Source of the DNA: Singulisphaera sp. GP187
GTDB taxonomy: Bacteria; Planctomycetota; Phycisphaerae; Phycisphaerales; SM1A02
Direction of reading: 5' to 3'
Length of the DNA: 64,000 nt
NCBI GenBank assembly: GCA_945868805.1
Contig: CAMBMO010000003.1
Span: 1-64,000 of the forward strand
Shown here: positions 1 to 64,000 of the stretch, piece by piece
How the letters are laid out: each line of letters opens with the position of its first letter
How positions within the stretch are numbered: the first letter of the stretch is position 1
Notes under the pieces: generated by a model
The model's database searches: none
What the model saw: the letters and a program-made list of their open reading frames with translations, nothing else
Told to the model about the DNA's origin: nothing
Program-made: the position numbers and the translations under genes

Positions 1-398
1 GATGAGATCACTCGCAGACCAAACAGTTGGCCGAGTCGACCGCGGCCGATCTCAAGGGCCTTGTATGCGAGCCGATCGGGGTCAGCAATCCACGCCACAT
101 CAAAGACCCCGTAGCGCTCACCCAGCCGCCGCAGGGGCAGCGTGGAATCGGACATGCCGATCACCGCGACGCTCAGGCCTTGTGCCGAAATCGCCTCCCG
201 CGCCATCGCGAGATCGGCGAGGGTCTGGCGACAGAATGTGCAGCCTGCGTGGCGGAGCAACACAGTCAGGGTCGGCCGCTCATCAGTGATCTGACTCATC
301 GTCCGACCCGCATCATCGCTTAGGCGATCCAACGCGGCCGTCAGGGTGACTGGGCATTCGCCGAGCGCCGCATCGATTGCCTTGCTGCTCGTGTTCAT
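1..398 (-). CDS. Peroxiredoxin-like (AhpC/TSA-type) protein, 3' end cut by window edge
   Basis: This is the first 132 residues of a gene that runs off the left edge. The translation has a thioredoxin-fold peroxidase core with LLRHAGCTFCR near residues 47-57, followed by a strand-helix-strand stretch and a WIADPDRLAYKALEIGRG segment. This matches the peroxiredoxin-like family whose members read '..RHxGCxFCR..'. The CxxC pair fits a thiol peroxidase or disulfide reductase role; the substrate is unknown. The start ATG overlaps the TGA of the upstream SOUL gene in an ATGA junction, so the two genes are probably translated together. No signal peptide is visible, which suggests a cytoplasmic location. 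Confidence 0.8.
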   Translation of the reverse strand, partial: MNTSSKAIDAALGECPVTLTAALDRLSDDAGRTMSQITDERPTLTVLLRHAGCTFCRQTLADLAMAREAISAQGLSVAVIGMSDSTLPLRRLGERYGVFDVAWIADPDRLAYKALEIGRGRLGQLFGLRVIS

Positions 399-1243
399 CG
401 ACTTGGTCCAGTTGCAGTGCCGCCAACTTCGGTTAAGGTCAATCGATATCCCTTCGATTTCCTCACGGGAACTTGCACCTCAGACCACTTATTCCACCAG
501 AAAAGTTGAGGGCCGTTGTAGCAGAGCGATCGCCAATCACCCGCGGCCTCCCACTGAGGGTTCGTTGCCAGCCAATTCTCAATCTCCTTCATGCCGCTTT
601 GCACAAGCGACATCGAGTAGGACCCCTTCATACCAATCGCAACGACCGTCACGGACTCGCAATCGCGCACGACGACGCGCCCTTCAACGCCCGTCTGATT
701 GAGTTCGGGCTGCCGGTACAGAAATGCCATGGACCAGGATTCTGGCCCACGCTCATCGGAAGCCTGCATACCGCGGTAGTTCATCTCCACGGGTGATGTC
801 ATGGCGATGTCGTGCTCTTTGATGTGATTGAACAGTGGCCAAAATGTCTGGTTCATCCCGGCGTCGGGGTCGCCAGAACCAGCGACCTCTGCCAACCTGA
901 CCGACGGGTAGGTTTTGAGGTCAATGGCGCCGGGCGGAGTGGGCCGTGGATAGCCAACTGGTAACGGCGTATCCACGCTGCACGGTCCAGCGCGGTAGTC
1001 AGCATCTGACCCCTTCACCATTGCCGCGAGATCACCACCAATGCGTGCAGAGGTCCCAATGGGAGGCGCTTCATCGGGCACGGTCAATCGTTCCACGGGG
1101 TCCTCTCTGGTGTTGGAGGGGGAACTCGCCGCGGACGAGCCTGCCGCGTTCCCGCCTGCTGAATCGCAACCGAGGGCAAGGAGCAGGGACGTGGCGAGTG
1201 CGCAAAGTCCCATCATAATTGAGCACGGCGGTATGGTCGACAT
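395..1243 (-). CDS. SOUL-family haem-binding lipoprotein
   Basis: This is a 282-residue protein with a lipoprotein signal (lipobox LALGC, Cys26), so it should be anchored in a membrane facing the periplasm. Residues from about 95 to the C-terminus match the SOUL/HBP fold: FNHIKEHDIAMTSPVEMNY, a GMKGSYSM segment and the late WNKWSEVQVPV strand. SOUL proteins bind haem or related tetrapyrroles; no specific enzyme activity is established for bacterial members. Its stop overlaps the start of the peroxiredoxin-like gene by 4 bp, which suggests a shared role in redox or haem handling. The upstream region is shared with the divergent regulator at 1469. AAAGG lies 8 nt before the ATG as a plausible ribosome binding site. 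Confidence 0.85.
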   Translation of the reverse strand: MSTIPPCSIMMGLCALATSLLLALGCDSAGGNAAGSSAASSPSNTREDPVERLTVPDEAPPIGTSARIGGDLAAMVKGSDADYRAGPCSVDTPLPVGYPRPTPPGAIDLKTYPSVRLAEVAGSGDPDAGMNQTFWPLFNHIKEHDIAMTSPVEMNYRGMQASDERGPESWSMAFLYRQPELNQTGVEGRVVVRDCESVTVVAIGMKGSYSMSLVQSGMKEIENWLATNPQWEAAGDWRSLCYNGPQLFWWNKWSEVQVPVRKSKGYRLTLTEVGGTATGPSR

Positions 1244-1354
1244 GAGTGCCTTTAGAATAATCGGTCAAATCGTTCATTGCGACTATAGCAGACAAAAGGC
1301 ACGGGCTCAATCGAATAGCACAAAAAGCAAGAAAATAAGTCGCTATCAGCGTGC

Positions 1355-1407
1355 TTGACTCTCGCCAGCGGAGACTCTAAAGTCATGAAAATCGTTCTTT
1401 AGTCTCC
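1355..1407 (+). promoter_or_regulatory. Sigma70-type promoter overlapped by an inverted repeat (likely autoregulatory operator)
   Basis: TTGACT at 1355-1360 and TAAAGT at 1378-1383 are separated by exactly 17 nt and point toward the regulator gene at 1469. An imperfect inverted repeat spans 1370-1407: the left arm GGAGACT(CT)AAAG pairs with the right arm CTTTAGTCTCC around a 14-nt centre. The palindrome covers the -10 and the predicted transcription start, which is the position expected for a repressor site. The proposal that the adjacent MerR/B12-type protein binds here is inference. Confidence 0.6.
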
Positions 1408-1468
1408 GCGCACAACAGGCAACAAGCAGACTCAAGAGCGGTCCAGATTCGCAGATTCCACGGTCAAA

Positions 1469-2383
1469 ATGACACCGAAACCTCGAGTTCGCCAAACATT
1501 GACCACCCGCCAGTTCGCCCAGTCACTCGGCGTCAGCGAGTCGTCCGTCAAGCGTTGGATCGACGACGGCACGATCGCTGCGGACCGCACTGCGGGAGGC
1601 CACCGGCGGATCACGATGGCGTCGGCAGTCCGCTTTATGCGGCTGCACCGCATGAGCCCGCAACACCCTGAAGTTTTGCCGCTCACCGCAGCACCCTCGC
1701 TTGGATCGGTCGATGTGCAAACGGCGGATGAGTTCTACGAGGCCTTTGTAGCCGACGATGCTGCACGGGTACGAGCGATCATGACAGGCAGGTACATGTC
1801 CGGGGCAGACATCGCCTCGATGGGAGATGGGCTGGTTCGCCCTGCTCTCGAGCGTTTGGGTGAACTGTGGAAACACGATCCCCAAGCAATTCTCGTCGAG
1901 CATCGCGCCATAGAAACGTGCATTCGAGCGTTGACCGAGCTCATCGCATGGCTGCCTCCAATTCCGCTGGGAGCGCCGATCTCGATTACCGCGGCCGGAC
2001 CCGACGACCCGTACCTGCTGCCCCCGATGCTCGCATCAATGGTGCTCCAGGAAGAGGGGATTCAGGTGCGCAACTTGGGGCCGTCGACACCGCTCGAGAC
2101 GATTGACTTGGCCACGGTGCGCTACGGCGCAATCATGTGCAGCCTGAGCGTGAGCACGGTCCAAGCGCGGCACTGTCATGCTGCATGGATCAGGCTCGCG
2201 GACCGCTTAGGGGCGAGCCAAATCAGGCTCATTGTCGGGGGTCGGTGCGTAGAGTCCCTCCCCAACGAGTTCCTGAGCCGCGCGCGCGTGTGCGGCTCAA
2301 TGATTGAGCTTGGTTCCTATGCCGCCGGCGTTCTTGGGGGCGTCGGTTCTGACCGCGAGTTGCACGATGGAGGAAATCCTTGA
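1469..2383 (+). CDS. MerR-type regulator with cobalamin-binding-like C-terminal domains (CarH/LitR architecture)
   Basis: The 304-residue protein has three parts. Residues 10-60 form a MerR/excisionase-type winged helix (TTRQFAQSLGVSESSVKRW, then TAGGHRRI). Residues 80-155 form a four-helix bundle of the B12-binding type and carry the W-x9-E-H signature (W134, E144, H145) of CarH/LitR light-responsive repressors. Residues 168-290 are Rossmann-like. The lower-ligand motif normally written DxHxxG reads GPDDPYLLPP, so the cobalt-ligating His is absent. The residue after the Trp, a His in Thermus CarH, is Lys. It may bind another ligand, or none. It lies divergent to the SOUL/peroxiredoxin pair, and a palindrome sits on its own promoter. 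Confidence 0.8.
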   Translation: MTPKPRVRQTLTTRQFAQSLGVSESSVKRWIDDGTIAADRTAGGHRRITMASAVRFMRLHRMSPQHPEVLPLTAAPSLGSVDVQTADEFYEAFVADDAARVRAIMTGRYMSGADIASMGDGLVRPALERLGELWKHDPQAILVEHRAIETCIRALTELIAWLPPIPLGAPISITAAGPDDPYLLPPMLASMVLQEEGIQVRNLGPSTPLETIDLATVRYGAIMCSLSVSTVQARHCHAAWIRLADRLGASQIRLIVGGRCVESLPNEFLSRARVCGSMIELGSYAAGVLGGVGSDRELHDGGNP

Positions 2384-2475
2384 ATCCTAAAACATCGGCT
2401 GATTGCCCCCTCCTCCCCTGCCGAGAACCAGAGCCGTGCACAGGATCCCATCATTGACACAAGTGTTCGAATAAA

Positions 2476-2667
2476 TCACGCCCCCCTCCACGAGGAAACT
2501 GCGTCGGTGCTGTGCGCGCGTTTCGTCGCGTCCTTCTCGGCTTGGCCTTCCGCGAGCGCAAGGCGCAGGCGTTCGCTGAATGCTGAGATCCACATCAGAA
2601 CCGAGCGGAACTCGCCACAAGATTGTGCGACGACGATGCTCTGCGCCATGCCCGCATAGGACGTCAT
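2476..2667 (-). CDS. Possible 63-residue hypothetical protein
   Basis: This short reading frame begins MTSYAGMAQSIVVAQ and ends SSWRGA. Third codon positions are strongly G/C, like its neighbours. It has an amphipathic middle (FSERLRLALAEGQAEK). There is no recognisable domain and no clear ribosome binding site. Its start overlaps the putative -10 of the next gene on the plus strand. It is the only candidate content of the roughly 300-bp gap between the regulator and the DUF3299-like gene, and it may be spurious. Confidence 0.25.
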   Translation of the reverse strand: MTSYAGMAQSIVVAQSCGEFRSVLMWISAFSERLRLALAEGQAEKDATKRAHSTDAVSSWRGA

Positions 2668-2672
2668 AGGAT
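2667..2672 (+). promoter_or_regulatory. -10 hexamer TAGGAT, 7 nt before the GTG at 2680
   Basis: TAGGAT fits TANNNT and is followed by 7 nt and the GTG start. This would give a leaderless or near-leaderless mRNA. The AGGA inside it could instead act as a Shine-Dalgarno, so the two readings compete. Confidence 0.35.
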
Positions 2673-2679
2673 TGCTGTC

Positions 2680-3249
2680 GTGCGATGGTTCTGGATCATC
2701 TTCATCGCGGTCATCGCCGTCTTGGTCGTTGCGATCTTGCGACCGCCCAAGCAAAGTAGTCAGATCGATCCGATCGCTCCATCAGCTTCACCCCAGGCAC
2801 AACCGATCGCAATCGACCACCGATCTTCCACTTCGTTTCCTGGAACTGGTTCAACGACCGACCCATACCGTCTGACCTGGCCGATCTTGATGTCCGCGCA
2901 AGCTGGCGAAGGTCCCGATGGCACGCTCGTTGTACCGAATGACATCGCGCGATTCGACGGAACCTCGATCGAGATCAGCGGCTATCTCGCGCCACCAGTC
3001 GCGTGCGAGGAGACTTCAGAACTCTTGGTCATGCAGAAACGGTGGGATGGCTGCTGTATTGGCACGCCACCGACTCCATTTGACTGCGTCGAAGTCCGAC
3101 TCGAGCAACCAGTCGCCGTTCGAGGCAAGCACCTCATTCAGTACGGAACTGTTCGAGGGATTCTGCGCATCGAGCCGTTTTATGTTGGGACATTCATGCT
3201 GGGCCTCTATCGAATCGAACACGGACAGGTCGATGGCTTCGGCGGGTAG
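2680..3249 (+). CDS. Membrane-anchored DUF3299-like protein
   Basis: I chose the GTG at 2680 because a hydrophobic anchor follows at once (RWFWIIFIAVIAVLVVA); a TTG 57 nt upstream is also open. The roughly 190-residue protein has a linker of about 60 residues and then a C-terminal domain with SGYLAPP, a GCCIGTPPTPFDCVEV core and a YVGTFMLGLYRI ending. This resembles DUF3299, a small periplasmic domain of unknown function with a conserved 'C..PPP' core. The orientation implies an outward-facing domain. The next gene starts 10 nt downstream, so it probably heads a three-gene unit with the secreted hydrolase and the Fic-like gene. Confidence 0.65.
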   Translation: MRWFWIIFIAVIAVLVVAILRPPKQSSQIDPIAPSASPQAQPIAIDHRSSTSFPGTGSTTDPYRLTWPILMSAQAGEGPDGTLVVPNDIARFDGTSIEISGYLAPPVACEETSELLVMQKRWDGCCIGTPPTPFDCVEVRLEQPVAVRGKHLIQYGTVRGILRIEPFYVGTFMLGLYRIEHGQVDGFGG

Positions 3250-3258
3250 CGTTTCGGG

Positions 3259-5808
3259 ATGCTCAATCTCATCATCGCGTTGACTCTGACGGTTGCAGAC
3301 GCGACCCCACCAATCGTCGCATCAAACGGCCTTGCGATCGCGGGTGTTGCACGATCAACTCGCTCGCTGATTCAGATCGACGGAGTGGCCACGCAAATCA
3401 TCGCTGGGAATTTTCATCCACGCGAAGGCGATCATGTGATCATTCCCTCTCCAATTCGCGGTGAATACACACCCGAATCAAAGGGACCCGTCGATTCGAC
3501 ATGGACGACAATCCAGCCCACCTCGGACGGCACCTTTGATTTCGCATCATTCAAGGGCGGCTATCTCGTCCTTGCGTTTGCGGTGCCATCCGATCAGATC
3601 ATGGTTCTCGAAGCGACCGGCCACGGAATGGTCTACGCGAACGGACCGCGAATGGGCGATCCGTATGCGACCGGTTACCAACGAATTCCCGTTGCACTCA
3701 AACAAGGGTCGAACGAACTCATCTTCGCCGCGGGGCGCGGGCCGATCACAGCGAGACTCGTCGCACCACGACGCACCGGTCCCCATTTTGACACGCTCGA
3801 TATTACGGCTCCCGATCTCGTGGTCGGCAATGCGCTCGACGCATGGATCGGGATTCGCGTCATCAACGCCGCTGAGATTGCGACGGAGAATCTCGCCATC
3901 GAAGTGGAGGCGCAGGATGGCACGACGACACGCACCGCGATCAGTGAGATCGTGCCCCTCGGTCTCGCCAAGGCTCCCGCACGCATCCGCAGTGGTGCAT
4001 TCGGTCTCGAAGGACCAGCGCGATTTCGGGTCGCGCTCGTTCGCGCGAGTTCGGCGGAGGGCGATGCGAAAGGAATGATCGACGAGACCACGATCGAACT
4101 CGCGGTCAAGTCTCCAGTTGCGATGCGCAAGGAAACATTTCGCAGTGATATTGACGCAAGCGCGCAGTACTTCGCCGTCGTACCTGCGTTGGTTTCCTCG
4201 ACCCCCAATCCGACACCGGGCATCGTCCTCACACTCCATGGCGCCAGTGTCGAAGCGACTAGCCAAGCGCGTTGCTACGCGCCGCGCGACTGGGCGCACA
4301 TCGTTGCTCCAACAAATCGTCGACCGTACGGATTCGACTGGGAAGAGTGGGGCCGAATCGATGCGATGGAGGTTCTCGCAATCGCTCGCACGCGATTTCA
4401 GACAGACTCTCGCCGCCAGTGGCTCACCGGTCACTCAATGGGCGGGCATGGAACATGGCAAATGGGAGCGCACAGGAGCGATTCCTTCGCCGCGATCGCG
4501 CCGAGTGCTGGCTGGATTTCGTTCTTCACGTACTCCAACGCGCCGAGCGCTGCAACCGGCCCAACTGATTTGGTCGGCACGATTCTTGATCGATCCGCCA
4601 ATCCAAGTCGCACACTTCTACTAAAGGAAAACTACGCCACGCAGGGTGTGTACGTGTTGCACGGCGATGCCGACGACAATGTCCCGGTGAGCGAGGCGCG
4701 TGAGATGCGCACGCAACTCGCATCGGGTTCGAATGCATTTCACCCCGACTTCGCCTACCACGAACAGGCCGGCGCAGGCCATTGGTGGGGCGATGAGTGC
4801 GTCGACTGGCCACCACTCATGGACTTTCTCCGCGCTCGAACGCTTCCAAGTCCGGAGTCGCGAAATCAAATTTCCTTCGCAACGATTTCACCAGCAATTC
4901 ACGCGACCAATGGCTGGGTGACAATCGACGCACAGCTGACCGCGTTCCAACCGAGCCGTGTCGACCTCGCGGTCGATCGGACAGCGAAAACGATTCGGGG
5001 CTCGACATCGAATGTCGCGCGACTAGGGATTCAAGCAGATGTCGATGGTGACGAGAGCACAATCGTGCTTGAGATCGACGGAGTTCAGCTCTCTGCAACC
5101 GAACCCGATGGAGGCGATCTTCTCTGGCTCGACCGAACGCTTCTGGCAGACGGTCGTGCGACTCCGTGGCAGCTCGCTTCCATGCCGGCACCTGAACTCA
5201 AATGTGCTGCACGGATGGGTCCTTTCAAGAGTGCGTTCACAAATCGACCAGCTCTCGTCTACGGGACTTCCGGAACTCCTGCGGATACGACCGCGCTTCT
5301 CGCGAAGGCTCGATATGACAATGAGCAGTTCGCATACAGAGGCAACGCGACCTTCGACATCGTCGACGACGCCACGTTTCTGAAGGGCGCAAGCACCACT
5401 TTTGCAAATCGAAATGTCGTTGTGTATGGCAACAGCGAGACGAACTCCGCGTGGAAGGCACTTCTGGCGAACTGCCCAGTTGAAGTTCGCAATGGCGCGA
5501 TCGACATCACCACGGCAGATGGTCAGCACTTGGTGATTTCTGGAAACGATCTTGGGGCGTTGTTCGTCCGCCCTCGCCCCGAAAGCATGAGTGCGCTTGT
5601 TGGGGTCGTCGCAGGAACTGGTCCGGTTGGACAGAGACTCCTCGACCGATCTCCATATTTCGTCGCCGGTACCGGGTATCCCGATCTCACCATTCTTCGC
5701 CCCTCGATGCTCGAATTCGGGGCAGGTGGAGTCGTCGGAGCTTCGTTTTTCTCTAATGACTGGACACTCTCGCCCACTGATGTACTTTCGTGGCGAATAT
5801 CACAATGA
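3259..5808 (+). CDS. Secreted alpha/beta-hydrolase of the prolyl oligopeptidase/esterase type
   Basis: The 849-residue protein starts with a short signal peptide (MLNLIIALTLTVADA). About 330 residues of beta-rich sequence precede the hydrolase domain. That domain has an oxyanion-type LTLHGASVE segment, the nucleophile elbow GHSMGG with Ser at about 393, an acidic loop YVLHGDADDNVPV at about 466-475 and the catalytic His in GAGHWWGDE at about 509. After it come about 330 residues without a domain I recognise. This matches large secreted S9-like peptidases/esterases common in planctomycetes; the substrate (peptide or acylated polysaccharide) cannot be told. Its stop overlaps the start of the next gene inside a 12-bp tandem repeat. 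Confidence 0.8.
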   Translation: MLNLIIALTLTVADATPPIVASNGLAIAGVARSTRSLIQIDGVATQIIAGNFHPREGDHVIIPSPIRGEYTPESKGPVDSTWTTIQPTSDGTFDFASFKGGYLVLAFAVPSDQIMVLEATGHGMVYANGPRMGDPYATGYQRIPVALKQGSNELIFAAGRGPITARLVAPRRTGPHFDTLDITAPDLVVGNALDAWIGIRVINAAEIATENLAIEVEAQDGTTTRTAISEIVPLGLAKAPARIRSGAFGLEGPARFRVALVRASSAEGDAKGMIDETTIELAVKSPVAMRKETFRSDIDASAQYFAVVPALVSSTPNPTPGIVLTLHGASVEATSQARCYAPRDWAHIVAPTNRRPYGFDWEEWGRIDAMEVLAIARTRFQTDSRRQWLTGHSMGGHGTWQMGAHRSDSFAAIAPSAGWISFFTYSNAPSAATGPTDLVGTILDRSANPSRTLLLKENYATQGVYVLHGDADDNVPVSEAREMRTQLASGSNAFHPDFAYHEQAGAGHWWGDECVDWPPLMDFLRARTLPSPESRNQISFATISPAIHATNGWVTIDAQLTAFQPSRVDLAVDRTAKTIRGSTSNVARLGIQADVDGDESTIVLEIDGVQLSATEPDGGDLLWLDRTLLADGRATPWQLASMPAPELKCAARMGPFKSAFTNRPALVYGTSGTPADTTALLAKARYDNEQFAYRGNATFDIVDDATFLKGASTTFANRNVVVYGNSETNSAWKALLANCPVEVRNGAIDITTADGQHLVISGNDLGALFVRPRPESMSALVGVVAGTGPVGQRLLDRSPYFVAGTGYPDLTILRPSMLEFGAGGVVGASFFSNDWTLSPTDVLSWRISQ

Positions 5809-6818
5809 TGACAGGAACGATGACAGGAACGATGACAGGAACGACAACCAAGATGCATTCACTCGTTGCGCGAGTCACTGACATCACTCCGACGAGCGAT
5901 CTCGGTTCATTCGAAATCGTTCGGCGACTTCCGGTGACGACGTGGGCGCTCCGTCCAGATCCTTGCGTCCCTTTGATTGCCCCTACAAATGCTTCGTCGC
6001 TGGCGATTCACTCGATTGGCCGGCTCAGCGGTTGGCTTGAGTCATCCCATTGGAGCGCGGCATTTCAAGCTCGACTTGCCACGCGGTACGCGACTCCACT
6101 CGCAATGCCATCGCCGCGGATTTCGACCGCGTGGTTGGCAGTCGCATCAGACGCACACGATGGTGTCGCGAGTGTTCCACCACCGCCTGCGTGGCTGCCA
6201 TCCATCCTCAAGGGTTGGAGCGTCGCCGTTGATCTCTCGAATATTCCGGTAGACACACGCGCAGAATTTTCGCTCCGTGCTGCTTCGTGGACGACTTGGC
6301 TCTTTGGATTGACGCAGCCCTTCGGCAACGCGAGCAATGACATCGCGAACGCGCATGCGGCTCGACTGCTCGCTGATGGCACTGGGCTGATCGCTCCACT
6401 CGTCGCTGGATTTCCAGCAACCGACGCCCAGCGAACATCACTGCAACGATTGCTCGCTCACGCGCTCTCCACCGAGAAGTACCACGTGTGGCACCGAGCA
6501 TGGCTCCTCGAAGTCGCCGCGGAATCGATTCGAATAATCGGTGCACTCACTCGCGTCAAGGACGAACGCGCTCGGCTCCTTGCAGTCGCCTCTGCGATGC
6601 GCGCTCCAAGGCACTGCGTCACACTCGCGGAGTCTCTCGTCGCGCAACCAGTGACCAATGTCGCAGACGCCGCACTGCGGATGAACATCACGTTTCGAGC
6701 ATCGCAAGCAATCGTCGACAAGTTCGTTGCTGAAAAAATACTTCGCGAGATCACCGGGCGGCGGCGCGACCGTGTGTTTCAGTGCGACGCGCTCAGCGAC
6801 CAATCACTCTTCATTTAG
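5805..6818 (+). CDS. Fic-like protein with a degenerate active site
   Basis: I place the start at the ATG that forms an ATGA overlap with the upstream stop; a GTG at 5790 and an ATG about 48 nt further in are alternatives. The C-terminal 65 residues (ending TGRRRDRVF) match the winged-helix tail of Fic/DOC family proteins, and the preceding helices are spaced as in a Fic core. The catalytic motif HPFxxGNGR is not there: the best-aligned stretch is TQPFGNASND, which lacks the His and the GR pair. AMPylation by the usual mechanism is therefore unlikely. DUF1612-type proteins are a similar degenerate group and are the main alternative. The N-terminus is built from MTGT repeats. Confidence 0.55.
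   Translation: MMTGTMTGTMTGTTTKMHSLVARVTDITPTSDLGSFEIVRRLPVTTWALRPDPCVPLIAPTNASSLAIHSIGRLSGWLESSHWSAAFQARLATRYATPLAMPSPRISTAWLAVASDAHDGVASVPPPPAWLPSILKGWSVAVDLSNIPVDTRAEFSLRAASWTTWLFGLTQPFGNASNDIANAHAARLLADGTGLIAPLVAGFPATDAQRTSLQRLLAHALSTEKYHVWHRAWLLEVAAESIRIIGALTRVKDERARLLAVASAMRAPRHCVTLAESLVAQPVTNVADAALRMNITFRASQAIVDKFVAEKILREITGRRRDRVFQCDALSDQSLFI
5807..5842 (+). repeat. Three perfect 12-bp tandem repeats over a stop/start junction
   Basis: The unit GATGACAGGAAC occurs at 5807-5818, 5819-5830 and 5831-5842. Each copy has an ATG and an AGGA and adds MTGT to the protein in frame. The first copy contains the upstream stop codon. Confidence 0.95.
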
Positions 6819-7350
6819 GCGTAGCGGTCGCGGCTTGATCGTCTTCCATCAACTGCGAGTCCTTTGCTGAATTGCTCGTGCCGCCCGTCGATAGACGAGG
6901 CGCTTCGCTCGCAAGCGGCGAATCCTTTACGCCACTCTTGTAATACCGCGCGACATATCGATACAAAAAACCGCCAGGCTGAACTGGAGCCCACGCAGAG
7001 ACTGGACCCGTGGGTGACAAGCTCGCCTTCACGACTCCGGCTCCGGCAGGTTGATCGCCCGAATCCAAACCACGTGACCATTGGACGAAGTCGGCACCAA
7101 CTTCACTCGCCGCACTGACCGCTTCTGGTTCGCCATACCCCCCCGCGCTTACAAAGTTCGACGAACCGATCAGTCCAGCATTCGGCGGTCTTGTCAATAC
7201 TGAGGTCGGAGTCGTAGGTGGAGAGAATCGCTCACCTTGATAAGAAGTCAGGAATTCATTGGAGCAACCAGCGGATCCTGCGGTGCATGCGACGCCAACG
7301 ACGAGAATCCGCCAAAAATACGAAGGAAATCGACTGATTGTGCTCGCCAT
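6811..7350 (-). CDS. Hypothetical lipoprotein
   Basis: The 179-residue protein has a lipoprotein signal ending in GSAGC (Cys29). The rest is low in predicted structure, rich in Ser, Ala, Gly and Pro, with one more ordered stretch (GGFLYRYVARYYKSG) near residue 125. I recognise no family. Its 3' end overlaps the convergent Fic-like gene by 8 bp. It starts only 23 bp from the divergent dihydrouridine synthase, so its promoter must reach into that region; a TAGAAT lies exactly 6 nt before the ATG and there is no ribosome binding site. Confidence 0.7.
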   Translation of the reverse strand: MASTISRFPSYFWRILVVGVACTAGSAGCSNEFLTSYQGERFSPPTTPTSVLTRPPNAGLIGSSNFVSAGGYGEPEAVSAASEVGADFVQWSRGLDSGDQPAGAGVVKASLSPTGPVSAWAPVQPGGFLYRYVARYYKSGVKDSPLASEAPRLSTGGTSNSAKDSQLMEDDQAATATPK

Positions 7351-7356
7351 GAGGTC

Positions 7357-7362
7357 ATTCTA
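7357..7362 (-). promoter_or_regulatory. -10 hexamer TAGAAT, 6 nt before the lipoprotein start at 7350
   Basis: The top strand reads ATTCTA. The spacing places the transcription start on or next to the A of the start codon, so the mRNA is predicted to be leaderless. Confidence 0.55.
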
Positions 7363-7373
7363 CGGCACAATGC

Positions 7374-8435
7374 ATGGCCATGCTCCGAATCGGATCGCTC
7401 TCTCTTGAAACGCCACTGCTTCTGGCACCAATCGCAGGGCACTGCGATCTTGCGTTTCGAATTCTCTGCCGAGAACAGGGCGGCGTCGGGCTCGCAAGCA
7501 CAGATCTGCTGAATTCGCGCGCGATTCTCAATGGATCCGCGCGAACACTCGAACTTGCCGCAACGAACGATTTCGATAGTCCGTGCGGAATGCAGTTGTA
7601 CGGAAACGATCAGGACCCGCTCCCAGAAGCGGCTTGTTGGGCGATCGACCACGGCGCGAAACTGATCGACATCAACATGGGGTGCCCCGTCGACAAGGTT
7701 GCCAAGAAGCACGGTGGGTCGCTCTTGCTGCGCGATTGCGCTTCGACACAGCGACTCACCGAGCGCATCGTCGAGGCGGTGCGAAAGCACAGTGGCGACC
7801 GTGTCCCAGTCACCGCGAAAATGCGCCTCGGGTGGGATCGCGAGCACTTCGTCGCGCCAAAGCTGGCTCGCGACTTGGAACAAATCGGCATTCAAGCGGT
7901 CACTGTTCACGGCAGGTGGACCGTGCAATTCTTTTCTGGCAAAGCGGACTGGGATCGCATCGGCGAAGTCGTCGCTGCTGTCGGCTCCATTCCGGTCATC
8001 GGAAACGGCGATGTGACCGAACCGCAACATGCGCTCGACCTTATGCGCATCACAGGGTGCGCAGGAGTGATGGTTGGTCGTGGCGCTCTCCGGACTCCGT
8101 GGATCTTTCGGCAAGCATTCGAGATGATGAAGCTTGGATCCTCATCGACACCAGATTCCGTCTTCGAACCAAGCTTTCTCTATAAGTGTCAAATGATTCG
8201 TCGCCACATCGAACTCTTGACTGAGCATTCACCATGCGAACGCCATGCGCTCCACACGATGCGGAGCAGAATCGCCTGGTACAGCAAGACGATGGGTCCG
8301 ATAAAACCACTAAAAGAGGCGATTCGGACTGCCACGACACTGACTGAAATGGTTGTTGCCATCGAGGAATGGATCGAGATTGCCAAAAATAGGGCTGGAC
8401 CGCTCGGGCTACCCGAGGCATCCATGAGCCAGTAA
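7374..8435 (+). CDS. dus: tRNA-dihydrouridine synthase (DusB-like)
   Basis: This FMN enzyme reduces uridines in the tRNA D-loop. The 353-residue sequence shows the TIM-barrel start LLLAPIAG, the catalytic-Cys motif [10 protein letters not shown] (Cys at about 104), KMRLGW, the loop [17 protein letters not shown] and GNGDV followed by [15 protein letters not shown]. All are characteristic of Dus proteins. The length is typical. The ATG at 7380 (MLRIGSLSL) also fits the family and is an alternative start. It is divergent from the lipoprotein gene with almost no spacer. Which of DusA, DusB or DusC it corresponds to is not certain. Confidence 0.92.
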
Positions 8436-8635
8436 CTCAGCGCGGAAGTCCCCTTCTAGTTATGAACTTAAAACTTGGCGGTTTTTTTTGGCTTTTGTAT
8501 TTCACTGGGGTACTGTCCTATCAGACAAGCTTCTGTTTGGCCTGTCGCTCGATGAGGGTCGAGCTCGATTTGGATGGATAGTGATGAGGGATTTGCTTGG
8601 AGAGGCTGTGCTGCCAGGCGTTGGAAGGAAAAGGA
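8436..8635 (+). other. Intergenic leader before the PEP-CTERM genes
   Basis: This 200-bp gap begins with an A/T-rich stretch in which AAAAC and an eight-T run could form a weak 5-bp stem as a terminator for the dus gene. It ends with the strong purine ribosome binding site GGAAGGAAAAGGA right before the ATG at 8636. I see no coding signal and no clear promoter. Confidence 0.4.
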
Positions 8636-9367
8636 ATGAAAAATACGTTTGTTTTAACATTTGTTGTCCTGTCGTGCGGTGTCCTTGCAGACACATCACG
8701 GGCAGACTTCGTTGAACCTGCATTCGGATTTTCTATCAACGCCGATGGCGTTGCATCGAACGGTCAAGCGTGTGACTATGGCACTGTCAGCCATGTCGGA
8801 TCGAATCAGTGGTTCTTTCAAGGATTCACTACTCACGCAATCGGAACGACTCTGAGTTGGGCATATCTGGTGGATCCAGATCCGTTTATCACCGGGACGT
8901 TCACGCTTTCAAACGCAACCGCGAGCACTCAAGCCTACGTCGTGGATTTCACACTCCCGATCTCGCCTGCGATGAGCGCAAGCACGATCTCTGGGCAGAT
9001 GGCAGGAACGCTTACCGACGCCGATGGTTCTGGCTCCGCGCTCATGACATCCATTGGTGGCGGTCCCGTCTACACGGCACTCGCAGATGACATCTTCGTC
9101 CACGGCTTGATGTCGAATGCGAATCAGTCCGTTTCGACTCAATTTGGGACGACCTCATTTAGCGGAGGATCATTCGGTCAAGGCGCGCCACTTGCAGGCC
9201 CAGCGATCAACAGCACGATCGCGATTCGATTCTCGTTCAACCTGAGCGCAGGTGATTCGGTTTCATTCTCAAGCATCTTCGTCGCGAATCCAGTGCCGGC
9301 TCCAGGTGCGATCGCACTTGGGCTCCTTGCAACCGTCTTCGCTCGTCGTAGTCGTCGTCGGAGTTGA
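8636..9367 (+). CDS. Secreted protein with PEP-CTERM-like sorting tail
   Basis: I chose the ATG preceded by GGAAGGAAAAGGA over an upstream in-frame ATG. The 243-residue protein has a signal peptide (MKNTFVLTFVVLSCG, cleavage near TSRA) and a Thr/Ser/Gly-rich beta-strand body. The C-terminus reads VPAPGA, then a hydrophobic segment (IALGLLATVF) and an Arg-rich end (ARRSRRRS). This is the tripartite layout of PEP-CTERM sorting signals with a variant motif. Such proteins are processed by an exosortase and exported to the surface or matrix; no exosortase gene lies in this window. It is in tandem with a similar gene 70 bp downstream. Confidence 0.8.
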   Translation: MKNTFVLTFVVLSCGVLADTSRADFVEPAFGFSINADGVASNGQACDYGTVSHVGSNQWFFQGFTTHAIGTTLSWAYLVDPDPFITGTFTLSNATASTQAYVVDFTLPISPAMSASTISGQMAGTLTDADGSGSALMTSIGGGPVYTALADDIFVHGLMSNANQSVSTQFGTTSFSGGSFGQGAPLAGPAINSTIAIRFSFNLSAGDSVSFSSIFVANPVPAPGAIALGLLATVFARRSRRRS

Positions 9368-9437
9368 TATGATTTAGTCGTTCGAACATTGGAAGAGGTG
9401 TTTTGTCCAAGTCAAAGTATCGAAAGGGAAGGGATTA

Positions 9438-10148
9438 ATGGAAAAGGGAATTGGAAAAGATTTTTTCGTGGCGTCGGCATTGATGTTGGCAATGTCATGT
9501 GCGTCATTTGCCGGGTTCAATTCCTCTGGTGCTTTCTATTCTGTGACCTCTTCTGCGGGCAGTGCGTCGACCACAAACATCGCGACTGATATCTCTCCCT
9601 ACAGTTGGATCAATAATGGATCGTGGTCCGCCAACGGCGCCTCCGTGAGCTGGACGAACAACCTTCAGGGATTGAATCCGCAAACCGGCCTCGGATTCCT
9701 CAACGCCAATATCGTCGTCAGGAATTACACCAGCGTTGCGCAAGACTTCACGATCAACGCAGGCATGCTCGGATTCTCCACTGGGCCATTCGTCGGGAGC
9801 GGTTCAATCGGCGGACAATTCGTCAATGGATCCGGTTCGCTCGGAATGTTGACGAGCACGGGACCTCTTTGGAGCGCAGGGATCGATGGGGCGAGCTTGA
9901 ATGGTCAGCTGAACAACGCCCTGTTTTTCGCTCAGCCATACCAAATCGTTTCGCTTGGAAGCTTCAACTTCAGCAATGTCTCGATCGGCAGCATCGACAA
10001 TAGCGCGAGTGTCAACTTCACATTCCGGCTGTCCGCAGGTGGGGAAGCGAGCTTCACAAGCGCATTTTCGTTTCAGTCGGTCCCCGGACCTGCTTCGATC
10101 GCATTGATCGTTCTGATGCCGCTCGCGGGTTCACGACGGCGCCGCTGA
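9438..10148 (+). CDS. Secreted protein with PEP-CTERM-like sorting tail (tandem relative)
   Basis: The 236-residue protein has a signal peptide (GKDFFVASALMLAMSCASFA) and a beta-rich Ser/Asn/Gly body. The tail is SVPGPAS, a hydrophobic helix (IALIVLMPL) and a basic end (GSRRRR). The body follows the same plan as the preceding gene (long exposed loops, a 'FNFSNVSIGSIDNSASVNFTF'-type strand pair near the end), so the two are probably diverged paralogues. GGGAAGGGA lies just before the ATG. The function is unknown; a surface or extracellular-matrix role is inferred from the tail. Confidence 0.8.
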   Translation: MEKGIGKDFFVASALMLAMSCASFAGFNSSGAFYSVTSSAGSASTTNIATDISPYSWINNGSWSANGASVSWTNNLQGLNPQTGLGFLNANIVVRNYTSVAQDFTINAGMLGFSTGPFVGSGSIGGQFVNGSGSLGMLTSTGPLWSAGIDGASLNGQLNNALFFAQPYQIVSLGSFNFSNVSIGSIDNSASVNFTFRLSAGGEASFTSAFSFQSVPGPASIALIVLMPLAGSRRRR

Positions 10149-10187
10149 TCGGTTTCGTTTCCAAACTTCAATTGTTCCCACGGGTTG

Positions 10188-10832
10188 TCAGACTCGAAGT
10201 TCTTTCGACTGCGGAAGATCTGAGAGACTCGAGAGTCCGAAGACCTTTAAGAACTCGCTCGTCGTTCCGTACAACATCGGCCGGCCGAGATCCTCAGCAC
10301 GACCGACAATTCGAACGAGTCTGCGATCGAGCAATCCGCGCAGGACCTCGCCAGACGCAACACCACGAATCGCTTCGATCTCGGATCGTTGGATCGGTTG
10401 CCGATATGCGACGATCGCGAGTGTCTCGATCGCAGGCTGAGTCAGTCGTGTCTGTTGTTTCTCTCCCCGCAATCTTGCAACGAGCGGCGCGAACGCTTGG
10501 TTCGTCAGGACCTGCCGTCCACCAGCAACCTGCTCGATACGGAATGCGCGACCACCAGCAACATAGGAAGCGTTTAACTCCTCGACCGCATCGCGCACTT
10601 GCGCGGAAGACTTGCTCTTGGACGCGATTCCAAGAAGATCGGCAAGTCGCGCATCAGACAGCGGTCTATCCGCCGCGAACAGGAGTGCTTCGACTCGGCG
10701 AGCGATCGGTTCACCCTCGCATGGACTTTCCGCCGCAGACGCGACCCCAGACGTGACCGCGTCGGACGAGCCACTCGCAGCCACACCGACTTGCTCGAGT
10801 CCGTCAACTTCGGCGATTGGTTTTCCTGCCAT
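10188..10832 (-). CDS. scpB: Segregation and condensation protein B
   Basis: ScpB is a winged-helix partner of ScpA in the SMC condensin complex. The first 35 residues are a low-complexity extension; the family domain follows (IARRVEALLFAADRPLS). The core PAIETLAIVAYRQPIQRSEIEAIRGV is the most conserved ScpB segment, followed by LLDRRLVRIVGRAEDLGRPMLYGTT. The length of 214 residues is normal. It is the last gene of a five-gene minus-strand run with holB and atpC. No scpA or smc gene lies in the window. Confidence 0.92.
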   Translation of the reverse strand: MAGKPIAEVDGLEQVGVAASGSSDAVTSGVASAAESPCEGEPIARRVEALLFAADRPLSDARLADLLGIASKSKSSAQVRDAVEELNASYVAGGRAFRIEQVAGGRQVLTNQAFAPLVARLRGEKQQTRLTQPAIETLAIVAYRQPIQRSEIEAIRGVASGEVLRGLLDRRLVRIVGRAEDLGRPMLYGTTSEFLKVFGLSSLSDLPQSKELRV

Positions 10833-10849
10833 GACTGGATCGTCGATCG

Positions 10850-11263
10850 TTAGCGCCGACGGGATGCCGCAAGGCGTGCGCGCGCTAAGGACTGTTCGTT
10901 TTCGATCGCTTCTCGTTGCGCAAGCGTCAGCGGCTTGTCGTTGGGTGCGTTCACCTTCGCGTCCGCAAGATCGACTCGCTTCTGCGCGTCTTCAGCATTG
11001 ATTGATGTCGTGAGTTCGGCGCCGTCCGCAAGCAACACCAAGGTGTTGTTGTTCATCTGAGCGAATCCGCCATTAAGGACATACTGAGTGCTCCCGGTTG
11101 CGGTATCGATGCGGCATGTTCCTCCCCCCAACTTCGAGAGAAACGGTGATGCACCCCGCATGACACCTTGCTGTCCATCGAACGATTGGAAAGAGACATA
11201 CTGAACCTCTTCGTCGAGAAGGGCGCTTGATGGTGTCACGATTCGGCATTGAAATGTAGTCAT
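10850..11263 (-). CDS. atpC: F-type ATP synthase epsilon subunit
   Basis: The 137-residue protein has the N-terminal beta-sandwich (FQCRIVTPSSALLDEEVQYVSF, GVMRGASPFLSKLGGG, then YVLNGGFAQMNNNTLVLLADGAE) and a C-terminal helical pair (DKPLTLAQREAIENEQSLARARL). It is the rotor subunit that couples F1 to the c-ring and can inhibit ATPase. The gene is not in an atp operon here: its neighbours are a CYTH protein and scpB. That isolation is odd, because atpC usually follows atpD. Confidence 0.88.
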   Translation of the reverse strand: MTTFQCRIVTPSSALLDEEVQYVSFQSFDGQQGVMRGASPFLSKLGGGTCRIDTATGSTQYVLNGGFAQMNNNTLVLLADGAELTTSINAEDAQKRVDLADAKVNAPNDKPLTLAQREAIENEQSLARARLAASRRR

Positions 11264-11284
11264 AATTGATTCCCGACTTTGATA

Positions 11285-11788
11285 CTAACCGCCGGCGGTC
11301 TCTGGTGGCGGTCCCATCGTGGCAAGATTGTAATTGCGATAGCGCGGATCCTCGGTAACTTCGCGCACGATGCAGGGAGTCAGCCAAGAAGGAATGACAG
11401 GCGCATGATCGATGCCCGGCAATTCGACCTCCGCCAAGACCAAAGGAAAGTCCGAAAACTCGTCGATTTCCCATATCAGACCCGCTGAGGGAACTCGGTG
11501 TCGACACTTTCTGACTCGACGACCCGCTGTTTGGGACCAGAGTCGAGCGAACGCATCAGAGTCGATCTCGGACTCCGACTCTTCGCGTACGAGTCCAGAA
11601 CCCTTCTTGCAATTGTGATGGAATTGTTCGCTTTCATCTGCTCGAACCGTGCGCCGAATGCGACCAGCAGACTCGCCACGATCACCGAGCAGATATCCCT
11701 GAACAATCTGCAGGTTTTCATGCCCCGTCGGAAGGAGCGGCATCCCCCGAAGCAACCAGACGCGCTCGATCTCCAAAGCGAAGTTCAC
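11285..11788 (-). CDS. CYTH-domain protein with altered ExExK motif
   Basis: I chose the GTG that forms a GTGA overlap with the holB stop, preceded by GGAAGAAAG; an upstream GTG at 11815 would overlap holB by 31 bp. The 167-residue protein follows the CYTH (adenylate cyclase/triphosphatase tunnel) pattern: EIER near the start, RIRRT, KKGSGLVREE, IWEIDEF, LVLAEVEL and a late VREVTEDPRYRNYNLA. CYTH enzymes use metal to act on triphosphates such as ATP, thiamine triphosphate or polyphosphate. The signature ExExK reads EIERV, so the key Lys is replaced by Val. Activity may be changed or lost. Confidence 0.8.
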   Translation of the reverse strand: MNFALEIERVWLLRGMPLLPTGHENLQIVQGYLLGDRGESAGRIRRTVRADESEQFHHNCKKGSGLVREESESEIDSDAFARLWSQTAGRRVRKCRHRVPSAGLIWEIDEFSDFPLVLAEVELPGIDHAPVIPSWLTPCIVREVTEDPRYRNYNLATMGPPPETAGG

Positions 11789-12996
11789 GCGAACTTTCTT
11801 CCGAGTGTCGCCCACTGTGCCACAAAGTTTGCGAGCACCAGCTTTTGATTCACATTCGCCTGCAGGTTTCGTTCTGCCTCAGCGATCAACCCCGGTACCG
11901 CCGTCCAATACTCGAGCTTTGATTGCATCCGCGCGCTTGCCCGCAAGCGACGCAAAACCTCCGCCCCGATGACCGAGAAGGCGAGTCCGGTCGCGCGTCG
12001 ATTCGCCGCTTCCTTGCTGGCATTTTCGTTTCGCTTTATGGCTGCATCGGAAACACTCGATGAAAAATCATTCATGCAGTCGCCCATCGCGAGCGGACAT
12101 TCGCCACGTTCCAGCTGATCGATCATCGGCGAGAGTTCGGCGTGCAACGAGTGGAGATCCAATGCGACCGCAGTGACTGCGGCTCCGGGAGATCCCGCCG
12201 CATACATCTGTACAAACGCGCGAGTCGCGCCAGTCACCTCGCCGAGATTCGCATTGATCCATTCCTCCATCAATACATCGGTGAGCGGAAAGAACCCGAC
12301 GCTCTGGCATCGACTCCGCACAGTCGGCAGTAAGCGATCCAGACTGCTTGTCACGAGGATAATGGTCGTTCCAGGTGGCGGCTCTTCGAGAGTCTTCAGA
12401 AGCACATTTTGTCCGTCAGAATCCAAGCGTTCTGCTTCATCAATGATGAACGCCTTTCCCGCGCCCATCACACTCGATCGAAAGACCGCTCCGTCAATTC
12501 TTGCGCCACTCCCGATCGTGCCACCGATCATGTGCTCGCGAAGAAGTGCCACCGGAATGTTGTTCTGCTTACGTTCACGAAGTTCTCGATCAGAACTCGT
12601 CCCTGCGAGTTCCGCGCGGATGACCTTGATATCGGGGTGCGTTCCCGCTCGCAGAAGTGTCGCACTCTGCGTATCTGTTCGCGGCGCGCACTTCGCTCGT
12701 TGTGCTTCGCCCGAAAGCGGATCGGACATGATCGCAGCGATACGCAGCGCCACCGTGCACTTCCCAGTTCCGACGGGGCCATGGAAGATCCACGCATGTG
12801 GGAAATGACCTGAAACGAGGGCTTTCCCAAGCGTTGCAAGTGCGCGATCTTGTCCCAGGATTTGTCCGTCGAGGGCAACATGGGCCAAGTTGGCGACATA
12901 AGGATCGCCCGCCTGATCCAGTGGCGATTCGCGCGACGCACGTGCCTTGTTGGGCGTACTCGAAGCACCGCCCGCGGAAGAGTGGGCGCTCGTCAC
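11785..12996 (-). CDS. holB: DNA polymerase III delta' subunit
   Basis: Delta' is part of the clamp loader that places the sliding clamp on DNA. The 403-residue protein shows GQDRALATLGKALVSGHFPHAWIFHGPVG, a Walker-A-like GPVGTGKCTVA, FIIDEAERLDSDGQNVLLKTLEEPP and the sensor/SRC motif VRSRCQSV. These are the order and spacing of DnaX/HolB-type AAA+ proteins. The N-terminal 35 residues are a low-complexity extension. It overlaps the lipoprotein upstream by 4 bp (ATGA) and the CYTH gene downstream by 4 bp (GTGA). Confidence 0.88.
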   Translation of the reverse strand: MTSAHSSAGGASSTPNKARASRESPLDQAGDPYVANLAHVALDGQILGQDRALATLGKALVSGHFPHAWIFHGPVGTGKCTVALRIAAIMSDPLSGEAQRAKCAPRTDTQSATLLRAGTHPDIKVIRAELAGTSSDRELRERKQNNIPVALLREHMIGGTIGSGARIDGAVFRSSVMGAGKAFIIDEAERLDSDGQNVLLKTLEEPPPGTTIILVTSSLDRLLPTVRSRCQSVGFFPLTDVLMEEWINANLGEVTGATRAFVQMYAAGSPGAAVTAVALDLHSLHAELSPMIDQLERGECPLAMGDCMNDFSSSVSDAAIKRNENASKEAANRRATGLAFSVIGAEVLRRLRASARMQSKLEYWTAVPGLIAEAERNLQANVNQKLVLANFVAQWATLGRKFA

Positions 12997-14042
12997 CGCG
13001 GCACCTCGACGAGCAGAGTCGTCTCTGCGACAGTCTCCTGCGAACCCTTTCGTATTGGTCGAAGAAGCTCCTCTCCATTCACCATCAGCTTCGGAAACCT
13101 CTTCTTGATCGCCTCGACCTCGTCGCTGTAGAGCGTCGTCTTCGCGTTGTAGGCATCCTCGCCAAAGAGTCCCACTGTCACAATGCTCATTCGACGATCA
13201 TCGTCGTGGTTGTAGAAGGCGGGAAGTCCCTGTGCACGAAGCTTCGTCGTGAACGCTTCCGCCTTTTGTCGAATCTCTTCGACCGAAATTTCGCCGGAAC
13301 CAAAATCGCTCCAGACAGCAACCTCCACGGAATAAATCGTTCGTACATTCGGATTTGCCAAACGCGCCCGCCGAAGGTCGAACGCTCCCATCTGCCCGCC
13401 ACGCGCCGTTTCGACTCGAGTCAGGAAGGAACGGGCAAATGGACGATCATTCCCGTCGATGAGTCCTTGAACTTCCTTGACGAGCGGCTTCGCAGCCGGG
13501 TCATCTGGGCCCGTGAAGCGTCCAACCATCACGACCGATCCGTTTGATTTCTCGCGCACGAATGCTTCAGCGAGGAGCGGATACTTGCGACGCAACTGGA
13601 CTGCAGCCGCTTCTGCAAGTTGATTATGGTCGTCACCAGAGAAGGTCAACAAGATCACTCCCCAGCGGCGATCCTCTTTCGCCGCTGACTTCGATCCCGC
13701 CGCTCGCTCCGGAATTCCCGCGGTCTTCGGTTCGGTCATCGCCGGGGCGACTTCGTCCATACGGGATACGACCGGGGTCGTTTGCGGCGCACCAGGAACA
13801 GACCATGTTGGAGATTTCGCGCGGGTGGTCGACGCAGTTGTCTTGCCTGCGACTCCTCCACCGAATGGGTTGTCGTCGGATTCGTCCACCCCTTGGTCGC
13901 TGAAAAGCGCTTCAGAGTCGGCGGCTTCCTTCGAAAGCCCATTTTTGTTTGAATTTTGAGAGTCGCTGGTGCATCCAGGCGACCCAAGGATGACAGGGGC
14001 GGCACAGGATAGGAGCGTCAGAAATGTCCGAAGAATCGACAT
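12993..14042 (-). CDS. Hypothetical lipoprotein
   Basis: The 349-residue protein has a lipoprotein signal (GSPGC, Cys24) and then about 100 residues of low-complexity linker. The following WGVILLTFSGDDHNQLAEAAAVQLRRKYP and GSVVMVGRFTGPDDPAAKPLVKEVQGL segments look like SPOR-like alpha/beta units in which a strand is followed by a helix and a 'VGRF' strand. A second such unit follows (TIYSVEVAVW to MSIVTVGLFGED). I infer two divergent SPOR-type repeats that might bind cell wall; this is weak. It heads the holB-CYTH-atpC-scpB run. A TATGAT lies 9 nt before its start. Confidence 0.6.
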   Translation of the reverse strand: MSILRTFLTLLSCAAPVILGSPGCTSDSQNSNKNGLSKEAADSEALFSDQGVDESDDNPFGGGVAGKTTASTTRAKSPTWSVPGAPQTTPVVSRMDEVAPAMTEPKTAGIPERAAGSKSAAKEDRRWGVILLTFSGDDHNQLAEAAAVQLRRKYPLLAEAFVREKSNGSVVMVGRFTGPDDPAAKPLVKEVQGLIDGNDRPFARSFLTRVETARGGQMGAFDLRRARLANPNVRTIYSVEVAVWSDFGSGEISVEEIRQKAEAFTTKLRAQGLPAFYNHDDDRRMSIVTVGLFGEDAYNAKTTLYSDEVEAIKKRFPKLMVNGEELLRPIRKGSQETVAETTLLVEVPR

Positions 14043-14219
14043 CTTGGGTGGATCATAACTCGCTTTAATAGCACAATTTGAATAGTTGAAGACTTTGGTT
14101 TGAAAGCGACGATAGGTACCTTGAGCCTAGAGTTTGGGCTCACCACAAGGATGTCACGAGTAGACGTCGGGCCGCTGCTGAAGATGGATCTGAAGCGACG
14201 GTCGTAGGAGTTGCATCAC

Positions 14220-14534
14220 ATGTCCGAATCCAATCGAGCGACGACACCCATGACCACCATGACCACCATGACCACCATGACCACTGCGACATCGACACCA
14301 TCAATGAATCCCATGAGCGTCGACGCCTGTTCGAATGTTCGAGAACTCGCGTCTGACTCGGTTGACCACTCGCAAGAACACGCGCGACATCTAGCGCACC
14401 TTCGCGCTCTGCCAGAAGTGCGCGCCGAACGCATCGCGAAGTTAAAGCAGATGATCGCCGATGGAACTTTCGACACCGAGACCAGACTCTCCGCGGCAAT
14501 CGACCGGATGCTTGAAGAACTTCGGCATCGCTGA
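14220..14534 (+). CDS. FlgM-like anti-sigma factor
   Basis: I placed the start at the ATG that has GTAGGAG 9 nt upstream; a TTG at 14211 is also in frame. The C-terminal part (VRAERIAKLKQMIADGTFDTETRLSAAIDRML) matches FlgM, the inhibitor of flagellar sigma-28, whose members read '..R..KV..LK..I..G.Y..'. FlgM is unfolded when free, and the N-terminal 50 residues here are also disordered and Met/Thr-rich. No flagellar operon is in the window. Planctomycete FlgM-domain proteins are sometimes far from flagellar genes, so the partner sigma is unknown. Confidence 0.7.
   Translation: MSESNRATTPMTTMTTMTTMTTATSTPSMNPMSVDACSNVRELASDSVDHSQEHARHLAHLRALPEVRAERIAKLKQMIADGTFDTETRLSAAIDRMLEELRHR
14250..14285 (+). 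repeat. Four 9-bp tandem repeats (ATGACCACC) near the start of the FlgM-like gene
   Basis: Units lie at 14250, 14259, 14268 and 14277, the last ending ACT rather than ACC. They encode Met-Thr-Thr in frame. Confidence 0.95.
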
Positions 14535-14611
14535 CTTCATTTACAGCCGGGAAGACCCGCTGTTGGGATCACAGCCTTGATTGGCTCACATCCTTGAAAT
14601 CCCGAAAATTT

Positions 14612-14639
14612 TTGGAACGCGACTATCCCGCAATACACT
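14612..14639 (+). promoter_or_regulatory. Promoter TTGGAA-N16-TACACT directly before the ATG at 14646
   Basis: TTGGAA is at 14612-14617 and TACACT at 14634-14639; 6 nt then separate the hexamer from the ATG. No ribosome binding site is visible, so a leaderless transcript is predicted. Confidence 0.55.
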
Positions 14640-14645
14640 CGCTGT

Positions 14646-17600
14646 ATGCCCCCCGCTGTCAATGCATCATTTCGCGCCTTAATCCTCTCATTCCTGGTTG
14701 CGCCTAGCGCTTTTGCGCAGTCCCCTCCTGTTAACGGAATTCGCCCTTCCGATGTGCGGTGGGATGCCATCGAACATGCCACCGTCTATTCCTCTCCTGA
14801 GGTACGGATTGATGATGCGACAATTCTGATGCGCGATGGCTGGATCGACGCCGTCGGACCAGTCGCGCAAGTCACCATCCCCGCCGGCGCGACCATTCAC
14901 GATGGACGAGGCATGTTCATCTATGCCGGCTTCATCGAACCGGCGCTTCTCGTTGATTCCGCCGCGCTGGCAAGAACAGCCACTTCGCAAGTTGGCGCGC
15001 ACTGGAATCCCAATGTCACTCCGCAGATCGTGGTGACGGACCTTCCTCCGATCTCGACCGGACTTCGACAAGAATTACGGGCCCTTGGATTCGCCGTCGC
15101 AGCTGCATATCCGGACTCAGGAATATTTCGCGGTCGTGGCGCAATCCTGCTCCTGGGCGAAACGCCAGCTGGAACCCGAACCATCGGCGAGGGAGCTGGA
15201 CAGTTCGTATCGTTTGGAAGACGCGCATCCGATGGGAGGCCGAGGGGTGGTGATGAAGAACGAGCTCCCATCTATCCGAATTCACTGATGGGTGCTGTCG
15301 CGCTGTTGCGCCAGACGATGCTCGATGCGAGGTGGCGCGCCGACTCGACCGCTGTTTGGAAAAGTCACCCTGTCGGAAACGATCCACCTGTCGCCGCGAC
15401 TGCGCTCGATGCGTTGGCTCTTGCGATCGATGGCAAGGAGCGAGTCCTGTTCGATGCGACGACCGAGTCTGACGCATTGCGCGCCGGCGGACTCGCGAAG
15501 GAGTTTGGGTTGAATGCTTCGATCCTGGGCAGCGGGAATGAATTCCGAAACCTGAACGAAATCGCGGCGCTGCGACTGCCGATCATCGTGCCGCTGGAGT
15601 TTCCTTCGGCGCCAGATCTTTCGTCTCCTCGACTCTCGGAAGGCGTGTCGCTCGCCGACTTGAAGAGTTGGGCCGTCGCGCCGTCGAATGCGGCAAGACT
15701 CCTCTGTGCCGGAGCATCAATCTCGCTGACAACGACAAGACTGAAGTCGCGGAACGAGTTTCCCTCACGCGTCCGTGAAGCCCGGGATGCGGGACTAAGC
15801 GAATCGCAATTGATCGCGGCACTCACGACAGCGCCGGCGTCACTCCTGGGTTTGAGCGACACGCTTGGGACGATCGCGCCAGGACGAATGGCGAATCTCA
15901 CGATCAGCAACGGTCCGATCTTTGGCGACGAATCCCGAATCACGAAGGTGTGGGTCGCCGGACGCGAGTACGACACGACGACACCGGGCGATGCTCCATT
16001 TGAGAGTGAGTTCTCCCGCGCTGGAAGATTCTCGATCGCGCTCTCGGATGGCACTCAGCGAATTTTGGTGATCGATCCGAAGAAGCGCACGATCAACTTC
16101 GAATCCACGAAGGCTGATGGATCGAAGCAATCGACCGGTGCCACGCACGTTGCGCTCGATCGCTGGCGCGGTGGTTTTCTCGTCGAAGGTGACGCGCTCG
16201 GACTTTCTGGTCCTGTGCGATGCTCGCTTCGCATCGATGGAGATCGCATCCAGATTGAATCGAAATCCGGAAACGGTCTCCTCGTCGCATTCACGGCAAC
16301 TCCCGTGGTTGATGAGGTCGCGACAGCGGTCGAACCGGTAAAGCCGGCTTCAAATCGTGCGCTTCGACCAGAAGTTCCCGTCACCTTTCCATTCGGAGAC
16401 TTTGGCTTGGCATCGATTCCTGCGCGCGAAACTGTGATCTTTCGGGGAGCGACTGTTTGGACGAGCACCGATGACGGAATCCTCCTCGACTCGGATGTCA
16501 TCGTTCAGGATGGCATCATTACGCAGGTCGGAAAGGATCTCGCGGTGCCGTCGAACGCCCGAGTCATTGACTGCGCAGGACGTCACCTCACGCCAGGACT
16601 GATCGACTGTCATAGCCATACCGGCGTCGACGGATCGGTCAACGAATGGACCGAAGCGTGCACTTCAGAAGTTCGCATCAACGATGTCATCGACGCGACC
16701 GATGTCGGTTGGTATCGCGAACTCGCAGGGGGAGTCACCTGCGTGAACCAACTTCATGGCAGTGCGAACCCGATCGGCGGACAGAACAGCGTCGTCAAAT
16801 TGAAGTGGGGATCTCCAGTCGCCGAGTGGCCTGCGGGAGCAGCCAAGCCAGGAATCAAGTTCGCGCTTGGAGAAAATGTCGTTCGTCCAGCTGGTCGCTA
16901 TCCACAAACTCGGATGGGTGTCGAGGCATTCCTCCGGGATCACTTTCGATCGGCACAGGAGTATCGACGCACGCAGAAAGATTTCGCGGCCAACGGCGAT
17001 GGTCGAATCCCTCCGCGCATCGACCTCGAACTCGAAGCTCTCGCCGAAATTCTCGAGGGAAAGCGTGTCATTCACTGTCACTCATACCGACAGGACGAGA
17101 TTCTCATGCTTATCCGACTCGCAGACGAGTTCGGATTTCGCGTCGCGACGTTTCAGCATGTCTTAGAGGGATACAAAGTCGCCGATGCGATCGCCAAACA
17201 CGGTGCGGGCGCATCGTGCTTCAGCGACTGGTGGGCGTACAAGATGGAAGTGATGGATGCGATTCCGTGGGCTGGCGCGATGATGCAGAGTCAAGGGGTG
17301 GTCGTCTCGTTCAATTCGGATTCGGATGAACTCGCGCGCCATCTCAACTTGGAGGCTGCAAAGGCAGTGAAGTACGGCAACCTCCCGCCGACACGTGCGC
17401 TGGAATTCGTCACCATCAACCCAGCGAAACAAATCGGCGTCGGTGAACGAACTGGCAGTATCGCGGCAGGAAAGGATGCGGACCTTGCTCTGTGGTCCGG
17501 TGATCCCCTTTCACCGCTCTCGCTCTGCGAGCAGACTTGGGTTGAGGGAACGAAACGATTCGACCGCATCGAAGATCTCGCGGTTCGGGACTCGCGCGAA

Positions 17601-17831
17601 GCGCTCCGTCAACAACTCATAACAGCCATCTACAAACCGAAGGAAGCAGAGAAAGATCCAAAGAAGCCTGTACCAGAGGCGGCAGATGCTCCCGCGCCGA
17701 AACCAGCGGGTCTGCGAGAGCGCATGCTTGCATCGAAGGACGAAATCTTTCTCGATCTGTGGAGGCGTGGGATCGACATTCGATCCGCCAGTCAGGCTGG
17801 AGATTGTGGTTGCTCGGAGATCGCACGATGA
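14646..17831 (+). CDS. Secreted tandem-domain amidohydrolase (first domain lacks metal ligands)
   Basis: The 1061-residue protein has a signal peptide (LILSFLVAPSAFAQ). The first half (about 35-440) has the shape of an amidohydrolase, ending in ..LGTIAPGRMANLTIS.., but the expected PGLIDxHxH reads YAGFIEPALLVD, so the first two His ligands are missing. The second half (about 600-990) is intact: TPGLIDCHSHTG, VIHCHSY, FQHVLEGYK, FNSDSDELARH and a final GSIAAGKDADLALWSGDPL. It should be a zinc-dependent periplasmic hydrolase of the imidazolonepropionase/prolidase-like group; the substrate is unknown. It overlaps the next amidohydrolase by 4 bp. Confidence 0.85.
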   Translation: MPPAVNASFRALILSFLVAPSAFAQSPPVNGIRPSDVRWDAIEHATVYSSPEVRIDDATILMRDGWIDAVGPVAQVTIPAGATIHDGRGMFIYAGFIEPALLVDSAALARTATSQVGAHWNPNVTPQIVVTDLPPISTGLRQELRALGFAVAAAYPDSGIFRGRGAILLLGETPAGTRTIGEGAGQFVSFGRRASDGRPRGGDEERAPIYPNSLMGAVALLRQTMLDARWRADSTAVWKSHPVGNDPPVAATALDALALAIDGKERVLFDATTESDALRAGGLAKEFGLNASILGSGNEFRNLNEIAALRLPIIVPLEFPSAPDLSSPRLSEGVSLADLKSWAVAPSNAARLLCAGASISLTTTRLKSRNEFPSRVREARDAGLSESQLIAALTTAPASLLGLSDTLGTIAPGRMANLTISNGPIFGDESRITKVWVAGREYDTTTPGDAPFESEFSRAGRFSIALSDGTQRILVIDPKKRTINFESTKADGSKQSTGATHVALDRWRGGFLVEGDALGLSGPVRCSLRIDGDRIQIESKSGNGLLVAFTATPVVDEVATAVEPVKPASNRALRPEVPVTFPFGDFGLASIPARETVIFRGATVWTSTDDGILLDSDVIVQDGIITQVGKDLAVPSNARVIDCAGRHLTPGLIDCHSHTGVDGSVNEWTEACTSEVRINDVIDATDVGWYRELAGGVTCVNQLHGSANPIGGQNSVVKLKWGSPVAEWPAGAAKPGIKFALGENVVRPAGRYPQTRMGVEAFLRDHFRSAQEYRRTQKDFAANGDGRIPPRIDLELEALAEILEGKRVIHCHSYRQDEILMLIRLADEFGFRVATFQHVLEGYKVADAIAKHGAGASCFSDWWAYKMEVMDAIPWAGAMMQSQGVVVSFNSDSDELARHLNLEAAKAVKYGNLPPTRALEFVTINPAKQIGVGERTGSIAAGKDADLALWSGDPLSPLSLCEQTWVEGTKRFDRIEDLAVRDSREALRQQLITAIYKPKEAEKDPKKPVPEAADAPAPKPAGLRERMLASKDEIFLDLWRRGIDIRSASQAGDCGCSEIAR

Positions 17832-19222
17832 CAAATCTCCTTTCGATTGTCATGAGCGGAATCTTCGCCCAGAGCACGCTCGTTCCAGCACCGTCACAGA
17901 CCGCTCCGATCGTCATCGAACATGCGACGATCCACACCGCCGTGAGGGGAGCCCCTGTTCTCCAGGATGGATTCATCATCCTTGATGGTGGCAAGATCGT
18001 CGCACTTGGCGAGGGTGAAGCACGTGCAGCGGGCGGAGGACCACCTCCACTGAACGCGCAACGCATCGATGCGAAGGGCACTCACTTGACGCCCGGGTTT
18101 ATCTCGACTGCGACCACGCTCGGCCTCATCGAGACTGGCGCGGTACGCGCGACGGACGACCGCACCGAGCATGGAGCGTTCCACCCGGAAGTTTCCGCAT
18201 GGGTTGCGATCAATCCGGACAGCGACCTCATCCCCGTCGCGCGATTGGGTGGTGTACTTCTGGCGTTGGTGTTCCCGCAGGGTGGAAGTGTCAGCGGCGA
18301 GGCCAGCCTTATCCGCTTGAGTGGGTGGACGACTGAGGAGCTCGCCGTGGTTCCAGACGCTGGCACAATCATCCGGTGGCCGGCGACCGAACCCGCCCCG
18401 CGTTGGTACACGACAAAGAACGCCGCCGAACAGGAGAAGGAGCGACGCCTCGCAATGCAGGCAATCGACAAGTTCTTCGATGAGGCGAAGGAATACTCGC
18501 GGGCGCGCAAGGCGGATCAATTGCTTCCACTTGATCTCCGATTTGAACGATTGCTTGATGTGTTGGATGGAACGCGTCCGCTCTTTATCGAGGCTGCAAG
18601 CGCTGGCCAGATCGAGTCTGCGATTCTCTGGGCGGTCGATCGCGCAATGAGACCGATCATTGTGGGTGGACAAGGCGCGCCAGCGGTCTCGGACTTGCTC
18701 GTCGCTCAAAATGTCCCGGTAATTGTGTCTGGCGTACTTCGACTGCCGAGATTTGCGCACGACGAGTACGACGCCGCGTACACGCTTCCAGCTCGACTCG
18801 CCGCCAAGGGAGTCGAGGTCGCCATCGCAACCGGCGACGAATCATCGAACGATCGAAATCTCGTCCATCACGCGGCGATGGCAGTCGCGTATGGACTTCC
18901 TCGAGAAGAGGCACTCGGCGCAATCACGCGAGTGCCGGCGGAACTCTGCGGCGCAGGCGGGCAGTACGGCGTCGTTGCCATTGGGAAGAGCGCGACGATC
19001 CTCCTGCACGATGGCGACCCCCTCGAGGTCAAGACGAGCGTCCGTCGCGCCTGGCTCGACGGTCGCGAGATCGAACTCGCGAGTCACCAAACGCAACTCA
19101 AGTCAAAGTACGAAAAGAAGTACGGTCCGCAGGGTGGTGGTGCGACTACGGGCGGTGCGGTCCCCGCAGGACCCCCCGCACAGTCGAAGCCTTCCCATCC
19201 ACCGGCGTCCACGTCACGCTGA
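17828..19222 (+). CDS. Secreted amidohydrolase-like protein without the HxH motif
   Basis: I start it at the ATG of an ATGA overlap with the upstream amidohydrolase; an open frame extends 69 nt further upstream. The 464-residue protein has a short signal peptide (LLSIVMSGIFAQ), an N-terminal beta-strand unit (IVIEHATIHTAV, GFIILDGGKIVALGEG) and a C-terminal LCGAGGQYGVVAIGKSATILLHDGDPL like other amidohydrolases. The metal motif after LTPGF reads ISTATTLGL, so there is no HxH. It probably cannot hydrolyse by the usual mechanism and may be a partner of the upstream enzyme. Its 3' end overlaps a convergent lipoprotein gene by 77 bp. Confidence 0.8.
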   Translation: MTNLLSIVMSGIFAQSTLVPAPSQTAPIVIEHATIHTAVRGAPVLQDGFIILDGGKIVALGEGEARAAGGGPPPLNAQRIDAKGTHLTPGFISTATTLGLIETGAVRATDDRTEHGAFHPEVSAWVAINPDSDLIPVARLGGVLLALVFPQGGSVSGEASLIRLSGWTTEELAVVPDAGTIIRWPATEPAPRWYTTKNAAEQEKERRLAMQAIDKFFDEAKEYSRARKADQLLPLDLRFERLLDVLDGTRPLFIEAASAGQIESAILWAVDRAMRPIIVGGQGAPAVSDLLVAQNVPVIVSGVLRLPRFAHDEYDAAYTLPARLAAKGVEVAIATGDESSNDRNLVHHAAMAVAYGLPREEALGAITRVPAELCGAGGQYGVVAIGKSATILLHDGDPLEVKTSVRRAWLDGREIELASHQTQLKSKYEKKYGPQGGGATTGGAVPAGPPAQSKPSHPPASTSR

Positions 19223-19625
19223 CCGGCAATCCACTTTCGGGTACCTCCGCGAGCGGAGGCACGAACTCAAACTCGATTCGGTACATGCGGACAGTGCGAT
19301 CCCAATTCTCGTCGTTCGTGCCGAGATTGTTGAGATTGATGGACTGCTCGATTTTGGTTCGATCTGGAAGCACGATTGCCACCTCGAGTACTCCGGTCGC
19401 ACGCGTCGTCTGTCGATCGATGTCGTCGAACTGAACGAAGACAAATGCAGCCGATGGCAAACTCTCCGGCGAGAGTTCAAGCCGACTCAGCGAGTGCAGG
19501 TGGAGCGACGAAGGACCGTATGGGTAGTCGATTCCGCCGAGTGTCGCCTGTTGAACCGTGTTGACGCAACCAACGATCTGAAGGGCGCAGGCGGCGATCA
19601 AGAGGGAGCGTCGAAACATCGTCAC
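19146..19625 (-). CDS. Hypothetical lipoprotein
   Basis: The 159-residue protein has a lipoprotein signal (QIVGC, Cys20). The body is a beta-rich single domain (FVFVQFDDIDRQTTRATGVL, VLPDRTKIEQSINL, MYRIEFEFVPPL). I recognise no family. The start is GTG at 19625 or ATG two codons later. Its 3' end overlaps the amidohydrolase gene by 77 bp on the opposite strand, and its start is 24 bp from the divergent PDZ lipoprotein. Confidence 0.65.
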   Translation of the reverse strand: MTMFRRSLLIAACALQIVGCVNTVQQATLGGIDYPYGPSSLHLHSLSRLELSPESLPSAAFVFVQFDDIDRQTTRATGVLEVAIVLPDRTKIEQSINLNNLGTNDENWDRTVRMYRIEFEFVPPLAEVPESGLPVSVTWTPVDGKASTVRGVLRGPHRP

Positions 19626-19637
19626 GAATAGTACGGG

Positions 19638-19643
19638 TACGAT
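19638..19643 (+). promoter_or_regulatory. -10 hexamer TACGAT, 6 nt before the ATG at 19650
   Basis: TACGAT, then TCGTCT, then ATG. There is no ribosome binding site. A leaderless mRNA is predicted for the PDZ lipoprotein. Confidence 0.5.
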
Positions 19644-19649
19644 TCGTCT

Positions 19650-20747
19650 ATGTTGCGGACCCCACTTTGCGTGATTGCGTCTTTCTCGTTGCTTGCTTCG
19701 TGCTCATCGGAGCCGATGATCGAAGGCGGGGATCCGATTGCGGAGCCGATTGCGGATCCGATTGCGGAGCCGATTTCGGAGCCGGCCGACGAAACTTTGG
19801 CAGCGACGGAGCCAACTGAGCCTGTCGAGGTGGCGGTGGCTCCGACCGAAGTCGCGCCTGTGCCAACTGAAGTCGCGCCTGTGCCAACTGAAGTCGCGCC
19901 TGTGCCGACCGAAGTCGCGCCTGTGCCTACAGAAGTCGCACCAGTGCCAACTGAAGTCGCGCCTGTGCCTACAGAAGTCGCACCAGTGCCAACTGAAGTC
20001 GCACCAGTGCCAACTGAAGTCGCGCCAGTGCCAACTGAAGTCGCACCAGTGCCAACTGAAGTCGCACCTGTGCCAACTGAAGTCGCACCAGTGCCAACTG
20101 AAGTCGCGCCTGTGCCGGCACCCACTCCGCAACCTCGGATCGATGTCGAGTTCGTCGGCGAAGATGTGTTTGTCTCGATCGGCGGCCAACGAGTCGCAAA
20201 GGAGCATCTCCGTCGGACTGCCGATGCGATGGAGATCATTGGAACCACTGGGCAAATCCTGCAGACCATTCCGATTCCGCAACCCAAAGATCATCCTCCA
20301 GTCATGATTGGGGTTCGATTTGAGACGCCAGGCAGAGCGCTCGCGAAGCAAATCGGACAAGAAGTCTCGAACTACTCCCTCGTCGTTGCCGTGATGGAGG
20401 GCGGTCCTGGATTTCTCGCGGGACTCGAAGACTTCGATCTCGTAACTGCTGTCGATGGCAAGGTTCCGGCTACGCCAACTGCTATCCGCGATCGTCTCAA
20501 GTCGATGGCACCGGGAGAATCGATCGTGCTAACTGTCCGTCGAGGTTCCGCCAGTAGGGATTTTTCGCTCCAATCGCAAGCGTGGAAACATGTTCCGCTC
20601 CCTGCATCGATTCAACCACCGCCTCTTGCTCGCAATCCATCACCTGTGGTTGCGCCAATGCCAGGTACCCCGAATGCGCCGTCCAATACCGGCGCCAATG
20701 GACGACCCGCCGCCGCTCCGCAGCGATCAGCAACTCCCAATCCATAA
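19650..20747 (+). CDS. PDZ-domain lipoprotein with a 12-unit VPTEVAP repeat stalk
   Basis: The 365-residue protein has a lipoprotein signal (LLASC, Cys18) and a run of acidic 'EPIAEP/ADPI' residues. The stalk follows at about residues 64-157, made of 7-residue units PVPTEVA. Next come a small domain and a PDZ domain (MIGVRFETPG, then VVAVMEGGPGFLAGLEDFDLVTAVDGK, then IVLTVRRGS) near 215-310. The C-terminus is Pro/Ala-rich. The plan suggests a surface or periplasmic tether: lipid anchor, stiff Pro-rich rod and a peptide-binding module. No protease domain is attached. Its partner is unknown. Confidence 0.8.
   Translation: MLRTPLCVIASFSLLASCSSEPMIEGGDPIAEPIADPIAEPISEPADETLAATEPTEPVEVAVAPTEVAPVPTEVAPVPTEVAPVPTEVAPVPTEVAPVPTEVAPVPTEVAPVPTEVAPVPTEVAPVPTEVAPVPTEVAPVPTEVAPVPTEVAPVPAPTPQPRIDVEFVGEDVFVSIGGQRVAKEHLRRTADAMEIIGTTGQILQTIPIPQPKDHPPVMIGVRFETPGRALAKQIGQEVSNYSLVVAVMEGGPGFLAGLEDFDLVTAVDGKVPATPTAIRDRLKSMAPGESIVLTVRRGSASRDFSLQSQAWKHVPLPASIQPPPLARNPSPVVAPMPGTPNAPSNTGANGRPAAAPQRSATPNP
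19857..20108 (+). repeat. Twelve 21-bp coding tandem repeats (PVPTEVA)
   Basis: Twelve full units of 21 bp fill 19857-20108, flanked by a partial unit on each side. The peptide is identical in all of them, but third codon positions differ (CCT/CCA for Pro, ACT/ACC/ACA for Thr, GCG/GCA for Ala). Confidence 0.97.
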
Positions 20748-20789
20748 TCTCATCTTTCTTCGAAGGTGCGGGCCGGAGTCGAACGCAAC

Positions 20790-21038
20790 CTACATCGACT
20801 CGATCAGCGAATACTGGTCGAGATTGAGAATAGTCGTCTCGCCGTCATCGAGTTTCATCTCAAGTCGGTCGAGCCAGAGTCGATCATCCTTGCTGTGAGC
20901 AAACCATGCTCCGGTTGTCGCCTGTCGCCACCTCTGAACCGTCCCTTGAATCGTTGTGGTCCATGCTCCATCGGGTGTCGGAAGCTGTTGCGTCACTTTC
21001 ACGCGCATGCCGGGCTTCAGTGGAACAGCTTCATACAT
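20790..21038 (-). CDS. Small conserved-looking hypothetical protein
   Basis: I start it at the ATG (MYEAVPLKPGMRVKVTQQ), which is followed by a compact 82-residue beta-rich domain (WTTTIQGTVQRWRQATTGAWFAHSKDD, LWLDRLEMKLDDGETTILNL). An open frame continues 108 nt upstream into an unlikely Cys/Leu/Arg-rich stretch. The 'PGMRVKV..GTV..' pattern resembles small SH3-like barrels, but I cannot name a family. A TATACT is 7 nt before the ATG. The 43-bp gap to the M16 gene upstream suggests a separate transcript. Confidence 0.65.
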   Translation of the reverse strand: MYEAVPLKPGMRVKVTQQLPTPDGAWTTTIQGTVQRWRQATTGAWFAHSKDDRLWLDRLEMKLDDGETTILNLDQYSLIESM

Positions 21039-21045
21039 GCGACCA

Positions 21046-21051
21046 AGTATA
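21046..21051 (-). promoter_or_regulatory. -10 hexamer TATACT, 7 nt before the start at 21038
   Basis: The top strand reads AGTATA. It is a near-consensus -10 with no ribosome binding site between it and the ATG, so a leaderless or one-base-leader transcript is predicted. Confidence 0.55.
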
Positions 21052-21081
21052 GGGATCTTCGCGTGTAGTTCGCAGACCAAG

Positions 21082-22329
21082 TCACAGAGGCGCGGGGCCG
21101 ACGACAACGAGTGCCGCATCCGCAATGCGCTCAGGTGCAAGTGCATCCGCGGCTTGATCGTTGACTTGCGCGATCGTCATCCGATCAATCGAAGCGACGA
21201 TTTCGGCGAGCGTGCGAACTCGTCCAAGTCGAAAAAGATCCCCCGCAATCGCCGATGCGCGGGCCATCGTGCTCTCCCCAGCCATCACGACTCCACTCTT
21301 GATTCCAATGACTGCGCGACTGAACTCTTCCGCAGTCACGCCACGAACCATGCGGGCAAGCTCTCTCCGGATGCAATCCAATGTCTCGGCGGCCCGCTCC
21401 GGCGTGCTGCCCGCATAGACAGTCATCAAGCCCCGGTCGCGCCCGCACGCATAGCTCATGCCGACCGAGTAACAAAGCCCTCGTTTCTCGCGAACCTCGG
21501 AAAAGAGGCGATTCGACATTCCCCCTCCACCAAGCACACGCACGACGAATTTGGTAGGAAGGCTCGCAGCGTCTGATTCCTTGGGAGCCGGAAGCGAAAG
21601 ACAGACGTGGGACTGCGCAGACGGTTGCTTCTCGTGAAGCGAACCAATCCTTGGAGGCGCTGAAACTATCGGTTCAATCGATGTTCCGGTCCATCCTTCG
21701 AGAAGTCGCTCCATTAACTCTCGGATCATCGACGGTTGGATGCCACCGGCGACTCCCATAATGCTGCCACCGGGACGGCATCGACGATTCCATGTCGCGC
21801 GAAGACTCTCAGTGGTGAGGGCGTTGAGTCCGGCCTCAGTGCCATACCCATGCCCACCGAATGGCGAAGGAAGCGAGATCTCGGCGATCTTGATGCTCGC
21901 GTAGTGTTGTGGGTCGTCAGTCAACGATCCGAGCGACTGAAGTGCCAGCTCCCTGCTGGCATCAAGCGACTCCTGGTCAATTGTGGGATGCAGAACCAGA
22001 TCCCGGAGCAGTTCCATCGTCTTGATCGTCTCCGCCACGAGGCATGTTGCAGAAATGGTGATCACATAGGGCGAACTTGAGGTTGCTCGCTGAACTCCGA
22101 GAAGATCGAGCGCATCACTGAACTCCCGACTCGAGCGATCCCCCGCGCCTCTCAGTATGACCTCCGAGAGCACGTTGGACTCTCCCGACCCCAAATCGCC
22201 GATCGGATCTCCCGCTGAACCAACTGGAACAGTCCAAACGATGGTCGCGGTCGCGGCTGCCTCGATCGGTTCCACTGCAAGTTTCATTCCCCCCGCAACA
22301 TCGAAAACTTCAACGCCATTTGTCTTCAA
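21082..22329 (-). CDS. M16-type peptidase-like subunit without the zinc motif
   Basis: The 415-residue protein has the two-domain M16 pattern: ANLRG-like N-terminal strands (MKLAVEPIEAAATATIVWTV), a helical segment and the C-terminal signature (VRVLGGGGMSNRLFSEVREKRGLCYSVGMSY). The HxxEH zinc motif is missing; the equivalent stretch reads LSEVILRGAGDRSSREF. Non-catalytic M16 subunits normally pair with an active one. The only active M16 gene in the window is about 9.5 kb away at 31838. It follows dapB with a 4-bp ATGA overlap. Confidence 0.85.
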   Translation of the reverse strand: MKTNGVEVFDVAGGMKLAVEPIEAAATATIVWTVPVGSAGDPIGDLGSGESNVLSEVILRGAGDRSSREFSDALDLLGVQRATSSSPYVITISATCLVAETIKTMELLRDLVLHPTIDQESLDASRELALQSLGSLTDDPQHYASIKIAEISLPSPFGGHGYGTEAGLNALTTESLRATWNRRCRPGGSIMGVAGGIQPSMIRELMERLLEGWTGTSIEPIVSAPPRIGSLHEKQPSAQSHVCLSLPAPKESDAASLPTKFVVRVLGGGGMSNRLFSEVREKRGLCYSVGMSYACGRDRGLMTVYAGSTPERAAETLDCIRRELARMVRGVTAEEFSRAVIGIKSGVVMAGESTMARASAIAGDLFRLGRVRTLAEIVASIDRMTIAQVNDQAADALAPERIADAALVVVGPAPL

Positions 22330-23078
22330 TCAGTTGCCTTCCTTATGTCTACAAACCAATCATCCAATCCGTACAGACCTGGCAGTTGCTTGGCGACCCA
22401 GAACGCGAGTCGGATTGCTCCGAGGGCGAAAAGATCGCGGTTTTCAGCATGATGTCGGAGCGAGAGCTTCTCGCCAGGCCCGCTCCAAATCACTTCGTGA
22501 TCGCCCACCACATCGCCCTCGCGAATTGACTCGATGAGTTCGAATGGGAACGGTTTCCCGCGGCCTCTCGCAACTGAATCAGCAAGCGCAAGGGCCGTAC
22601 CAGATGGTTGATCAAGTTTCTTGACATGATGCGCCTCGGTGATCGAGACTTCGAAGTCGGGTGACAGGAGTCGAGCCGCCTCCGAAACGAGATAGCGCAT
22701 GACCGCGACACCGATTGAGGTGTTCGGCGCGATCAAAACGGGGATTTGGCTCGAGGCGATCTTCATTGCCTCCTTCGTCTCGTCGCTCAAGCCTGTTGTG
22801 CCGATCAAGATCGCCACATTCGCCTTTTGCGCCAGTCGCACAGCGCTACGCGACCCCGCATCGCTCGAGAAGTCAATGACAGCCTCAAACTCTGACTCGA
22901 TCGACCGCGATGGCACCGCTGAATCTTGAGGAGAGAGATCATGTCGAGCGACGACGACCACCGACCCATTGGAGTGCTGAGCAACCAGGTCGATGCGTTG
23001 TCCCATCCTCCCAGAGGCCCCATGGAGACAGATTCTGAATGGACGGATTTGACAGGGTGGGGGCATGTACTGAATCAT
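22326..23078 (-). CDS. dapB: 4-hydroxy-tetrahydrodipicolinate reductase
   Basis: DapB makes tetrahydrodipicolinate in the lysine/diaminopimelate pathway, using NAD(P)H. The sequence has the nucleotide-binding CLHGASGRMGQR, GTTGLSDE, an APNTSIGVAVM segment and the catalytic signature TEAHHVKKLDQPSGTA, and ends typically. I chose the ATG at 23078 because AGGA lies 9 nt upstream; the ATG at 23066 is four codons later, and an open frame extends further upstream. The stop overlaps the M16 gene by 4 bp. Confidence 0.92.
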   Translation of the reverse strand: MIQYMPPPCQIRPFRICLHGASGRMGQRIDLVAQHSNGSVVVVARHDLSPQDSAVPSRSIESEFEAVIDFSSDAGSRSAVRLAQKANVAILIGTTGLSDETKEAMKIASSQIPVLIAPNTSIGVAVMRYLVSEAARLLSPDFEVSITEAHHVKKLDQPSGTALALADSVARGRGKPFPFELIESIREGDVVGDHEVIWSGPGEKLSLRHHAENRDLFALGAIRLAFWVAKQLPGLYGLDDWFVDIRKATD

Positions 23079-23197
23079 GTACTCAAGTCCTGATCTCGAA
23101 TAGTCGATAACATTATTGACTGTTCCTGAGTGAGCGCCCTCGTTACGCTGGCGACCACTCTCTCCGACGCACAAGCGTAACTAAAGGAAGCCACACC

Positions 23198-23254
23198 ATG
23201 GCAAAGAAGAAAGCTGCTAAGAAGGCTGCGAAGAAGGCTAAGAAGAGCCGGTAA
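23198..23254 (+). CDS. 18-residue Lys/Ala-rich microprotein
   Basis: The full product is MAKKKAAKKAAKKAKKSR. Eleven of its 18 residues are basic (10 Lys and one Arg), spaced as in histone-H1/HU-type tails. AAAGGAAG sits 7 nt before the ATG, and a perfect 12-13 bp terminator hairpin follows 23 nt after the stop. No longer frame contains it and no host gene is broken here. It may be a nucleic-acid or polyphosphate binding peptide; this is inference. A TACGCT at 23144 could be a -10, but I see no good -35. Confidence 0.6.
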   Translation: MAKKKAAKKAAKKAKKSR

Positions 23255-23277
23255 GTCGCAGAGACTGAATGATTTGT

Positions 23278-23315
23278 ACCGAAAGCCGGCAACGATGCCG
23301 GCTTTCGGTGCGTTT
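23278..23315 (+). terminator. Strong intrinsic terminator after the microprotein
   Basis: CCGAAAGCCGGC at 23279-23290 pairs perfectly with GCCGGCTTTCGG at 23297-23308 around the loop AACGAT; A23278 and T23309 extend the stem. GCG and TTTT follow. It separates the microprotein from the ferredoxin gene. Confidence 0.85.
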
Positions 23316-23354
23316 TGGACACATTTCCCTGCTGTTTGCTAGTATTTTTCAACT

Positions 23355-23624
23355 ATGCCTCACATCATTGCCGAGCCTTGCATTGGAACGAAGGATGCTT
23401 CATGCATCGAGGTCTGTCCTGTTGATTGCATTCATCCGACAAAAAAAGGTGAGCAACATGAGAAGGTCGATCAGTTGTTCATCGATCCAGAAACTTGCAT
23501 CGACTGTGGTTTGTGCGTCGACGAGTGTCCAGTTCAGGCAATCTTTCCAAAGGACGATTTGCCCGCCGAGTGGCACAAGTACATCGAAATCAATGCAAAC
23601 TGGTTTAAAAAAGAAAAATCCTGA
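23355..23624 (+). CDS. fdxA: 7Fe/8Fe ferredoxin
   Basis: The 89-residue protein has the pattern C-x7-C-x3-CP (CIGTKDASCIEVCPVDC) and then CIDCGLCVDECPV. This is the FdxA-type arrangement with a [3Fe-4S]-like first site and a full [4Fe-4S] second site. The C-terminus (AEWHKYIEINANW) is also typical. It carries electrons between soluble redox enzymes; the partner is not in the window. TAGTAT lies 9 nt before the ATG and no ribosome binding site is visible. Confidence 0.9.
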   Translation: MPHIIAEPCIGTKDASCIEVCPVDCIHPTKKGEQHEKVDQLFIDPETCIDCGLCVDECPVQAIFPKDDLPAEWHKYIEINANWFKKEKS

Positions 23625-23702
23625 AGATTTTTTTTGGTGACCAGCGAACGCTTCGTTTCGCGACCAACTCTCCCCCGATCAGACTCTGGACGAGAACCGG
23701 AT

Positions 23703-24116
23703 TTAATCGGGATCCGATGATGACTTGTTGACCCCACTCGCCGAGTTTGGCTTCTCGGTCCAATCTGGAACCTTGCCACCCAAATTCAGTTCCGTTGGCA
23801 TTGTCTTGCGGTATCCCAACTTACGAACGACCTCGAGGACATCCGTCCAACTTGGAAATGTCTTGTGATTGACGCGCTTGAACGCATCGATCGCAAGCAA
23901 GAATGTGAATTGCTCACGCGACATCTCGCCCTCTTCGGCTGACTTCACGAAATCGGTCAATCGTCTACCTGGGCCGCGTCTGCGTTCGAGATTCGTCGGG
24001 TCCGCTGGCGCAATGTCTCGCCGATCAATTCCGACACGACGATCGACGACAGATTCGTCACGTTTGATCGATCGGTCACCCGAATTCCCATTGCTAGATG
24101 GTGGTTGTGTTGTCAT
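23703..24116 (-). CDS. Hypothetical protein with RR-rich N-terminal motif
   Basis: The 137-residue protein has a disordered N-terminus, the motif RRVGIDRRD, then LERRRGPGRRLTDF, then a helical domain (REQFTFLLAIDAFKRVN and PSWTDVLEVVRKLGYRK). The 'RR.G.DRR' element is seen in many regulatory proteins with PilZ or receiver domains, but there is no PilZ fold here. The second half could be a small DNA- or protein-binding helical domain. GAGGAG lies well placed before the start. I cannot assign a function. Confidence 0.65.
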   Translation of the reverse strand: MTTQPPSSNGNSGDRSIKRDESVVDRRVGIDRRDIAPADPTNLERRRGPGRRLTDFVKSAEEGEMSREQFTFLLAIDAFKRVNHKTFPSWTDVLEVVRKLGYRKTMPTELNLGGKVPDWTEKPNSASGVNKSSSDPD

Positions 24117-24177
24117 AGATCGCTCCTCGTAGTGGCTCGCGAGCGTACTCTAGTCTTTCTCGCACCTTCTCCCTCTA

Positions 24178-24660
24178 ATGGCACACGACAGCGATCAACT
24201 CGACGAACCGCTTCACTGGCGCGCAGCCGTTTTGGGTTGGATTTGCCCAGGAATGGGTCAAATCATGATCGGTCATCGACGTCGCGGCATCTTCGCGATG
24301 ATCGGAATACTCGGCCTCTTTTTGGGAGGACTTTTGATCGGTGGCGTCGACTCTGTCGATCGTCGCGACGATCCACTCTGGTTCTACGCTCAGGCAGGCG
24401 CGGGTCCGATCGCATTCGCGGCCGATTGGGCGAATTTGGGGCTCCTGAAGAGTGGAAAGGTGGGAGAGTTGGTCGAGTCTCCTCCGTCCAATCCGCGCGA
24501 GGCGCCACCACTCGTCAGTACTTTTAAGACCGTCACCGTCGCCAATGAGATCGGGATCTTGTACTGCGCGCTTGCTGGATTGATGAATGTCGTCGTCATT
24601 TTGGATGCACTCAAGCGCCCGATCGCCACCCGCATCGACCAGGAACGATCCCGCCGATGA
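24178..24660 (+). CDS. Membrane protein, DUF6677/TM2-like
   Basis: The 160-residue protein has WRAAVLGWICPGMGQIMIGHRRRGIFAMIGILGLFLGG, the 'P-G-x-G-q-...-G-..-R-G' pattern of TM2- and DUF6677-like membrane proteins, and a second hydrophobic pair at the C-terminus (GILYCALAGLMNVVVIL). About 3-4 transmembrane segments are likely. The function of this group is not established. It is coupled to the next gene by a 4-bp overlap. Confidence 0.65.
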   Translation: MAHDSDQLDEPLHWRAAVLGWICPGMGQIMIGHRRRGIFAMIGILGLFLGGLLIGGVDSVDRRDDPLWFYAQAGAGPIAFAADWANLGLLKSGKVGELVESPPSNPREAPPLVSTFKTVTVANEIGILYCALAGLMNVVVILDALKRPIATRIDQERSRR

Positions 24661-24932
24661 TGATCATCTCCCATTTGGATTTGGTACGAACGCTAGCGTG
24701 GATTCCGTTCCTGCAACCTGCGGGTGCGATGGGGAGCTACTGGTGGTTGTTGATGTTCCCACTCGTCCTTGGAATTTCCATCGCCTATCGGGCAACCCAT
24801 GACCACTCTCTTGATCGGTTTTGGCACCGCGTGATTCTCTTCGCCGTGAAGTCGACGGTCGCTATGGGGTCCCTCGCGCTTGCGATGTATCTCTTCGTCT
24901 ACTGGGTCATTCCAGCTCTGCGCGTCGGGTAG
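24657..24932 (+). CDS. Small membrane protein
   Basis: The 91-residue protein has two clear hydrophobic segments (WWLLMFPLVLGISIAY and STVAMGSLALAMYLFVYWVIPAL) with a charged loop (RATHDHSLDRFWHR) between. It starts inside the stop of the previous gene (ATGA), so the two probably make a membrane pair. Its 3' end overlaps the convergent gene by 26 bp. No family is recognised. Confidence 0.65.
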   Translation: MMIISHLDLVRTLAWIPFLQPAGAMGSYWWLLMFPLVLGISIAYRATHDHSLDRFWHRVILFAVKSTVAMGSLALAMYLFVYWVIPALRVG

Positions 24933-25509
24933 CGCGGCGACCTCGGTGCGCTCGCACCAGAGCCTGAACAATGATCCACCACGCAACCGATGAAAGTGTT
25001 GTCGCGAAAGCTCCCGCCCATGCCGTTCTACCAGTCATCGTCACGCGACCTTCCCCTGCGAGGACACGAGCCACTGCTCGCTTCAATGACTCGACCGAAT
25101 CTGCCGTCTCTGGCCATGGAGGAAATGACTGGAGCGCCGAATCTGCCGAGAAACGCCAGAGAATCCAAGGTGTTGGCCACCCAACAGCAAGAGCGCCAGT
25201 TCGAATTGGTGATTCTGCAAGTTCGCAGAGTCCCGAAGTCGATTCATCACTCCAATCGCCTTCGGATCCGCCGAGGTTCTCTCTCGGGACACGAAGAGAT
25301 GTCGTCTGCTCTGCATTTCGCCATCGAATTCCAACTGTCTCTGCGGCGCAATAGTTCCAGACGCCAGTGCCCCGTCGAACGAGCACGCCGGAGTCTGTTC
25401 CGTCAGGATTGGTCAGTCGATCAAGGAAGACCCATGTGCAGAACGCGACGGTGGCGATACCGAGACCGATCGCGATCGCGCCAATCCCGAACTGCGTGGC
25501 GCGCATCAC
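24907..25509 (-). CDS. Hypothetical membrane protein
   Basis: The 200-residue protein has an N-terminal transmembrane helix (FGIGAIAIGLGIATVAFCTWVF), about 130 residues of periplasmic or cytoplasmic domain and a C-terminal helix (WAGAFATTLSSVAWWIIVQALV) followed by a basic tail (RAHRGRRATRRAE). I see no known domain. It follows the helicase gene with a 4-bp overlap and may be cotranscribed with it. Confidence 0.6.
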   Translation of the reverse strand: MMRATQFGIGAIAIGLGIATVAFCTWVFLDRLTNPDGTDSGVLVRRGTGVWNYCAAETVGIRWRNAEQTTSLRVPRENLGGSEGDWSDESTSGLCELAESPIRTGALAVGWPTPWILWRFSADSALQSFPPWPETADSVESLKRAVARVLAGEGRVTMTGRTAWAGAFATTLSSVAWWIIVQALVRAHRGRRATRRAELE

Positions 25510-26960
25510 TTTGATGGGTCTGGACGCGTGCGACGAATGCCTCCGCCTCGGTGTGCATCGCGACTGATTGGAGCGGACCGAACGCGTTTCATGCGAACCT
25601 TGCTTGAGATTGACTCCTTCCCAGCGACTGGAAAGAGTTTCTTCTTGCGATTCTTCTTCGTTGCAACGATTTCGGGTTTGAACTTGTACTTCGCCTTCGT
25701 AGGAGTCGCTCCGACCGCAACTGCGCCCGAAACTCCATCGCGAACTGGGCGCTTTGAATGATCGGGCTTACGGGCGAACTTCCGAGCCACGGATGATGCG
25801 AAAGTCGGGAGGGCCATTGACTTGATTTCTTCCCCGACCAGTTCGACAACCCGTGACCATGCGGTTTGCTCAAGCGGATCGACAAAAGAAAAGCTTTCGG
25901 CGGCTCCGCCACCATGTCCAGCTCTCCCAACTCGGTGGACAAAGTCCTCTGGCATGAGTGGCACGTCATAATTGACGACCGTTCGGATTCGAGGCACATG
26001 AAGCCCTCGCGCCGCGACATCGGTGGCGACCAGACACTCGGCTTTTCCATCCGCAAATGCCGCAAGAGCCTCATTTCGGCTCCGCTGCGACCGATCGCCA
26101 TGAAGGAGCCCCACCGTAATCCCGCTCCTGCGCAGTGCCTCAGCAACCCAACCCGCGCGGCGCCTTGTACGGACGTAAACAACAACGCCTCGAAGGTGTT
26201 TCTCGCGCATCAGTGCGAGAAGGAGCGACACCTTGTCCGAATCGACGACATCACACCGTGCGTTCTTGCGATTAATCGGAGAGTTTCGCACTCCGACTTC
26301 CGCTTTCACTGGATTTCGAAGGAGTGCCAAGACACGCGATTCGATTGACGCGGGCAAGGTCGCACTCAGGCATATCACTTGACGCTTCGCGGGGATCGAA
26401 CTGAGGATGAGTTCGATCTGCGGGAGAAATCCCATGTCCGCCATTCGATCTGCTTCATCGATCACGAATGTCTGGACGGCGGCAAAGGACACCACCCCTT
26501 CATCGAAGAATTCGCGAAGGCGACCAGGGGTTCCCACCAGAATGTCAGGGCCAGTTCGAACCATTTCGCGTTGTGGTGCTGTTGGGCTCTTCCCGAAGAC
26601 CGCACCGATCCGCAGCAAGGTTCCCTTTGCGACCACCGACAAGTCACTCGCAACCTGCTGTGCTAATTCGCGCGTCGGCGAGACCACGATCGCGCGTAAT
26701 CGATCAAAGGTGTCTACATATCGCGCACCACCCGCGCCTCGCTTTCCCTTGGGCGGATTGTTCAGCAGACGAGCCATCACGGGAATGCCAAATCCGAGTG
26801 TCTTCCCGGTTCCTGTCGGCGCGAGCGCAAGAACGTCCTGTCCACGCATGATTGGATCACGCATGAAAGCTTGAATTTCGGTTGGCTCGCCGAATCCCAA
26901 TCGCGCAAGACTGTCGAGGAGGTGCTTTGGAACTGTCGGATCTATGGATTCTTCGGTCAT
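25506..26960 (-). CDS. DEAD-box RNA helicase (RhlE-like) with unusual motif VI
   Basis: I start it at the ATG (MTEESIDPTVPKHLLDSL), which begins the Q-motif region; the open frame extends 96 codons upstream but is not helicase-like. The motifs are in order: EPTEIQ, APTGTGKT, PTRELAQQ, TPGRL, VIDEADRM, SATLP, DVAARGLHV and HRVGRAGHGG. It should unwind RNA in ribosome assembly or mRNA decay. Motif VI normally ends in a second Arg (HRxGRxGR), but here that residue is His. The C-terminus is a basic Lys/Arg-rich tail. It is divergent from lemA with a 36-bp gap. Confidence 0.88.
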   Translation of the reverse strand: MTEESIDPTVPKHLLDSLARLGFGEPTEIQAFMRDPIMRGQDVLALAPTGTGKTLGFGIPVMARLLNNPPKGKRGAGGARYVDTFDRLRAIVVSPTRELAQQVASDLSVVAKGTLLRIGAVFGKSPTAPQREMVRTGPDILVGTPGRLREFFDEGVVSFAAVQTFVIDEADRMADMGFLPQIELILSSIPAKRQVICLSATLPASIESRVLALLRNPVKAEVGVRNSPINRKNARCDVVDSDKVSLLLALMREKHLRGVVVYVRTRRRAGWVAEALRRSGITVGLLHGDRSQRSRNEALAAFADGKAECLVATDVAARGLHVPRIRTVVNYDVPLMPEDFVHRVGRAGHGGGAAESFSFVDPLEQTAWSRVVELVGEEIKSMALPTFASSVARKFARKPDHSKRPVRDGVSGAVAVGATPTKAKYKFKPEIVATKKNRKKKLFPVAGKESISSKVRMKRVRSAPISRDAHRGGGIRRTRPDPSK

Positions 26961-26984
26961 TTCAGCACAAGGGTAGTGGCATCG

Positions 26985-26990
26985 TATTCT
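26985..26990 (+). promoter_or_regulatory. -10 hexamer TATTCT, 6 nt before the GTG at 26997
   Basis: TATTCT, TTCAGC, GTG. The match supports GTG 26997 as the lemA start and predicts a leaderless mRNA. No ribosome binding site is visible. Confidence 0.5.
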
Positions 26991-26996
26991 TTCAGC

Positions 26997-27584
26997 GTGA
27001 CGTACGCGATCATCGCCGGTGCAGTCTTGCTCTGCGCCTCTCTGGTTTGGGTCCTTGTGGTCTACAACCGACTTGTGCGTGGACGGATTCGCGCGCGGAA
27101 TGGATTCAGCCAGATCGACGTTCAGCTCAAGCGACGGTGCGATCTCATCCCAAACCTCGTCGAGGCCGTCAGGGGATACATGACGCACGAGCGTCAGACA
27201 CTTGAGTCGGTGATTACGGCGCGCAATGCCATGCTGTCGGGGCTCCAAGCGGTTGGATCTGGTTCATTGAATGCGTCGTCGATTCAGACCATCTTCGGCG
27301 CGAGCAACGTACTCGACCAACTCTTAATGCAGCTTCGTGTCTCCATCGAGAACTATCCCGATTTGAAGGCGAGCACAAATGTGCTGGGTCTTCAAGAGGA
27401 ACTCGTTTCGACTGAAAATCGCATCGCATATTCGCGACAGGCCTACAACGATGCTGTTCTCCAGTTCAACACCGACCGATCGCTCTTCCCAGCAAGTTTG
27501 GTCGCGTCACTCTTCAAGTTTTCCGAGCTCTCACTCTTTTCGGCGAACGAAAGTGACCGCGTCCTTCCCGAAGTGAAGTTCTAG
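26997..27584 (+). CDS. lemA: LemA family protein
   Basis: I chose the GTG at 26997 because a -10-like hexamer is exactly 6 nt upstream and the N-terminal anchor (YAIIAGAVLLCASLVWVLVVYN) follows at once. The 195-residue protein has the family signature RNGFSQIDVQLKRRCDLIPNLVEAVRGYM, then a helical bundle and ENRIAYSRQAYNDAVLQFN. LemA proteins are membrane-anchored helical proteins of unclear function that often pair with M48 peptidases, as here (28 bp upstream of one). Confidence 0.85.
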   Translation: MTYAIIAGAVLLCASLVWVLVVYNRLVRGRIRARNGFSQIDVQLKRRCDLIPNLVEAVRGYMTHERQTLESVITARNAMLSGLQAVGSGSLNASSIQTIFGASNVLDQLLMQLRVSIENYPDLKASTNVLGLQEELVSTENRIAYSRQAYNDAVLQFNTDRSLFPASLVASLFKFSELSLFSANESDRVLPEVKF

Positions 27585-27611
27585 CGATCGTCGCTCCTTC
27601 GACTTACCTTC

Positions 27612-29417
27612 ATGACAAGCTTCTTCGAGCATCAAGATCGTGCGCAGAGTCGAACAGGTTGGCTGGTCTTTCTTTTCCTCTTTGGAGTCGTCGGCGTCAC
27701 CTCGTCCGTCGCCCTCCTCGCAATCTTCTTCGTTCCAGACTCGGTCCCACTCGCGATTCTTTTTAGTCTCTTGATGATTGGAATTCCCTTCATCTACAAG
27801 CTGCTCACGATCAGTTCGAGTGGTTCGTTGGTTGCGGAGTCGCTCGGTGGAGTTCGAATCGACCCAGCATCGCGCGAGACGCATGAACGAAAGATCCTGA
27901 ATGTCGTGGAGGAAATGGCAATCGCGAGCGGTATGCCGATTCCTCCCATTTTCGTGCTCGACGAAGAGTGCATCAATGCGTTCGCGGCAGGAAAGACGCC
28001 ACAGGACGCGGTCATCGGAATTTCTCGCGGTGCAATCGAATCACTGAACCGTGATGAACTTCAAGGGGTGATCGCTCACGAATTCAGCCATATTTTTCAC
28101 GGAGATATGCGAATCAACATGCGTGCGATCGCGGCGATCTTTGGCATCATGGCCATTGGATATGTCGGGTACTTCCTGCTTCGATCGACGCTGTACGCAC
28201 CTCGGGGCCGTCGCTCTGATGGTCGAGCAACGGCTGCGTTGGCTCTCTTTGGAATCGGCCTCATTGCGATCGGTTGCATCGGAACTTTTTTCGGGCGATT
28301 GATGCAAGCAGCAATCAGTCGACAGCGTGAGTTTCTGGCAGATGCCAGCGCGGTGCAGTACACGAGAAATCCATCTGGCATTGGAAATGCGCTCCGGAAG
28401 ATCGGTTCGCAGTCATCGAGTGCCATGCGACATGCGCAGGCAAGCCAGCTCAATCACATGTTCTTCTCTGAGGGCGTTCGAACTCTGTTCGCCTCGCATC
28501 CACCAATTGCCGAGCGGGTTAAGCGAATCGAGTCAATCGCGGGTGGGTATCTCCCAGATCCTGTGCCACTTGTGACAGCGACCAAAGAAGGCGTGCAACC
28601 GCCGCGAGATTTGGCGGCAAGCGTCGATTCGGTTGGGTCGATCCCCAACGCAAGCCTCCTTCGAATCCATGAGGAGATCTCTTCATTCGACGATTCACTA
28701 TTGACCGCGGTACACGATCCTGATGGCGCGTGGGCAGTGGTCTTCGCAGCCACGCTCTCACCAGATTCATCGATCGCCCGACCGCAACGCGAACTTGTCA
28801 TCTCGCGATTTCCAGCGATCGGTCGACTCCTCGAACGGATCGAACGTCTCGTTGTGCCGCTGAATGTCCAGCAACGCCTTGCACTCGTTGATATCGCCTG
28901 CTCGACGCTCGCCCTTGGGTCTAGCGACACCTATCAGAGCCTGCGGCAAACACTCGCCGACTCCGTGCGGATCGATGGTTCGGTCAACCTGATCGAGTGG
29001 ACGGTGGTTCAGATTCTGCGGATGCGCGTCGAGGTTCCCATCGCCGCTCGTGCTGGAGTGGTTGCGCTCGCACGGACCGACAACATTTCGAGCGTTGCTA
29101 TCCATGCTCAGCGGACGCTCGGTGTACTTGCACTTCTCGGAACCGACGATGAACAGAAGGCGGATCGAGCGTTTCAGGCTGCGCTCTCGATTGTTGGATT
29201 GCCCACCACAATCCTCCCAGCACGCAGTGCGTGCACGCTCGATTCGGTTGCGGTTGATCTTGATCGCCTTGAAGCGCTCCGACCATCTGCGGCTGGCAAA
29301 GTGGTGCGGGGCGCACTGACATGCGTGACGGCCGATGGATTGACGACAGACCGTGAATACCTTCTGCTTCGAGCACTCTCGGAGCGATTGTCGATTCCAC
29401 TCCCGCCGTCGCTGTAG
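27612..29417 (+). CDS. M48 family zinc metallopeptidase (HtpX-like) with C-terminal extension
   Basis: The 601-residue protein has two N-terminal transmembrane helices, the ANAFAAG-type segment INAFAAGKTPQDAVI, the zinc motif HEFSH near residue 156, two more helices and the third ligand in REFLADASAVQYTRNP. The C-terminal 250 residues are helical, contain no domain I recognise and are unlike short HtpX. M48 enzymes degrade misfolded membrane proteins. It follows lemA, which is the usual pairing. Confidence 0.88.
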   Translation: MTSFFEHQDRAQSRTGWLVFLFLFGVVGVTSSVALLAIFFVPDSVPLAILFSLLMIGIPFIYKLLTISSSGSLVAESLGGVRIDPASRETHERKILNVVEEMAIASGMPIPPIFVLDEECINAFAAGKTPQDAVIGISRGAIESLNRDELQGVIAHEFSHIFHGDMRINMRAIAAIFGIMAIGYVGYFLLRSTLYAPRGRRSDGRATAALALFGIGLIAIGCIGTFFGRLMQAAISRQREFLADASAVQYTRNPSGIGNALRKIGSQSSSAMRHAQASQLNHMFFSEGVRTLFASHPPIAERVKRIESIAGGYLPDPVPLVTATKEGVQPPRDLAASVDSVGSIPNASLLRIHEEISSFDDSLLTAVHDPDGAWAVVFAATLSPDSSIARPQRELVISRFPAIGRLLERIERLVVPLNVQQRLALVDIACSTLALGSSDTYQSLRQTLADSVRIDGSVNLIEWTVVQILRMRVEVPIAARAGVVALARTDNISSVAIHAQRTLGVLALLGTDDEQKADRAFQAALSIVGLPTTILPARSACTLDSVAVDLDRLEALRPSAAGKVVRGALTCVTADGLTTDREYLLLRALSERLSIPLPPSL

Positions 29418-29469
29418 AATTGTTGACCTTGACCCAAGGTCACTCGTCCAGATCTCGTTGATCGCATCC

Positions 29470-30276
29470 ATGAGAGAATCTCAATTCCTAACTTCCAGTT
29501 CATCGCGTTTCTGCCTTTGGGCGACGATGTTGATTGTCGCCACAGGCTGTGAGATACCGGAGAGGGCGAAGGACTTGCCACCTCAGATCGCTCAACCCAA
29601 AGTTGTATCAACGACTCAACCAGAAGATGATGCTGTTGTTCCGCAATATCAGGAGCCACAACTTAATTCAAAGCCATCCGATCGGAACGCGCGCAGCCGA
29701 TCATCTGTGGTGACCACAACGCCTGCGGCGACGACTGGGCTTGTCGCCGACGATCAGAAATCTTCTGAGGGCCGACCAGAATTGACTGCTCAAGATGGTT
29801 CCGCCGATAAGAATGATCAGAGTCAAGTTGCGAAGGCGGATGAACCGCGTCGAACGTCGATGCCAAATCGGGATCAGAAAGACAAGAAGGAAAAGAACAT
29901 CGGAGGAGTTCGCAAGGCTGTACCTGTAGATCTCTCCGCGGCGGCGCTCTTTGGCAAGTGGAAAATCGATCACGCGAAGACAACAGTTGACTACTTTCGC
30001 GCTGATTTCGTTCTGTTTCTCGCGGATGGGCGAATGCGGATTTGGCGTGGTGGAGGCGTCGAAGACGGAAGGTGGACCTGGAACAAGGACGAGGGCGTCA
30101 AGACCGGCGGGCTCGATGGCGTCTCGTTTGCACTCGGTTCGTTCGAGTCGAAAGATGGCGAATTCGTCATCACTGGCGCGGATGACCGGATGGTGGTGCT
30201 TGTACCAAGCAGGGTTTTTGTCCCGCCACAACCAACACCCAAAGTTGGGCAACCCCCAATCGGCGCTTCGCGCTAG
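29470..30276 (+). CDS. Hypothetical lipoprotein with C-terminal beta domain
   Basis: I start it at the ATG after the M48 gene; the open frame extends upstream into that gene. The 268-residue protein has a lipoprotein signal (VATGC, Cys27), about 150 residues of low-complexity Asp/Gln/Ser/Lys linker and a C-terminal beta-barrel-like domain (GKWKIDHAKTTVDYF, FVLFLADGRMRIW, GRWTWNKDEG, ADDRMVVLVPSRVFVP). The domain looks like lipocalin-type small barrels ('GkWk.d...') but I cannot assign it. It is 24 bp before lipA. Confidence 0.6.
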   Translation: MRESQFLTSSSSRFCLWATMLIVATGCEIPERAKDLPPQIAQPKVVSTTQPEDDAVVPQYQEPQLNSKPSDRNARSRSSVVTTTPAATTGLVADDQKSSEGRPELTAQDGSADKNDQSQVAKADEPRRTSMPNRDQKDKKEKNIGGVRKAVPVDLSAAALFGKWKIDHAKTTVDYFRADFVLFLADGRMRIWRGGGVEDGRWTWNKDEGVKTGGLDGVSFALGSFESKDGEFVITGADDRMVVLVPSRVFVPPQPTPKVGQPPIGASR

Positions 30277-30287
30277 GTCTATGCTTG

Positions 30288-30293
30288 TAGAAT
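30288..30293 (+). promoter_or_regulatory. -10 hexamer TAGAAT, 6 nt before the lipA start
   Basis: TAGAAT, TGGGTC, ATG at 30300. No ribosome binding site is visible, so lipA is predicted to be leaderless. Confidence 0.55.
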
Positions 30294-30299
30294 TGGGTC

Positions 30300-31352
30300 A
30301 TGTCAGAAATTGATCGTGAATCGAGCCAGCGACTGCGTACCGCGGACGGCATTGCCCGAACGATCGCGCGCCATCCAAGACCGCTCGGAGGCGACACCCT
30401 TCGATCGACCGGGACTGCCACCCTCAGTCTGACCGATCGCATTCTGACGAATCGTGGCGGAATCTCTGGCACGGACACGATCCAACAACTTGATATTCGC
30501 AGAAAGCCCGACTGGTTGCGTGCGAAGATTCCAGGTGGGGACGGTTATCTTCGGCTGAAAAAGATAATCGACGAACACAGATTGCACACGGTCTGCCAGG
30601 AGGCGAGTTGCCCAAACATGGGGGAGTGTTGGAGTCGTGGATCGGCGACAATCATGATCCTCGGCGATACGTGCACGCGATCCTGTGGCTTCTGCAATGT
30701 CAAGACGGGGCGACCGGCGCAGGTCGATCTCGACGAGCCTCGACGGGTCGCGGAGAGTCTTCGATTGATGGACCTTCGCCATGTCGTTATCACAAGTGTC
30801 AACCGTGACGAACTGCCCGATGGCGGAGCGGCTATCTGGTCCGAGACGATTCATCGAGTCCATGAAGCGTGCCCACGAATGAGTGTCGAGGTGCTCGTTG
30901 GAGATTTTTGTGGCGACATGGATTCGATTCGAGTGGTCTGCGATGCCAAGCCCGAGATCATCAGCCACAACATGGAAACGGTCCGAAGAATGCATCCAGC
31001 GGTTCGACCCCAGGCGAAATATGAACGAAGTCTCGATGTGCTCGCGGCCTTCAAGGCGAGCGGTCTCGTCACCAAAACCGGAATCATGGTTGGAATCGGA
31101 GAACGGGATGACGAGGTGCTGGAAGTCCTTGACGACATCCAACGGGCATCGCGCGCGGATGTCTTGACGATTGGTCAGTACCTTCAACCAACTCGCAACC
31201 ATCTCCCAATCGATCGATGGGTTCACCCAGACACATTCGCCTCTTTCAAATCCGAAGCACTCGCGCGGGGTTTTCGCGTCTGCGAAAGTGGTCCCCTCGT
31301 TCGAAGCTCGTACCACGCGGATGAACAGGCGATCCGATTGCGGGATAGCTGA
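30300..31352 (+). CDS. lipA: Lipoyl synthase
   Basis: This radical-SAM enzyme inserts two sulfurs into octanoyl groups on lipoate-dependent proteins. It has the auxiliary cluster motif CQEASCPNMGEC and the radical-SAM motif CTRSCGFC, then GRPAQVD, VITSVNRDELPDGGA, SHNMETV, KTGIMVGIGE and TIGQYLQPT, and a C-terminal RSSYHADEQ segment that carries the conserved cluster Ser. The roughly 50-residue N-terminal extension is longer than usual. No lipB is nearby. Confidence 0.95.
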   Translation: MSEIDRESSQRLRTADGIARTIARHPRPLGGDTLRSTGTATLSLTDRILTNRGGISGTDTIQQLDIRRKPDWLRAKIPGGDGYLRLKKIIDEHRLHTVCQEASCPNMGECWSRGSATIMILGDTCTRSCGFCNVKTGRPAQVDLDEPRRVAESLRLMDLRHVVITSVNRDELPDGGAAIWSETIHRVHEACPRMSVEVLVGDFCGDMDSIRVVCDAKPEIISHNMETVRRMHPAVRPQAKYERSLDVLAAFKASGLVTKTGIMVGIGERDDEVLEVLDDIQRASRADVLTIGQYLQPTRNHLPIDRWVHPDTFASFKSEALARGFRVCESGPLVRSSYHADEQAIRLRDS

Positions 31353-31499
31353 TTATTGGCATCCCGAATCTGCCCATTTGGGGAAAATAGAGTCCAGAGG
31401 AATCGAATTCGACGAGAAAAGAGTCGGGTTTCGCTTGCGACTAGCAACGGGAAATGCCACAGTTCGAATGGAGAGGTACCAATGATGGAGGGATCGAAA

Positions 31500-31841
31500 A
31501 TGGAATTGAGTCATTCAATTCGCGCGGCGATGCGTCGCGCCACCGAGCTTGCGCTCGCTGAAGAACGCCGTGGTGGTGGAAGACACCCTGTTTCTTGCGT
31601 TGTCGCTGTCACCTGGCACCATGAGCCTCATCGGAAAGCCACCTACGAAGGTCTCGACCTGAGCGAATCCGGAATTCGAGTCACTTCTCCGCTCATTCTT
31701 CCAGAAGGCATGACTGGTCGCGCCGTCTTCGAAGTCGGATCGATCGTCTTTGATCGCGCTGTTGTCATTTCTTGGTGTCGCGCGATTCGAGATAGTGGCG
31801 GTCGTATCGATCGGTGGGAGGCTGGTCTACGGCTTCTCTAG
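31500..31841 (+). CDS. PilZ-domain protein
   Basis: I start it at the ATG with GGAGGG 8 nt upstream; an in-frame ATG at 31482 is also possible. The 113-residue protein has an N-terminal helix (IRAAMRRATELALAEE) and the c-di-GMP binding elements RRGGGR (RxxxR) and DLSESG (DxSxxG) followed by a beta-barrel. Both elements are intact, so c-di-GMP binding is likely. A GGDEF protein lies 2 kb away. The 147-bp gap after lipA suggests its own promoter. Its 3' end overlaps the M16 gene by 4 bp. Confidence 0.8.
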   Translation: MELSHSIRAAMRRATELALAEERRGGGRHPVSCVVAVTWHHEPHRKATYEGLDLSESGIRVTSPLILPEGMTGRAVFEVGSIVFDRAVVISWCRAIRDSGGRIDRWEAGLRLL

Positions 31842-33082
31842 GGGGCACCTTCACCCATCTTTGTCGGTGGAACGATTCGTCCAACAACATGTGGATCGAA
31901 TGGAAAGTCGTATAGCACAGAACGAAGGTCGTCGAGTGTCAACGCGTTGATTCGATCGAGCTCCACCTCGAGGGGACTGAAGGTTCCGATCGAGCTCAGC
32001 ATCCCACCAAGTCGTCGCATTCTTCCTGATGGGCTTTCACCAGCGACGGCGACAGCGGTTGCGATCTTGCGCCGTGCCCGAATGAGATCATCTTCTGTGA
32101 GTGAGTTTGCTAATTTTTCGCACTCCGAACGCACGATTGATTCAGCTGTACTGAGATCCTCGGTTGCGCAGACCACCGACGCCACCAACTCGCCTGTTCC
32201 ATCTCTGCCTTGGTATCCGACGGACGCGTGCACCGCTATTCCCGTTTCGACCAGCGACCAGTACAAGCGCGATCCCTCAGAATCACCAATGATTTGAGCG
32301 CAGATCATCGTCGCATAACGCCTTGGATCTGCTTCGTCTGGGGCTGGCCAGATCATGACCATGTAGCCACGGGTTGCCTTGTCGAGTTCGGTCGTGAACG
32401 ATCCACGACCAGGCTTCCACTTCGGATACTCCCGCTGCACTGACTGGGAAGTCCATCCGGCTGTCTCGACGGTCGCCTGCCGAACAAGTTCGTCAAAGTT
32501 GAGATTGCCTGCAGCCACGAGCACCGTGTTGGTTGGCGAGTATCTCGTCCGAAAATAATCGCTCATCTGATCGCGCGTCAGGGCTCCGACGGACTCGTTG
32601 GTTCCCAAAACACGGTGCCCAGAGGGGTGGCAACCGAAGTATCGCTCGAGTACCTGTTCGAAGACGACCCAGAACGGATTGTCTTCATACATCGCGATTT
32701 CTTCCAAGATCACTTTCTTTTCCTGAAGGAAGTCATCCTCCCGAAGTGCGGGACGAAGGAGATCCGCGACAAGCGAGACGGATAGACCGAAGTACTCCGG
32801 GAGCACATGCGCGTAGTACGCCGTCATCTCGTGAGATGTGAATGCGTTGTTTCGCGCTCCGATTCGATCGAAAGCCTCATTCACTTCGCTCGCTGGTCTT
32901 GTTGCGGATCCCTTAAACATCATGTGTTCGAGATAGTGACTCACCCCCATCAGTTCTCGTGGCTCATCGCGAGCTCCGGTCCGCACGAAGAGACCGACGG
33001 CTGTGCTCGCTGCGTCGGGCGCACACTCTGCCGCGATGCGGAGGCCGTTTGGAAGCTGTGTCTCCCGATAGGTCGTCTTCAT
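31838..33082 (-). CDS. M16 zinc peptidase, active subunit
   Basis: The 414-residue protein has the inverted zinc motif HYLEH (His49, Glu52, His53), the downstream ligand region ILEEIAMYEDNP and the C-terminal half with GYMVMIWPAPDEADPRRYA and a GDSEGSRLYWSLVETG segment. It is a mitochondrial-processing-peptidase-like enzyme that cleaves short peptides. An M16 subunit with a lost zinc motif is encoded at 21082, not next to it. A TAGACT lies 6 nt before the ATG. Confidence 0.9.
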   Translation of the reverse strand: MKTTYRETQLPNGLRIAAECAPDAASTAVGLFVRTGARDEPRELMGVSHYLEHMMFKGSATRPASEVNEAFDRIGARNNAFTSHEMTAYYAHVLPEYFGLSVSLVADLLRPALREDDFLQEKKVILEEIAMYEDNPFWVVFEQVLERYFGCHPSGHRVLGTNESVGALTRDQMSDYFRTRYSPTNTVLVAAGNLNFDELVRQATVETAGWTSQSVQREYPKWKPGRGSFTTELDKATRGYMVMIWPAPDEADPRRYATMICAQIIGDSEGSRLYWSLVETGIAVHASVGYQGRDGTGELVASVVCATEDLSTAESIVRSECEKLANSLTEDDLIRARRKIATAVAVAGESPSGRMRRLGGMLSSIGTFSPLEVELDRINALTLDDLRSVLYDFPFDPHVVGRIVPPTKMGEGAP

Positions 33083-33088
33083 ACGACC

Positions 33089-33094
33089 AGTCTA
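33089..33094 (-). promoter_or_regulatory. -10 hexamer TAGACT, 6 nt before the M16 start at 33082
   Basis: The top strand reads AGTCTA. The 6-nt spacing to the ATG and the lack of a ribosome binding site point to a leaderless mRNA. Confidence 0.5.
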
Positions 33095-33117
33095 TGTCGT
33101 CAAAATAAGATTCACGC

Positions 33118-33876
33118 TCAACTCGGCCTTTCAATGTGTGTTTGAAGTGGGCCAAAAAGCATTCTCATCGTAAATGGCTCTTCGCCGATGACTTCTCTGA
33201 TGTACGTAGCCAGTAGGCGATTCGCCCGAACAACTGAGGCTGCTTCGATCGTCTCTGGTAACTCCACCCCTGTGTCTTTTATGAGATCAAGCACATCCAT
33301 CGTCGATGATCGGACCTTCCACGTTGTCGCACTCTCGCTCGCAACGACGCGTCCTCCGTCGCGGGGATCGAAATGAACGACCTGCGCCCCTTCCACACCA
33401 CGACCAAGACTGGGTTGCACGCCCGCCTCCTTCAAGAGATTCCACTGGAATTCAAGGAGTGACAATTCGTTTCGACCTTCCGTGTGGTTTTCTCCTGAGC
33501 CGATTTGGCGAAGGAAGTGCGCGAACGCCCCATACATGTTTGGGTGTGGGTCGAGTGCTTCAAACATTCGACCCATAAGATCCGCAGCGAAATACGCGAT
33601 CTTGTTCGCTTTCAGCTCCCTGCGAATATTGGGGTAGTTCTCGATCATCGACCAGTTCACGAGTGTTGCAAGATCGGATCCTGGCTTCATGACAATCGTT
33701 GCGTTCGCTCTCGAGAGCAGGTCGACTCCACCAGAAAATCCACCGCGCTCCCGCTTTGATCCCTTCGCTATCGCCTTGACAAGTCCAGTCGTGCGCGTGA
33801 ACAGACCGACCGTCTGGCTTGTCTCTGAATAATCCCAGTGACGGATACAGATGACCTCGTCTTCTGAAAATGTCAT
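33118..33876 (-). CDS. recO: DNA repair protein RecO
   Basis: RecO anneals single strands and helps load RecA with RecR/RecF. The 252-residue protein has the OB-fold start (CIRHWDYSETSQTVGLFTRTTGLVKAIAKGSKRER), GGVDLLSRANATIV and the helical C-terminal half with a PHPNMYGAFAHFLRQI segment. The four-Cys zinc motif found in many RecO proteins is not present. It lies between the M16 and GGDEF genes on the same strand, 12 bp after the latter. Confidence 0.85.
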   Translation of the reverse strand: MTFSEDEVICIRHWDYSETSQTVGLFTRTTGLVKAIAKGSKRERGGFSGGVDLLSRANATIVMKPGSDLATLVNWSMIENYPNIRRELKANKIAYFAADLMGRMFEALDPHPNMYGAFAHFLRQIGSGENHTEGRNELSLLEFQWNLLKEAGVQPSLGRGVEGAQVVHFDPRDGGRVVASESATTWKVRSSTMDVLDLIKDTGVELPETIEAASVVRANRLLATYIREVIGEEPFTMRMLFGPLQTHIERPS

Positions 33877-33887
33877 CTTGCGAAAGT

Positions 33888-34805
33888 TTATGTCGACTGA
33901 ACCTTGGACATGTACCGTTCGACACGGTTTCGCCCATTTTGCTTCGCGACGTACATCGCGTTATCCGCGCTCGTGATTAGACTTTTGGGGGTTGGTGGTG
34001 CCTCAGAGCTCTCGGTATCGCACACTCCAAAGCTCGCCGTTATGCTTAGACCGGAGTGTTGGGGCCAGGTCACCGCTGCGAATTGGGCTCGGTAGCGCTC
34101 GGTGACTTCTAGTGCTTCGGAAAGGGTTGTTTGTGGAAGGATGATCGCAAATTCTTCCCCGCCATAACGACAGGCGATGTCGCTTACACGTCCACTGCTC
34201 AGGATGTTCGCGAATCGCTCGATCACGATATCGCCAAAGAGATGCCCAAACTGATCATTGGTCGCCTTGAATCCATCAATATCTGCAAGGATGAGTGTGA
34301 GTGGCTTGTTGTAACGAACAGATTCGGCGAATTCCGCGTTCAGACGTTGGTCGAAGTAGGAGCGGTTCCATAATCCGCTCAGACCATCGATCTGCGCCTT
34401 TTGCGCAAGCATCCGAACAAGGTGTTGAACGCGCAGTGCGGATCGCAATCTCGCTTTCAGTTCAACAATCTCAAATGGCTTGGCGATGAAGTCGACCGCG
34501 CCAAGATCGAGACCCCTCACCATGTTCCCAGCCTCATTGGCGGCGCTCACAAAGATCACAGCAATGTCCTGAGTGTCTGGGTCTGCTTTTAGGCGAGCGA
34601 TCACTTCAAATCCATCTAGGTCCGGCATGTCGATATCGAGAAGGATGACGTCTGGCTTCAGATCTCGCGCCATCAACAAGCCTTCCCTAGAGCTCGAGGC
34701 GGAATGAAGTTGGATTCGCTCGTTCTGAAGACGTGACCGGAGAAGTCTGTGAATGAGTTCCGAGTCGTCGATCACGAGAAGTTTTGGAAGATTCACTTCG
34801 TTCAT
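33888..34805 (-). CDS. Response regulator with GGDEF diguanylate cyclase domain (PleD-like)
   Basis: The 305-residue protein has a receiver domain (LLVIDDSELIHRLL, phospho-Asp in VILLDIDMPD, Lys in FIAKPF) and a GGDEF domain with active-site GGEEF. An RVSD sits five residues before it and forms an intact inhibitory I-site. It should make c-di-GMP when phosphorylated. AAGGA lies before the start. It follows the Hpt gene by 9 bp, so the two are probably one phosphorelay. No histidine kinase is in the window. Confidence 0.92.
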   Translation of the reverse strand: MNEVNLPKLLVIDDSELIHRLLRSRLQNERIQLHSASSSREGLLMARDLKPDVILLDIDMPDLDGFEVIARLKADPDTQDIAVIFVSAANEAGNMVRGLDLGAVDFIAKPFEIVELKARLRSALRVQHLVRMLAQKAQIDGLSGLWNRSYFDQRLNAEFAESVRYNKPLTLILADIDGFKATNDQFGHLFGDIVIERFANILSSGRVSDIACRYGGEEFAIILPQTTLSEALEVTERYRAQFAAVTWPQHSGLSITASFGVCDTESSEAPPTPKSLITSADNAMYVAKQNGRNRVERYMSKVQST

Positions 34806-34814
34806 CGGAGTCCT

Positions 34815-35213
34815 TCACTCGCTCGATACGCGTTCGCAAAGGTCAACAACCCTTAGGAGCGCGGCAAAGATTCTTTCGGTCGACTCATCGGACTGGATCG
34901 CTGACTCGAGTTCTTCAGCTTCCTTGGTGATCACGGCGAATCCATATCCGGTCGCTCCGCCCTTGAGTTGATGTGCCCAGAATTGCAATCGAAGCCTGTC
35001 ACCTCGCATGAAAGCTTCGTTCGCCTGTTGAATTCGGAGGGGCATTTCATCGACAAACTCGACAACGATGTCCCGTATCTCTGGATCGGTTGAAAATGTG
35101 CTGACAATCTTTCTACTCGTGTTTGTTGGGTAACTCGGTGGCATGTCGACTGGTCCTGTCTCTAGTATCGAATCCTTGGGTTTTCGCACAAGTTTCTCTT
35201 CACTTATTGTCAT
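34815..35213 (-). CDS. Histidine phosphotransfer (Hpt) protein
   Basis: The 132-residue protein has a four-helix Hpt domain with the phospho-His motif AHQLKGGATGYGF near residue 82, preceded by VEFVDEMPLRIQQANEAF and followed by ITKEAEELESAI. The first 35 residues are a linker. It relays phosphate between a hybrid kinase and a response regulator, most likely the GGDEF regulator immediately downstream. Confidence 0.85.
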   Translation of the reverse strand: MTISEEKLVRKPKDSILETGPVDMPPSYPTNTSRKIVSTFSTDPEIRDIVVEFVDEMPLRIQQANEAFMRGDRLRLQFWAHQLKGGATGYGFAVITKEAEELESAIQSDESTERIFAALLRVVDLCERVSSE

Positions 35214-35278
35214 TTTCCACTTGCTATTATCGAACTTTCGCTCTGACTTGGATCGGCCTTTCGGAAAATCAAACCCCT

Positions 35279-36223
35279 ATGGTTCCACGACAATCCCCAA
35301 AAGAGGGTCAAATCGGCTTCCTGTACCTGCCACCAATTCGGGTTCAGGGAATCTCTGTCGCCGGCGAGCAAACTGCGGTTGGGATTCCAGAGTACGACAT
35401 CGTTTTTGACATTGGGCTTTGCCCGAGACCTGTCATTTCTGCGAAAGTGTTGGCACTCTCCCACACCCACATGGATCATGTCGCCGGCTTGCCTTATTAC
35501 TTCAGTCAGCGATATTTCCAGAAGTTGCCGGTGGGAAAGTGTTATTGCCCGAAACCGATGGCGGAACCCCTTCAGGCGATGATGCGCACCTGGGTTGCCC
35601 TTGAGAGGCAAGAGACGCCGTTTGAAATCGTTGGTCTTGAGCCGGGTGATGAGGTTGAGATTAAGCCGAACACTTTTCTCCGCGCCCATGCATCGAGCCA
35701 CACCATACCAAGCCTTGCGTACTCGGTCGTTGAAAAGCGCAAGAAGTTGCGTGTCGAATTTTCTGAACTACCTCGAGAGAGAATTCGCGAGCTTCGACTC
35801 GCGGGCGAGGAAATTTCAAATGTTGTCGATGTCTCGCTCGTCGCATACACAGGGGACACAGAGCCGGCTCCATTTTTGTACCACTCCGATTTTGTCAACG
35901 CCAGAGTTGTGATTACAGAGTGCACTTTTTTCGATCCGGAGCATCAAGACAAAGCGAAGATTGGTAAACATATCCATGTCGAGGACTTGCGTTCGCTCTT
36001 CGCCGTTTGGAAAGCTGAGCATGTCGTGGTTGTGCACGCCTCGCGGCGCACGATGTTGTCATTCGCACGCGAACGATTGAATGATGTCGCTGGATCTCGT
36101 GCGGACTCTGTTCACATGTTGATGGATTTTCGTGCCAACAGAAAACGACTCGAGCTTCAATCGCTTGAGTTTGATTCGGGCGAACACAGCGATGTTTCTT
36201 CAGAAAACAATGAAATTGGTTGA
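35279..36223 (+). CDS. Metallo-beta-lactamase-fold hydrolase (RNase Z-like)
   Basis: I start it at the ATG at 35279; the open frame extends 52 codons upstream through the divergent Hpt gene and is unlikely. The 314-residue protein has the zinc motif SHTHMDHVAGL, an AHASSHTIPSLAYSV segment, VAYTGDTEPAPFL and a late HIHVEDL. This is the order in RNase Z/ElaC-like enzymes. A tRNA 3'-processing or other phosphodiesterase role is possible; I see no exosite arm, so the substrate is uncertain. Confidence 0.8.
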   Translation: MVPRQSPKEGQIGFLYLPPIRVQGISVAGEQTAVGIPEYDIVFDIGLCPRPVISAKVLALSHTHMDHVAGLPYYFSQRYFQKLPVGKCYCPKPMAEPLQAMMRTWVALERQETPFEIVGLEPGDEVEIKPNTFLRAHASSHTIPSLAYSVVEKRKKLRVEFSELPRERIRELRLAGEEISNVVDVSLVAYTGDTEPAPFLYHSDFVNARVVITECTFFDPEHQDKAKIGKHIHVEDLRSLFAVWKAEHVVVVHASRRTMLSFARERLNDVAGSRADSVHMLMDFRANRKRLELQSLEFDSGEHSDVSSENNEIG

Positions 36224-36280
36224 CGGCTGCTTCATCGCGTTCTAACTTGAAATGTTGGGCCACAGTGGTCGACTTAACTC

Positions 36281-37642
36281 ATGAGAAAATCGAATCAATC
36301 TATCGGTGACTTGAAAGCGCGCCTTGACGCGTATTTGCGCCAGAATCATCCAGAGATTTGCAGGCATTGGTTTGATGAGATTGAGCCACTCGATCTCAAT
36401 GGTGGTGTCGTCACTCTGCTTGTCTGCGAACCTGTTCGTCGACAATATCTCCAACGAACCTGCACTTCTCAGTTCACCGAAGCGGTCCAGGCGGTGACTG
36501 GGAGGTTGTTGGCAGTTCGTTTTGTGGGTGAACCAAACGGGGTGGATGAGAGGGCTTCACCCCCCGAAAACATTTCTGGGGGTGGCTTTGAACTCGAGGA
36601 GCAGTTGGTTCTTTCTCCTGATTACACATTTGATTCGTTCGTGGTTGGTCCTGGAAATCGGTTGGCGCACGCCGCCGCAAACGCCGTGAGCGCCAATCTT
36701 GGGGGCGCATACAACCCATTCTTCATACATGGTGGAGTGGGACTAGGAAAAACGCACATCTTGCAAGCAATTTGTCAGACTGCCCTACGCCAACGCTCGC
36801 GCGTCCAGATTGGCTATCTCTCTTGCCAGAGCTTCTCGGAACTCTTTATGTCGTGTGTGAAGGCTGGTCGCATGCAAGACTTCCGCCACCGTTTTCGCAA
36901 CCTCGACATGCTTGTGATCGACGACGTTCACTTCCTATCGAAGCGCGAACAGAGCCAGGAAGAGTTCTTTCATACGTTCAATACGCTCTATCAGTCTGGT
37001 AAGCAGATTGTCCTTTCGTCTGATGCCTCGCCGAACGATATTCCTGATCTTGAAGAGCGACTTGTGAGTCGCTTTAATTGTGGTTTGGTTGCCCGTGTTG
37101 ATCGACCCTGCTACGAGACACGGGTTGCGATCTTGAAAGCAAAGGCTTTACTCATCAACCTGCCTGTCCCTGAGGATGTCTGCGCTTACATCGCAGCGCG
37201 GATTGATTCGAATATTCGTGAGCTTGAGGGGTCACTCGCGAAGGTCCGCTGCTATGCGATGGCGAACAATGTTGGGGTCTCGCTCGATGTTGCAAAGGCA
37301 GCCATGTCAGATGTCCGATCGACCTTCGGCCGATCGAATCAACCAACCATTCAGATGATCATCGACGCCGTGATGTACTACTTCGACATTAAACTCTCCG
37401 ACCTCATGTCAAAGCGGCGCCACAAGTCCGTCGCCCTTCCGCGACAAGTTTGCATGTGGCTAGCTCGAAAACACACGAGATACAGCCTTGAAGAAATCGG
37501 TGGCTACTTTGGTGGGAGAGATCACACGACCGTTCTTCACGCAGTGCGAACAATCGGGTTGCGTCGCGATTCGGATCCAGATATCTGCAAGGCCGTTGAC
37601 CGAATTGAGGGGACTTTCGTCCACGAAACACCTGTCGCCTAG
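36281..37642 (+). CDS. dnaA: Chromosomal replication initiator DnaA
   Basis: The 453-residue protein has domain I (KARLDAYLRQNHPEICRHWFDEIEPL), a short linker, the AAA+ domain with Walker A GGVGLGKTHIL, Walker B DMLVIDDVHFL and an Arg-finger region SRFNCGL, and the DNA-binding domain IV with GRDHTTVLHA. DnaA binds TTATNCACA boxes and opens the origin. Two such boxes lie in the gap just downstream. The neighbours are an MBL hydrolase and mutM; the usual dnaN, recF and gyrB are absent. Confidence 0.96.
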   Translation: MRKSNQSIGDLKARLDAYLRQNHPEICRHWFDEIEPLDLNGGVVTLLVCEPVRRQYLQRTCTSQFTEAVQAVTGRLLAVRFVGEPNGVDERASPPENISGGGFELEEQLVLSPDYTFDSFVVGPGNRLAHAAANAVSANLGGAYNPFFIHGGVGLGKTHILQAICQTALRQRSRVQIGYLSCQSFSELFMSCVKAGRMQDFRHRFRNLDMLVIDDVHFLSKREQSQEEFFHTFNTLYQSGKQIVLSSDASPNDIPDLEERLVSRFNCGLVARVDRPCYETRVAILKAKALLINLPVPEDVCAYIAARIDSNIRELEGSLAKVRCYAMANNVGVSLDVAKAAMSDVRSTFGRSNQPTIQMIIDAVMYYFDIKLSDLMSKRRHKSVALPRQVCMWLARKHTRYSLEEIGGYFGGRDHTTVLHAVRTIGLRRDSDPDICKAVDRIEGTFVHETPVA

Positions 37643-37910
37643 GTCGTTCATTCCCTGTGGATAAACGGTCGGTCGTCGTTGTTAGCTTCCATGTTGCGGG
37701 TACCAAACGGGCTTTGAGATATCTCGTGCCCGCATTGCCCGACCGTGTCCGAACACACCGGTCGAGTAATTGACAGGATTCGGGTAGTGGTGATGGTTTC
37801 TAAGTGGTTGTGTTTGCTGGGGTTGTGAGGGTGATTGATGACTTATTCACAAACGACAAACACCCTAACTAGGAGGAGGAGGATATTTATACATATAAGA
37901 AACCAAACCA
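37643..37910 (+). other. Putative oriC region downstream of dnaA
   Basis: This 268-bp gap has a perfect DnaA box TGTGGATAA at 37656-37664 (reverse orientation of TTATCCACA) and TTATTCACA at 37843-37851. The second is followed by a purine run (AGGAGGAGGAGG) and an A/T-rich stretch (ATATTTATACATATAA) that could be the unwinding element. I see no other strong box, so a minimal or partial origin is all that can be claimed. Confidence 0.55.
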
Positions 37911-38789
37911 TTATTCGCCACTCTCGGGTGATATCGATTGGCACTTCGGACAAAATGAGGTTGTCCTTCCGACGAGCTGTTCCCGGGTGATCGGCGTGTC
38001 ACATCGTGTGCACAACAACCCAGCGCGACCATAAACACGACTTCGATCTTGAAACCTTCCGCGAGTACCGTCTGGAACCAGGTAATCACGCAGAGTTGTA
38101 CCGCCGAACGAGATGGATTCTCGAAGCACTCGACGAATTGAGTTGACAAGCTTCTTTGATCGCGTTTCGCTCAGCTCTCGAATCGGTGTTCGAGGATGAA
38201 TTCCTGCAAGGAAGAGCGACTCGTCGACATAGATGTTTCCAAGACCACTCAACCGAGCCTGATTCAGAAGAAACGCCTTTGCGACCAACTTGCTTTGTCG
38301 CATTGATTCAAAAAGAACGCGCGATGAGACACTCAGCGCATCTGGTCCAAGCAACTGCCAGTGCGCAGACAATTCATTCCGGTTCTTGCATGGAATGACC
38401 GATCCAAATCGTCTCGGATCACGAAAACACAGATACCGTTTCTCTCGCTTCGTTTGAACTACCCACGAGACATGAACGTGCGCCAAGTTGGCATCAAAGG
38501 ACTTCATGAGAAGAAGCTGACCAGACATTCCCAATCGCACAATGAAAGACCGCCCATCACTCGCGATGAAAGCAAGTTGTTTTCCTTTGCGCTCAAGAGC
38601 GACGAGTGTGGATTGGTCCAGGAGGGCTTCCTTGCGCGCAGCGACACCGGGCTTTTTCCGTTCACCGCGTGGAGAGTCCAATGATCCAACAATGTCGGTG
38701 CGGTTCAGTTGGTGAAGCGAGAGCGTTGAGCCAACACACTCCCGGGCCAAGAAGCGTCTGATGCACTCGACTTCTGGCAGTTCTGGCAT
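37911..38789 (-). CDS. mutM: Formamidopyrimidine-DNA glycosylase
   Basis: MutM removes 8-oxoguanine and other oxidised bases. The 292-residue protein begins MPELPEVE (catalytic Pro2, Glu3), has a RLGMSGQL segment with the conserved Lys/Arg region, GLGNIYVDESLFLAGIHP and the C-terminal zinc finger C-x2-C...C-x2-C (CTRCDTPI and SFCPKC). The length is slightly more than the standard size. TAGGGT lies 6 nt before the ATG. Confidence 0.94.
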   Translation of the reverse strand: MPELPEVECIRRFLARECVGSTLSLHQLNRTDIVGSLDSPRGERKKPGVAARKEALLDQSTLVALERKGKQLAFIASDGRSFIVRLGMSGQLLLMKSFDANLAHVHVSWVVQTKREKRYLCFRDPRRFGSVIPCKNRNELSAHWQLLGPDALSVSSRVLFESMRQSKLVAKAFLLNQARLSGLGNIYVDESLFLAGIHPRTPIRELSETRSKKLVNSIRRVLRESISFGGTTLRDYLVPDGTRGRFQDRSRVYGRAGLLCTRCDTPITREQLVGRTTSFCPKCQSISPESGE

Positions 38790-38795
38790 GCGTCA

Positions 38796-38801
38796 ACCCT
38801 A
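38796..38801 (-). promoter_or_regulatory. -10 hexamer TAGGGT, 6 nt before the mutM start
   Basis: The top strand reads ACCCTA. It overlaps the plus-strand TATACT that faces moxR by two bases. Confidence 0.45.
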
Positions 38802-38805
38802 TACT
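38800..38805 (+). promoter_or_regulatory. -10 hexamer TATACT for the moxR operon
   Basis: TATACT is one mismatch from the consensus. It lies 19 nt before the ATG with a GAGG ribosome binding site between. I see no good -35. Confidence 0.45.
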
Positions 38806-38824
38806 CCGACCGAGGTATGAATCC

Positions 38825-39877
38825 ATGACATTTCAGACATCAGAACAAGCACAGCCATCCGAACTCCTTTCCCGGCTTCATAATTCAGACCCTATCCAGG
38901 CGGCAAGGGCCGTTTACGAAACATCAGTCGCTCTTCGAGACCAGATCAGCAAGACAATCGTCGGCCAAGATGCGATTCTCGACCAGATCATGCTCTCGAT
39001 GTTCTGTGGAGGTCACACACTCGTCGAAGGCGTACCAGGTCTCGCCAAGACACTGATCATTTCGACGATTGCACGAACCCTCACTCTCGGGTTCTCGCGC
39101 ATTCAGTTCACCCCAGACCTTATGCCAAGCGACGTCACCGGAAGTGAGGTGATTCAAGAAGACAAACAGACGGGTACGCGCGAGCTTCACTTCGTCAAAG
39201 GGCCAGTTTTTTCAAATGTCGTGCTCGCCGACGAGATAAATCGAACACCACCCAAGACCCAAGCAGCACTACTCGAAGCAATGCAGGAGGGGCAGGTGAC
39301 TGTTGGCGGTTACACCCACGCACTCCCCAAACCGTTCTTTGTCCTCGCGACGCAAAATCCGATCGAACAGGAGGGGACATACCCACTCCCAGAAGCACAA
39401 CTCGATCGATTTATGTTTCTCGTTCGCATCGGGTATCCGACCGAGAGTCAAGAGCTGGAGATTGTCAAGAGAACCACAAGTGGAAAGGGGATGGATCCAC
39501 AACCCATCATTGGTGCACCAGAGTGTCTTCGAATTCAGAAGCTTGTCCGCGACATTCCAGTTGCCGACCATGTTGTGCAGTACGCACTACGCCTCGTTCG
39601 ATCGACACGACTTGATGAGCGATCACCAAAATTTATTCGTGACTATGTCTCGTGGGGCGCCGGTCCCCGCGCAAGCCAATTTCTTATTCTTGCTGCGAAG
39701 GCAAAGGCACTTATGTCTGGAGATCACCATGTCATGCCACACCATCTGCATGCTGTCGTGTTGCCGGTGATGCGACACAGGATCATGCTGAACTTCAACG
39801 CGCAAGCAGACGGAATCGATACAGATCGTCTGGTTGGCGATCTCATCAAGAACACGCCACTGGACAGCGCGGCTTGA
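38825..39877 (+). CDS. moxR: MoxR-family AAA+ ATPase
   Basis: The 350-residue protein has Walker A EGVPGLAKT (about residue 67), Walker B VVLADEINRTPPKTQAALLEAMQEGQVTVGG and the sensor VLATQNPIEQEGTYPLPEAQLDRF. MoxR ATPases act as chaperones that mature or insert cofactors together with von Willebrand A (vWA) proteins. It begins an eight-gene run with 3-bp to 35-bp gaps, and its vWA partners are the next three genes. Confidence 0.94.
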   Translation: MTFQTSEQAQPSELLSRLHNSDPIQAARAVYETSVALRDQISKTIVGQDAILDQIMLSMFCGGHTLVEGVPGLAKTLIISTIARTLTLGFSRIQFTPDLMPSDVTGSEVIQEDKQTGTRELHFVKGPVFSNVVLADEINRTPPKTQAALLEAMQEGQVTVGGYTHALPKPFFVLATQNPIEQEGTYPLPEAQLDRFMFLVRIGYPTESQELEIVKRTTSGKGMDPQPIIGAPECLRIQKLVRDIPVADHVVQYALRLVRSTRLDERSPKFIRDYVSWGAGPRASQFLILAAKAKALMSGDHHVMPHHLHAVVLPVMRHRIMLNFNAQADGIDTDRLVGDLIKNTPLDSAA

Positions 39878-39880
39878 TCG

Positions 39881-40861
39881 ATGATTGAAGGACAAACAAG
39901 TCCCTTGCGGGCGGAGCAGTATCTCGCACCAGAGACACTCGCACAACTCGCCTCGTTCGAATTGCGTGCAAAAATGGTGGCAGAGGGGGCGATGAACGGC
40001 CTTCACGTTTCGCCACGACAGGGAGCCGCGGTCGAGTTCGCATCGCATCGGCAGTACACCACGGGTGATAGTGTTCGCCACCTCGACTGGAAGGTGTTCG
40101 CTCGCAACGACAAGCTCTACATCAAACAGTTTCAACAAGAGACGAATCTCAACATCACAATCCTGGTGGATGGATCTGCATCGATGAAGTTCGGAACACT
40201 CGAGTCAAAAAAGGGGTGGGGTGGAACGAGAGCACAAGGACAAAAAAATCACTGGACAAAGTACGACCACGCGACAGCCGTCGCAGCAGCGATCTCATTT
40301 CTCTCACTTAGCCAACGTGACCGCGTGAGCCTTGGGATTTTTTCCGATGGAATTCGGGGTGGTGTTCGTCGGTCAAGCACCAGCGATCATTGGCGGTCCG
40401 TGGTGCGATGTCTCGCGACAGAACCCATGAGTACGACGGTCAACTGGGGGAAGGTCGCAGAACAAACACTGAGCCAGAATCACGGGCACACACTCTTTGT
40501 CATCATCTCGGACTTTCTCGCGCCCCTCGATCAGATCCGCGCCGCGTTGGCTCGGCTTCGTCATCGAGGAAACGATGTGATCTTGTTCGCAACACTCGAT
40601 CGCGCTGAGATCGAATTCGATATGGACTCAGATGCTCCCTTTGAAGGTTTGGAGGGAGAGGCGACGATCGAAGTCGACTCAAGGGCGGTGCGGGACGCGT
40701 ATCAGAAGGAACTTCAGTCCCACATCCACGAACTCGACCGGATGAGTCGGGGGTTCGGGTTTGACTTCGCAATCTTCAACACACACGAGTCAGTCGGTCC
40801 CATCCTGTCAGCATTGCTCGCGAAGCGAGAGGCATTTGCGCGGCGAAGGTCGGCGAGATGA
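39881..40861 (+). CDS. DUF58 vWA-fold protein
   Basis: The 326-residue protein has the DUF58 signature YTTGDSVRHLDWKVFARNDKLYIKQF and a MIDAS-type DGSASM near residue 97. It should bind a divalent metal through its vWA domain and work with MoxR. Its stop overlaps the next start by 4 bp. Confidence 0.9.
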   Translation: MIEGQTSPLRAEQYLAPETLAQLASFELRAKMVAEGAMNGLHVSPRQGAAVEFASHRQYTTGDSVRHLDWKVFARNDKLYIKQFQQETNLNITILVDGSASMKFGTLESKKGWGGTRAQGQKNHWTKYDHATAVAAAISFLSLSQRDRVSLGIFSDGIRGGVRRSSTSDHWRSVVRCLATEPMSTTVNWGKVAEQTLSQNHGHTLFVIISDFLAPLDQIRAALARLRHRGNDVILFATLDRAEIEFDMDSDAPFEGLEGEATIEVDSRAVRDAYQKELQSHIHELDRMSRGFGFDFAIFNTHESVGPILSALLAKREAFARRRSAR

Positions 40862-43062
40862 TCTTCGCAACACCACTTCTTGCTATGGCTGGAGTTGTTG
40901 CGACACTCGTTCCAATCGCTCTCCACTTTTTCTTTCGACGTCGACAAAAACCCATTGAGTGGGCAGCGATGGAATTATTGCGACAAGCAATTCGTCGAAC
41001 AAGCCGTCGCAGACACATCGAGCGATTAACACTCCTAATCCTTCGGTGTCTCGTCCTGCTTTTCGCTGGGGCGGCAATAAGTGGACCACTTCTCAATGAC
41101 GAAACAATCGAAGCGACTGCGAGAGCCGACGCACCCCGTCAAATCGTGCTTGTGCTCGATGACGGCATTGGGCAGCAGGTCACGGTAGGCCAACGGGTCG
41201 CGTTTGACACAGCGCGCGAAGACGCGGTGGGCTTTGTTCGTGATCTGTCCCCAGGAGACCGAGTTGGTGTCATTCTCGCCGCGGGTGCGCAACCACTTCT
41301 GTGGCCACCATCAGACGATCTTGCAGCAGCAAAGGCGATTCTTGAAAACCTCACGGTGACTGAAATTCCATCAGATATCGCGGGCGCGGTCGGTGTGGCG
41401 AAAGGATCAACACCAGTGATCGGTGTGATGAGTGACTTTCGCAAGGGGAGTATCGGGAGCTCACCGAATCAAGCAAAGGAGGATCCCCAGAGCGCGGTAA
41501 AGGTAATCGTGACGCCACCAGCAACAGTCGAGGTCACAAACACCCAAATCATCGAGTTCGATCCCCAAGCAAAGGGACCACTCTCTATACGCGGAGCAAT
41601 ACCGCTTCGGGTCAAATTGAGGCGAGAGGGGACGCGACTGGCCGCGAGCCAATCGCGTGCAGAATTGACATCCGATGATGGAGCGAAGGAGTTACTAGAA
41701 GTTGATTGGAAAGAAGGACAGGCAGAAGCGACTATCGAAGGATCGATCGCGATTCGACCAGGACGGCAGACAGAAGTTGCCCTGCGCGTCCAACTCGTTG
41801 GAGTGGATGCACAACCAGCAGATGACGCGCGGTTTGCAGCGGTTTCAACATCAAACACAATTCACGTCGGAATCGTCGACAGGCAATCAAGTGTTGATCC
41901 AGGACAATCACCAAGGTCCGATGCTGGTGTTGGTCGATGGATTGAACGAGCACTCCGTCCAACAGACGATGTTGATATCGACACAGAGGTGATCGAACCC
42001 ACAGCCATCACCACACAACGGTGCAGTGGACTCAACGCAGTCGTCGTTGTTCGTCCAGACGCGGTCGATATCGCTGGATGGTCCGTCTTGGAACGAGCGA
42101 TCCACGCCGGACTCATTGTCGTCATCGTTCCACCAGTTCGTGCGACAGTTGACCTGTGGACCGACGAACTCGCGAGGCGTTTTAATCTCGGGTGGTCGAT
42201 TGGACGTGAGCCAGTCAAATCAGACCCCCCACTCATCCTTCGTCGGACCGATGCTCCACATGCATTGCTCTTGCAAATATCTTCCGAATTGAGCGATCTC
42301 ACACAACCCGTCACAGTGACCCAACGGCTCGTGATATCGGTACCAACGCACGAAACAGAAACAATTCTTTCATTTGAGGATGGGTCACCATTCCTCGTTC
42401 GCGGATCGAACGAGGGTGCGAGGGGATCTCTCCTCCTCTTCGCCGCCCCACCAGATCTTGAATGGACGAATTTGCCCGCAAAGCCACTTATGGTTCCTCT
42501 CTTCCAAGAGTTGATTCGTCAGTCGGTTGCCCAGGTCGATCAGTGTCGCAGAATGAGTGTCGGTGGTGAGAGTATGCCCATCCCAATTCCTGGGACTGTC
42601 GGGCTTCGAATGGTGATGGCTCGTGATGAAGTCGATCCAGATGATCAACGGACAATCGCAGTCGATCCGAACGGAAAACTCATGCAACCCATCACACGGT
42701 CTGGCGTCTATGGAGCAATCGACGACGCCAACCGATCTTCTGAGTTAATCGTTGTCAACATTGATCCAGCGGCTGCGTCGACCCAATTGACATCAATCAC
42801 GGAGATCAGCTCGGAGTTGAACGGGTTGTCAGTTCAGGTTGGTGAGTCGAGCTTTCTTGACAAGATCGCCTTTGGTGGATCGGTACGGTCCGCCGACACT
42901 CGCTCGTCCCAAGACATTCCGATCGCTCGTGCACTGGATGGTTACTCATTAGCCGTATGGTTCTTTGTTGGACTCCTCATCCTGCTCTTGGTCGAGACTT
43001 GGGTTGCGAGGCGAGCTTCGACAGGGGCGAAAAAACAGCGAATAATCGAGGGAGTCCAATGA
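40858..43062 (+). CDS. BatA-type membrane protein with vWA domain (degenerate MIDAS)
   Basis: The 734-residue protein begins with the BatA N-terminal domain (LVPIALHFFFRRRQKPIEWAAMELLR) and a second transmembrane helix (LLILRCLVLLFAGAAIS). The vWA domain follows with VLVLDDGIGQQ where DxSxS is expected, so the metal site looks lost. A long middle domain leads to a C-terminal helix (VWFFVGLLILLLVETWVA) and a basic tail. It is predicted to sit in the membrane with its body outside. It overlaps both neighbours by 4 bp. Confidence 0.85.
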   Translation: MIFATPLLAMAGVVATLVPIALHFFFRRRQKPIEWAAMELLRQAIRRTSRRRHIERLTLLILRCLVLLFAGAAISGPLLNDETIEATARADAPRQIVLVLDDGIGQQVTVGQRVAFDTAREDAVGFVRDLSPGDRVGVILAAGAQPLLWPPSDDLAAAKAILENLTVTEIPSDIAGAVGVAKGSTPVIGVMSDFRKGSIGSSPNQAKEDPQSAVKVIVTPPATVEVTNTQIIEFDPQAKGPLSIRGAIPLRVKLRREGTRLAASQSRAELTSDDGAKELLEVDWKEGQAEATIEGSIAIRPGRQTEVALRVQLVGVDAQPADDARFAAVSTSNTIHVGIVDRQSSVDPGQSPRSDAGVGRWIERALRPTDDVDIDTEVIEPTAITTQRCSGLNAVVVVRPDAVDIAGWSVLERAIHAGLIVVIVPPVRATVDLWTDELARRFNLGWSIGREPVKSDPPLILRRTDAPHALLLQISSELSDLTQPVTVTQRLVISVPTHETETILSFEDGSPFLVRGSNEGARGSLLLFAAPPDLEWTNLPAKPLMVPLFQELIRQSVAQVDQCRRMSVGGESMPIPIPGTVGLRMVMARDEVDPDDQRTIAVDPNGKLMQPITRSGVYGAIDDANRSSELIVVNIDPAAASTQLTSITEISSELNGLSVQVGESSFLDKIAFGGSVRSADTRSSQDIPIARALDGYSLAVWFFVGLLILLLVETWVARRASTGAKKQRIIEGVQ

Positions 43063-45347
43063 CAACATCCGATTGGTGGCGCTGGCTGATCGGAATCGAC
43101 GTCATTCCAGAGTCTTCGAGCGGTTTGCAATGGTCTTGGCAACACCCCCCAGCAATGTGGGGATGGTTTCTCATGCTTCTCTCAACGATTATCGTCGTTG
43201 TCTGGAGCTACCGACGGATGATCGGTCCAACAACAACACGGACGTTGTTAGCAGTCACGCGCGGATGTTTGCTCCTCCTCACTTGCGCTTTGATCGCCGG
43301 GCCACAACTTCGGCTTCCAATCATCGAAAACCAGTCCGATTGGGTCGCTGTCCTCGTTGATCGAAGTCGAAGCATGACCGTCGCGGATAGTCGGACGAGC
43401 GATGGGTCCCTTCGATCACGATCCGACATAACGGATGAGTTACTCAGGAGCGAAGTGTGGTCCGAGATCGAGAAGGAGAGTGAAATCGTTTGGCTTGGAT
43501 TCCACGCGTCTGCATTCGACATCAATCCAGAATCTCCACCAATACCAGACGGTTGGGCGACCGATTTGACATTGCCGATCGAGACGGCACTTCGACGACT
43601 TGCTGGGCGACCGACGAGTGGAGTGGTGATCATCTCGGATGGTCGAACCACAAATCCAATTGATCGGAGCGCACTGCGATTGCTCCAAGAGCAAGCGGTT
43701 CCGGTGTTTGTTGTTCCGATGGGTTCGCCCGATGCAATGACAGATCTCGCGGTCGCCGAAACCGAAGCTCCTACCCGCGCGTTCATCCGGGATCAAGTGC
43801 CGGTGATTGCGACATTGCAATGTGTCGGGGGTTCACCCAGATCGCCCGTCGAGGTCGACTTGATTGACGAGAAGTCGGGGAGAACAATCAGCACGACGAT
43901 TGTTGCACCAGATGAATTTGTGAACCAACGCGGCGAAGCCGTCTTAACCGGGGTCGAAACAGAGGCTGGTTCGGTCCGATGGATCGTTCGCGTGCGAGCT
44001 GGCGCTGATGATCTCGTCAAGGCAAATGATGAGCAATTTGTTGATGTCGAATTCGTCGATCGTCCGCTTCGAATCCTCTATATCGAGGGTTATCCACGGT
44101 GGGAGTTTCGCTACCTCAAAAACCTATTGGTGAGAGAGTCATCATTTCAAAGTTCGGTGATGCTCTTGTCCGCAGATCGCGACTTTGCACAAGAAGGCAA
44201 TGCGCCACTCGAGCGACTACCGCAGACCGAGGAGGAATTTTCCGAGTACGACCTGTTCATCGTCGGTGATGTTCCGGCGAGCAGCCTCTCGGAGACACAA
44301 ATCGCAAACATCCGTCGCTCGGTGAGTGATCGTGGCGCTGGACTCTTGTGGATTGCCGGGGAACGATCGACTCCCAGCTCGTGGCGAGGGACCGATCTCG
44401 AAGATCTTCTTCCCATTCGCGGAGTTCCTGAGCGATTTGATGAAGCAGTCTTTGTCGAACCAACCGAGAGTGCGCTTCGTGCTGGTGTCATGCGTCTCGG
44501 CGAGTCTTCGCGAGACCGATGGCCACTCATCTTGACATCAGCGGGAGATCGAGGTCGCCTTGAGTGGGCACAGCGAATCGAAACAAGCGCACTCAAGCCA
44601 GCGGCAGAGTCACTCGCTATGGCGAGAACGGTTTCGGGTAGCGCTCCGTCGCCTCTTGTTGTTTCCATGAGATTTGGTGCTGGATTAATCGTCTATGTCG
44701 CTACCGATGAGACCTGGCGGTGGCGTCACGGAATCGGCGAGACATATCAAGAGCGGTTCTGGATCCAGTTCATTCGCTATCTCTCGCGTGGTGCAGCACA
44801 GTCTGATGGAAAGCCATTCAGGCTCCTCGTTGATCCCAAGCAGCCAGGGGTTGGATCTCCTGCCACGATCAGGGTAGAGATTCAGGATCCAAGACTTGGA
44901 ATTGGAGCGGGCGGGGAGTCGCTTGACGCCCAAGTTCAACTCATCGATCCAGCAAACGGTTCATCGGAGCAGACAATTCAACTGACGAGCGAAGGTTCAG
45001 GGTGGGTCGGGCTCTGGTCGGCCGACGCAGCTGGGATGTGGCGAGTTCGAGTTGACTCGCCCCGGACTGGGAGTATGGAGCAACTCGTTCGAGTCGTCAG
45101 ATTCGATTCGGAACTTGCTCACCCCGAAACAGATCACCAACAGTTGATCGACCTCGCCACACGTACTGGGGGTGCGGTCGTGCAACCCGCGGACCTCGAC
45201 CGACTGAAACAACTCCTCCCCAAACGCGCAGTGACTCGGGAACGGTCCATTGTCGATCCAATCTGGAACAGTCCCGGGGCGTTCCTGGCAGTCCTTCTCC
45301 TCCTTTTGTTCGAATGGGTTGGTCGGAGATGGTTGAGGTTGGCGTAG
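43059..45347 (+). CDS. Membrane vWA protein with glutamine-amidotransferase-like domain
   Basis: The start is the ATG of an ATGA overlap; upstream in-frame sequence lies in the previous gene. The 762-residue protein has N-terminal transmembrane helices, an intact MIDAS (VLVDRSRSM, around residue 100), then a class-I glutamine-amidotransferase-like domain (LRILYIEGYPRWEFRYLKN, YDLFIVGDVP, GAGLLWIAGE) and a C-terminal helix (FLAVLLLLLFEWVGRRW). I see no catalytic Cys in the amidotransferase-like part. It is typical of planctomycete Bat operons. Confidence 0.82.
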   Translation: MTTSDWWRWLIGIDVIPESSSGLQWSWQHPPAMWGWFLMLLSTIIVVVWSYRRMIGPTTTRTLLAVTRGCLLLLTCALIAGPQLRLPIIENQSDWVAVLVDRSRSMTVADSRTSDGSLRSRSDITDELLRSEVWSEIEKESEIVWLGFHASAFDINPESPPIPDGWATDLTLPIETALRRLAGRPTSGVVIISDGRTTNPIDRSALRLLQEQAVPVFVVPMGSPDAMTDLAVAETEAPTRAFIRDQVPVIATLQCVGGSPRSPVEVDLIDEKSGRTISTTIVAPDEFVNQRGEAVLTGVETEAGSVRWIVRVRAGADDLVKANDEQFVDVEFVDRPLRILYIEGYPRWEFRYLKNLLVRESSFQSSVMLLSADRDFAQEGNAPLERLPQTEEEFSEYDLFIVGDVPASSLSETQIANIRRSVSDRGAGLLWIAGERSTPSSWRGTDLEDLLPIRGVPERFDEAVFVEPTESALRAGVMRLGESSRDRWPLILTSAGDRGRLEWAQRIETSALKPAAESLAMARTVSGSAPSPLVVSMRFGAGLIVYVATDETWRWRHGIGETYQERFWIQFIRYLSRGAAQSDGKPFRLLVDPKQPGVGSPATIRVEIQDPRLGIGAGGESLDAQVQLIDPANGSSEQTIQLTSEGSGWVGLWSADAAGMWRVRVDSPRTGSMEQLVRVVRFDSELAHPETDHQQLIDLATRTGGAVVQPADLDRLKQLLPKRAVTRERSIVDPIWNSPGAFLAVLLLLLFEWVGRRWLRLA

Positions 45348-45368
45348 AATTTGCGGAAGCAGGTCAAC

Positions 45369-48300
45369 GTGACACCGAGAAACCTCCCGCAAGAATTTGA
45401 CGAGGTTGGTCGACGAATGCGCACATCACGCATCGCGGAGGTGTCGATTGTGCTCGGCAGAACCGTGACCTTGGCGGTCTCAGCATGCATTGCAATCGAC
45501 GCAGTCCTGAGATTTCCTTCACCACTGAGATGGGTTGTGCTCTTGGGGTTGGTCGGATTCACAGGATGGCTCGTCAGGCGTCAGTTCATTCCCTCGCTGG
45601 CGGTTCAACCATCGCGTGTCAGATTGGCGCTCGAACTGGAGTCGCGACTGCCGAGCGCCGCAGGCAAGTTGGCGTCTGGGGTTGAATTCTCAAGCGATCG
45701 AATCTTCGATGGGAATCCATTCGCTGGGAGTGTCAAGCAGGAAGCAGCAAGACTTGTTGCGCCTGAGGCGATCTCGAATCTCTTTTCGTCAAAGCGGCTG
45801 AAGCAAGAAGGCCTTGCGCTCGCGGTTGTGCTTGCGGCATGGGCCGGTTTCTTTTTCATCTCTCCGAATCTCGCGAAAACTGGAATCATTCGAGCACTGA
45901 CCCCGTGGATCGCTGTGGATTGGCCGGCACGGACAGGAATTCGAAGTACAACATTCGCAACGCATCACCCAAAGCGGTCCGCACTTGCACTGAAAGCTGA
46001 TCTCTTTCGAGGCAACGCCCAAACTGAATCGGTCTGGGCGCGTGTTCGTCGCATCGAAGGCGAAACGATTGGCGAGTGGGAGAAGGCATCACTGATTCAC
46101 CAAGGAGAGACAAGGTTTGAGCGGTTGATCGAATCAGGATCTGACGCGATCGAGTTTCAATTCCTCACGAGCGATGTCGAGACAGACATCCAGAGAATTG
46201 ACTTCGTGGATGCTCCGAAGTTTGATTCAATCATCGCAGTCGTGACCCCCCCGATCTACGCAACATCCCTCCAACCTGAGCGCTTCGATCTTGGTGATGG
46301 AACAAATCATCGCGGGAGAATCCAAACTCCAATTCTGGAAGGGTCCTTTGTTCACCTTGAGATGTTGCAATCACTTCCGGTTCCGAAAGGTGACCCAGAG
46401 CGCGGGAGTTGGATTCGTTCGACGTTTGACTGGGATGAAGGCGCATCGGGCGAATCAGCGACAGATCCAGCCTTCACCTTCGACGAGGGGGATGGGAGGT
46501 GGACCCTGGATTGGAAGGCCGATCGAAGTCGGTCGTTGATGATCCGGCTTGTGGACAAGCACGGTGTGCACAACATCGATGACGCGAAGATCGTCGTGGA
46601 TGTGACCGCGGACAAACCACCAGAGGCTGTCGTTGTCGAACCAAGTATGGACGAGACCGTGCTCGCGACCGCGCAGATCCCAGTGAAGGGAATGGCACGT
46701 GACGATGTCGGATTGGAGTCAATCACATTTGAAGTAACGCGATCACTGGAGTGGAAGAAGGAACTTATCGCCGAGGCCATCGATGGTTTGAGGGAGGCAG
46801 TCGCCGAGTCACTCTTCGACCTGTCGAGTGCGAACGCGCAACCCGGAGAAGTCTTCGAGCTTGTCCTTGTTGCCCAAGATTCCTTCCTCGTCGATGGAGT
46901 CGCCCGCGATCCCACACGATCGAATCCACGTCGATTGAGAGTTCTCACGCGACCACAATTCGAAGAAGAGACCCGAAACGCGATCGCGGCGATTCGTCAG
47001 GGATCGATTCGTGTCAAGGAGCGACAGGAAAATCTGTTGAGCCGCGAAGAGTCCGCGTCGGCGCAAGTACGACCGCAAACTGATATTGGCGAGCGAATCG
47101 AGAGTATCCGAACGATGACAGATTCACTTCGCACGCGACTTGATCGAAATGATGTTCCCGATGATGCAACACGCAGCTTGCTTGACGCAGCCGACGACAT
47201 CCTTAAGACCGCTCAGAGCCAAAGCGAGTCCGCGCGAAATGACCTTCAATCCGCCTCCCAAGATCAAGACCAAGGTGAGGCTGGTGTGACTTCCAAGCAA
47301 GCCCAGCAGAAAATCGACACCGCAAGAGTTGCGCAGAGAGAGGTGCGCCAAGAACTGGACGATCTCGCGACACTCTTGCAAAGCGACAAGGATGCCTGGA
47401 TGGCGGCGAGAAAACTTGAAAAGGTCGCCCAAGCGATCGATCAGTCAGACGCAGATCGATCAAAGGCCGGAGCAAGCACGGTCGGGAGAAGTCGCGATGA
47501 ACTTTCGCCCGAAGAAACTGCGAGTCTTGATCGGGCGGCAGAGAGCGCAAAGGCGGCGGCGCAGGCCGCGCGTGAAACCATCGACGAACTCAAGGAGCGC
47601 GCCACGAAAATGAAGGCGGATGATCCAGCTCGATCGATGAATCTCAATCAGGCCGCGGAGCGTGGCGAACGCGAGTCACTCGCAGCGCGCATGGACCAGG
47701 CGGAGCAGTCGACCCGAGAGAATCGTCTCGATCAAGCTCAACAAGCATCCGCATCTGCACGACAAACGGTTCAGCGGATGATTGAAGACCTCGCCGACGA
47801 TGAGAAGGCGCGAACAGCAACGCTGCGCCGACGTCTCGCGACTCTCGCCGACGCGCTCGAGCAACTGCTCCGCGAGGCAGAGAGCACTGAGGATCTTGGA
47901 ATCGCGCTTGTCGTAGCAGATGGCGACCAAGTCGCCGGCTCTGCGGCTGGGGTCGCTCGGCAGGCTGGGTCGCTTTCGCTGAATGCGTCGGGAGTCGCCG
48001 ACGAGGGTCGTGCGGCTGGACCGAGTGCACAGAGAATTGTGCGACTAGTCGAACGCGCAGCCGAGGCTGAGGGGCGAGCCGCAACCGCGTTCGCAGCTGA
48101 ATCGCCACAGATCGCGCTCGGAAACGAAAATCTGGCGCGTGGATCATCGCTCCTTCGTGAAGCACTTGCGATGGTTCGCGAACAAGAGAAGAAAAACGAG
48201 GAGCAGGAGCGCCAGCAAAGAGCGCGCGAGCTCGCGCAGGAGTATGAAGCACTGAGAGATAGGCAAGAGGGAGTCCTGACCGAGACAAGCGCGATCTTCC

Positions 48301-48923
48301 AGGCAGCCGCAGCGGCGAATGATCGTCGAACGCTTGTTGAATCCCGACGGTTGGGAGTGGAGCAGGAGAATATTCGCAAGGCGATCTCAGACATTTCGAC
48401 AAGTTCGGCAGATGTCAAAGCATCACCCACATTCATGGAAGCGACATCCATCGCCCTTGATTCAGCGGCGAGTGCGGCAGATGACCTCCGGAGTGGACCC
48501 CCATGTGAGGCGACGATTGAGTTTGAGCGCGAAGTACTCGAAGTCCTTCGAGGGCTCACAGCCGCACTCAGCGAATCAGCGCGCAAGAAGGATGATCCAT
48601 TCGAAGACGACCAACAGTCCGGTGGTGGTGGCGAAGGAGGTGGCGGTAGCGAGCAGGAAAAACCGCTGATTCCGCCACTTTCCGAGTTGAAAGTGATTCG
48701 TTCGTTGCAACAGAGAATTTACGAACGAACGAAATCAATCTCGGATGCTGGAGGAGGAAACATCGAAGATCCCTCCCTCGTGAAACTCTCTGCGCGTCAG
48801 GAGTCGATCGCAAAGATCGCAGATGCCCTTCGAGAAGAAGTCGAGCGACAAATGAATGAACGAGAAGGTGCAGGCGCACCCAAGATTGTGCCGCCTGCAA
48901 GCGAACCAGAGGTAAAGCCATGA
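45369..48923 (+). CDS. Large membrane-anchored coiled-coil protein (DUF4175-like)
   Basis: I start it at the GTG with AGG 5 nt upstream; a TTG at 45351 is in frame. The protein has about 1184 residues. Two N-terminal helices (VVLLGLVGFTGWLV and GLALAVVLAAWAGFFFI) are followed by about 350 residues of beta-rich sequence and then a very long Gln/Glu/Ala/Arg-rich coiled coil to near residue 1080. The C-terminus has a Gly-rich linker (SGGGGEGGGGSEQEKP) and a short helical tail. It resembles DUF4175 proteins found in similar operons. A scaffold role is inferred. It overlaps the next gene by 4 bp. Confidence 0.75.
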   Translation: MTPRNLPQEFDEVGRRMRTSRIAEVSIVLGRTVTLAVSACIAIDAVLRFPSPLRWVVLLGLVGFTGWLVRRQFIPSLAVQPSRVRLALELESRLPSAAGKLASGVEFSSDRIFDGNPFAGSVKQEAARLVAPEAISNLFSSKRLKQEGLALAVVLAAWAGFFFISPNLAKTGIIRALTPWIAVDWPARTGIRSTTFATHHPKRSALALKADLFRGNAQTESVWARVRRIEGETIGEWEKASLIHQGETRFERLIESGSDAIEFQFLTSDVETDIQRIDFVDAPKFDSIIAVVTPPIYATSLQPERFDLGDGTNHRGRIQTPILEGSFVHLEMLQSLPVPKGDPERGSWIRSTFDWDEGASGESATDPAFTFDEGDGRWTLDWKADRSRSLMIRLVDKHGVHNIDDAKIVVDVTADKPPEAVVVEPSMDETVLATAQIPVKGMARDDVGLESITFEVTRSLEWKKELIAEAIDGLREAVAESLFDLSSANAQPGEVFELVLVAQDSFLVDGVARDPTRSNPRRLRVLTRPQFEEETRNAIAAIRQGSIRVKERQENLLSREESASAQVRPQTDIGERIESIRTMTDSLRTRLDRNDVPDDATRSLLDAADDILKTAQSQSESARNDLQSASQDQDQGEAGVTSKQAQQKIDTARVAQREVRQELDDLATLLQSDKDAWMAARKLEKVAQAIDQSDADRSKAGASTVGRSRDELSPEETASLDRAAESAKAAAQAARETIDELKERATKMKADDPARSMNLNQAAERGERESLAARMDQAEQSTRENRLDQAQQASASARQTVQRMIEDLADDEKARTATLRRRLATLADALEQLLREAESTEDLGIALVVADGDQVAGSAAGVARQAGSLSLNASGVADEGRAAGPSAQRIVRLVERAAEAEGRAATAFAAESPQIALGNENLARGSSLLREALAMVREQEKKNEEQERQQRARELAQEYEALRDRQEGVLTETSAIFQAAAAANDRRTLVESRRLGVEQENIRKAISDISTSSADVKASPTFMEATSIALDSAASAADDLRSGPPCEATIEFEREVLEVLRGLTAALSESARKKDDPFEDDQQSGGGGEGGGGSEQEKPLIPPLSELKVIRSLQQRIYERTKSISDAGGGNIEDPSLVKLSARQESIAKIADALREEVERQMNEREGAGAPKIVPPASEPEVKP

Positions 48924-49699
48924 GAGTCGCACCCGCGATCTGCTGTGTTATCGCTTTGAATTGCGTGGCGGAATCAGCACCACAGCAGACGCAAACCCCA
49001 CCAGTTCAAACACCAGGCACTGGCCCAGCGACTTCAGAGAAGGAGAAATCACTCGACGAACTCCTGGGAATCGGAGAGTCGGGTGGGAAGCGCGCTAGCG
49101 AAGAGAGCGACCGAGAGCAGAAGAAAAACCTCGACCGGATTCTCACCGAGAAAGAGTCGCAGAACACGATGGAGGCGACTGTGACAGGAATGCGTCGGAG
49201 CGCGGAGCTTCTTCGTGAGAGAGAGTCTGGGATGGCGGTTCAGCGAATTCAAGAAGATGTACTGGCTCGGTTGGATGCGCTCATCCAATCAGCGCAGTCG
49301 CAACAGCAGCAATCATCCTCAAGTTCATCTTCATCGTCGAGCGGAGAATCCAAGGGATCTCCCAAGCCCGAAGGCGGTTCCAAGGGGAGCAAAGGGAAGT
49401 CACAGCCGGATTCGTCCGAAGAGCAACGCCGCGAACAAGCGAGGAATCGAGCCGAGCAGAGGGGCGAGAAGGAAGGATCTGCCCAATCCCAACCGACTGG
49501 TGACCGTGCGGGCGAACTGCCACCGGTTGCTGATGCCGTTGAGGGAGGCGTCATCGAGGAAACGGACGAAGAGTGGGGAAGCCTTCCGGCCCGAACACGA
49601 GAGAGCCTTCGCCAAGGAGTTCGCGAAAAGATGTCGTCGGTGTATCGTCGGTGGACTGAGGCGTACTACCGCAGGATCGCAGAGGAGGCGAGACCGTAG
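48920..49699 (+). CDS. Secreted Ser/Gln-rich helical protein of the MoxR operon
   Basis: The 259-residue protein has a signal peptide (VAPAICCVIALNCVAESA), a helical part (LLGIGESGGKRASEESDREQKK, ATVTGMRRSAELLRERESGMAVQRIQEDVLARLDALI), a Gln/Ser-rich linker and a final helix (GSLPARTRESLRQGVREKMSSVYRRWTEAYYRRIAEE). I do not recognise a family. It probably interacts with the coiled-coil protein encoded just before it, with which it shares an ATGA overlap. Confidence 0.7.
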   Translation: MRVAPAICCVIALNCVAESAPQQTQTPPVQTPGTGPATSEKEKSLDELLGIGESGGKRASEESDREQKKNLDRILTEKESQNTMEATVTGMRRSAELLRERESGMAVQRIQEDVLARLDALIQSAQSQQQQSSSSSSSSSSGESKGSPKPEGGSKGSKGKSQPDSSEEQRREQARNRAEQRGEKEGSAQSQPTGDRAGELPPVADAVEGGVIEETDEEWGSLPARTRESLRQGVREKMSSVYRRWTEAYYRRIAEEARP

Positions 49700-49734
49700 C
49701 GATTCAGCTTTGGCCGATTTTCAGAGCTTTCATA

Positions 49735-50877
49735 ATGATCATCTCGATTGCAATCATCCTCGCGCTTCAGTCGCCCGCGCAGGGAACCGAATCCGGGAAG
49801 CCAGTCAATCCTGCGCCAATCGAAGCGATCCAACCAGCAACTTCGCCAGAGAAGAGGATCGGCACTGTGGGACCAACGACTCCTGCGCCTCAGCGACAGT
49901 TTTCGACCGTCGGCGCGGAGAACAAACCAGCGAAGAACGAGATGACTCCCGAACTGGCGAGGTCCATCGAGCGAGGATTGGCTTTTCTCGCCTCGTCGCA
50001 AAACGAAGACGGTTCGTTTGGTCGGGGGCGTTACGGTCGGCATGTGGGTATCGCAGCGCTGAGTGCGTTGGCATTCATGGCTGACGGAAATCTCCCGGGC
50101 CGAGGTCGGTACGGCGAACAAGTTTCGAATGCACTCGACTATGTTCTTGCAAACAAGTCCGAGAGCGGATTGTTGGCAGCGGAGAGCACGACCGGGCCCA
50201 TGTATGGTCACGGGTTCGCGACGCTCTTTTTGGGTGAGGTGTACGGAATGAATCCGAATGATTCGCGAGTACGGGATGCGCTCGTTCGAGCAATCGACTT
50301 GATCTTGAACAGCCAGAATGATGAAGGTGGATGGCGATACAACCCCGTTCCTTACGATGCAGATGTTTCTGTCACGATCTGCGAAGTCATGGCACTTCGG
50401 AGCGCGCGCAACGCCGGAATCAAGATTCCCAAGGACACGATCGATCGTGCCGTGAGATATGTCCGCGACTGCCAAAATGCGGATGGTGGATTTCGATACA
50501 TGCGGCAACCAGGAACAAGTGCGTGGCCACGCACTGCCGCCGGCGTATCGAGCCTCTTCTACGCCGGGATCTACGAGGACGACTCAATCGAACGGGGATT
50601 GATCTACCTGAACAACAACGCAGTTCTCGCGGGCGTTGGTGGTCCCCAATCCCAGGCGCACTATTTCTATGGACAGTACTACTCGACCCAGGCCATGTAT
50701 CTCGCGGGCGGTGCATGGTGGGAACAGTGGTGGTCGCGAGTTCGCGACGAGTTGATCTCGCTTCAGAGCGATGATGGCTCTTGGGTCGACCATCAGGCGG
50801 GCGAGTCTTATGCGACTGCTATGGCGTTGATCGTCCTCCAAATGCCCAATCGATACCTGCCGATTTTTCAACGGTGA
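49735..50877 (+). CDS. Secreted protein with prenyltransferase/squalene-cyclase-type repeats
   Basis: The 380-residue protein has a signal peptide (MIISIAIILALQSPAQG) and at least four alpha/alpha repeats with the QW-like motif: SQNEDGSFGRG, SQNDEGGWRY, CQNADGGFRY and SDDGSWVDHQ. These form a toroid as in terpene cyclases and complement-like domains. The DxDD motif of cyclases is not evident, so a ligand-binding role is as likely as catalysis. Such proteins recur at the end of planctomycete MoxR operons. Confidence 0.85.
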   Translation: MIISIAIILALQSPAQGTESGKPVNPAPIEAIQPATSPEKRIGTVGPTTPAPQRQFSTVGAENKPAKNEMTPELARSIERGLAFLASSQNEDGSFGRGRYGRHVGIAALSALAFMADGNLPGRGRYGEQVSNALDYVLANKSESGLLAAESTTGPMYGHGFATLFLGEVYGMNPNDSRVRDALVRAIDLILNSQNDEGGWRYNPVPYDADVSVTICEVMALRSARNAGIKIPKDTIDRAVRYVRDCQNADGGFRYMRQPGTSAWPRTAAGVSSLFYAGIYEDDSIERGLIYLNNNAVLAGVGGPQSQAHYFYGQYYSTQAMYLAGGAWWEQWWSRVRDELISLQSDDGSWVDHQAGESYATAMALIVLQMPNRYLPIFQR

Positions 50878-50881
50878 ACTC

Positions 50882-52036
50882 GTGACCCCAACAGCGATGA
50901 TTCTCGCATGCTGCTTCGCAGTTGGTTTCGGAACCACGAGCGAAGATGCGAAAGGCACGATCGATGTCCTCACACCGGGCGGGAGATGGGTTCGCGCGAC
51001 AGCTGGCGATGACGGGGTCATTCGGAGTCCCGATGGTCTCGATGTTGGATCGACAGCACTCGCATGGACGCTCGTTTCGGGTGAATCGCCAGATTCGATT
51101 CGCTCGGTCAGCTCGATGACAATTCTCTCAGATGGCCAGGTCATTGTCGGCACCTTTAGCGGGTTTCACCGTGCTGAAACTGGAACTATCGCACGTTGGA
51201 AGCACCCGAATCTCGGACTCATTGACATTCCGGTTGAGCGCACCAGGTTCATTCAACTGCAGCCGATCGCGGCACTTCCCCCTGAGGGAGAAACCGACGA
51301 GCTCGTCCTGAGAAACGGCGATCGAATTCGTGGATTCATAGAGACCTTTGCGGATCCGATCGTCATCGAAAGCGATGGGACAAAGCGCGAGATCCCGATT
51401 GAGCGGGTCGCTGGTTTGTCTCTCATCTCTGCGTCAACCCCTGCGACGGGGATTCGTGCGTGGTTGAAAGACGGTTCGGTCATCGAAGGCTCATCCATCT
51501 CGGGCGGGTTTCAGGGAGCGTTCGTCATCAATGGAATCCCGCTCGTTGTCGACCGAGCCGCTCTCCCGCTCGAATTAGACGATATCGATTGCGTCACAAT
51601 GGCACCCAAGCGAATTCTCACACTCGCGACATTGGATCCTGTTGTCAGTGAGCCGACAACAACCGCCTTTCCGCGCGCTGAGTATCCGACGCCCAAGCTG
51701 AGGCCATCGAGTGGTTCGCTCGGCGCGGCCTCGATCGAAATCAGGGGGCCGGAACGGCTCATCTACAAAATCCCCCAAGGCTTCTCCGTCTTGAGCGCAC
51801 AAGCAGAAATTCCGCCATCGTTGCGGGCGTGGGCAGATTGCACAATTGTTTTGCGGCAGAACGGCCAAGAACTTGCTCGGTACGCACTGACGACGAAAGA
51901 CTTTCGCGCCGAAATCTCGGTCACAATATTGCCTGGTCCACTCGAGATTGAGATCGAAGAGGCGAGTGGCGGTCCCATTGGAGACACTGTCCTGCTCCGC
52001 AGGGCGATCTTGATCGCGGTCGACCGGGACGGCTAG
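50882..52036 (+). CDS. Hypothetical secreted protein, last gene of the MoxR operon
   Basis: The GTG start lies 4 bp after the previous stop. The 384-residue protein has a short hydrophobic N-terminus (AMILACCFAVGFGTTS) and tandem beta domains with 'DG.VI.GTF.G', 'NGDRIRGFIETFADPIVIESDG' and 'KDGSVIEGSSI' units, i.e. a repeated 'G..i.G.i..' strand pattern. The C-terminal 120 residues look like a carbohydrate-binding (NPCBM-like) sandwich. Its last 462 bp are covered on the other strand by the tail of comEC. Confidence 0.7.
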   Translation: MTPTAMILACCFAVGFGTTSEDAKGTIDVLTPGGRWVRATAGDDGVIRSPDGLDVGSTALAWTLVSGESPDSIRSVSSMTILSDGQVIVGTFSGFHRAETGTIARWKHPNLGLIDIPVERTRFIQLQPIAALPPEGETDELVLRNGDRIRGFIETFADPIVIESDGTKREIPIERVAGLSLISASTPATGIRAWLKDGSVIEGSSISGGFQGAFVINGIPLVVDRAALPLELDDIDCVTMAPKRILTLATLDPVVSEPTTTAFPRAEYPTPKLRPSSGSLGAASIEIRGPERLIYKIPQGFSVLSAQAEIPPSLRAWADCTIVLRQNGQELARYALTTKDFRAEISVTILPGPLEIEIEEASGGPIGDTVLLRRAILIAVDRDG

Positions 52037-54631
52037 ATCGCATTCGTCGGTTTTTGTGAAGACCTCCACGCGCTCAGGCTCTCCGGCAGAGCGTCGTAAT
52101 CCCGAGTTCGACCAGGAATAATTCGATCCGTTCCAGCGTCCGATCCACAGGTTGCCGTCGCGCCTCAATTCAACCGAGCAGGCATGATCGCGCGCGGTCA
52201 CGAGCCTTTGTGTGGACGCAAGTATGTCGATCCACTTGTCTTTGATCAGGCGTGCGGGTCCGGTCGATTGAAGAATCATCGGGCTCTCGATGCGTGTCAC
52301 GAGCGCGGCGGCGGCTGGTTGAAAACTTCCGTGGTGTGGTAATTCAAGGAGCGTTATGTTGCGCAGATCGTCGGCGAATCGCTGGTCAAGCACGGCTCGG
52401 CACGCCTCTCTCGCAACGTCACCCACGAGGAGTATCGAGAATTCACCGATCGATATCCGAAGCACGAGACTGCCGTCGTTCGAATCACCGAAGCGGTCCG
52501 CGGCTCCAGGATGAAGTGCGCGACAGGTGGCGCTCCCGAATCGGAGAATATCGCCGCGCGAGAACTCCTCGATGGTTGCGCCGTCCGACCGTGCGACACG
52601 CAGTGCTTCAGCAGCTGCCCCCCTTCTCTCCTTCGACCATTCGATGAACTGAGGAGTGACCAGGACTCGGCGCACAGAGAATGCGCGAACGACTTCGGGC
52701 AGCGCTCCGTAATGATCAAGATTTGGATGCGAGATGACGACTGCGTCGAGCCTCTGGACGCCGAGTGCTCGCAGGGCGGGCACGACGAGTTGCGATCCAA
52801 CTGCGGGAGCGCCAAGACTTCCACAATCGAACATGATCGCACCATCGTCGCATCGGATCAGATAGCACGATCCATTTCCCACATCGAGCATGTCAACGCG
52901 CATCCGCCAGTCGCCACAATCGTCCACAGTCCCAAGAGCAGATCCAGGAGTCTGCGCTCCAGGAAAGGTTGCACACGTACGGACGACACTCAGGATCACC
53001 TTTGCGTTCACCATCGACACCCACGCCACCGCTGATCCGACAGTCGGGAAGAGCGGATGAACCGCGACTGCGACATTCGAAGAGATGACCATCAATGCAA
53101 AGCTCGGAGAGAGCGCGAGTGTGCATGGAACGCACCAGAGTGGACAACTCCCAAAGTGGATCGCGACGATGGGAGCGGTTGCGATCCATGCGGCGAGCCC
53201 TGCGGTGATGGGCTCGATGGCACGGCGCGCCAAAGTCTTTGTGATCGAGCAACCCCGAAGTGCACCACTGACCCACTTCGTCGCTCGGGGAGCGAGATAT
53301 TGCAATCCGAATATTGCGCTGAAGCTCAGTTGAAATCCTGGCTCTGATGCCGCGAGCGGATCGAACGCGACAATGACGATCGCCGAGATTCCCATGATCG
53401 ATCCGAAAGGAATCGATCGTCCGAATGAGAGCGCGATCGCGGCAGATCCGCCCATCAATGCCGCTCGAACCGACGAGACTTCAGATTCGATCGACGCGAT
53501 GAAAAGCAGTGCGAGAAGGACGAGCGCAATGCCGCCGATTCGAGACGCAAGGCCAAGCCTCCGAATAATCCACAGCGCACAAGATGCGAGAATTGCGAAG
53601 TTGAACCCCGAGATCGCGACAAGGTGCTGCACACCACACGCTGCGAATGCCTTCGAAACTGATCGTTGACCAGGCCAGTTCGCCCCTGTCGTCGATGCGG
53701 CGATGAGCGCGGTTGCATCAAGGGCCGATTGATCGCCGAGAGCGTTGTACAAACTCGCGTCCACTGCAGATCGCCATCGGGCGAGGAGCGCAGTGATTGA
53801 GAGGGTTGCGTCCGCGTCCAGGTCGACGAGGCTCGCTCCTGGAACCGAAAGAAGCCCCGCGATACATCGACTTCGACTCCACTTCTTCGAATCGAATCCA
53901 CCAGGATTTGATGGTGATTTGAACCCGCGGAGCCATCCCTTGGCGCGGATTCGATCTCCAGCCACGCAGCCCGCATTTGTGCCTTCGACGACGACGCGAA
54001 TGGTTGCTGAACGCTCGAAGCGCGAGGCGTGACTATCGAGAATGGCATCGACTTCGAGATTGAACCGAACCGAAGGCGTGCGTGGAACGAATCGTGCGAG
54101 CGAGTCTTCGTCCAGTGCGCCACACTTCGACAGCGCTTCACGAAAGACGAACTCGTCCAAACGCGGTGTCGAGACGACGACACCTTCGACCCACACCAAC
54201 CTGCTGGGCGCGTCGCTTGTGGGATCCATAGTCCCGAGCGAGATCAACAGTTTTTGCCACTCTCGATCGACCACCGCGGTGCATAACGCGCCGATAGAGA
54301 ACGAACCAATCAGGAGGCAGACCACGCACGCCAACGACCACCGTCGCCACGCCAACGCCAATCCATGCGTGGCGAAGACGACGGCAGCCAACGCGGCGAC
54401 CAGGACCATCTGGTCCAACATGCCAAACATGTCCAACATGCCAAACATGTCCAACATGCCAAACATGTCCAACATGCCAAACATGCTGGGTCGACCGCAT
54501 TCATCCAAAGCGCTGAGCGGCCAGCATCGCAGGCATTCCCCCGCACCCATGGCACCGGCGACCATCGCGCAGGCGATCCACGGGAGAAAGGCATCTCGAA
54601 ACGCTCTGGAACCGCTCATCCTGCGCGGCAT
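51575..54631 (-). CDS. comEC: ComEC/Rec2 DNA-uptake channel with run-on C-terminus
   Basis: I start it at the ATG at 54631, which has TAGCGT 6 nt upstream; a TTG precedes it. The protein has a DUF4131-like N-terminal region, the competence channel core (QHLVAISGFNFAILASCALWIIRR and following helices) and a metallo-beta-lactamase domain (VISHPNLDHYGALPE, DSNDGSLVLRI, LLVGDVAREA, LPHHGS). ComEC moves single-stranded DNA into the cytoplasm. Family homology ends near ..GRWNGSNYSWSNSG, but the frame stays open about 150 residues more, antisense to the 3' part of the previous gene. A MFGMLD repeat lies between the first two helices. Confidence 0.85.
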   Translation of the reverse strand: MPRRMSGSRAFRDAFLPWIACAMVAGAMGAGECLRCWPLSALDECGRPSMFGMLDMFGMLDMFGMLDMFGMLDQMVLVAALAAVVFATHGLALAWRRWSLACVVCLLIGSFSIGALCTAVVDREWQKLLISLGTMDPTSDAPSRLVWVEGVVVSTPRLDEFVFREALSKCGALDEDSLARFVPRTPSVRFNLEVDAILDSHASRFERSATIRVVVEGTNAGCVAGDRIRAKGWLRGFKSPSNPGGFDSKKWSRSRCIAGLLSVPGASLVDLDADATLSITALLARWRSAVDASLYNALGDQSALDATALIAASTTGANWPGQRSVSKAFAACGVQHLVAISGFNFAILASCALWIIRRLGLASRIGGIALVLLALLFIASIESEVSSVRAALMGGSAAIALSFGRSIPFGSIMGISAIVIVAFDPLAASEPGFQLSFSAIFGLQYLAPRATKWVSGALRGCSITKTLARRAIEPITAGLAAWIATAPIVAIHFGSCPLWCVPCTLALSPSFALMVISSNVAVAVHPLFPTVGSAVAWVSMVNAKVILSVVRTCATFPGAQTPGSALGTVDDCGDWRMRVDMLDVGNGSCYLIRCDDGAIMFDCGSLGAPAVGSQLVVPALRALGVQRLDAVVISHPNLDHYGALPEVVRAFSVRRVLVTPQFIEWSKERRGAAAEALRVARSDGATIEEFSRGDILRFGSATCRALHPGAADRFGDSNDGSLVLRISIGEFSILLVGDVAREACRAVLDQRFADDLRNITLLELPHHGSFQPAAAALVTRIESPMILQSTGPARLIKDKWIDILASTQRLVTARDHACSVELRRDGNLWIGRWNGSNYSWSNSGLRRSAGEPERVEVFTKTDECDLAVPVDRDQDRPAEQDSVSNGTATRLFDLNLEWTRQYCDRDFGAKVFRRQCVPSKFLAVLPQNNCAICPRPQRWRNFCLCAQDGEALGDFVDEPFRPPDFDRGRAERTTRWPQLGRRILSARKGGCCRLTDNRIQCRECENSLGCHCDAIDIV
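54414..54485 (-). repeat. Four perfect 18-bp tandem repeats in comEC
   Basis: The unit TCCAACATGCCAAACATG (top strand) occurs at 54414, 54432, 54450 and 54468. On the coding strand each unit encodes MFGMLD. Confidence 0.97.
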
Positions 54632-54637
54632 CAATGC

Positions 54638-54643
54638 ACGCTA
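54638..54643 (-). promoter_or_regulatory. -10 hexamer TAGCGT, 6 nt before the comEC ATG
   Basis: The top strand reads ACGCTA. The spacing equals that at the other leaderless-type starts and helps choose the ATG at 54631. Confidence 0.4.
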
Positions 54644-54807
54644 CGAAGCCGCCGCGATCCCCCTCGAAAGCGCCCCCTTTTTCTTTTGCAAAGTGACACT
54701 GGTCGTACCTTTGGATGTTCGATGTCCCCTGAGCAGGTGCGACGCCAAGATAATCCGAATGCGAATTCTCTTGCTTGCCCTCAACCTTGAGGCATAATTG
54801 AAGGGAA

Positions 54808-56250
54808 GTGAGCAACTTTGCCATGATCCACGATCGAAACATTTTCATCCTGCCGCTTGTGACAGCTCTCACCGTTGTGCCAGCCTCGATGGGAGAGTGC
54901 GCGGCAGATCTCAATGACGATTCGACGGTTGACGGCCTAGACATGGCGATCTTGCTTTCGAATTGGGGAGGAGTTGGCGGCGATGTTTCGGGCGACGGCA
55001 CGACCGATGGTGGCGATCTTGCGGTGCTTCTGAGTGGCTGGGGTTTGTGCCCCGTGTCTCAGGAATGGATGCTTCTCACAACCACCAACGGCACGACGAC
55101 GACCGCCTACGACAGCGCTGGTCTCGCAGTTTCAACATGGACGGGTGCAGGCGGCGGTGCAAGTGTCGGGTATTTGCGTGGCGATGGTTCGCTCGTGCGA
55201 CCGACAATTCACACGAGCGGCGTCTACACAGGTGGAGCTCGTGGTGGTCGAATCCAGATCATCAATTCCAGCGGGACGATCACCAACGACCTGATCGTTT
55301 CGACGAGTGCTTACCAACAACATCACGATGTTCGACCGCTCCCCAACGGCAATATTCTTTGCATTGTCTGGGAGGGGCATACACAGGCGGAGGGAGTCGC
55401 CGCGGGTCGGCAAGGACTCACGACGCCGATCTGGTCGGAGTCGATTCTCGAGATTCAACCAACGAGTTCCAGCACATTCAACATTGTCTGGCGTTGGAAC
55501 TTGTGGGATCACCTCGTTCAGGACGCCAGTGCGACGCTCCCGAACTACGGAATCGTTTCAGCACATCCAGAACTTCTCGACATCAATGCGGGAAGTGTCG
55601 CGACGACGATGGGAGTCGGCGACTGGATTCACATGAACTCGATCGACTACAACCCGACACTCGATCAGATCGTCGTCAGTTCGCGAACACTGAGCGAGGT
55701 GTGGGTTGTCGATCACTCGACCACAACGGCAGAGGCCGCTACGCATGCGGGTGGAGACTCTGGTCGAGGGGGCGATCTCCTATATCGCTGGGGAAATCCA
55801 GCGATCTACGATCGAGGTACGACCTCGAACCGCTTTTTCTATGTCGTTCATAGCGCGACGTGGATCGATGAAGGACTCCCCGGCGCAGGGAACATCTTGG
55901 CATTTGGCAATGGTGATCGTGTTGGCACCGCGAACGATTACTCAACGGTGATGGAAATCGTTCCGCCCCGCGATGCGACTGGCGCGTATGTCATTGATTC
56001 TTCGCTTGCATTTGGTCCGACGGCGCCAGTCTGGTCATACGGGTCGGCGAACCAGATCTATGGTGGCGCGGTTCAGTGTGGCGCCTTTCGCACGCTGGAC
56101 AATACGACACTCATTACGCTGACGAATAGCGGCAGGATCTTCGAAGTCGACAGTACGGGCGCGACGATTTGGAATCTCGCAAGCGCGGGAAGCAACATCC
56201 CACGCGCTCCGCGCTACAGAAAAGTAAGTGGCACGTGGGTCGGTCCATGA
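54808..56250 (+). CDS. Secreted arylsulfotransferase-like protein with dockerin-like module
   Basis: The start is GTG 54808 or ATG 54823. A signal peptide (IFILPLVTALTVVPASMG) precedes a two-repeat dockerin-like EF-hand module (DLNDDSTVDGLD and DVSGDGTTDGGD, each ending ILLSNWG/LLSGWG). The rest is a beta-propeller with the ASST pattern: HHDVRPLPNGNIL, GDWIHMNSIDYNP, IVVSSRTLSEVWVVD, LLYRWGNP and VVHSATWIDEG. ASST enzymes transfer sulfate between phenols through a phospho-/sulfo-His; equivalent His residues are present but I cannot prove function. No cohesin is in the window. Confidence 0.8.
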   Translation: MSNFAMIHDRNIFILPLVTALTVVPASMGECAADLNDDSTVDGLDMAILLSNWGGVGGDVSGDGTTDGGDLAVLLSGWGLCPVSQEWMLLTTTNGTTTTAYDSAGLAVSTWTGAGGGASVGYLRGDGSLVRPTIHTSGVYTGGARGGRIQIINSSGTITNDLIVSTSAYQQHHDVRPLPNGNILCIVWEGHTQAEGVAAGRQGLTTPIWSESILEIQPTSSSTFNIVWRWNLWDHLVQDASATLPNYGIVSAHPELLDINAGSVATTMGVGDWIHMNSIDYNPTLDQIVVSSRTLSEVWVVDHSTTTAEAATHAGGDSGRGGDLLYRWGNPAIYDRGTTSNRFFYVVHSATWIDEGLPGAGNILAFGNGDRVGTANDYSTVMEIVPPRDATGAYVIDSSLAFGPTAPVWSYGSANQIYGGAVQCGAFRTLDNTTLITLTNSGRIFEVDSTGATIWNLASAGSNIPRAPRYRKVSGTWVGP

Positions 56251-56296
56251 CAGGCTGACAAGCATGACCAACGAACGCGCCGCGACGGCAGTCCCC

Positions 56297-57130
56297 TCAA
56301 CTTGCCGGACGCATCCGAACAGATTCAAGGGAGGGATTCACCGCGAATGGGATCCCCGCTTGATCGAGTGCGATCTTGACCTCTCGAAGTGTCGCCTGAC
56401 GTACTTGCAAGTACGTTGCAGCTTCGCCCCAGACCTGCACTTGCCACGAGATTCCGGATGCGGCGATATCGAGCAACACAACTTCGGGCGGATCTGAGAG
56501 GCGACCTGGAACTTTCATCGTCGCGTCAGCGAGAGCGACGCGGGTGCGATCGATATCAGCGTCATGGTGCAACCAGATCATTATGTCGCAGCGACGCTTC
56601 TGATGAAAACTCACATTCGTGATGACATTGCCGAAGATGGCGCTGTTGGGAATGAAGGTGCGCCTGTTGTCGACGGTATCGAGTGTCGTTGAGAACAAGT
56701 CGATCTCATAAACCACGCCACTCTGCCCCGCAGCGACGATGAAATCGCCGATCTTGTATGGACGAAAGACCATGAGCATGATTCCAGAGGCGAAATTCGA
56801 AAGCGTTCCCTGAAATGCAAGACTGACCGCTAAGCCAACGGCGCCGAGCAAGACTGAGAAGCTGGCAGTTTCGAATCCGAATCGGTTGAGGATGAAGGTC
56901 GTGGCGATCAACAGGATGACCCACCGAGTCAGTTTCGAAAAGAATCGAGCGAGGGTCGGTTCGATCTCGCTACGTGCGCATGCTGTCAGTACGAGGCGTC
57001 GCACCCAGCTTGATGCGAAGCAAGCCAAAATCAATATGACGCACGACCAGAGCACGGGGACGCCGTACTGGATGGCAATTTCAAACCACTGCTGGGATGT
57101 GAGGTGGAGAGTCTCGGCGCTTGTTGTCAT
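56297..57130 (-). CDS. mscS: Small-conductance mechanosensitive channel
   Basis: The 277-residue protein has three transmembrane helices, with the pore helix segment SVLLGAVGLAVSLAFQGTLSNFASGIMLMVFRPYKIGDFI, the middle beta domain GVVYEIDLFSTTLDTVDNRRTFIPNSAIFG and a C-terminal cytoplasmic domain. It opens on osmotic downshock. The size is close to E. coli MscS. The 46-bp gap to the arylsulfotransferase gene is convergent. Confidence 0.93.
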   Translation of the reverse strand: MTTSAETLHLTSQQWFEIAIQYGVPVLWSCVILILACFASSWVRRLVLTACARSEIEPTLARFFSKLTRWVILLIATTFILNRFGFETASFSVLLGAVGLAVSLAFQGTLSNFASGIMLMVFRPYKIGDFIVAAGQSGVVYEIDLFSTTLDTVDNRRTFIPNSAIFGNVITNVSFHQKRRCDIMIWLHHDADIDRTRVALADATMKVPGRLSDPPEVVLLDIAASGISWQVQVWGEAATYLQVRQATLREVKIALDQAGIPFAVNPSLESVRMRPAS

Positions 57131-57214
57131 ACGTGGGTTCGCTCGGCGGTGGAAGGATACGGTCGATGTCCACGCGTCAGTCGACTAGCGCAATCACATC
57201 AAGTCGGGGATGCT

Positions 57215-58210
57215 ATGCATGTGCTCGCGTCCATCGTTCATACGCTTGATCCATTCGCGATCCAATTCTCCCCTCAGTTGGGAGTTCGCTGGTATGGCGT
57301 CGCGTACGCATCAGGATTCCTGCTCGCGTGGTTCTTGCTTCGCGAGCTTGCGCGCAGAGGACGCATCGGACTGACCATGCCACAGGTTGGCGACCTGATG
57401 ACCTACCTCATTATGGGGGTTGTGATCGGCGGGCGGGTTGGTCACGTGGTCTTCTACGAACCGAGACTGCTCATCACATTTCACGAGGCGATTCCATGGT
57501 GGGGCTTGCTCGATATCCACAAGGGTGGCATGTCAAGTCACGGTGGAATTCTCGGCACAATGGTCGCGTGTTGTCTCTTCGCGCGCCGTGTGCGACTTCC
57601 TTTCTTGCACCTCTTCGATTGTGTCGCATTTGCTTCGCCGGTTGGACTCTGTCTGGGTCGTCTCGCGAACTGGGTCAACGCAGAACTCTGGGGCAAGCCA
57701 CTTCCACACTCCATGCAGGCTGATGCACCGTGGTGGTCGGTGAAGTACCCAGCGGAAGTTTTCGATCCAAATTTTCTAACTGCGAGTCTTGCTCCCCTTC
57801 AATCGCTCGTGAATCCATCAGAACCACTTCCGACGGCGGTGTATGAGGCGGCATATCTCGGTCGCGCCGATGTCCTTGCGAAACTCGACCCACTCTTGAC
57901 CGCCTACTACCCAAGCAACTTCATTCAGGCTTTCACCGACGGGCCGATCCTGTTCTTAGTCATGGCGATCGTCTGGATGCATCCGCGCAAGCCAGGCGTG
58001 ATCGCTGGGACTTTTCTCGTGACTTACGGCGTCGCTCGAACGGTGAGCGAACAATTCAGGCAAGTCGATGAAGACGTCTTCATGATCGGACAGATCACAT
58101 TGCCGATATTGCTCTCGATTGTGATGATCATCTGTGGGATCGCGCTGATCGCATGGGCAAGGCGTCGACCAACCGAGCCGATGGGCGGTCTCCTCGCTCG
58201 AAAAAAGTGA
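57215..58210 (+). CDS. lgt: Prolipoprotein diacylglyceryl transferase
   Basis: Lgt adds diacylglycerol to the lipobox Cys of prolipoproteins, which fits the many lipoproteins here. The 331-residue protein has VRWYGVAYASGFLLAW, GGRVGHVVFYEP, GGMSSHGGILG and the signature GRLANWVNAELWGKP, then seven transmembrane helices overall. An insertion of about 50 residues (near 175-235) makes it longer than usual. CGGGGA lies before the ATG. Confidence 0.93.
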   Translation: MHVLASIVHTLDPFAIQFSPQLGVRWYGVAYASGFLLAWFLLRELARRGRIGLTMPQVGDLMTYLIMGVVIGGRVGHVVFYEPRLLITFHEAIPWWGLLDIHKGGMSSHGGILGTMVACCLFARRVRLPFLHLFDCVAFASPVGLCLGRLANWVNAELWGKPLPHSMQADAPWWSVKYPAEVFDPNFLTASLAPLQSLVNPSEPLPTAVYEAAYLGRADVLAKLDPLLTAYYPSNFIQAFTDGPILFLVMAIVWMHPRKPGVIAGTFLVTYGVARTVSEQFRQVDEDVFMIGQITLPILLSIVMIICGIALIAWARRRPTEPMGGLLARKK

Positions 58211-58249
58211 TCTCGCGTGATATGCGTCGTGGCGAGGGCATCGACTCTG

Positions 58250-58939
58250 TCAGCGGTGGTAGACGGCGACAGAGTTGCCCCACTCGGGATTCCAAAGGCG
58301 AAATCCACCGACGAATGCATTTGCATTGTCTCCCAATCTGCAATTGTCCGGAAGTGCCTTCAGGCGGGCGGAATTCCCGCCTCCAAGTACGACATAATCA
58401 GGAATAATCGCCTCGGAAAGGACCTCGATGACCTCGTGGACATCAGCAGTCCACTTCTTCTTGCCATGCTTTTTGAGTGCCTTCACTCCGACACACTGTT
58501 CGAAGGATTTGCCCTTTCGAAAGGGCAAGTGAGCCAGTTCCATCGGCAAGATCACATGTTCGGCTATCAAGCAGGAACCGAGGCCGGTGCCGAGTCCCAG
58601 AAACAACATCCGCCCGCCTTCGTACGAGCCCACGGCCTGCATCGCCGCATCGTTGATCAATTTGACCTCGCTACCGAAACCGGAATCGAAATCGAAGTCG
58701 ACCCATCCCTTGCCGAGGTTCGTTGGATCGCGCGCGGGCTTGTTCTTGACGATTGGTGCTGGAAGTCCGATCGAGATGACATCGAACTTCCATCCTTCAG
58801 CCAACTTCTGAACCCCTGCCACCATTTGTTGAGGCGTCAAGGTCGGACCGGACGGGAACGATCGCTTCTCGGGATCGCTTTCGATTCGAATCTTGACGTT
58901 CGTTCCGCCGATGTCGATTGCGAGCACTTTTGGTTGCAT
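58250..58939 (-). CDS. ppgK: ROK-family kinase, polyphosphate-glucokinase-like
   Basis: I start it at the ATG at 58939 (MQPKVLAIDIGGTNVKI). The 229-residue protein has the phosphate-binding AIDIGGTNVKI, VISIGLPAPI, LINDAAMQAVGSY and GLGTGLGSCLIAEHV, followed by PMELAHLPFRKGKSFE. The last segment resembles actinobacterial PPGK, which phosphorylates glucose with polyphosphate or ATP. TACGCT is 6 nt before the ATG. Confidence 0.75.
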   Translation of the reverse strand: MQPKVLAIDIGGTNVKIRIESDPEKRSFPSGPTLTPQQMVAGVQKLAEGWKFDVISIGLPAPIVKNKPARDPTNLGKGWVDFDFDSGFGSEVKLINDAAMQAVGSYEGGRMLFLGLGTGLGSCLIAEHVILPMELAHLPFRKGKSFEQCVGVKALKKHGKKKWTADVHEVIEVLSEAIIPDYVVLGGGNSARLKALPDNCRLGDNANAFVGGFRLWNPEWGNSVAVYHR

Positions 58940-58945
58940 TGGATG

Positions 58946-58951
58946 AGCGTA
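58946..58951 (-). promoter_or_regulatory. -10 hexamer TACGCT, 6 nt before the kinase start
   Basis: The top strand reads AGCGTA. No ribosome binding site is visible. Confidence 0.5.
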
Positions 58952-59015
58952 CCGTGTCGTCCTCGCTCTCTGGACATCACCGACCTTTGGGCAAGCGTGC
59001 GATGGTCTGTCATGA

Positions 59016-59021
59016 GATACT
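59016..59021 (+). promoter_or_regulatory. -10-like hexamer GATACT, 6 nt before the ALDH start
   Basis: GATACT, AGAAAG, ATG at 59028. It departs from TANNNT at the first base. The AGAAAG could serve as a weak ribosome binding site only if transcription began further upstream. Confidence 0.4.
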
Positions 59022-59027
59022 AGAAAG

Positions 59028-60488
59028 ATGACGACGCCAGCCACACCGACGACATCATGGGAGTACGCGCCGGCGCCAGAGTCAACCAAGGTCGAGATCA
59101 AATCGCAGTACGGGCTTTTCATCGATGGCACATTTCGAGAACCGAGATCTGGGCGGAGCATCGCAACGATTAATCCGGCGAACGAAGCGCATCTTTCACA
59201 GATTTCGGAGGCCGACGCGGCCGATGTGAATCTGGCGGTTGTTGCGGCACGGAGAGCTCTCAAGAGTTGGCGTCGAGCCCCCGCGCTTGAACGCGCGAAG
59301 TACCTCTACAGGATCGCGCGCCGCATTCAGGAGCGAGCGCGTGAGCTGGCTGTTCTCGAGACGATGGACAACGGAAAGCCGATACGCGAGTCGCGAGACG
59401 AGGACATTCCGCTCGCCGCAGCACACTTCTTTCATCATGCGGGATGGTGCGACAAATTGCGATGGGCATCTCCGACTGCTGATGGGAGCGCGCCTGAACC
59501 CATCGGCGTTTGCGGTCAAATTATTCCGTGGAATTTTCCGCTTTTGATGGCCGCGTGGAAAATTGCGCCAGCGCTTGCATGCGGAAACACGGTTGTTTTG
59601 AAACCCGCAGAGACGACATCGTTGACGGCACTGCGCCTCGCGGAGATTCTTCAGGAAGTCGATCTTCCGCCAGGTGTCGTCAACATCATCACGGGGGCAG
59701 GCGAAACTGGACGTGATCTTGTCGCGCACGACGATGTCGACAAGATCGCTTTCACGGGATCGACCGATGTCGGACGGGCGATCGCGAGTGTGACAGCGGG
59801 AACCAAGAAGCGATTAACCCTTGAACTTGGCGGGAAAAGCCCGAACATCATCTTCGCGGATGCGGCGATCGATCAAGCCGTTGAGGGGGTTGTTTCGGCA
59901 ATCTGGGTGAATCAAGGGCAAGTCTGTTGTGCAGGCAGTCGCCTGTTGGTTGAAGAGTCCATCGCAGACGAGGTGATCGAAAAGCTGCGGCTTCGAATGC
60001 GGAGCTTGCGTGTGGGCGATCCGCTGGACAAGAACACTGATGTTGGTGCGATCAATAGCCGATCGCAACTTGAGCGAATCGAGGGCTACATCAGGGATGG
60101 CATTGCCGAAGGTGCACAGCGACACGAGGTGTCCAACGCAACCTTGCCTGCGAAGGGGTTCTGGTGCAATCCTTGTTTCTTCACCGGTGTACAACCGGCG
60201 CACAAGATCGCGCGCGAAGAGATATTCGGTCCAGTCCTCGCAGTGATGACTTTTCGTACTCCCGACGAAGCGGTCGCTCGCGCAAACAACACGATGTATG
60301 GCTTGAGCGCAGGAATTTGGACAAGTCGAGGCTCGAAGGCGTACGAGATTGCCCGTCAAATCAAGGCGGGCGTGATTTGGTGCAACACCTTCAATCAGTT
60401 TGATGCGGCAGCTCCGTTCGGTGGCTACCGCGAATCAGGATTTGGTCGCGAAGGCGGTCGTTCTGGATTGTCGGCGTATTTGGCTTGA
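59028..60488 (+). CDS. Aldehyde dehydrogenase (catalytic)
   Basis: The 486-residue protein has the full ALDH plan: [40 protein letters not shown], the Glu motif [11 protein letters not shown] and the catalytic Cys in [11 protein letters not shown], then [12 protein letters not shown] and a C-terminal [15 protein letters not shown]. It oxidises an aldehyde with NAD(P)+. The substrate is unknown. A truncated second ALDH follows 37 bp downstream. Confidence 0.94.
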
Positions 60489-60525
60489 TTCGTCGTTTGA
60501 GATTGTTCAACAGCGGAGACATGAG

Positions 60526-61407
60526 ATGGCAGAGAGATCCGACATCACCAAGACATGGAAGCTCTTCATCGGCGGGTCCTTCCCACGAAGCGAATCTGGA
60601 CGGGTCGCCCCCGTTGTTGATCACTCGAATCGATTGGGCGGGAAGGCGTTGGCGTATGCAGCACAAGCTTCTCGAAAGGACTTGCGCGACGCAGTCGAAG
60701 CAGCGAGAGCCGCGCAAGAAAAATGGGCGGCGTCGAGCGGATACCTCCGCGGTCAAATCATCTATCGGCTGGCGGAACTTCTGGATGGTCGTCGCGACGA
60801 ATTGGTGGCGGCAGTACGGATGTCCGGCAGAGTTGGCAGGGGTAAGGCGCGCACCGAAGTCGAGATTGCGATTGATCGCACGCTTTCGTTCGCGGGTTGG
60901 TGCGACAAACTGGATAGTGTCGTTGGTGGGCGAAACGCGGTGGCGGGTCCATTCCACTGCTTCTCGCAGATCGAGGCGACGGGAGTCGTCGCGGTCATCG
61001 CGCCCGAGGATTTTCCGCTCGTCGGATTCTTGACGCTTGCATTGCCAGCGCTGGCGTGCGGGTGTTCAGTTGTCGCCGTCGCAAGCTCGATCGAACCAGT
61101 TCCGGCCTTGATTGTCGCCGAGTGCGCACCGAGCGCGGACATCCCGGCTGGAGTGTTCAACGTTTTGACCGGACTCACTTCAGAATTGGCACCGGCGATC
61201 GCCGCGCATCGTGACATCGACGCGGTTGTCGCATGCGTGCAACCAGAGACCGCCAAGCTTTTGCAGTTGGGTGTTTCCGAAAACCTCAAGCGGGTGCGGC
61301 TGGTCAGTACGGACGCCAAGTTCTTGGATGGCGCCGCCTGGACCAGCCCAAATGCCTTTCAGGCGGTCACAGAGGTCAAGACCGTTTGGCACACAATTGG
61401 GGTGTGA
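60526..61407 (+). CDS. Truncated aldehyde dehydrogenase-like protein without catalytic domain
   Basis: I start it at the ATG at 60526 (MAERSDITKTWKLFIGG); the frame extends 42 codons upstream into the previous gene. The 293-residue protein follows the N-terminal, NAD-binding half of ALDH: KLFIGGSFPRSESGRVAPV, a helix-rich region, GVVAVIAPEDFPLVGFLTLALPALACG and a PAGVFNVLTG segment. It ends before the region that would hold the catalytic Cys. It is not a frameshift: the end is a clean stop with an ordinary tail. Tandem catalytic plus pseudo-ALDH is the layout of ALDH16. Confidence 0.82.
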   Translation: MAERSDITKTWKLFIGGSFPRSESGRVAPVVDHSNRLGGKALAYAAQASRKDLRDAVEAARAAQEKWAASSGYLRGQIIYRLAELLDGRRDELVAAVRMSGRVGRGKARTEVEIAIDRTLSFAGWCDKLDSVVGGRNAVAGPFHCFSQIEATGVVAVIAPEDFPLVGFLTLALPALACGCSVVAVASSIEPVPALIVAECAPSADIPAGVFNVLTGLTSELAPAIAAHRDIDAVVACVQPETAKLLQLGVSENLKRVRLVSTDAKFLDGAAWTSPNAFQAVTEVKTVWHTIGV

Positions 61408-61793
61408 CAGGACCGTTCTGAGCCAGATAATGGCTTTTCAGATTTCTTTGTGATTGATTTGCATTTCGAATCTTGTATTCGACAGTTATGTCGTTCGAGA
61501 ATCCAAGAGGCGCCCCGTTCAGAGGACGAGTTTGCGCCGAATGCAGAGTCGACCCCAACAAGGAACGGGGAAACCCTCCGCATTTCTCGGGCGAGGCGAA
61601 TCAAGGGTTGGCGCGAATCATGCGAGCGGTACTCGCAAATCACGCCGAAGATCGAAATGGGGCTGGGCGAGTGACCTCGGAGCCCCGAATCTTCGATCAG
61701 GGAAAAGCATTTGGAGGGAAGGAAAGGGTTGGAAGGCAGGAAAAGGACTTCGGTGCTCGGGATGGCACCAAAGAATTGGGGATTACGGCTCAG
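61408..61793 (+). other. Purine-rich intergenic segment, possible 3' UTR or RNA gene
   Basis: A weak hairpin AGCCA-GATAA-TGGCT followed by TTTT at 61421-61438 may end the ALDH transcript. The following 350 bp are purine-rich, with a small hairpin GGTGC...GCACC near 61753-61770. Open frames here (for example 61473-61877) have no homology I can see and a Cys/Arg-rich composition, so I do not call them as genes. The segment ends in the terminator at 61794. Confidence 0.4.
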
Positions 61794-61823
61794 GACCCAG
61801 CTTGCTGGGTCTTGTGCTTTTTG
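61794..61823 (+). terminator. Intrinsic terminator-like hairpin
   Basis: GACCCAGC at 61794-61801 pairs with GCTGGGTC at 61804-61811 (stem about 7 bp, loop CTTG). TTGTGCTTTTTG follows. The T-run is interrupted. Confidence 0.6.
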
Positions 61824-61869
61824 CATTGCGTGATTATTGACGGTGATCGACGACAATCATGTAAATTCA

Positions 61870-62010
61870 CGTGTTAATCGCCAATAATTGATGTTAATGA
61901 CGCGAATTTCTATGCATCGTCTTAGATAGTATCGAAAATGTGGCTTGTATTGGCAAATATCGGCGAAATTCACAGAAAATATGCCTAATTGTGGCGAAAA
62001 TCGCCATTAA
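61870..62010 (+). promoter_or_regulatory. A/T-rich operator-like cluster upstream of the TolC-like gene
   Basis: The base composition drops sharply to A/T. TCGCCA/TGGCGA-type half sites recur: ATCGCCAATA near 61880, TATTGGCAAATATCGGCG near 61948 and a perfect palindrome TGGCGA-AAA-TCGCCA at 61992-62006. No other gene is in this gap, so a regulator site for the gene at 62195 is the likeliest use. Confidence 0.45.
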
Positions 62011-62194
62011 ACAGGAAGCTCATCATAAAGTAAGCCTGTGACGGTGATTCAACTTACGAATCATCACAACCCATAGCCGGTTCGGTCAGCGGCTCCACCA
62101 GCCATCCCGGGTGATTCTGGTTGTGACACATCGGTGGAAGTCGTTCAGGGCAACAGCGTACGCTTGGGCTCTCTATATGAGTGGATTGCTTGGA

Positions 62195-63961
62195 ATGTCA
62201 GCTCGCGCAGGAATCTTGCTGGTCTGTGTTTTCGTCGTGGTTGGATGCCAGGATGAACAGTTCCATGTGATCGATCTTCAAGCCGAAGAGCACTTGCGAG
62301 AAACAAGCGAATCGATCGGCGAACCATCAAGCATTCCGACAATGAGCAAGGCCGAATCGCGCTATCCCGGGGTGAACTTCACGCCAGATTCTCCAGGCCT
62401 CAATCAACCGCCCACTGTGAATCCCAAGCCCGAAGATCTGAAGTACCAGGCGCGCGACAGAGTGGTCTTGGATGTCAACAAGGTCATTCAAGAAGTAACC
62501 AAACCGCTCGAAGTTTCGGCGAGCGCCGAGCACTTCACGCTCGCCAAGAGCGTCCAGTGCGCGATCAACAAGAGCCTTGAGTACCGCGTCGCCGAAGAAA
62601 CTTATTTGCTTATTGCACTCGATCTGCTGATCCAGCAGCACATCTGGAGCCCGCGAATATTTGACTCGATTTCTCCACAGGTTCAAGGCGTATCGCTCAA
62701 CGGAACTCAGTCGACCGCGCTTCAGCTTGTGAACAATTTCTCGGTCAGTCAAAAGCTGCCATATGGCGGAGCGATCAGCGCAAACATTCTCGCGACTGCA
62801 TCGGAGCAACTCAATGATGCAGTCAATACGGGTCAGGCAAGCTCGCTCGACATTGCGCTCTCGCTCGACATTCCGCTCCTGCGTGGAGCGGGGTTGATCG
62901 CTCAGGAAGATCTCATCCAAGCAAAGCGAAATCTCGTCTATGGGGCGCGGGCTTTCGAGGATTTTCGTAGACGCTTTTACATCGCAATCTTCAGCGATTT
63001 TCACGAGTTGGTCGTGCAGCAACAGGTGATCTCGAACACGCGAAACCAGATTAGGAGCCTTCGATCGATCGTCGAAAGAGAAGATGCTCTCGTCACGAGC
63101 GGTCGGCAGGTCGCATTTCAGGCTGATTTGGCGAAGCAACGCGCCCTTTTTGTCATCGATCGCCTTGCCGCGCTCGAAGAGACCTATCGACTTGCAGTCG
63201 ATCGATTCAAGTTGCGGATTGGATACCAGACGGATTCGCCAGTGGTAATCGATCCAGAAATGCTCGACCTCGATCCGCCCGTTATTGATACACCGCGCGC
63301 CATCGCATTCGCGTTCGAATGGAGACTCGACTTGCAAAACACGCGCGATCTCGTCACTGATGCGCGGCGCCGTGTCGACAACACCCGCAACCTCGTATTG
63401 CCTGGAGCCGATTTCTTCGCGGATGCGTCGTTGCTGAGGAACCCAGACTTCTTCAACGGAATCCAACTCGACGATTCGTTCGGCAATTACACGGTGGGAA
63501 TGAAGTTTGATCTTCCACTCGATCGGACGATTGAGGAGGTCAATGTTCGAAAGGCTCAAGTGTTGCTCGAGCAGATCGATCGCAGATATGTCTTCGCCCA
63601 GAACACCGCTGCGGTCGAAGTGCAACAAGCGATCCGTCGCATCGACAGAGCCCTTTACACCCTGTCGTTACAGGACCGAAATATCGAAATCGCTAAGAAC
63701 CGACAGGCGAGCATCGATGCGGCTCCGGATCGAGCGAGTCCACGTGATCGCACCGACGCGGTGGATGCACTCAATTCAGCGGAAAACGACAAGGCACGTG
63801 CACTGCGCGAAGTGCAAATCGCGATTCTGGAATTCCTCCGCCAGAGCGGTCAACTGCGGGTTTCAGATGACGGGGAAATTATCGCTCCAGATGGCATGCA
63901 GGTCCGATATAGGCGAGGCTCTGGAATTCTTGCCCAGCCCGCAGGAATTCCTCCCGCTTGA
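62195..63961 (+). CDS. TolC-family outer-membrane efflux lipoprotein
   Basis: I start it at the ATG that gives a clean lipoprotein signal (MSARAGILLVCVFVVVGC, Cys18); upstream in-frame starts are 62177 and GTG 62111. The 588-residue protein has the two-fold TolC plan: long helices (RNLVYGARAFEDFRRRFYIAIFSDFHELVVQQ, VFAQNTAAVEVQQAIRRIDRALYTLSLQDRNIEIAKN) and beta-strand segments with a SQKLPYGGAISANI turn. The preceding A/T-rich gap suggests regulated expression. The 39 bp left before the window edge hold no gene I can call; HlyD/ABC genes could follow outside. Confidence 0.82.
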   Translation: MSARAGILLVCVFVVVGCQDEQFHVIDLQAEEHLRETSESIGEPSSIPTMSKAESRYPGVNFTPDSPGLNQPPTVNPKPEDLKYQARDRVVLDVNKVIQEVTKPLEVSASAEHFTLAKSVQCAINKSLEYRVAEETYLLIALDLLIQQHIWSPRIFDSISPQVQGVSLNGTQSTALQLVNNFSVSQKLPYGGAISANILATASEQLNDAVNTGQASSLDIALSLDIPLLRGAGLIAQEDLIQAKRNLVYGARAFEDFRRRFYIAIFSDFHELVVQQQVISNTRNQIRSLRSIVEREDALVTSGRQVAFQADLAKQRALFVIDRLAALEETYRLAVDRFKLRIGYQTDSPVVIDPEMLDLDPPVIDTPRAIAFAFEWRLDLQNTRDLVTDARRRVDNTRNLVLPGADFFADASLLRNPDFFNGIQLDDSFGNYTVGMKFDLPLDRTIEEVNVRKAQVLLEQIDRRYVFAQNTAAVEVQQAIRRIDRALYTLSLQDRNIEIAKNRQASIDAAPDRASPRDRTDAVDALNSAENDKARALREVQIAILEFLRQSGQLRVSDDGEIIAPDGMQVRYRRGSGILAQPAGIPPA

Positions 63962-64000
63962 GGATCGCTTCTGAAGAGGCTTGCTCATAGGCTTGCATAT

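Follow-up and report, generated by a model that had tools for sequence, protein, structure and literature searches.

Genes and features at the micro-ORF locus

Between a divergent dapB gene, whose start codon was placed by reading the sequence, and a gene for an fdxA-like ferredoxin, the window (the whole 64-kb stretch of DNA that was analysed) contains a frame of 18 codons that begins with the ATG at 23198-23200 and ends with the TAA at 23252-23254 (Table 1). Lysine accounts for 50% of its residues, and among the 491 frames of 12-60 amino acids that start with ATG in the window the runner-up reaches 17%; in 20 dinucleotide-shuffled windows the highest lysine share was 25%. From these comparisons it is concluded that the micro-ORF is not a chance frame. 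Purine-rich sites similar to its ribosome site AAAGGAAG are present in the leader alignments of relatives, and the micro-ORF is presumably translated. Folding of the region 23170-23330 gave a z of -4.78, and none of 200 shuffles was equally stable.

Table 1. Positions of features at the micro-ORF locus and at the flgM locus of the window
Feature	Position	Strand	Basis or remark
FliA-like promoter site, TGAAG-N16-GACGATA	14087-14114	+	upstream of flgM
FlgM-like anti-sigma28 factor	14220-14534	+	PF04316, 29.7 and 29.2 bits (cut-off 25)
dapB (4-hydroxy-tetrahydrodipicolinate reductase), divergent neighbour	22326-23078	-	TIGR00036, 162.5 bits (cut-off 122)
sigma28 (FliA)-like promoter: TCAAG 23083-23087, N15, GTCGATAA 23103-23110	23083-23110	+	conservation, consensus
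Leader helix P1	23128-23132/23156-23160 and 23135-23138/23150-23153	+	arm-swap energies
Pseudoknot helix: loop GTTACGCT with AGCGTAAC	23142-23149/23174-23181	+	covariation
Loop joining P1 to the pseudoknot 3' strand	23161-23173	+	contains CTCCGAC 23162-23168
Ribosome site AAAGGAAG, SD-like	23183-23190	+	7 nt 5' of the ATG
Micro-ORF MAKKKAAKKAAKKAKKSR and stop	23198-23254	+	frame reading, conservation, composition test
Terminator-like hairpin, 13 perfect pairs	23278-23290/23297-23309	+	followed by TTTT
fdxA-like ferredoxin, downstream neighbour	23355-23624	+	NCBIfam FdxA models match below their cut-offs

The hairpin behind the micro-ORF begins 23 nt past the stop codon, reaches 17 bp when flanking and wobble pairs are included, and is followed by four T only (GCGTTTTGG); a consensus scan for terminators did not pick it up. 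The sequence-only reading had described an 18-residue frame with a ribosome site and a perfect terminator. Frame, ribosome site and the perfect pairing of the hairpin were confirmed, and with only four T the hairpin is a plausible but not a textbook terminator. Of 90 distinct 3' flanks, 82 can form a stem of 9 pairs or longer within 100 nt of the stop codon when G-T is counted as a pair, the mean stem being 12.7 pairs versus 6.6 in shuffled flanks, and in 71 of the 90 at least four T occur in the 10 nt behind the stem. Paired changes in the hairpin were seen at three loci (L007, L008 and L011). Past the hairpin and ahead of the ferredoxin gene there is a -10-like TAGTAT (23340-23345).

A ferredoxin gene lies downstream in 87 of the 90 loci with enough sequence when two motif scans, which reached 50 and 70 of the 90, are joined; L255, L262 and L265 are missed, 12 further loci end too soon, and L250, L252 and L272 are outside the set. 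The motif of the divergent dapB was detected in 77 of 96 loci with at least 300 nt upstream. At L018 (G021) the scan finds no frame at the usual place upstream of fdxA, and a 28-residue MAKRRRASKKAGKKTGKKKARRRRKSKM frame is found on the minus strand, beyond fdxA and some 546 nt away from its start. Elsewhere in the window, at 19650-20747 on the plus strand, an open reading frame contains about a dozen EVAPVPT repeats and then a region that looks PDZ-like by eye.

Conservation of the frame and its range of lengths

Anchoring on the ferredoxin neighbour in 41 genomes yielded 30 loci, 17 of which belong to the same genus (the window and 16 relatives). All 17 show the order dapB, micro-ORF, fdxA, and their frames have 16-19 codons, take the form MAKKK...K[SG]R and start 153-172 nt 5' of the ferredoxin gene. 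Length differences between these frames amount to whole codons, and the 11 copies that have 18 codons show synonymous changes in three codon columns and a replacement (Ala to Thr) in one. Frame, ribosome site and hairpin are kept together in 17 of 17 loci of the genus and in most family loci read, rather than the hairpin being kept and the frame lost. The earlier proposal of an independent unit with a genuine short frame thereby holds, as its own ribosome site, frame and hairpin are all conserved. Two of the 19 genomes of the genus (G004 and G016) lack both the leader and a close match to fdxA, possibly due to assembly gaps.

In other genera of the family the same locus encodes lysine-rich repeats of 18 (L023), 33 (L019), 98 (L026) and 172 (L027) residues, and in a genome of another family 74 lysine-rich residues are encoded there (L028). 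Members from the family, which belongs to the order Phycisphaerales, thus reach up to 172 residues with repeats of Lys, Ala, Thr and Arg, and the micro-ORF is, as judged from these predicted frames, the short end of a gene family extending to 172 amino acids. Among 400 genomes from the order, a leader pattern matched 67, all in the family of the window, and its reversed control matched none of the 400. Of the 68 places, 65 were read (G267, G327 and the second place in G323 were left out), and in each of the 65 a MA(A)[KR]K frame begins 15-20 nt further on; 63 of these frames are complete and have 16-113 amino acids with a median of 21, Lys making up 53% and Ala 32%.

A covariance model that takes in the leader and the start (R1), run at a permissive E of 0.1, gave matches in 136 of the 181 genomes of the family and in 38 of its 45 genera. 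When 40 R1 loci beyond the pattern set were read, a script returned a lysine-rich frame for 38, of which L272 (G044) is false and HU-like, and an internal start had been chosen in L246, L256 and L266; the loci that gave no lysine-rich frame were L250, with a frame of 7 codons, and L252, at a contig end. The protein at L272 (G044:C1), HU-like by eye, carries a lysine-rich N-terminal tail, MAKKKKTTKKKATKKAAAPAK.... In the genus g28, 13 of 13 genomes have FliA and R1 matches none, and at L341 of this genus a repeat protein of 147 amino acids is encoded downstream of TAAAG-N16-CCCGATAT. On the strength of these genome comparisons it is well supported that the locus holds a real gene for an 18-residue, half-lysine, histone-tail-like protein, conserved in this planctomycete group.

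Structure and covariation of the leader

The leader between promoter and ribosome site can be drawn as an H-type pseudoknot in which the loop of helix P1, GTTACGC(T), pairs with (A)GCGTAAC further downstream, and the 3' strand of this second pairing stops one base short of the ribosome site. P1 varies in sequence between genera while its pairing stays. Averaged over 51 distinct arm pairs, which come from 10 genera, P1 had a duplex energy of -16.5 kcal/mol with a leader's own arms versus -8.9 kcal/mol when arms were swapped between genera; swaps within a genus gave -13.1 kcal/mol, and none of 2000 one-per-genus permutations matched the observed pairing energy.

As the first set of leaders had been chosen for the letters of the pseudoknot, a set of 48 leaders was used for the second helix, 32 selected for CTCCGA and 16 brought in by R1; in loci chosen by the pattern the helix has no room to vary, so that its covariation rests on the 16 R1 leaders. 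In the 48 leaders 99.4% of cells are paired, 14 cells are altered on both sides, and the double changes include GCTACGC/GCGTAGC, GTTGCGC/GCGCAAC, GTCACGC/GCGTGAC and GGTACGC/GCGTACC. Neither the covariation score nor the paired percentage was reached by any of 500 shuffles; two of the five measures are modest, namely the number of pairs changed on both sides and that of further pair types, which 21 and 23 of 500 shuffles reached. When the register was slid, pairing fell to 13.7-42.1%. CTCCGAC is unchanged in every one of the 48 leaders aligned; for 32 of them CTCCGA had been a selection criterion. These comparisons support well a predicted H-type pseudoknot that is conserved with covariation in both of its helices.

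The energies of P1 mark the sense strand weakly (p = 0.075), with G-U pairs in 54 of 523 cases on the sense and 29 of 491 on the antisense strand; the strand of the leader is fixed by the way in which its ribosome site, the frame and the terminator point. A model of the leader alone (R2), run at E 0.01 on 400 genomes of the order, matched 112, all from the family of the window and mostly with a single copy. Rfam covariance models, run over 22800-24200 with E values up to 5, gave no family match to the copy in the window, and the sole chance match, MIR5048, scored 13.6 bits where its gathering score is 160. The leader, both of whose helices covary, is a new candidate for a regulatory RNA. At 13 loci (L254, L257-L259, L262, L263, L267-L271, L273 and L341) the promoter block is kept, and mostly CTCCGAC as well, and the leader is a different one; these different leaders, which belong to genera with longer proteins, often have a GGCGG..CCGCC hairpin.

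Promoter and the FliA/FlgM pair

Upstream of the leader lies a block that resembles the promoters of the flagellar-type sigma factor sigma28. The published consensus is TAAAGTTT-n11-GCCGATAA (PMC2859248), and compared with the E. coli form TAAA-N15-GCCGATAA (PMC2859248) the window has TCAA-N16-GTCGATAA, so that the -10 element is similar, whereas the -35 element is TCAA and not TAAA and 16-17 nt here separate the boxes, versus 15 in the E. coli consensus. TCAAG and CGATAAC are present in 17 of 17 loci of the genus. The 60% consensus of 51 CGAT-anchored leaders, 2 lines of which are anchored on the wrong CGAT, is T.AAG...CTT..C.......GCCGATAA..GTA.AA, and one whole genus, g20, has TCAAC instead of TCAAG. 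In 99 distinct upstream regions of the family the loose form of the promoter was found in 57 and the strict form in 39, versus 17 and 0 of 1980 shuffled regions. Another pair of boxes, TTGACA (23049) with AATCAT, was ruled out as a promoter as it overlaps the dapB start.

The genome of the window encodes both the sigma factor and its anti-sigma factor, another point of likeness to sigma28 regulons. Its FliA/WhiG sigma factor scores 237.5 bits with TIGR02479 (cut-off 189.6), and the FlgM-like gene is in the window itself. The pattern T[ACG]AAG-N15/16-G.CGATA has two sites in the 64-kb window, one at 14087 before flgM and one at 23083, versus an average of 0.1 and a maximum of 1 in 40 shuffled windows; the pattern had been widened after the flgM site was seen, and T[AC]AAG with G[CT]CGATA occurs only at 23083. 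FliA is above the cut-off in 161-162 of 181 family genomes. Flagellin was matched in 79 of the 181; no flagellin match was obtained in the genome of the window or in any of 19 genomes of the genus. The flagellar genes covered were flagellin and FliA across the family and FlgM in the genome of the window. In other bacteria WhiG acts in sporulation and has been linked to type IV pili (PMC8325347).

Across 61 family genomes TMAAG-N16-GYCGATAW gave 28 sites versus 4 for the reversed control, a fixed-spacing pattern that misses the window's own N15 site and any site in G000. Behind the 28 sites are 2 leaders (L328 and L334), 1 FlgM-like gene (L324; PF04316 23.6 bits, just below the cut-off of 25), 9 coiled-coil genes and 16 assorted or unassigned genes. 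By eye, the coiled-coil gene behind TMAAG-N16-GCCGATAA is the same in the nine genomes (L312, L315, L316, L317, L319, L320, L322, L325 and L326), and most copies contain the stretches PRV[LI]DQ and LQERL.L.ARM[LI]KA; one of the nine proteins was scanned with Pfam and matched no named family. Possibly, this gene is a further sigma28 target. Within 400 nt upstream of flagellin genes, which would be evident targets of sigma28, the hexamer [GT][CT]CGAT occurred at 5 of 30 loci, with no TNAAG at the right distance among those listed, and inspection of 230 nt by eye at 29 of the 30 loci revealed no sigma28-like promoter of the form described here.

Taken together, the evidence for sigma28 control of the micro-ORF is suggestive and indirect. 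The same gene and leader might instead be read from a housekeeping sigma70-type promoter, CCGATA then being a regulator site within the spacer, a reading that we regard as possible if rather doubtful. In its favour, 40 leaders from genera other than that of the window give ...CTT..C.......GCCGATAA.GGTACAACT as their 60% consensus, and for most of these other genera it is tentatively conceivable that a CTTCAC-like -35 box, a spacer of 17-18 nt and a -10 box TACAAC or TATAAC are used. However, the genus of the window is without that -10 box and yet keeps TCAAG and CGATAAC at every locus, and similar boxes with similar spacing precede flgM.

Likeness to histone H1-like and other proteins

The longer orthologues were compared with models of known basic proteins; the 18-residue protein itself is below the 20-residue limit of the scan. 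Among eight longer orthologues scanned with the HC2 model (PF07382) there was no match in four, and the other four scored 19.5, 21.9, 25.9 and 33.7 bits, all below the gathering cut-off of 40, although two of them align end to end with the model. Variable numbers of short lysine-rich repeats, a trait of HC2, are found here as well (16-172 amino acids, with AAKK and TRKKA). The H1-like model NF038053 from Burkholderia (NCBIfam) matched four of seven longer orthologues with 15.8-27.0 bits, below its cut-off of 80, and gave no match in the other three. Low-complexity composition alone could explain the HC2 and H1 matches. The histone H1-like composition proposed from the sequence alone finds an echo in these weak HC2 matches of some long forms; the roles suggested along with it, compacting DNA, binding polyphosphate or acting as a counter-ion, are conceivable for the peptide. 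The longer family members, the pseudoknot leader and the sigma28-like promoter had escaped that first reading.

Chlamydiota and Planctomycetota belong to the same superphylum, and hctB is not known to us to have a pseudoknot leader. In C. trachomatis sigma28 has been reported to bind two promoters only, those of hctB and tsp, HctB being the H1-like protein by which DNA is bound and condensed (PMC12282069). The protein of the window resembles this chlamydial Hc2 (HctB) in having lysine-rich H1-like repeats in variable number; Hc2 has 165-237 amino acids (PMC2848022) versus 18 here. With a sigma28-driven H1-like HctB in Chlamydia, promoter type, protein type and superphylum thus coincide. Within the Chlamydiaceae, HctB is listed among the genes common to Chlamydia and Chlamydiifrater only (PMC10448858), and common descent is therefore no more probable than convergence.

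The KPAA tails of AlgP and PhaF from Pseudomonas likewise consist of disordered Lys/Ala repeats, which bind DNA and have been tied to granule placement (PMC9239181), with the difference that they are the C-terminal domain of a larger protein whereas the window encodes the tail alone. Of the published designs that we are aware of, the Downstream-peptide RNA (RF01704) comes nearest to this leader; in it, a structured, conserved 5' leader precedes frames of 17-100 amino acids that also show synonymous and codon-multiple changes (PMC2864571); that RNA is cyanobacterial, and the copy in the window matched neither RF01704 nor any other Rfam family. A literature search, in which most subscription papers were outside the scope, found no paper describing the gene or its leader.

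With a pseudoknot beside the ribosome site, the leader described here resembles autoregulatory leaders of ribosomal proteins. The peptide could accordingly serve ribosomes, RNA or polyphosphate and not DNA, with a leader that is autoregulatory as in ribosomal-protein operons. Besides the placement of the pseudoknot, the requirement of the AlgP KPAA tail for the spacing of polyphosphate granules (PMC9239181) points in this direction; no single polyanion is favoured by the evidence, and it is HC2 that some long forms resemble, which leaves this role a minority possibility in our estimate.

Discussion

We lean, on balance, towards the view that the locus contains a gene for a minimal polycation resembling a histone H1 tail, which would be controlled by FliA and FlgM, gated in its translation by the pseudoknot, and active as a polyanion-binding peptide. 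The gene, its frame, the predicted leader structure, the 3' hairpin and the conserved place are borne out by comparison between genomes. The sigma28-type promoter would be read by the FliA/WhiG factor of the genome and held back by FlgM, giving a short mRNA of about 195 nt (roughly 23118-23313) with the pseudoknot at its 5' end. As the 3' strand of the pseudoknot ends one base before the ribosome site, forming or melting of the knot, whether brought about by the peptide, by some other protein or by a ligand, would set the rate of translation. The resulting strongly basic peptide of 18 residues would bind polyanions, most likely chromosomal DNA, in the manner of Hc2 or the AlgP tails, though a polycation of this length may bind any polyanion, and the transcript would be ended by the hairpin ahead of fdxA. 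The position of the transcription start, the use of sigma28, an on/off role of the knot and DNA binding are the inferred elements of this scheme.

A dual-function RNA, in which the small structured transcript itself would be the regulatory product and the short frame incidental, appears unlikely. Its length of about 195 nt, the structures at both ends and the very short frame would suit such a role, as would L250 (from position 218; G167), which retains leader and 3' hairpin with a frame of 7 codons, MAAKKKK, resulting from either repeat contraction or assembly collapse; against it, none of the 65 pattern loci that were read has lost the MA(A)[KR]K frame, its start and the ribosome site show conservation, and in other genera the frame far exceeds the size of a small RNA. 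An attenuator, in which a lysine-rich leader peptide would sense Lys-tRNA or ribosome speed, steer the hairpin and control the next gene, would fit with half of the codons being Lys, a terminator-like hairpin behind them and dapB of the lysine pathway adjoining, but is highly improbable given that dapB is on the opposite strand, that the next gene is nearly always a ferredoxin gene and not a biosynthetic lysine gene, in the window with its own -10-like box past the hairpin, that orthologues at the same place reach 98-172 amino acids, a length needless for an attenuator, and that the conserved structure precedes the frame.

Returning to the polycation gene with its proposed FliA/FlgM control, it is a new variant of the histone-H1-like genes. 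A bolder and more speculative proposal, which we would not yet expect to prove correct, is that in Phycisphaerales without a flagellin gene the flagellar FliA/FlgM pair became a switch for chromosome compaction that drives a histone-tail microprotein gated in its translation by a pseudoknot RNA of a new class, in parallel to the sigma28-HctB switch of Chlamydia and with the protein shrunk to 18 residues. The locus is a concrete target for studying the role of flagellar-type sigma factors in bacteria without flagellin genes, and it bears on the minimum size at which a histone-like protein is still kept by selection. As a single gene at a single locus spans 16-172 residues, the family offers a natural length series for the physics of polycation-DNA interaction.
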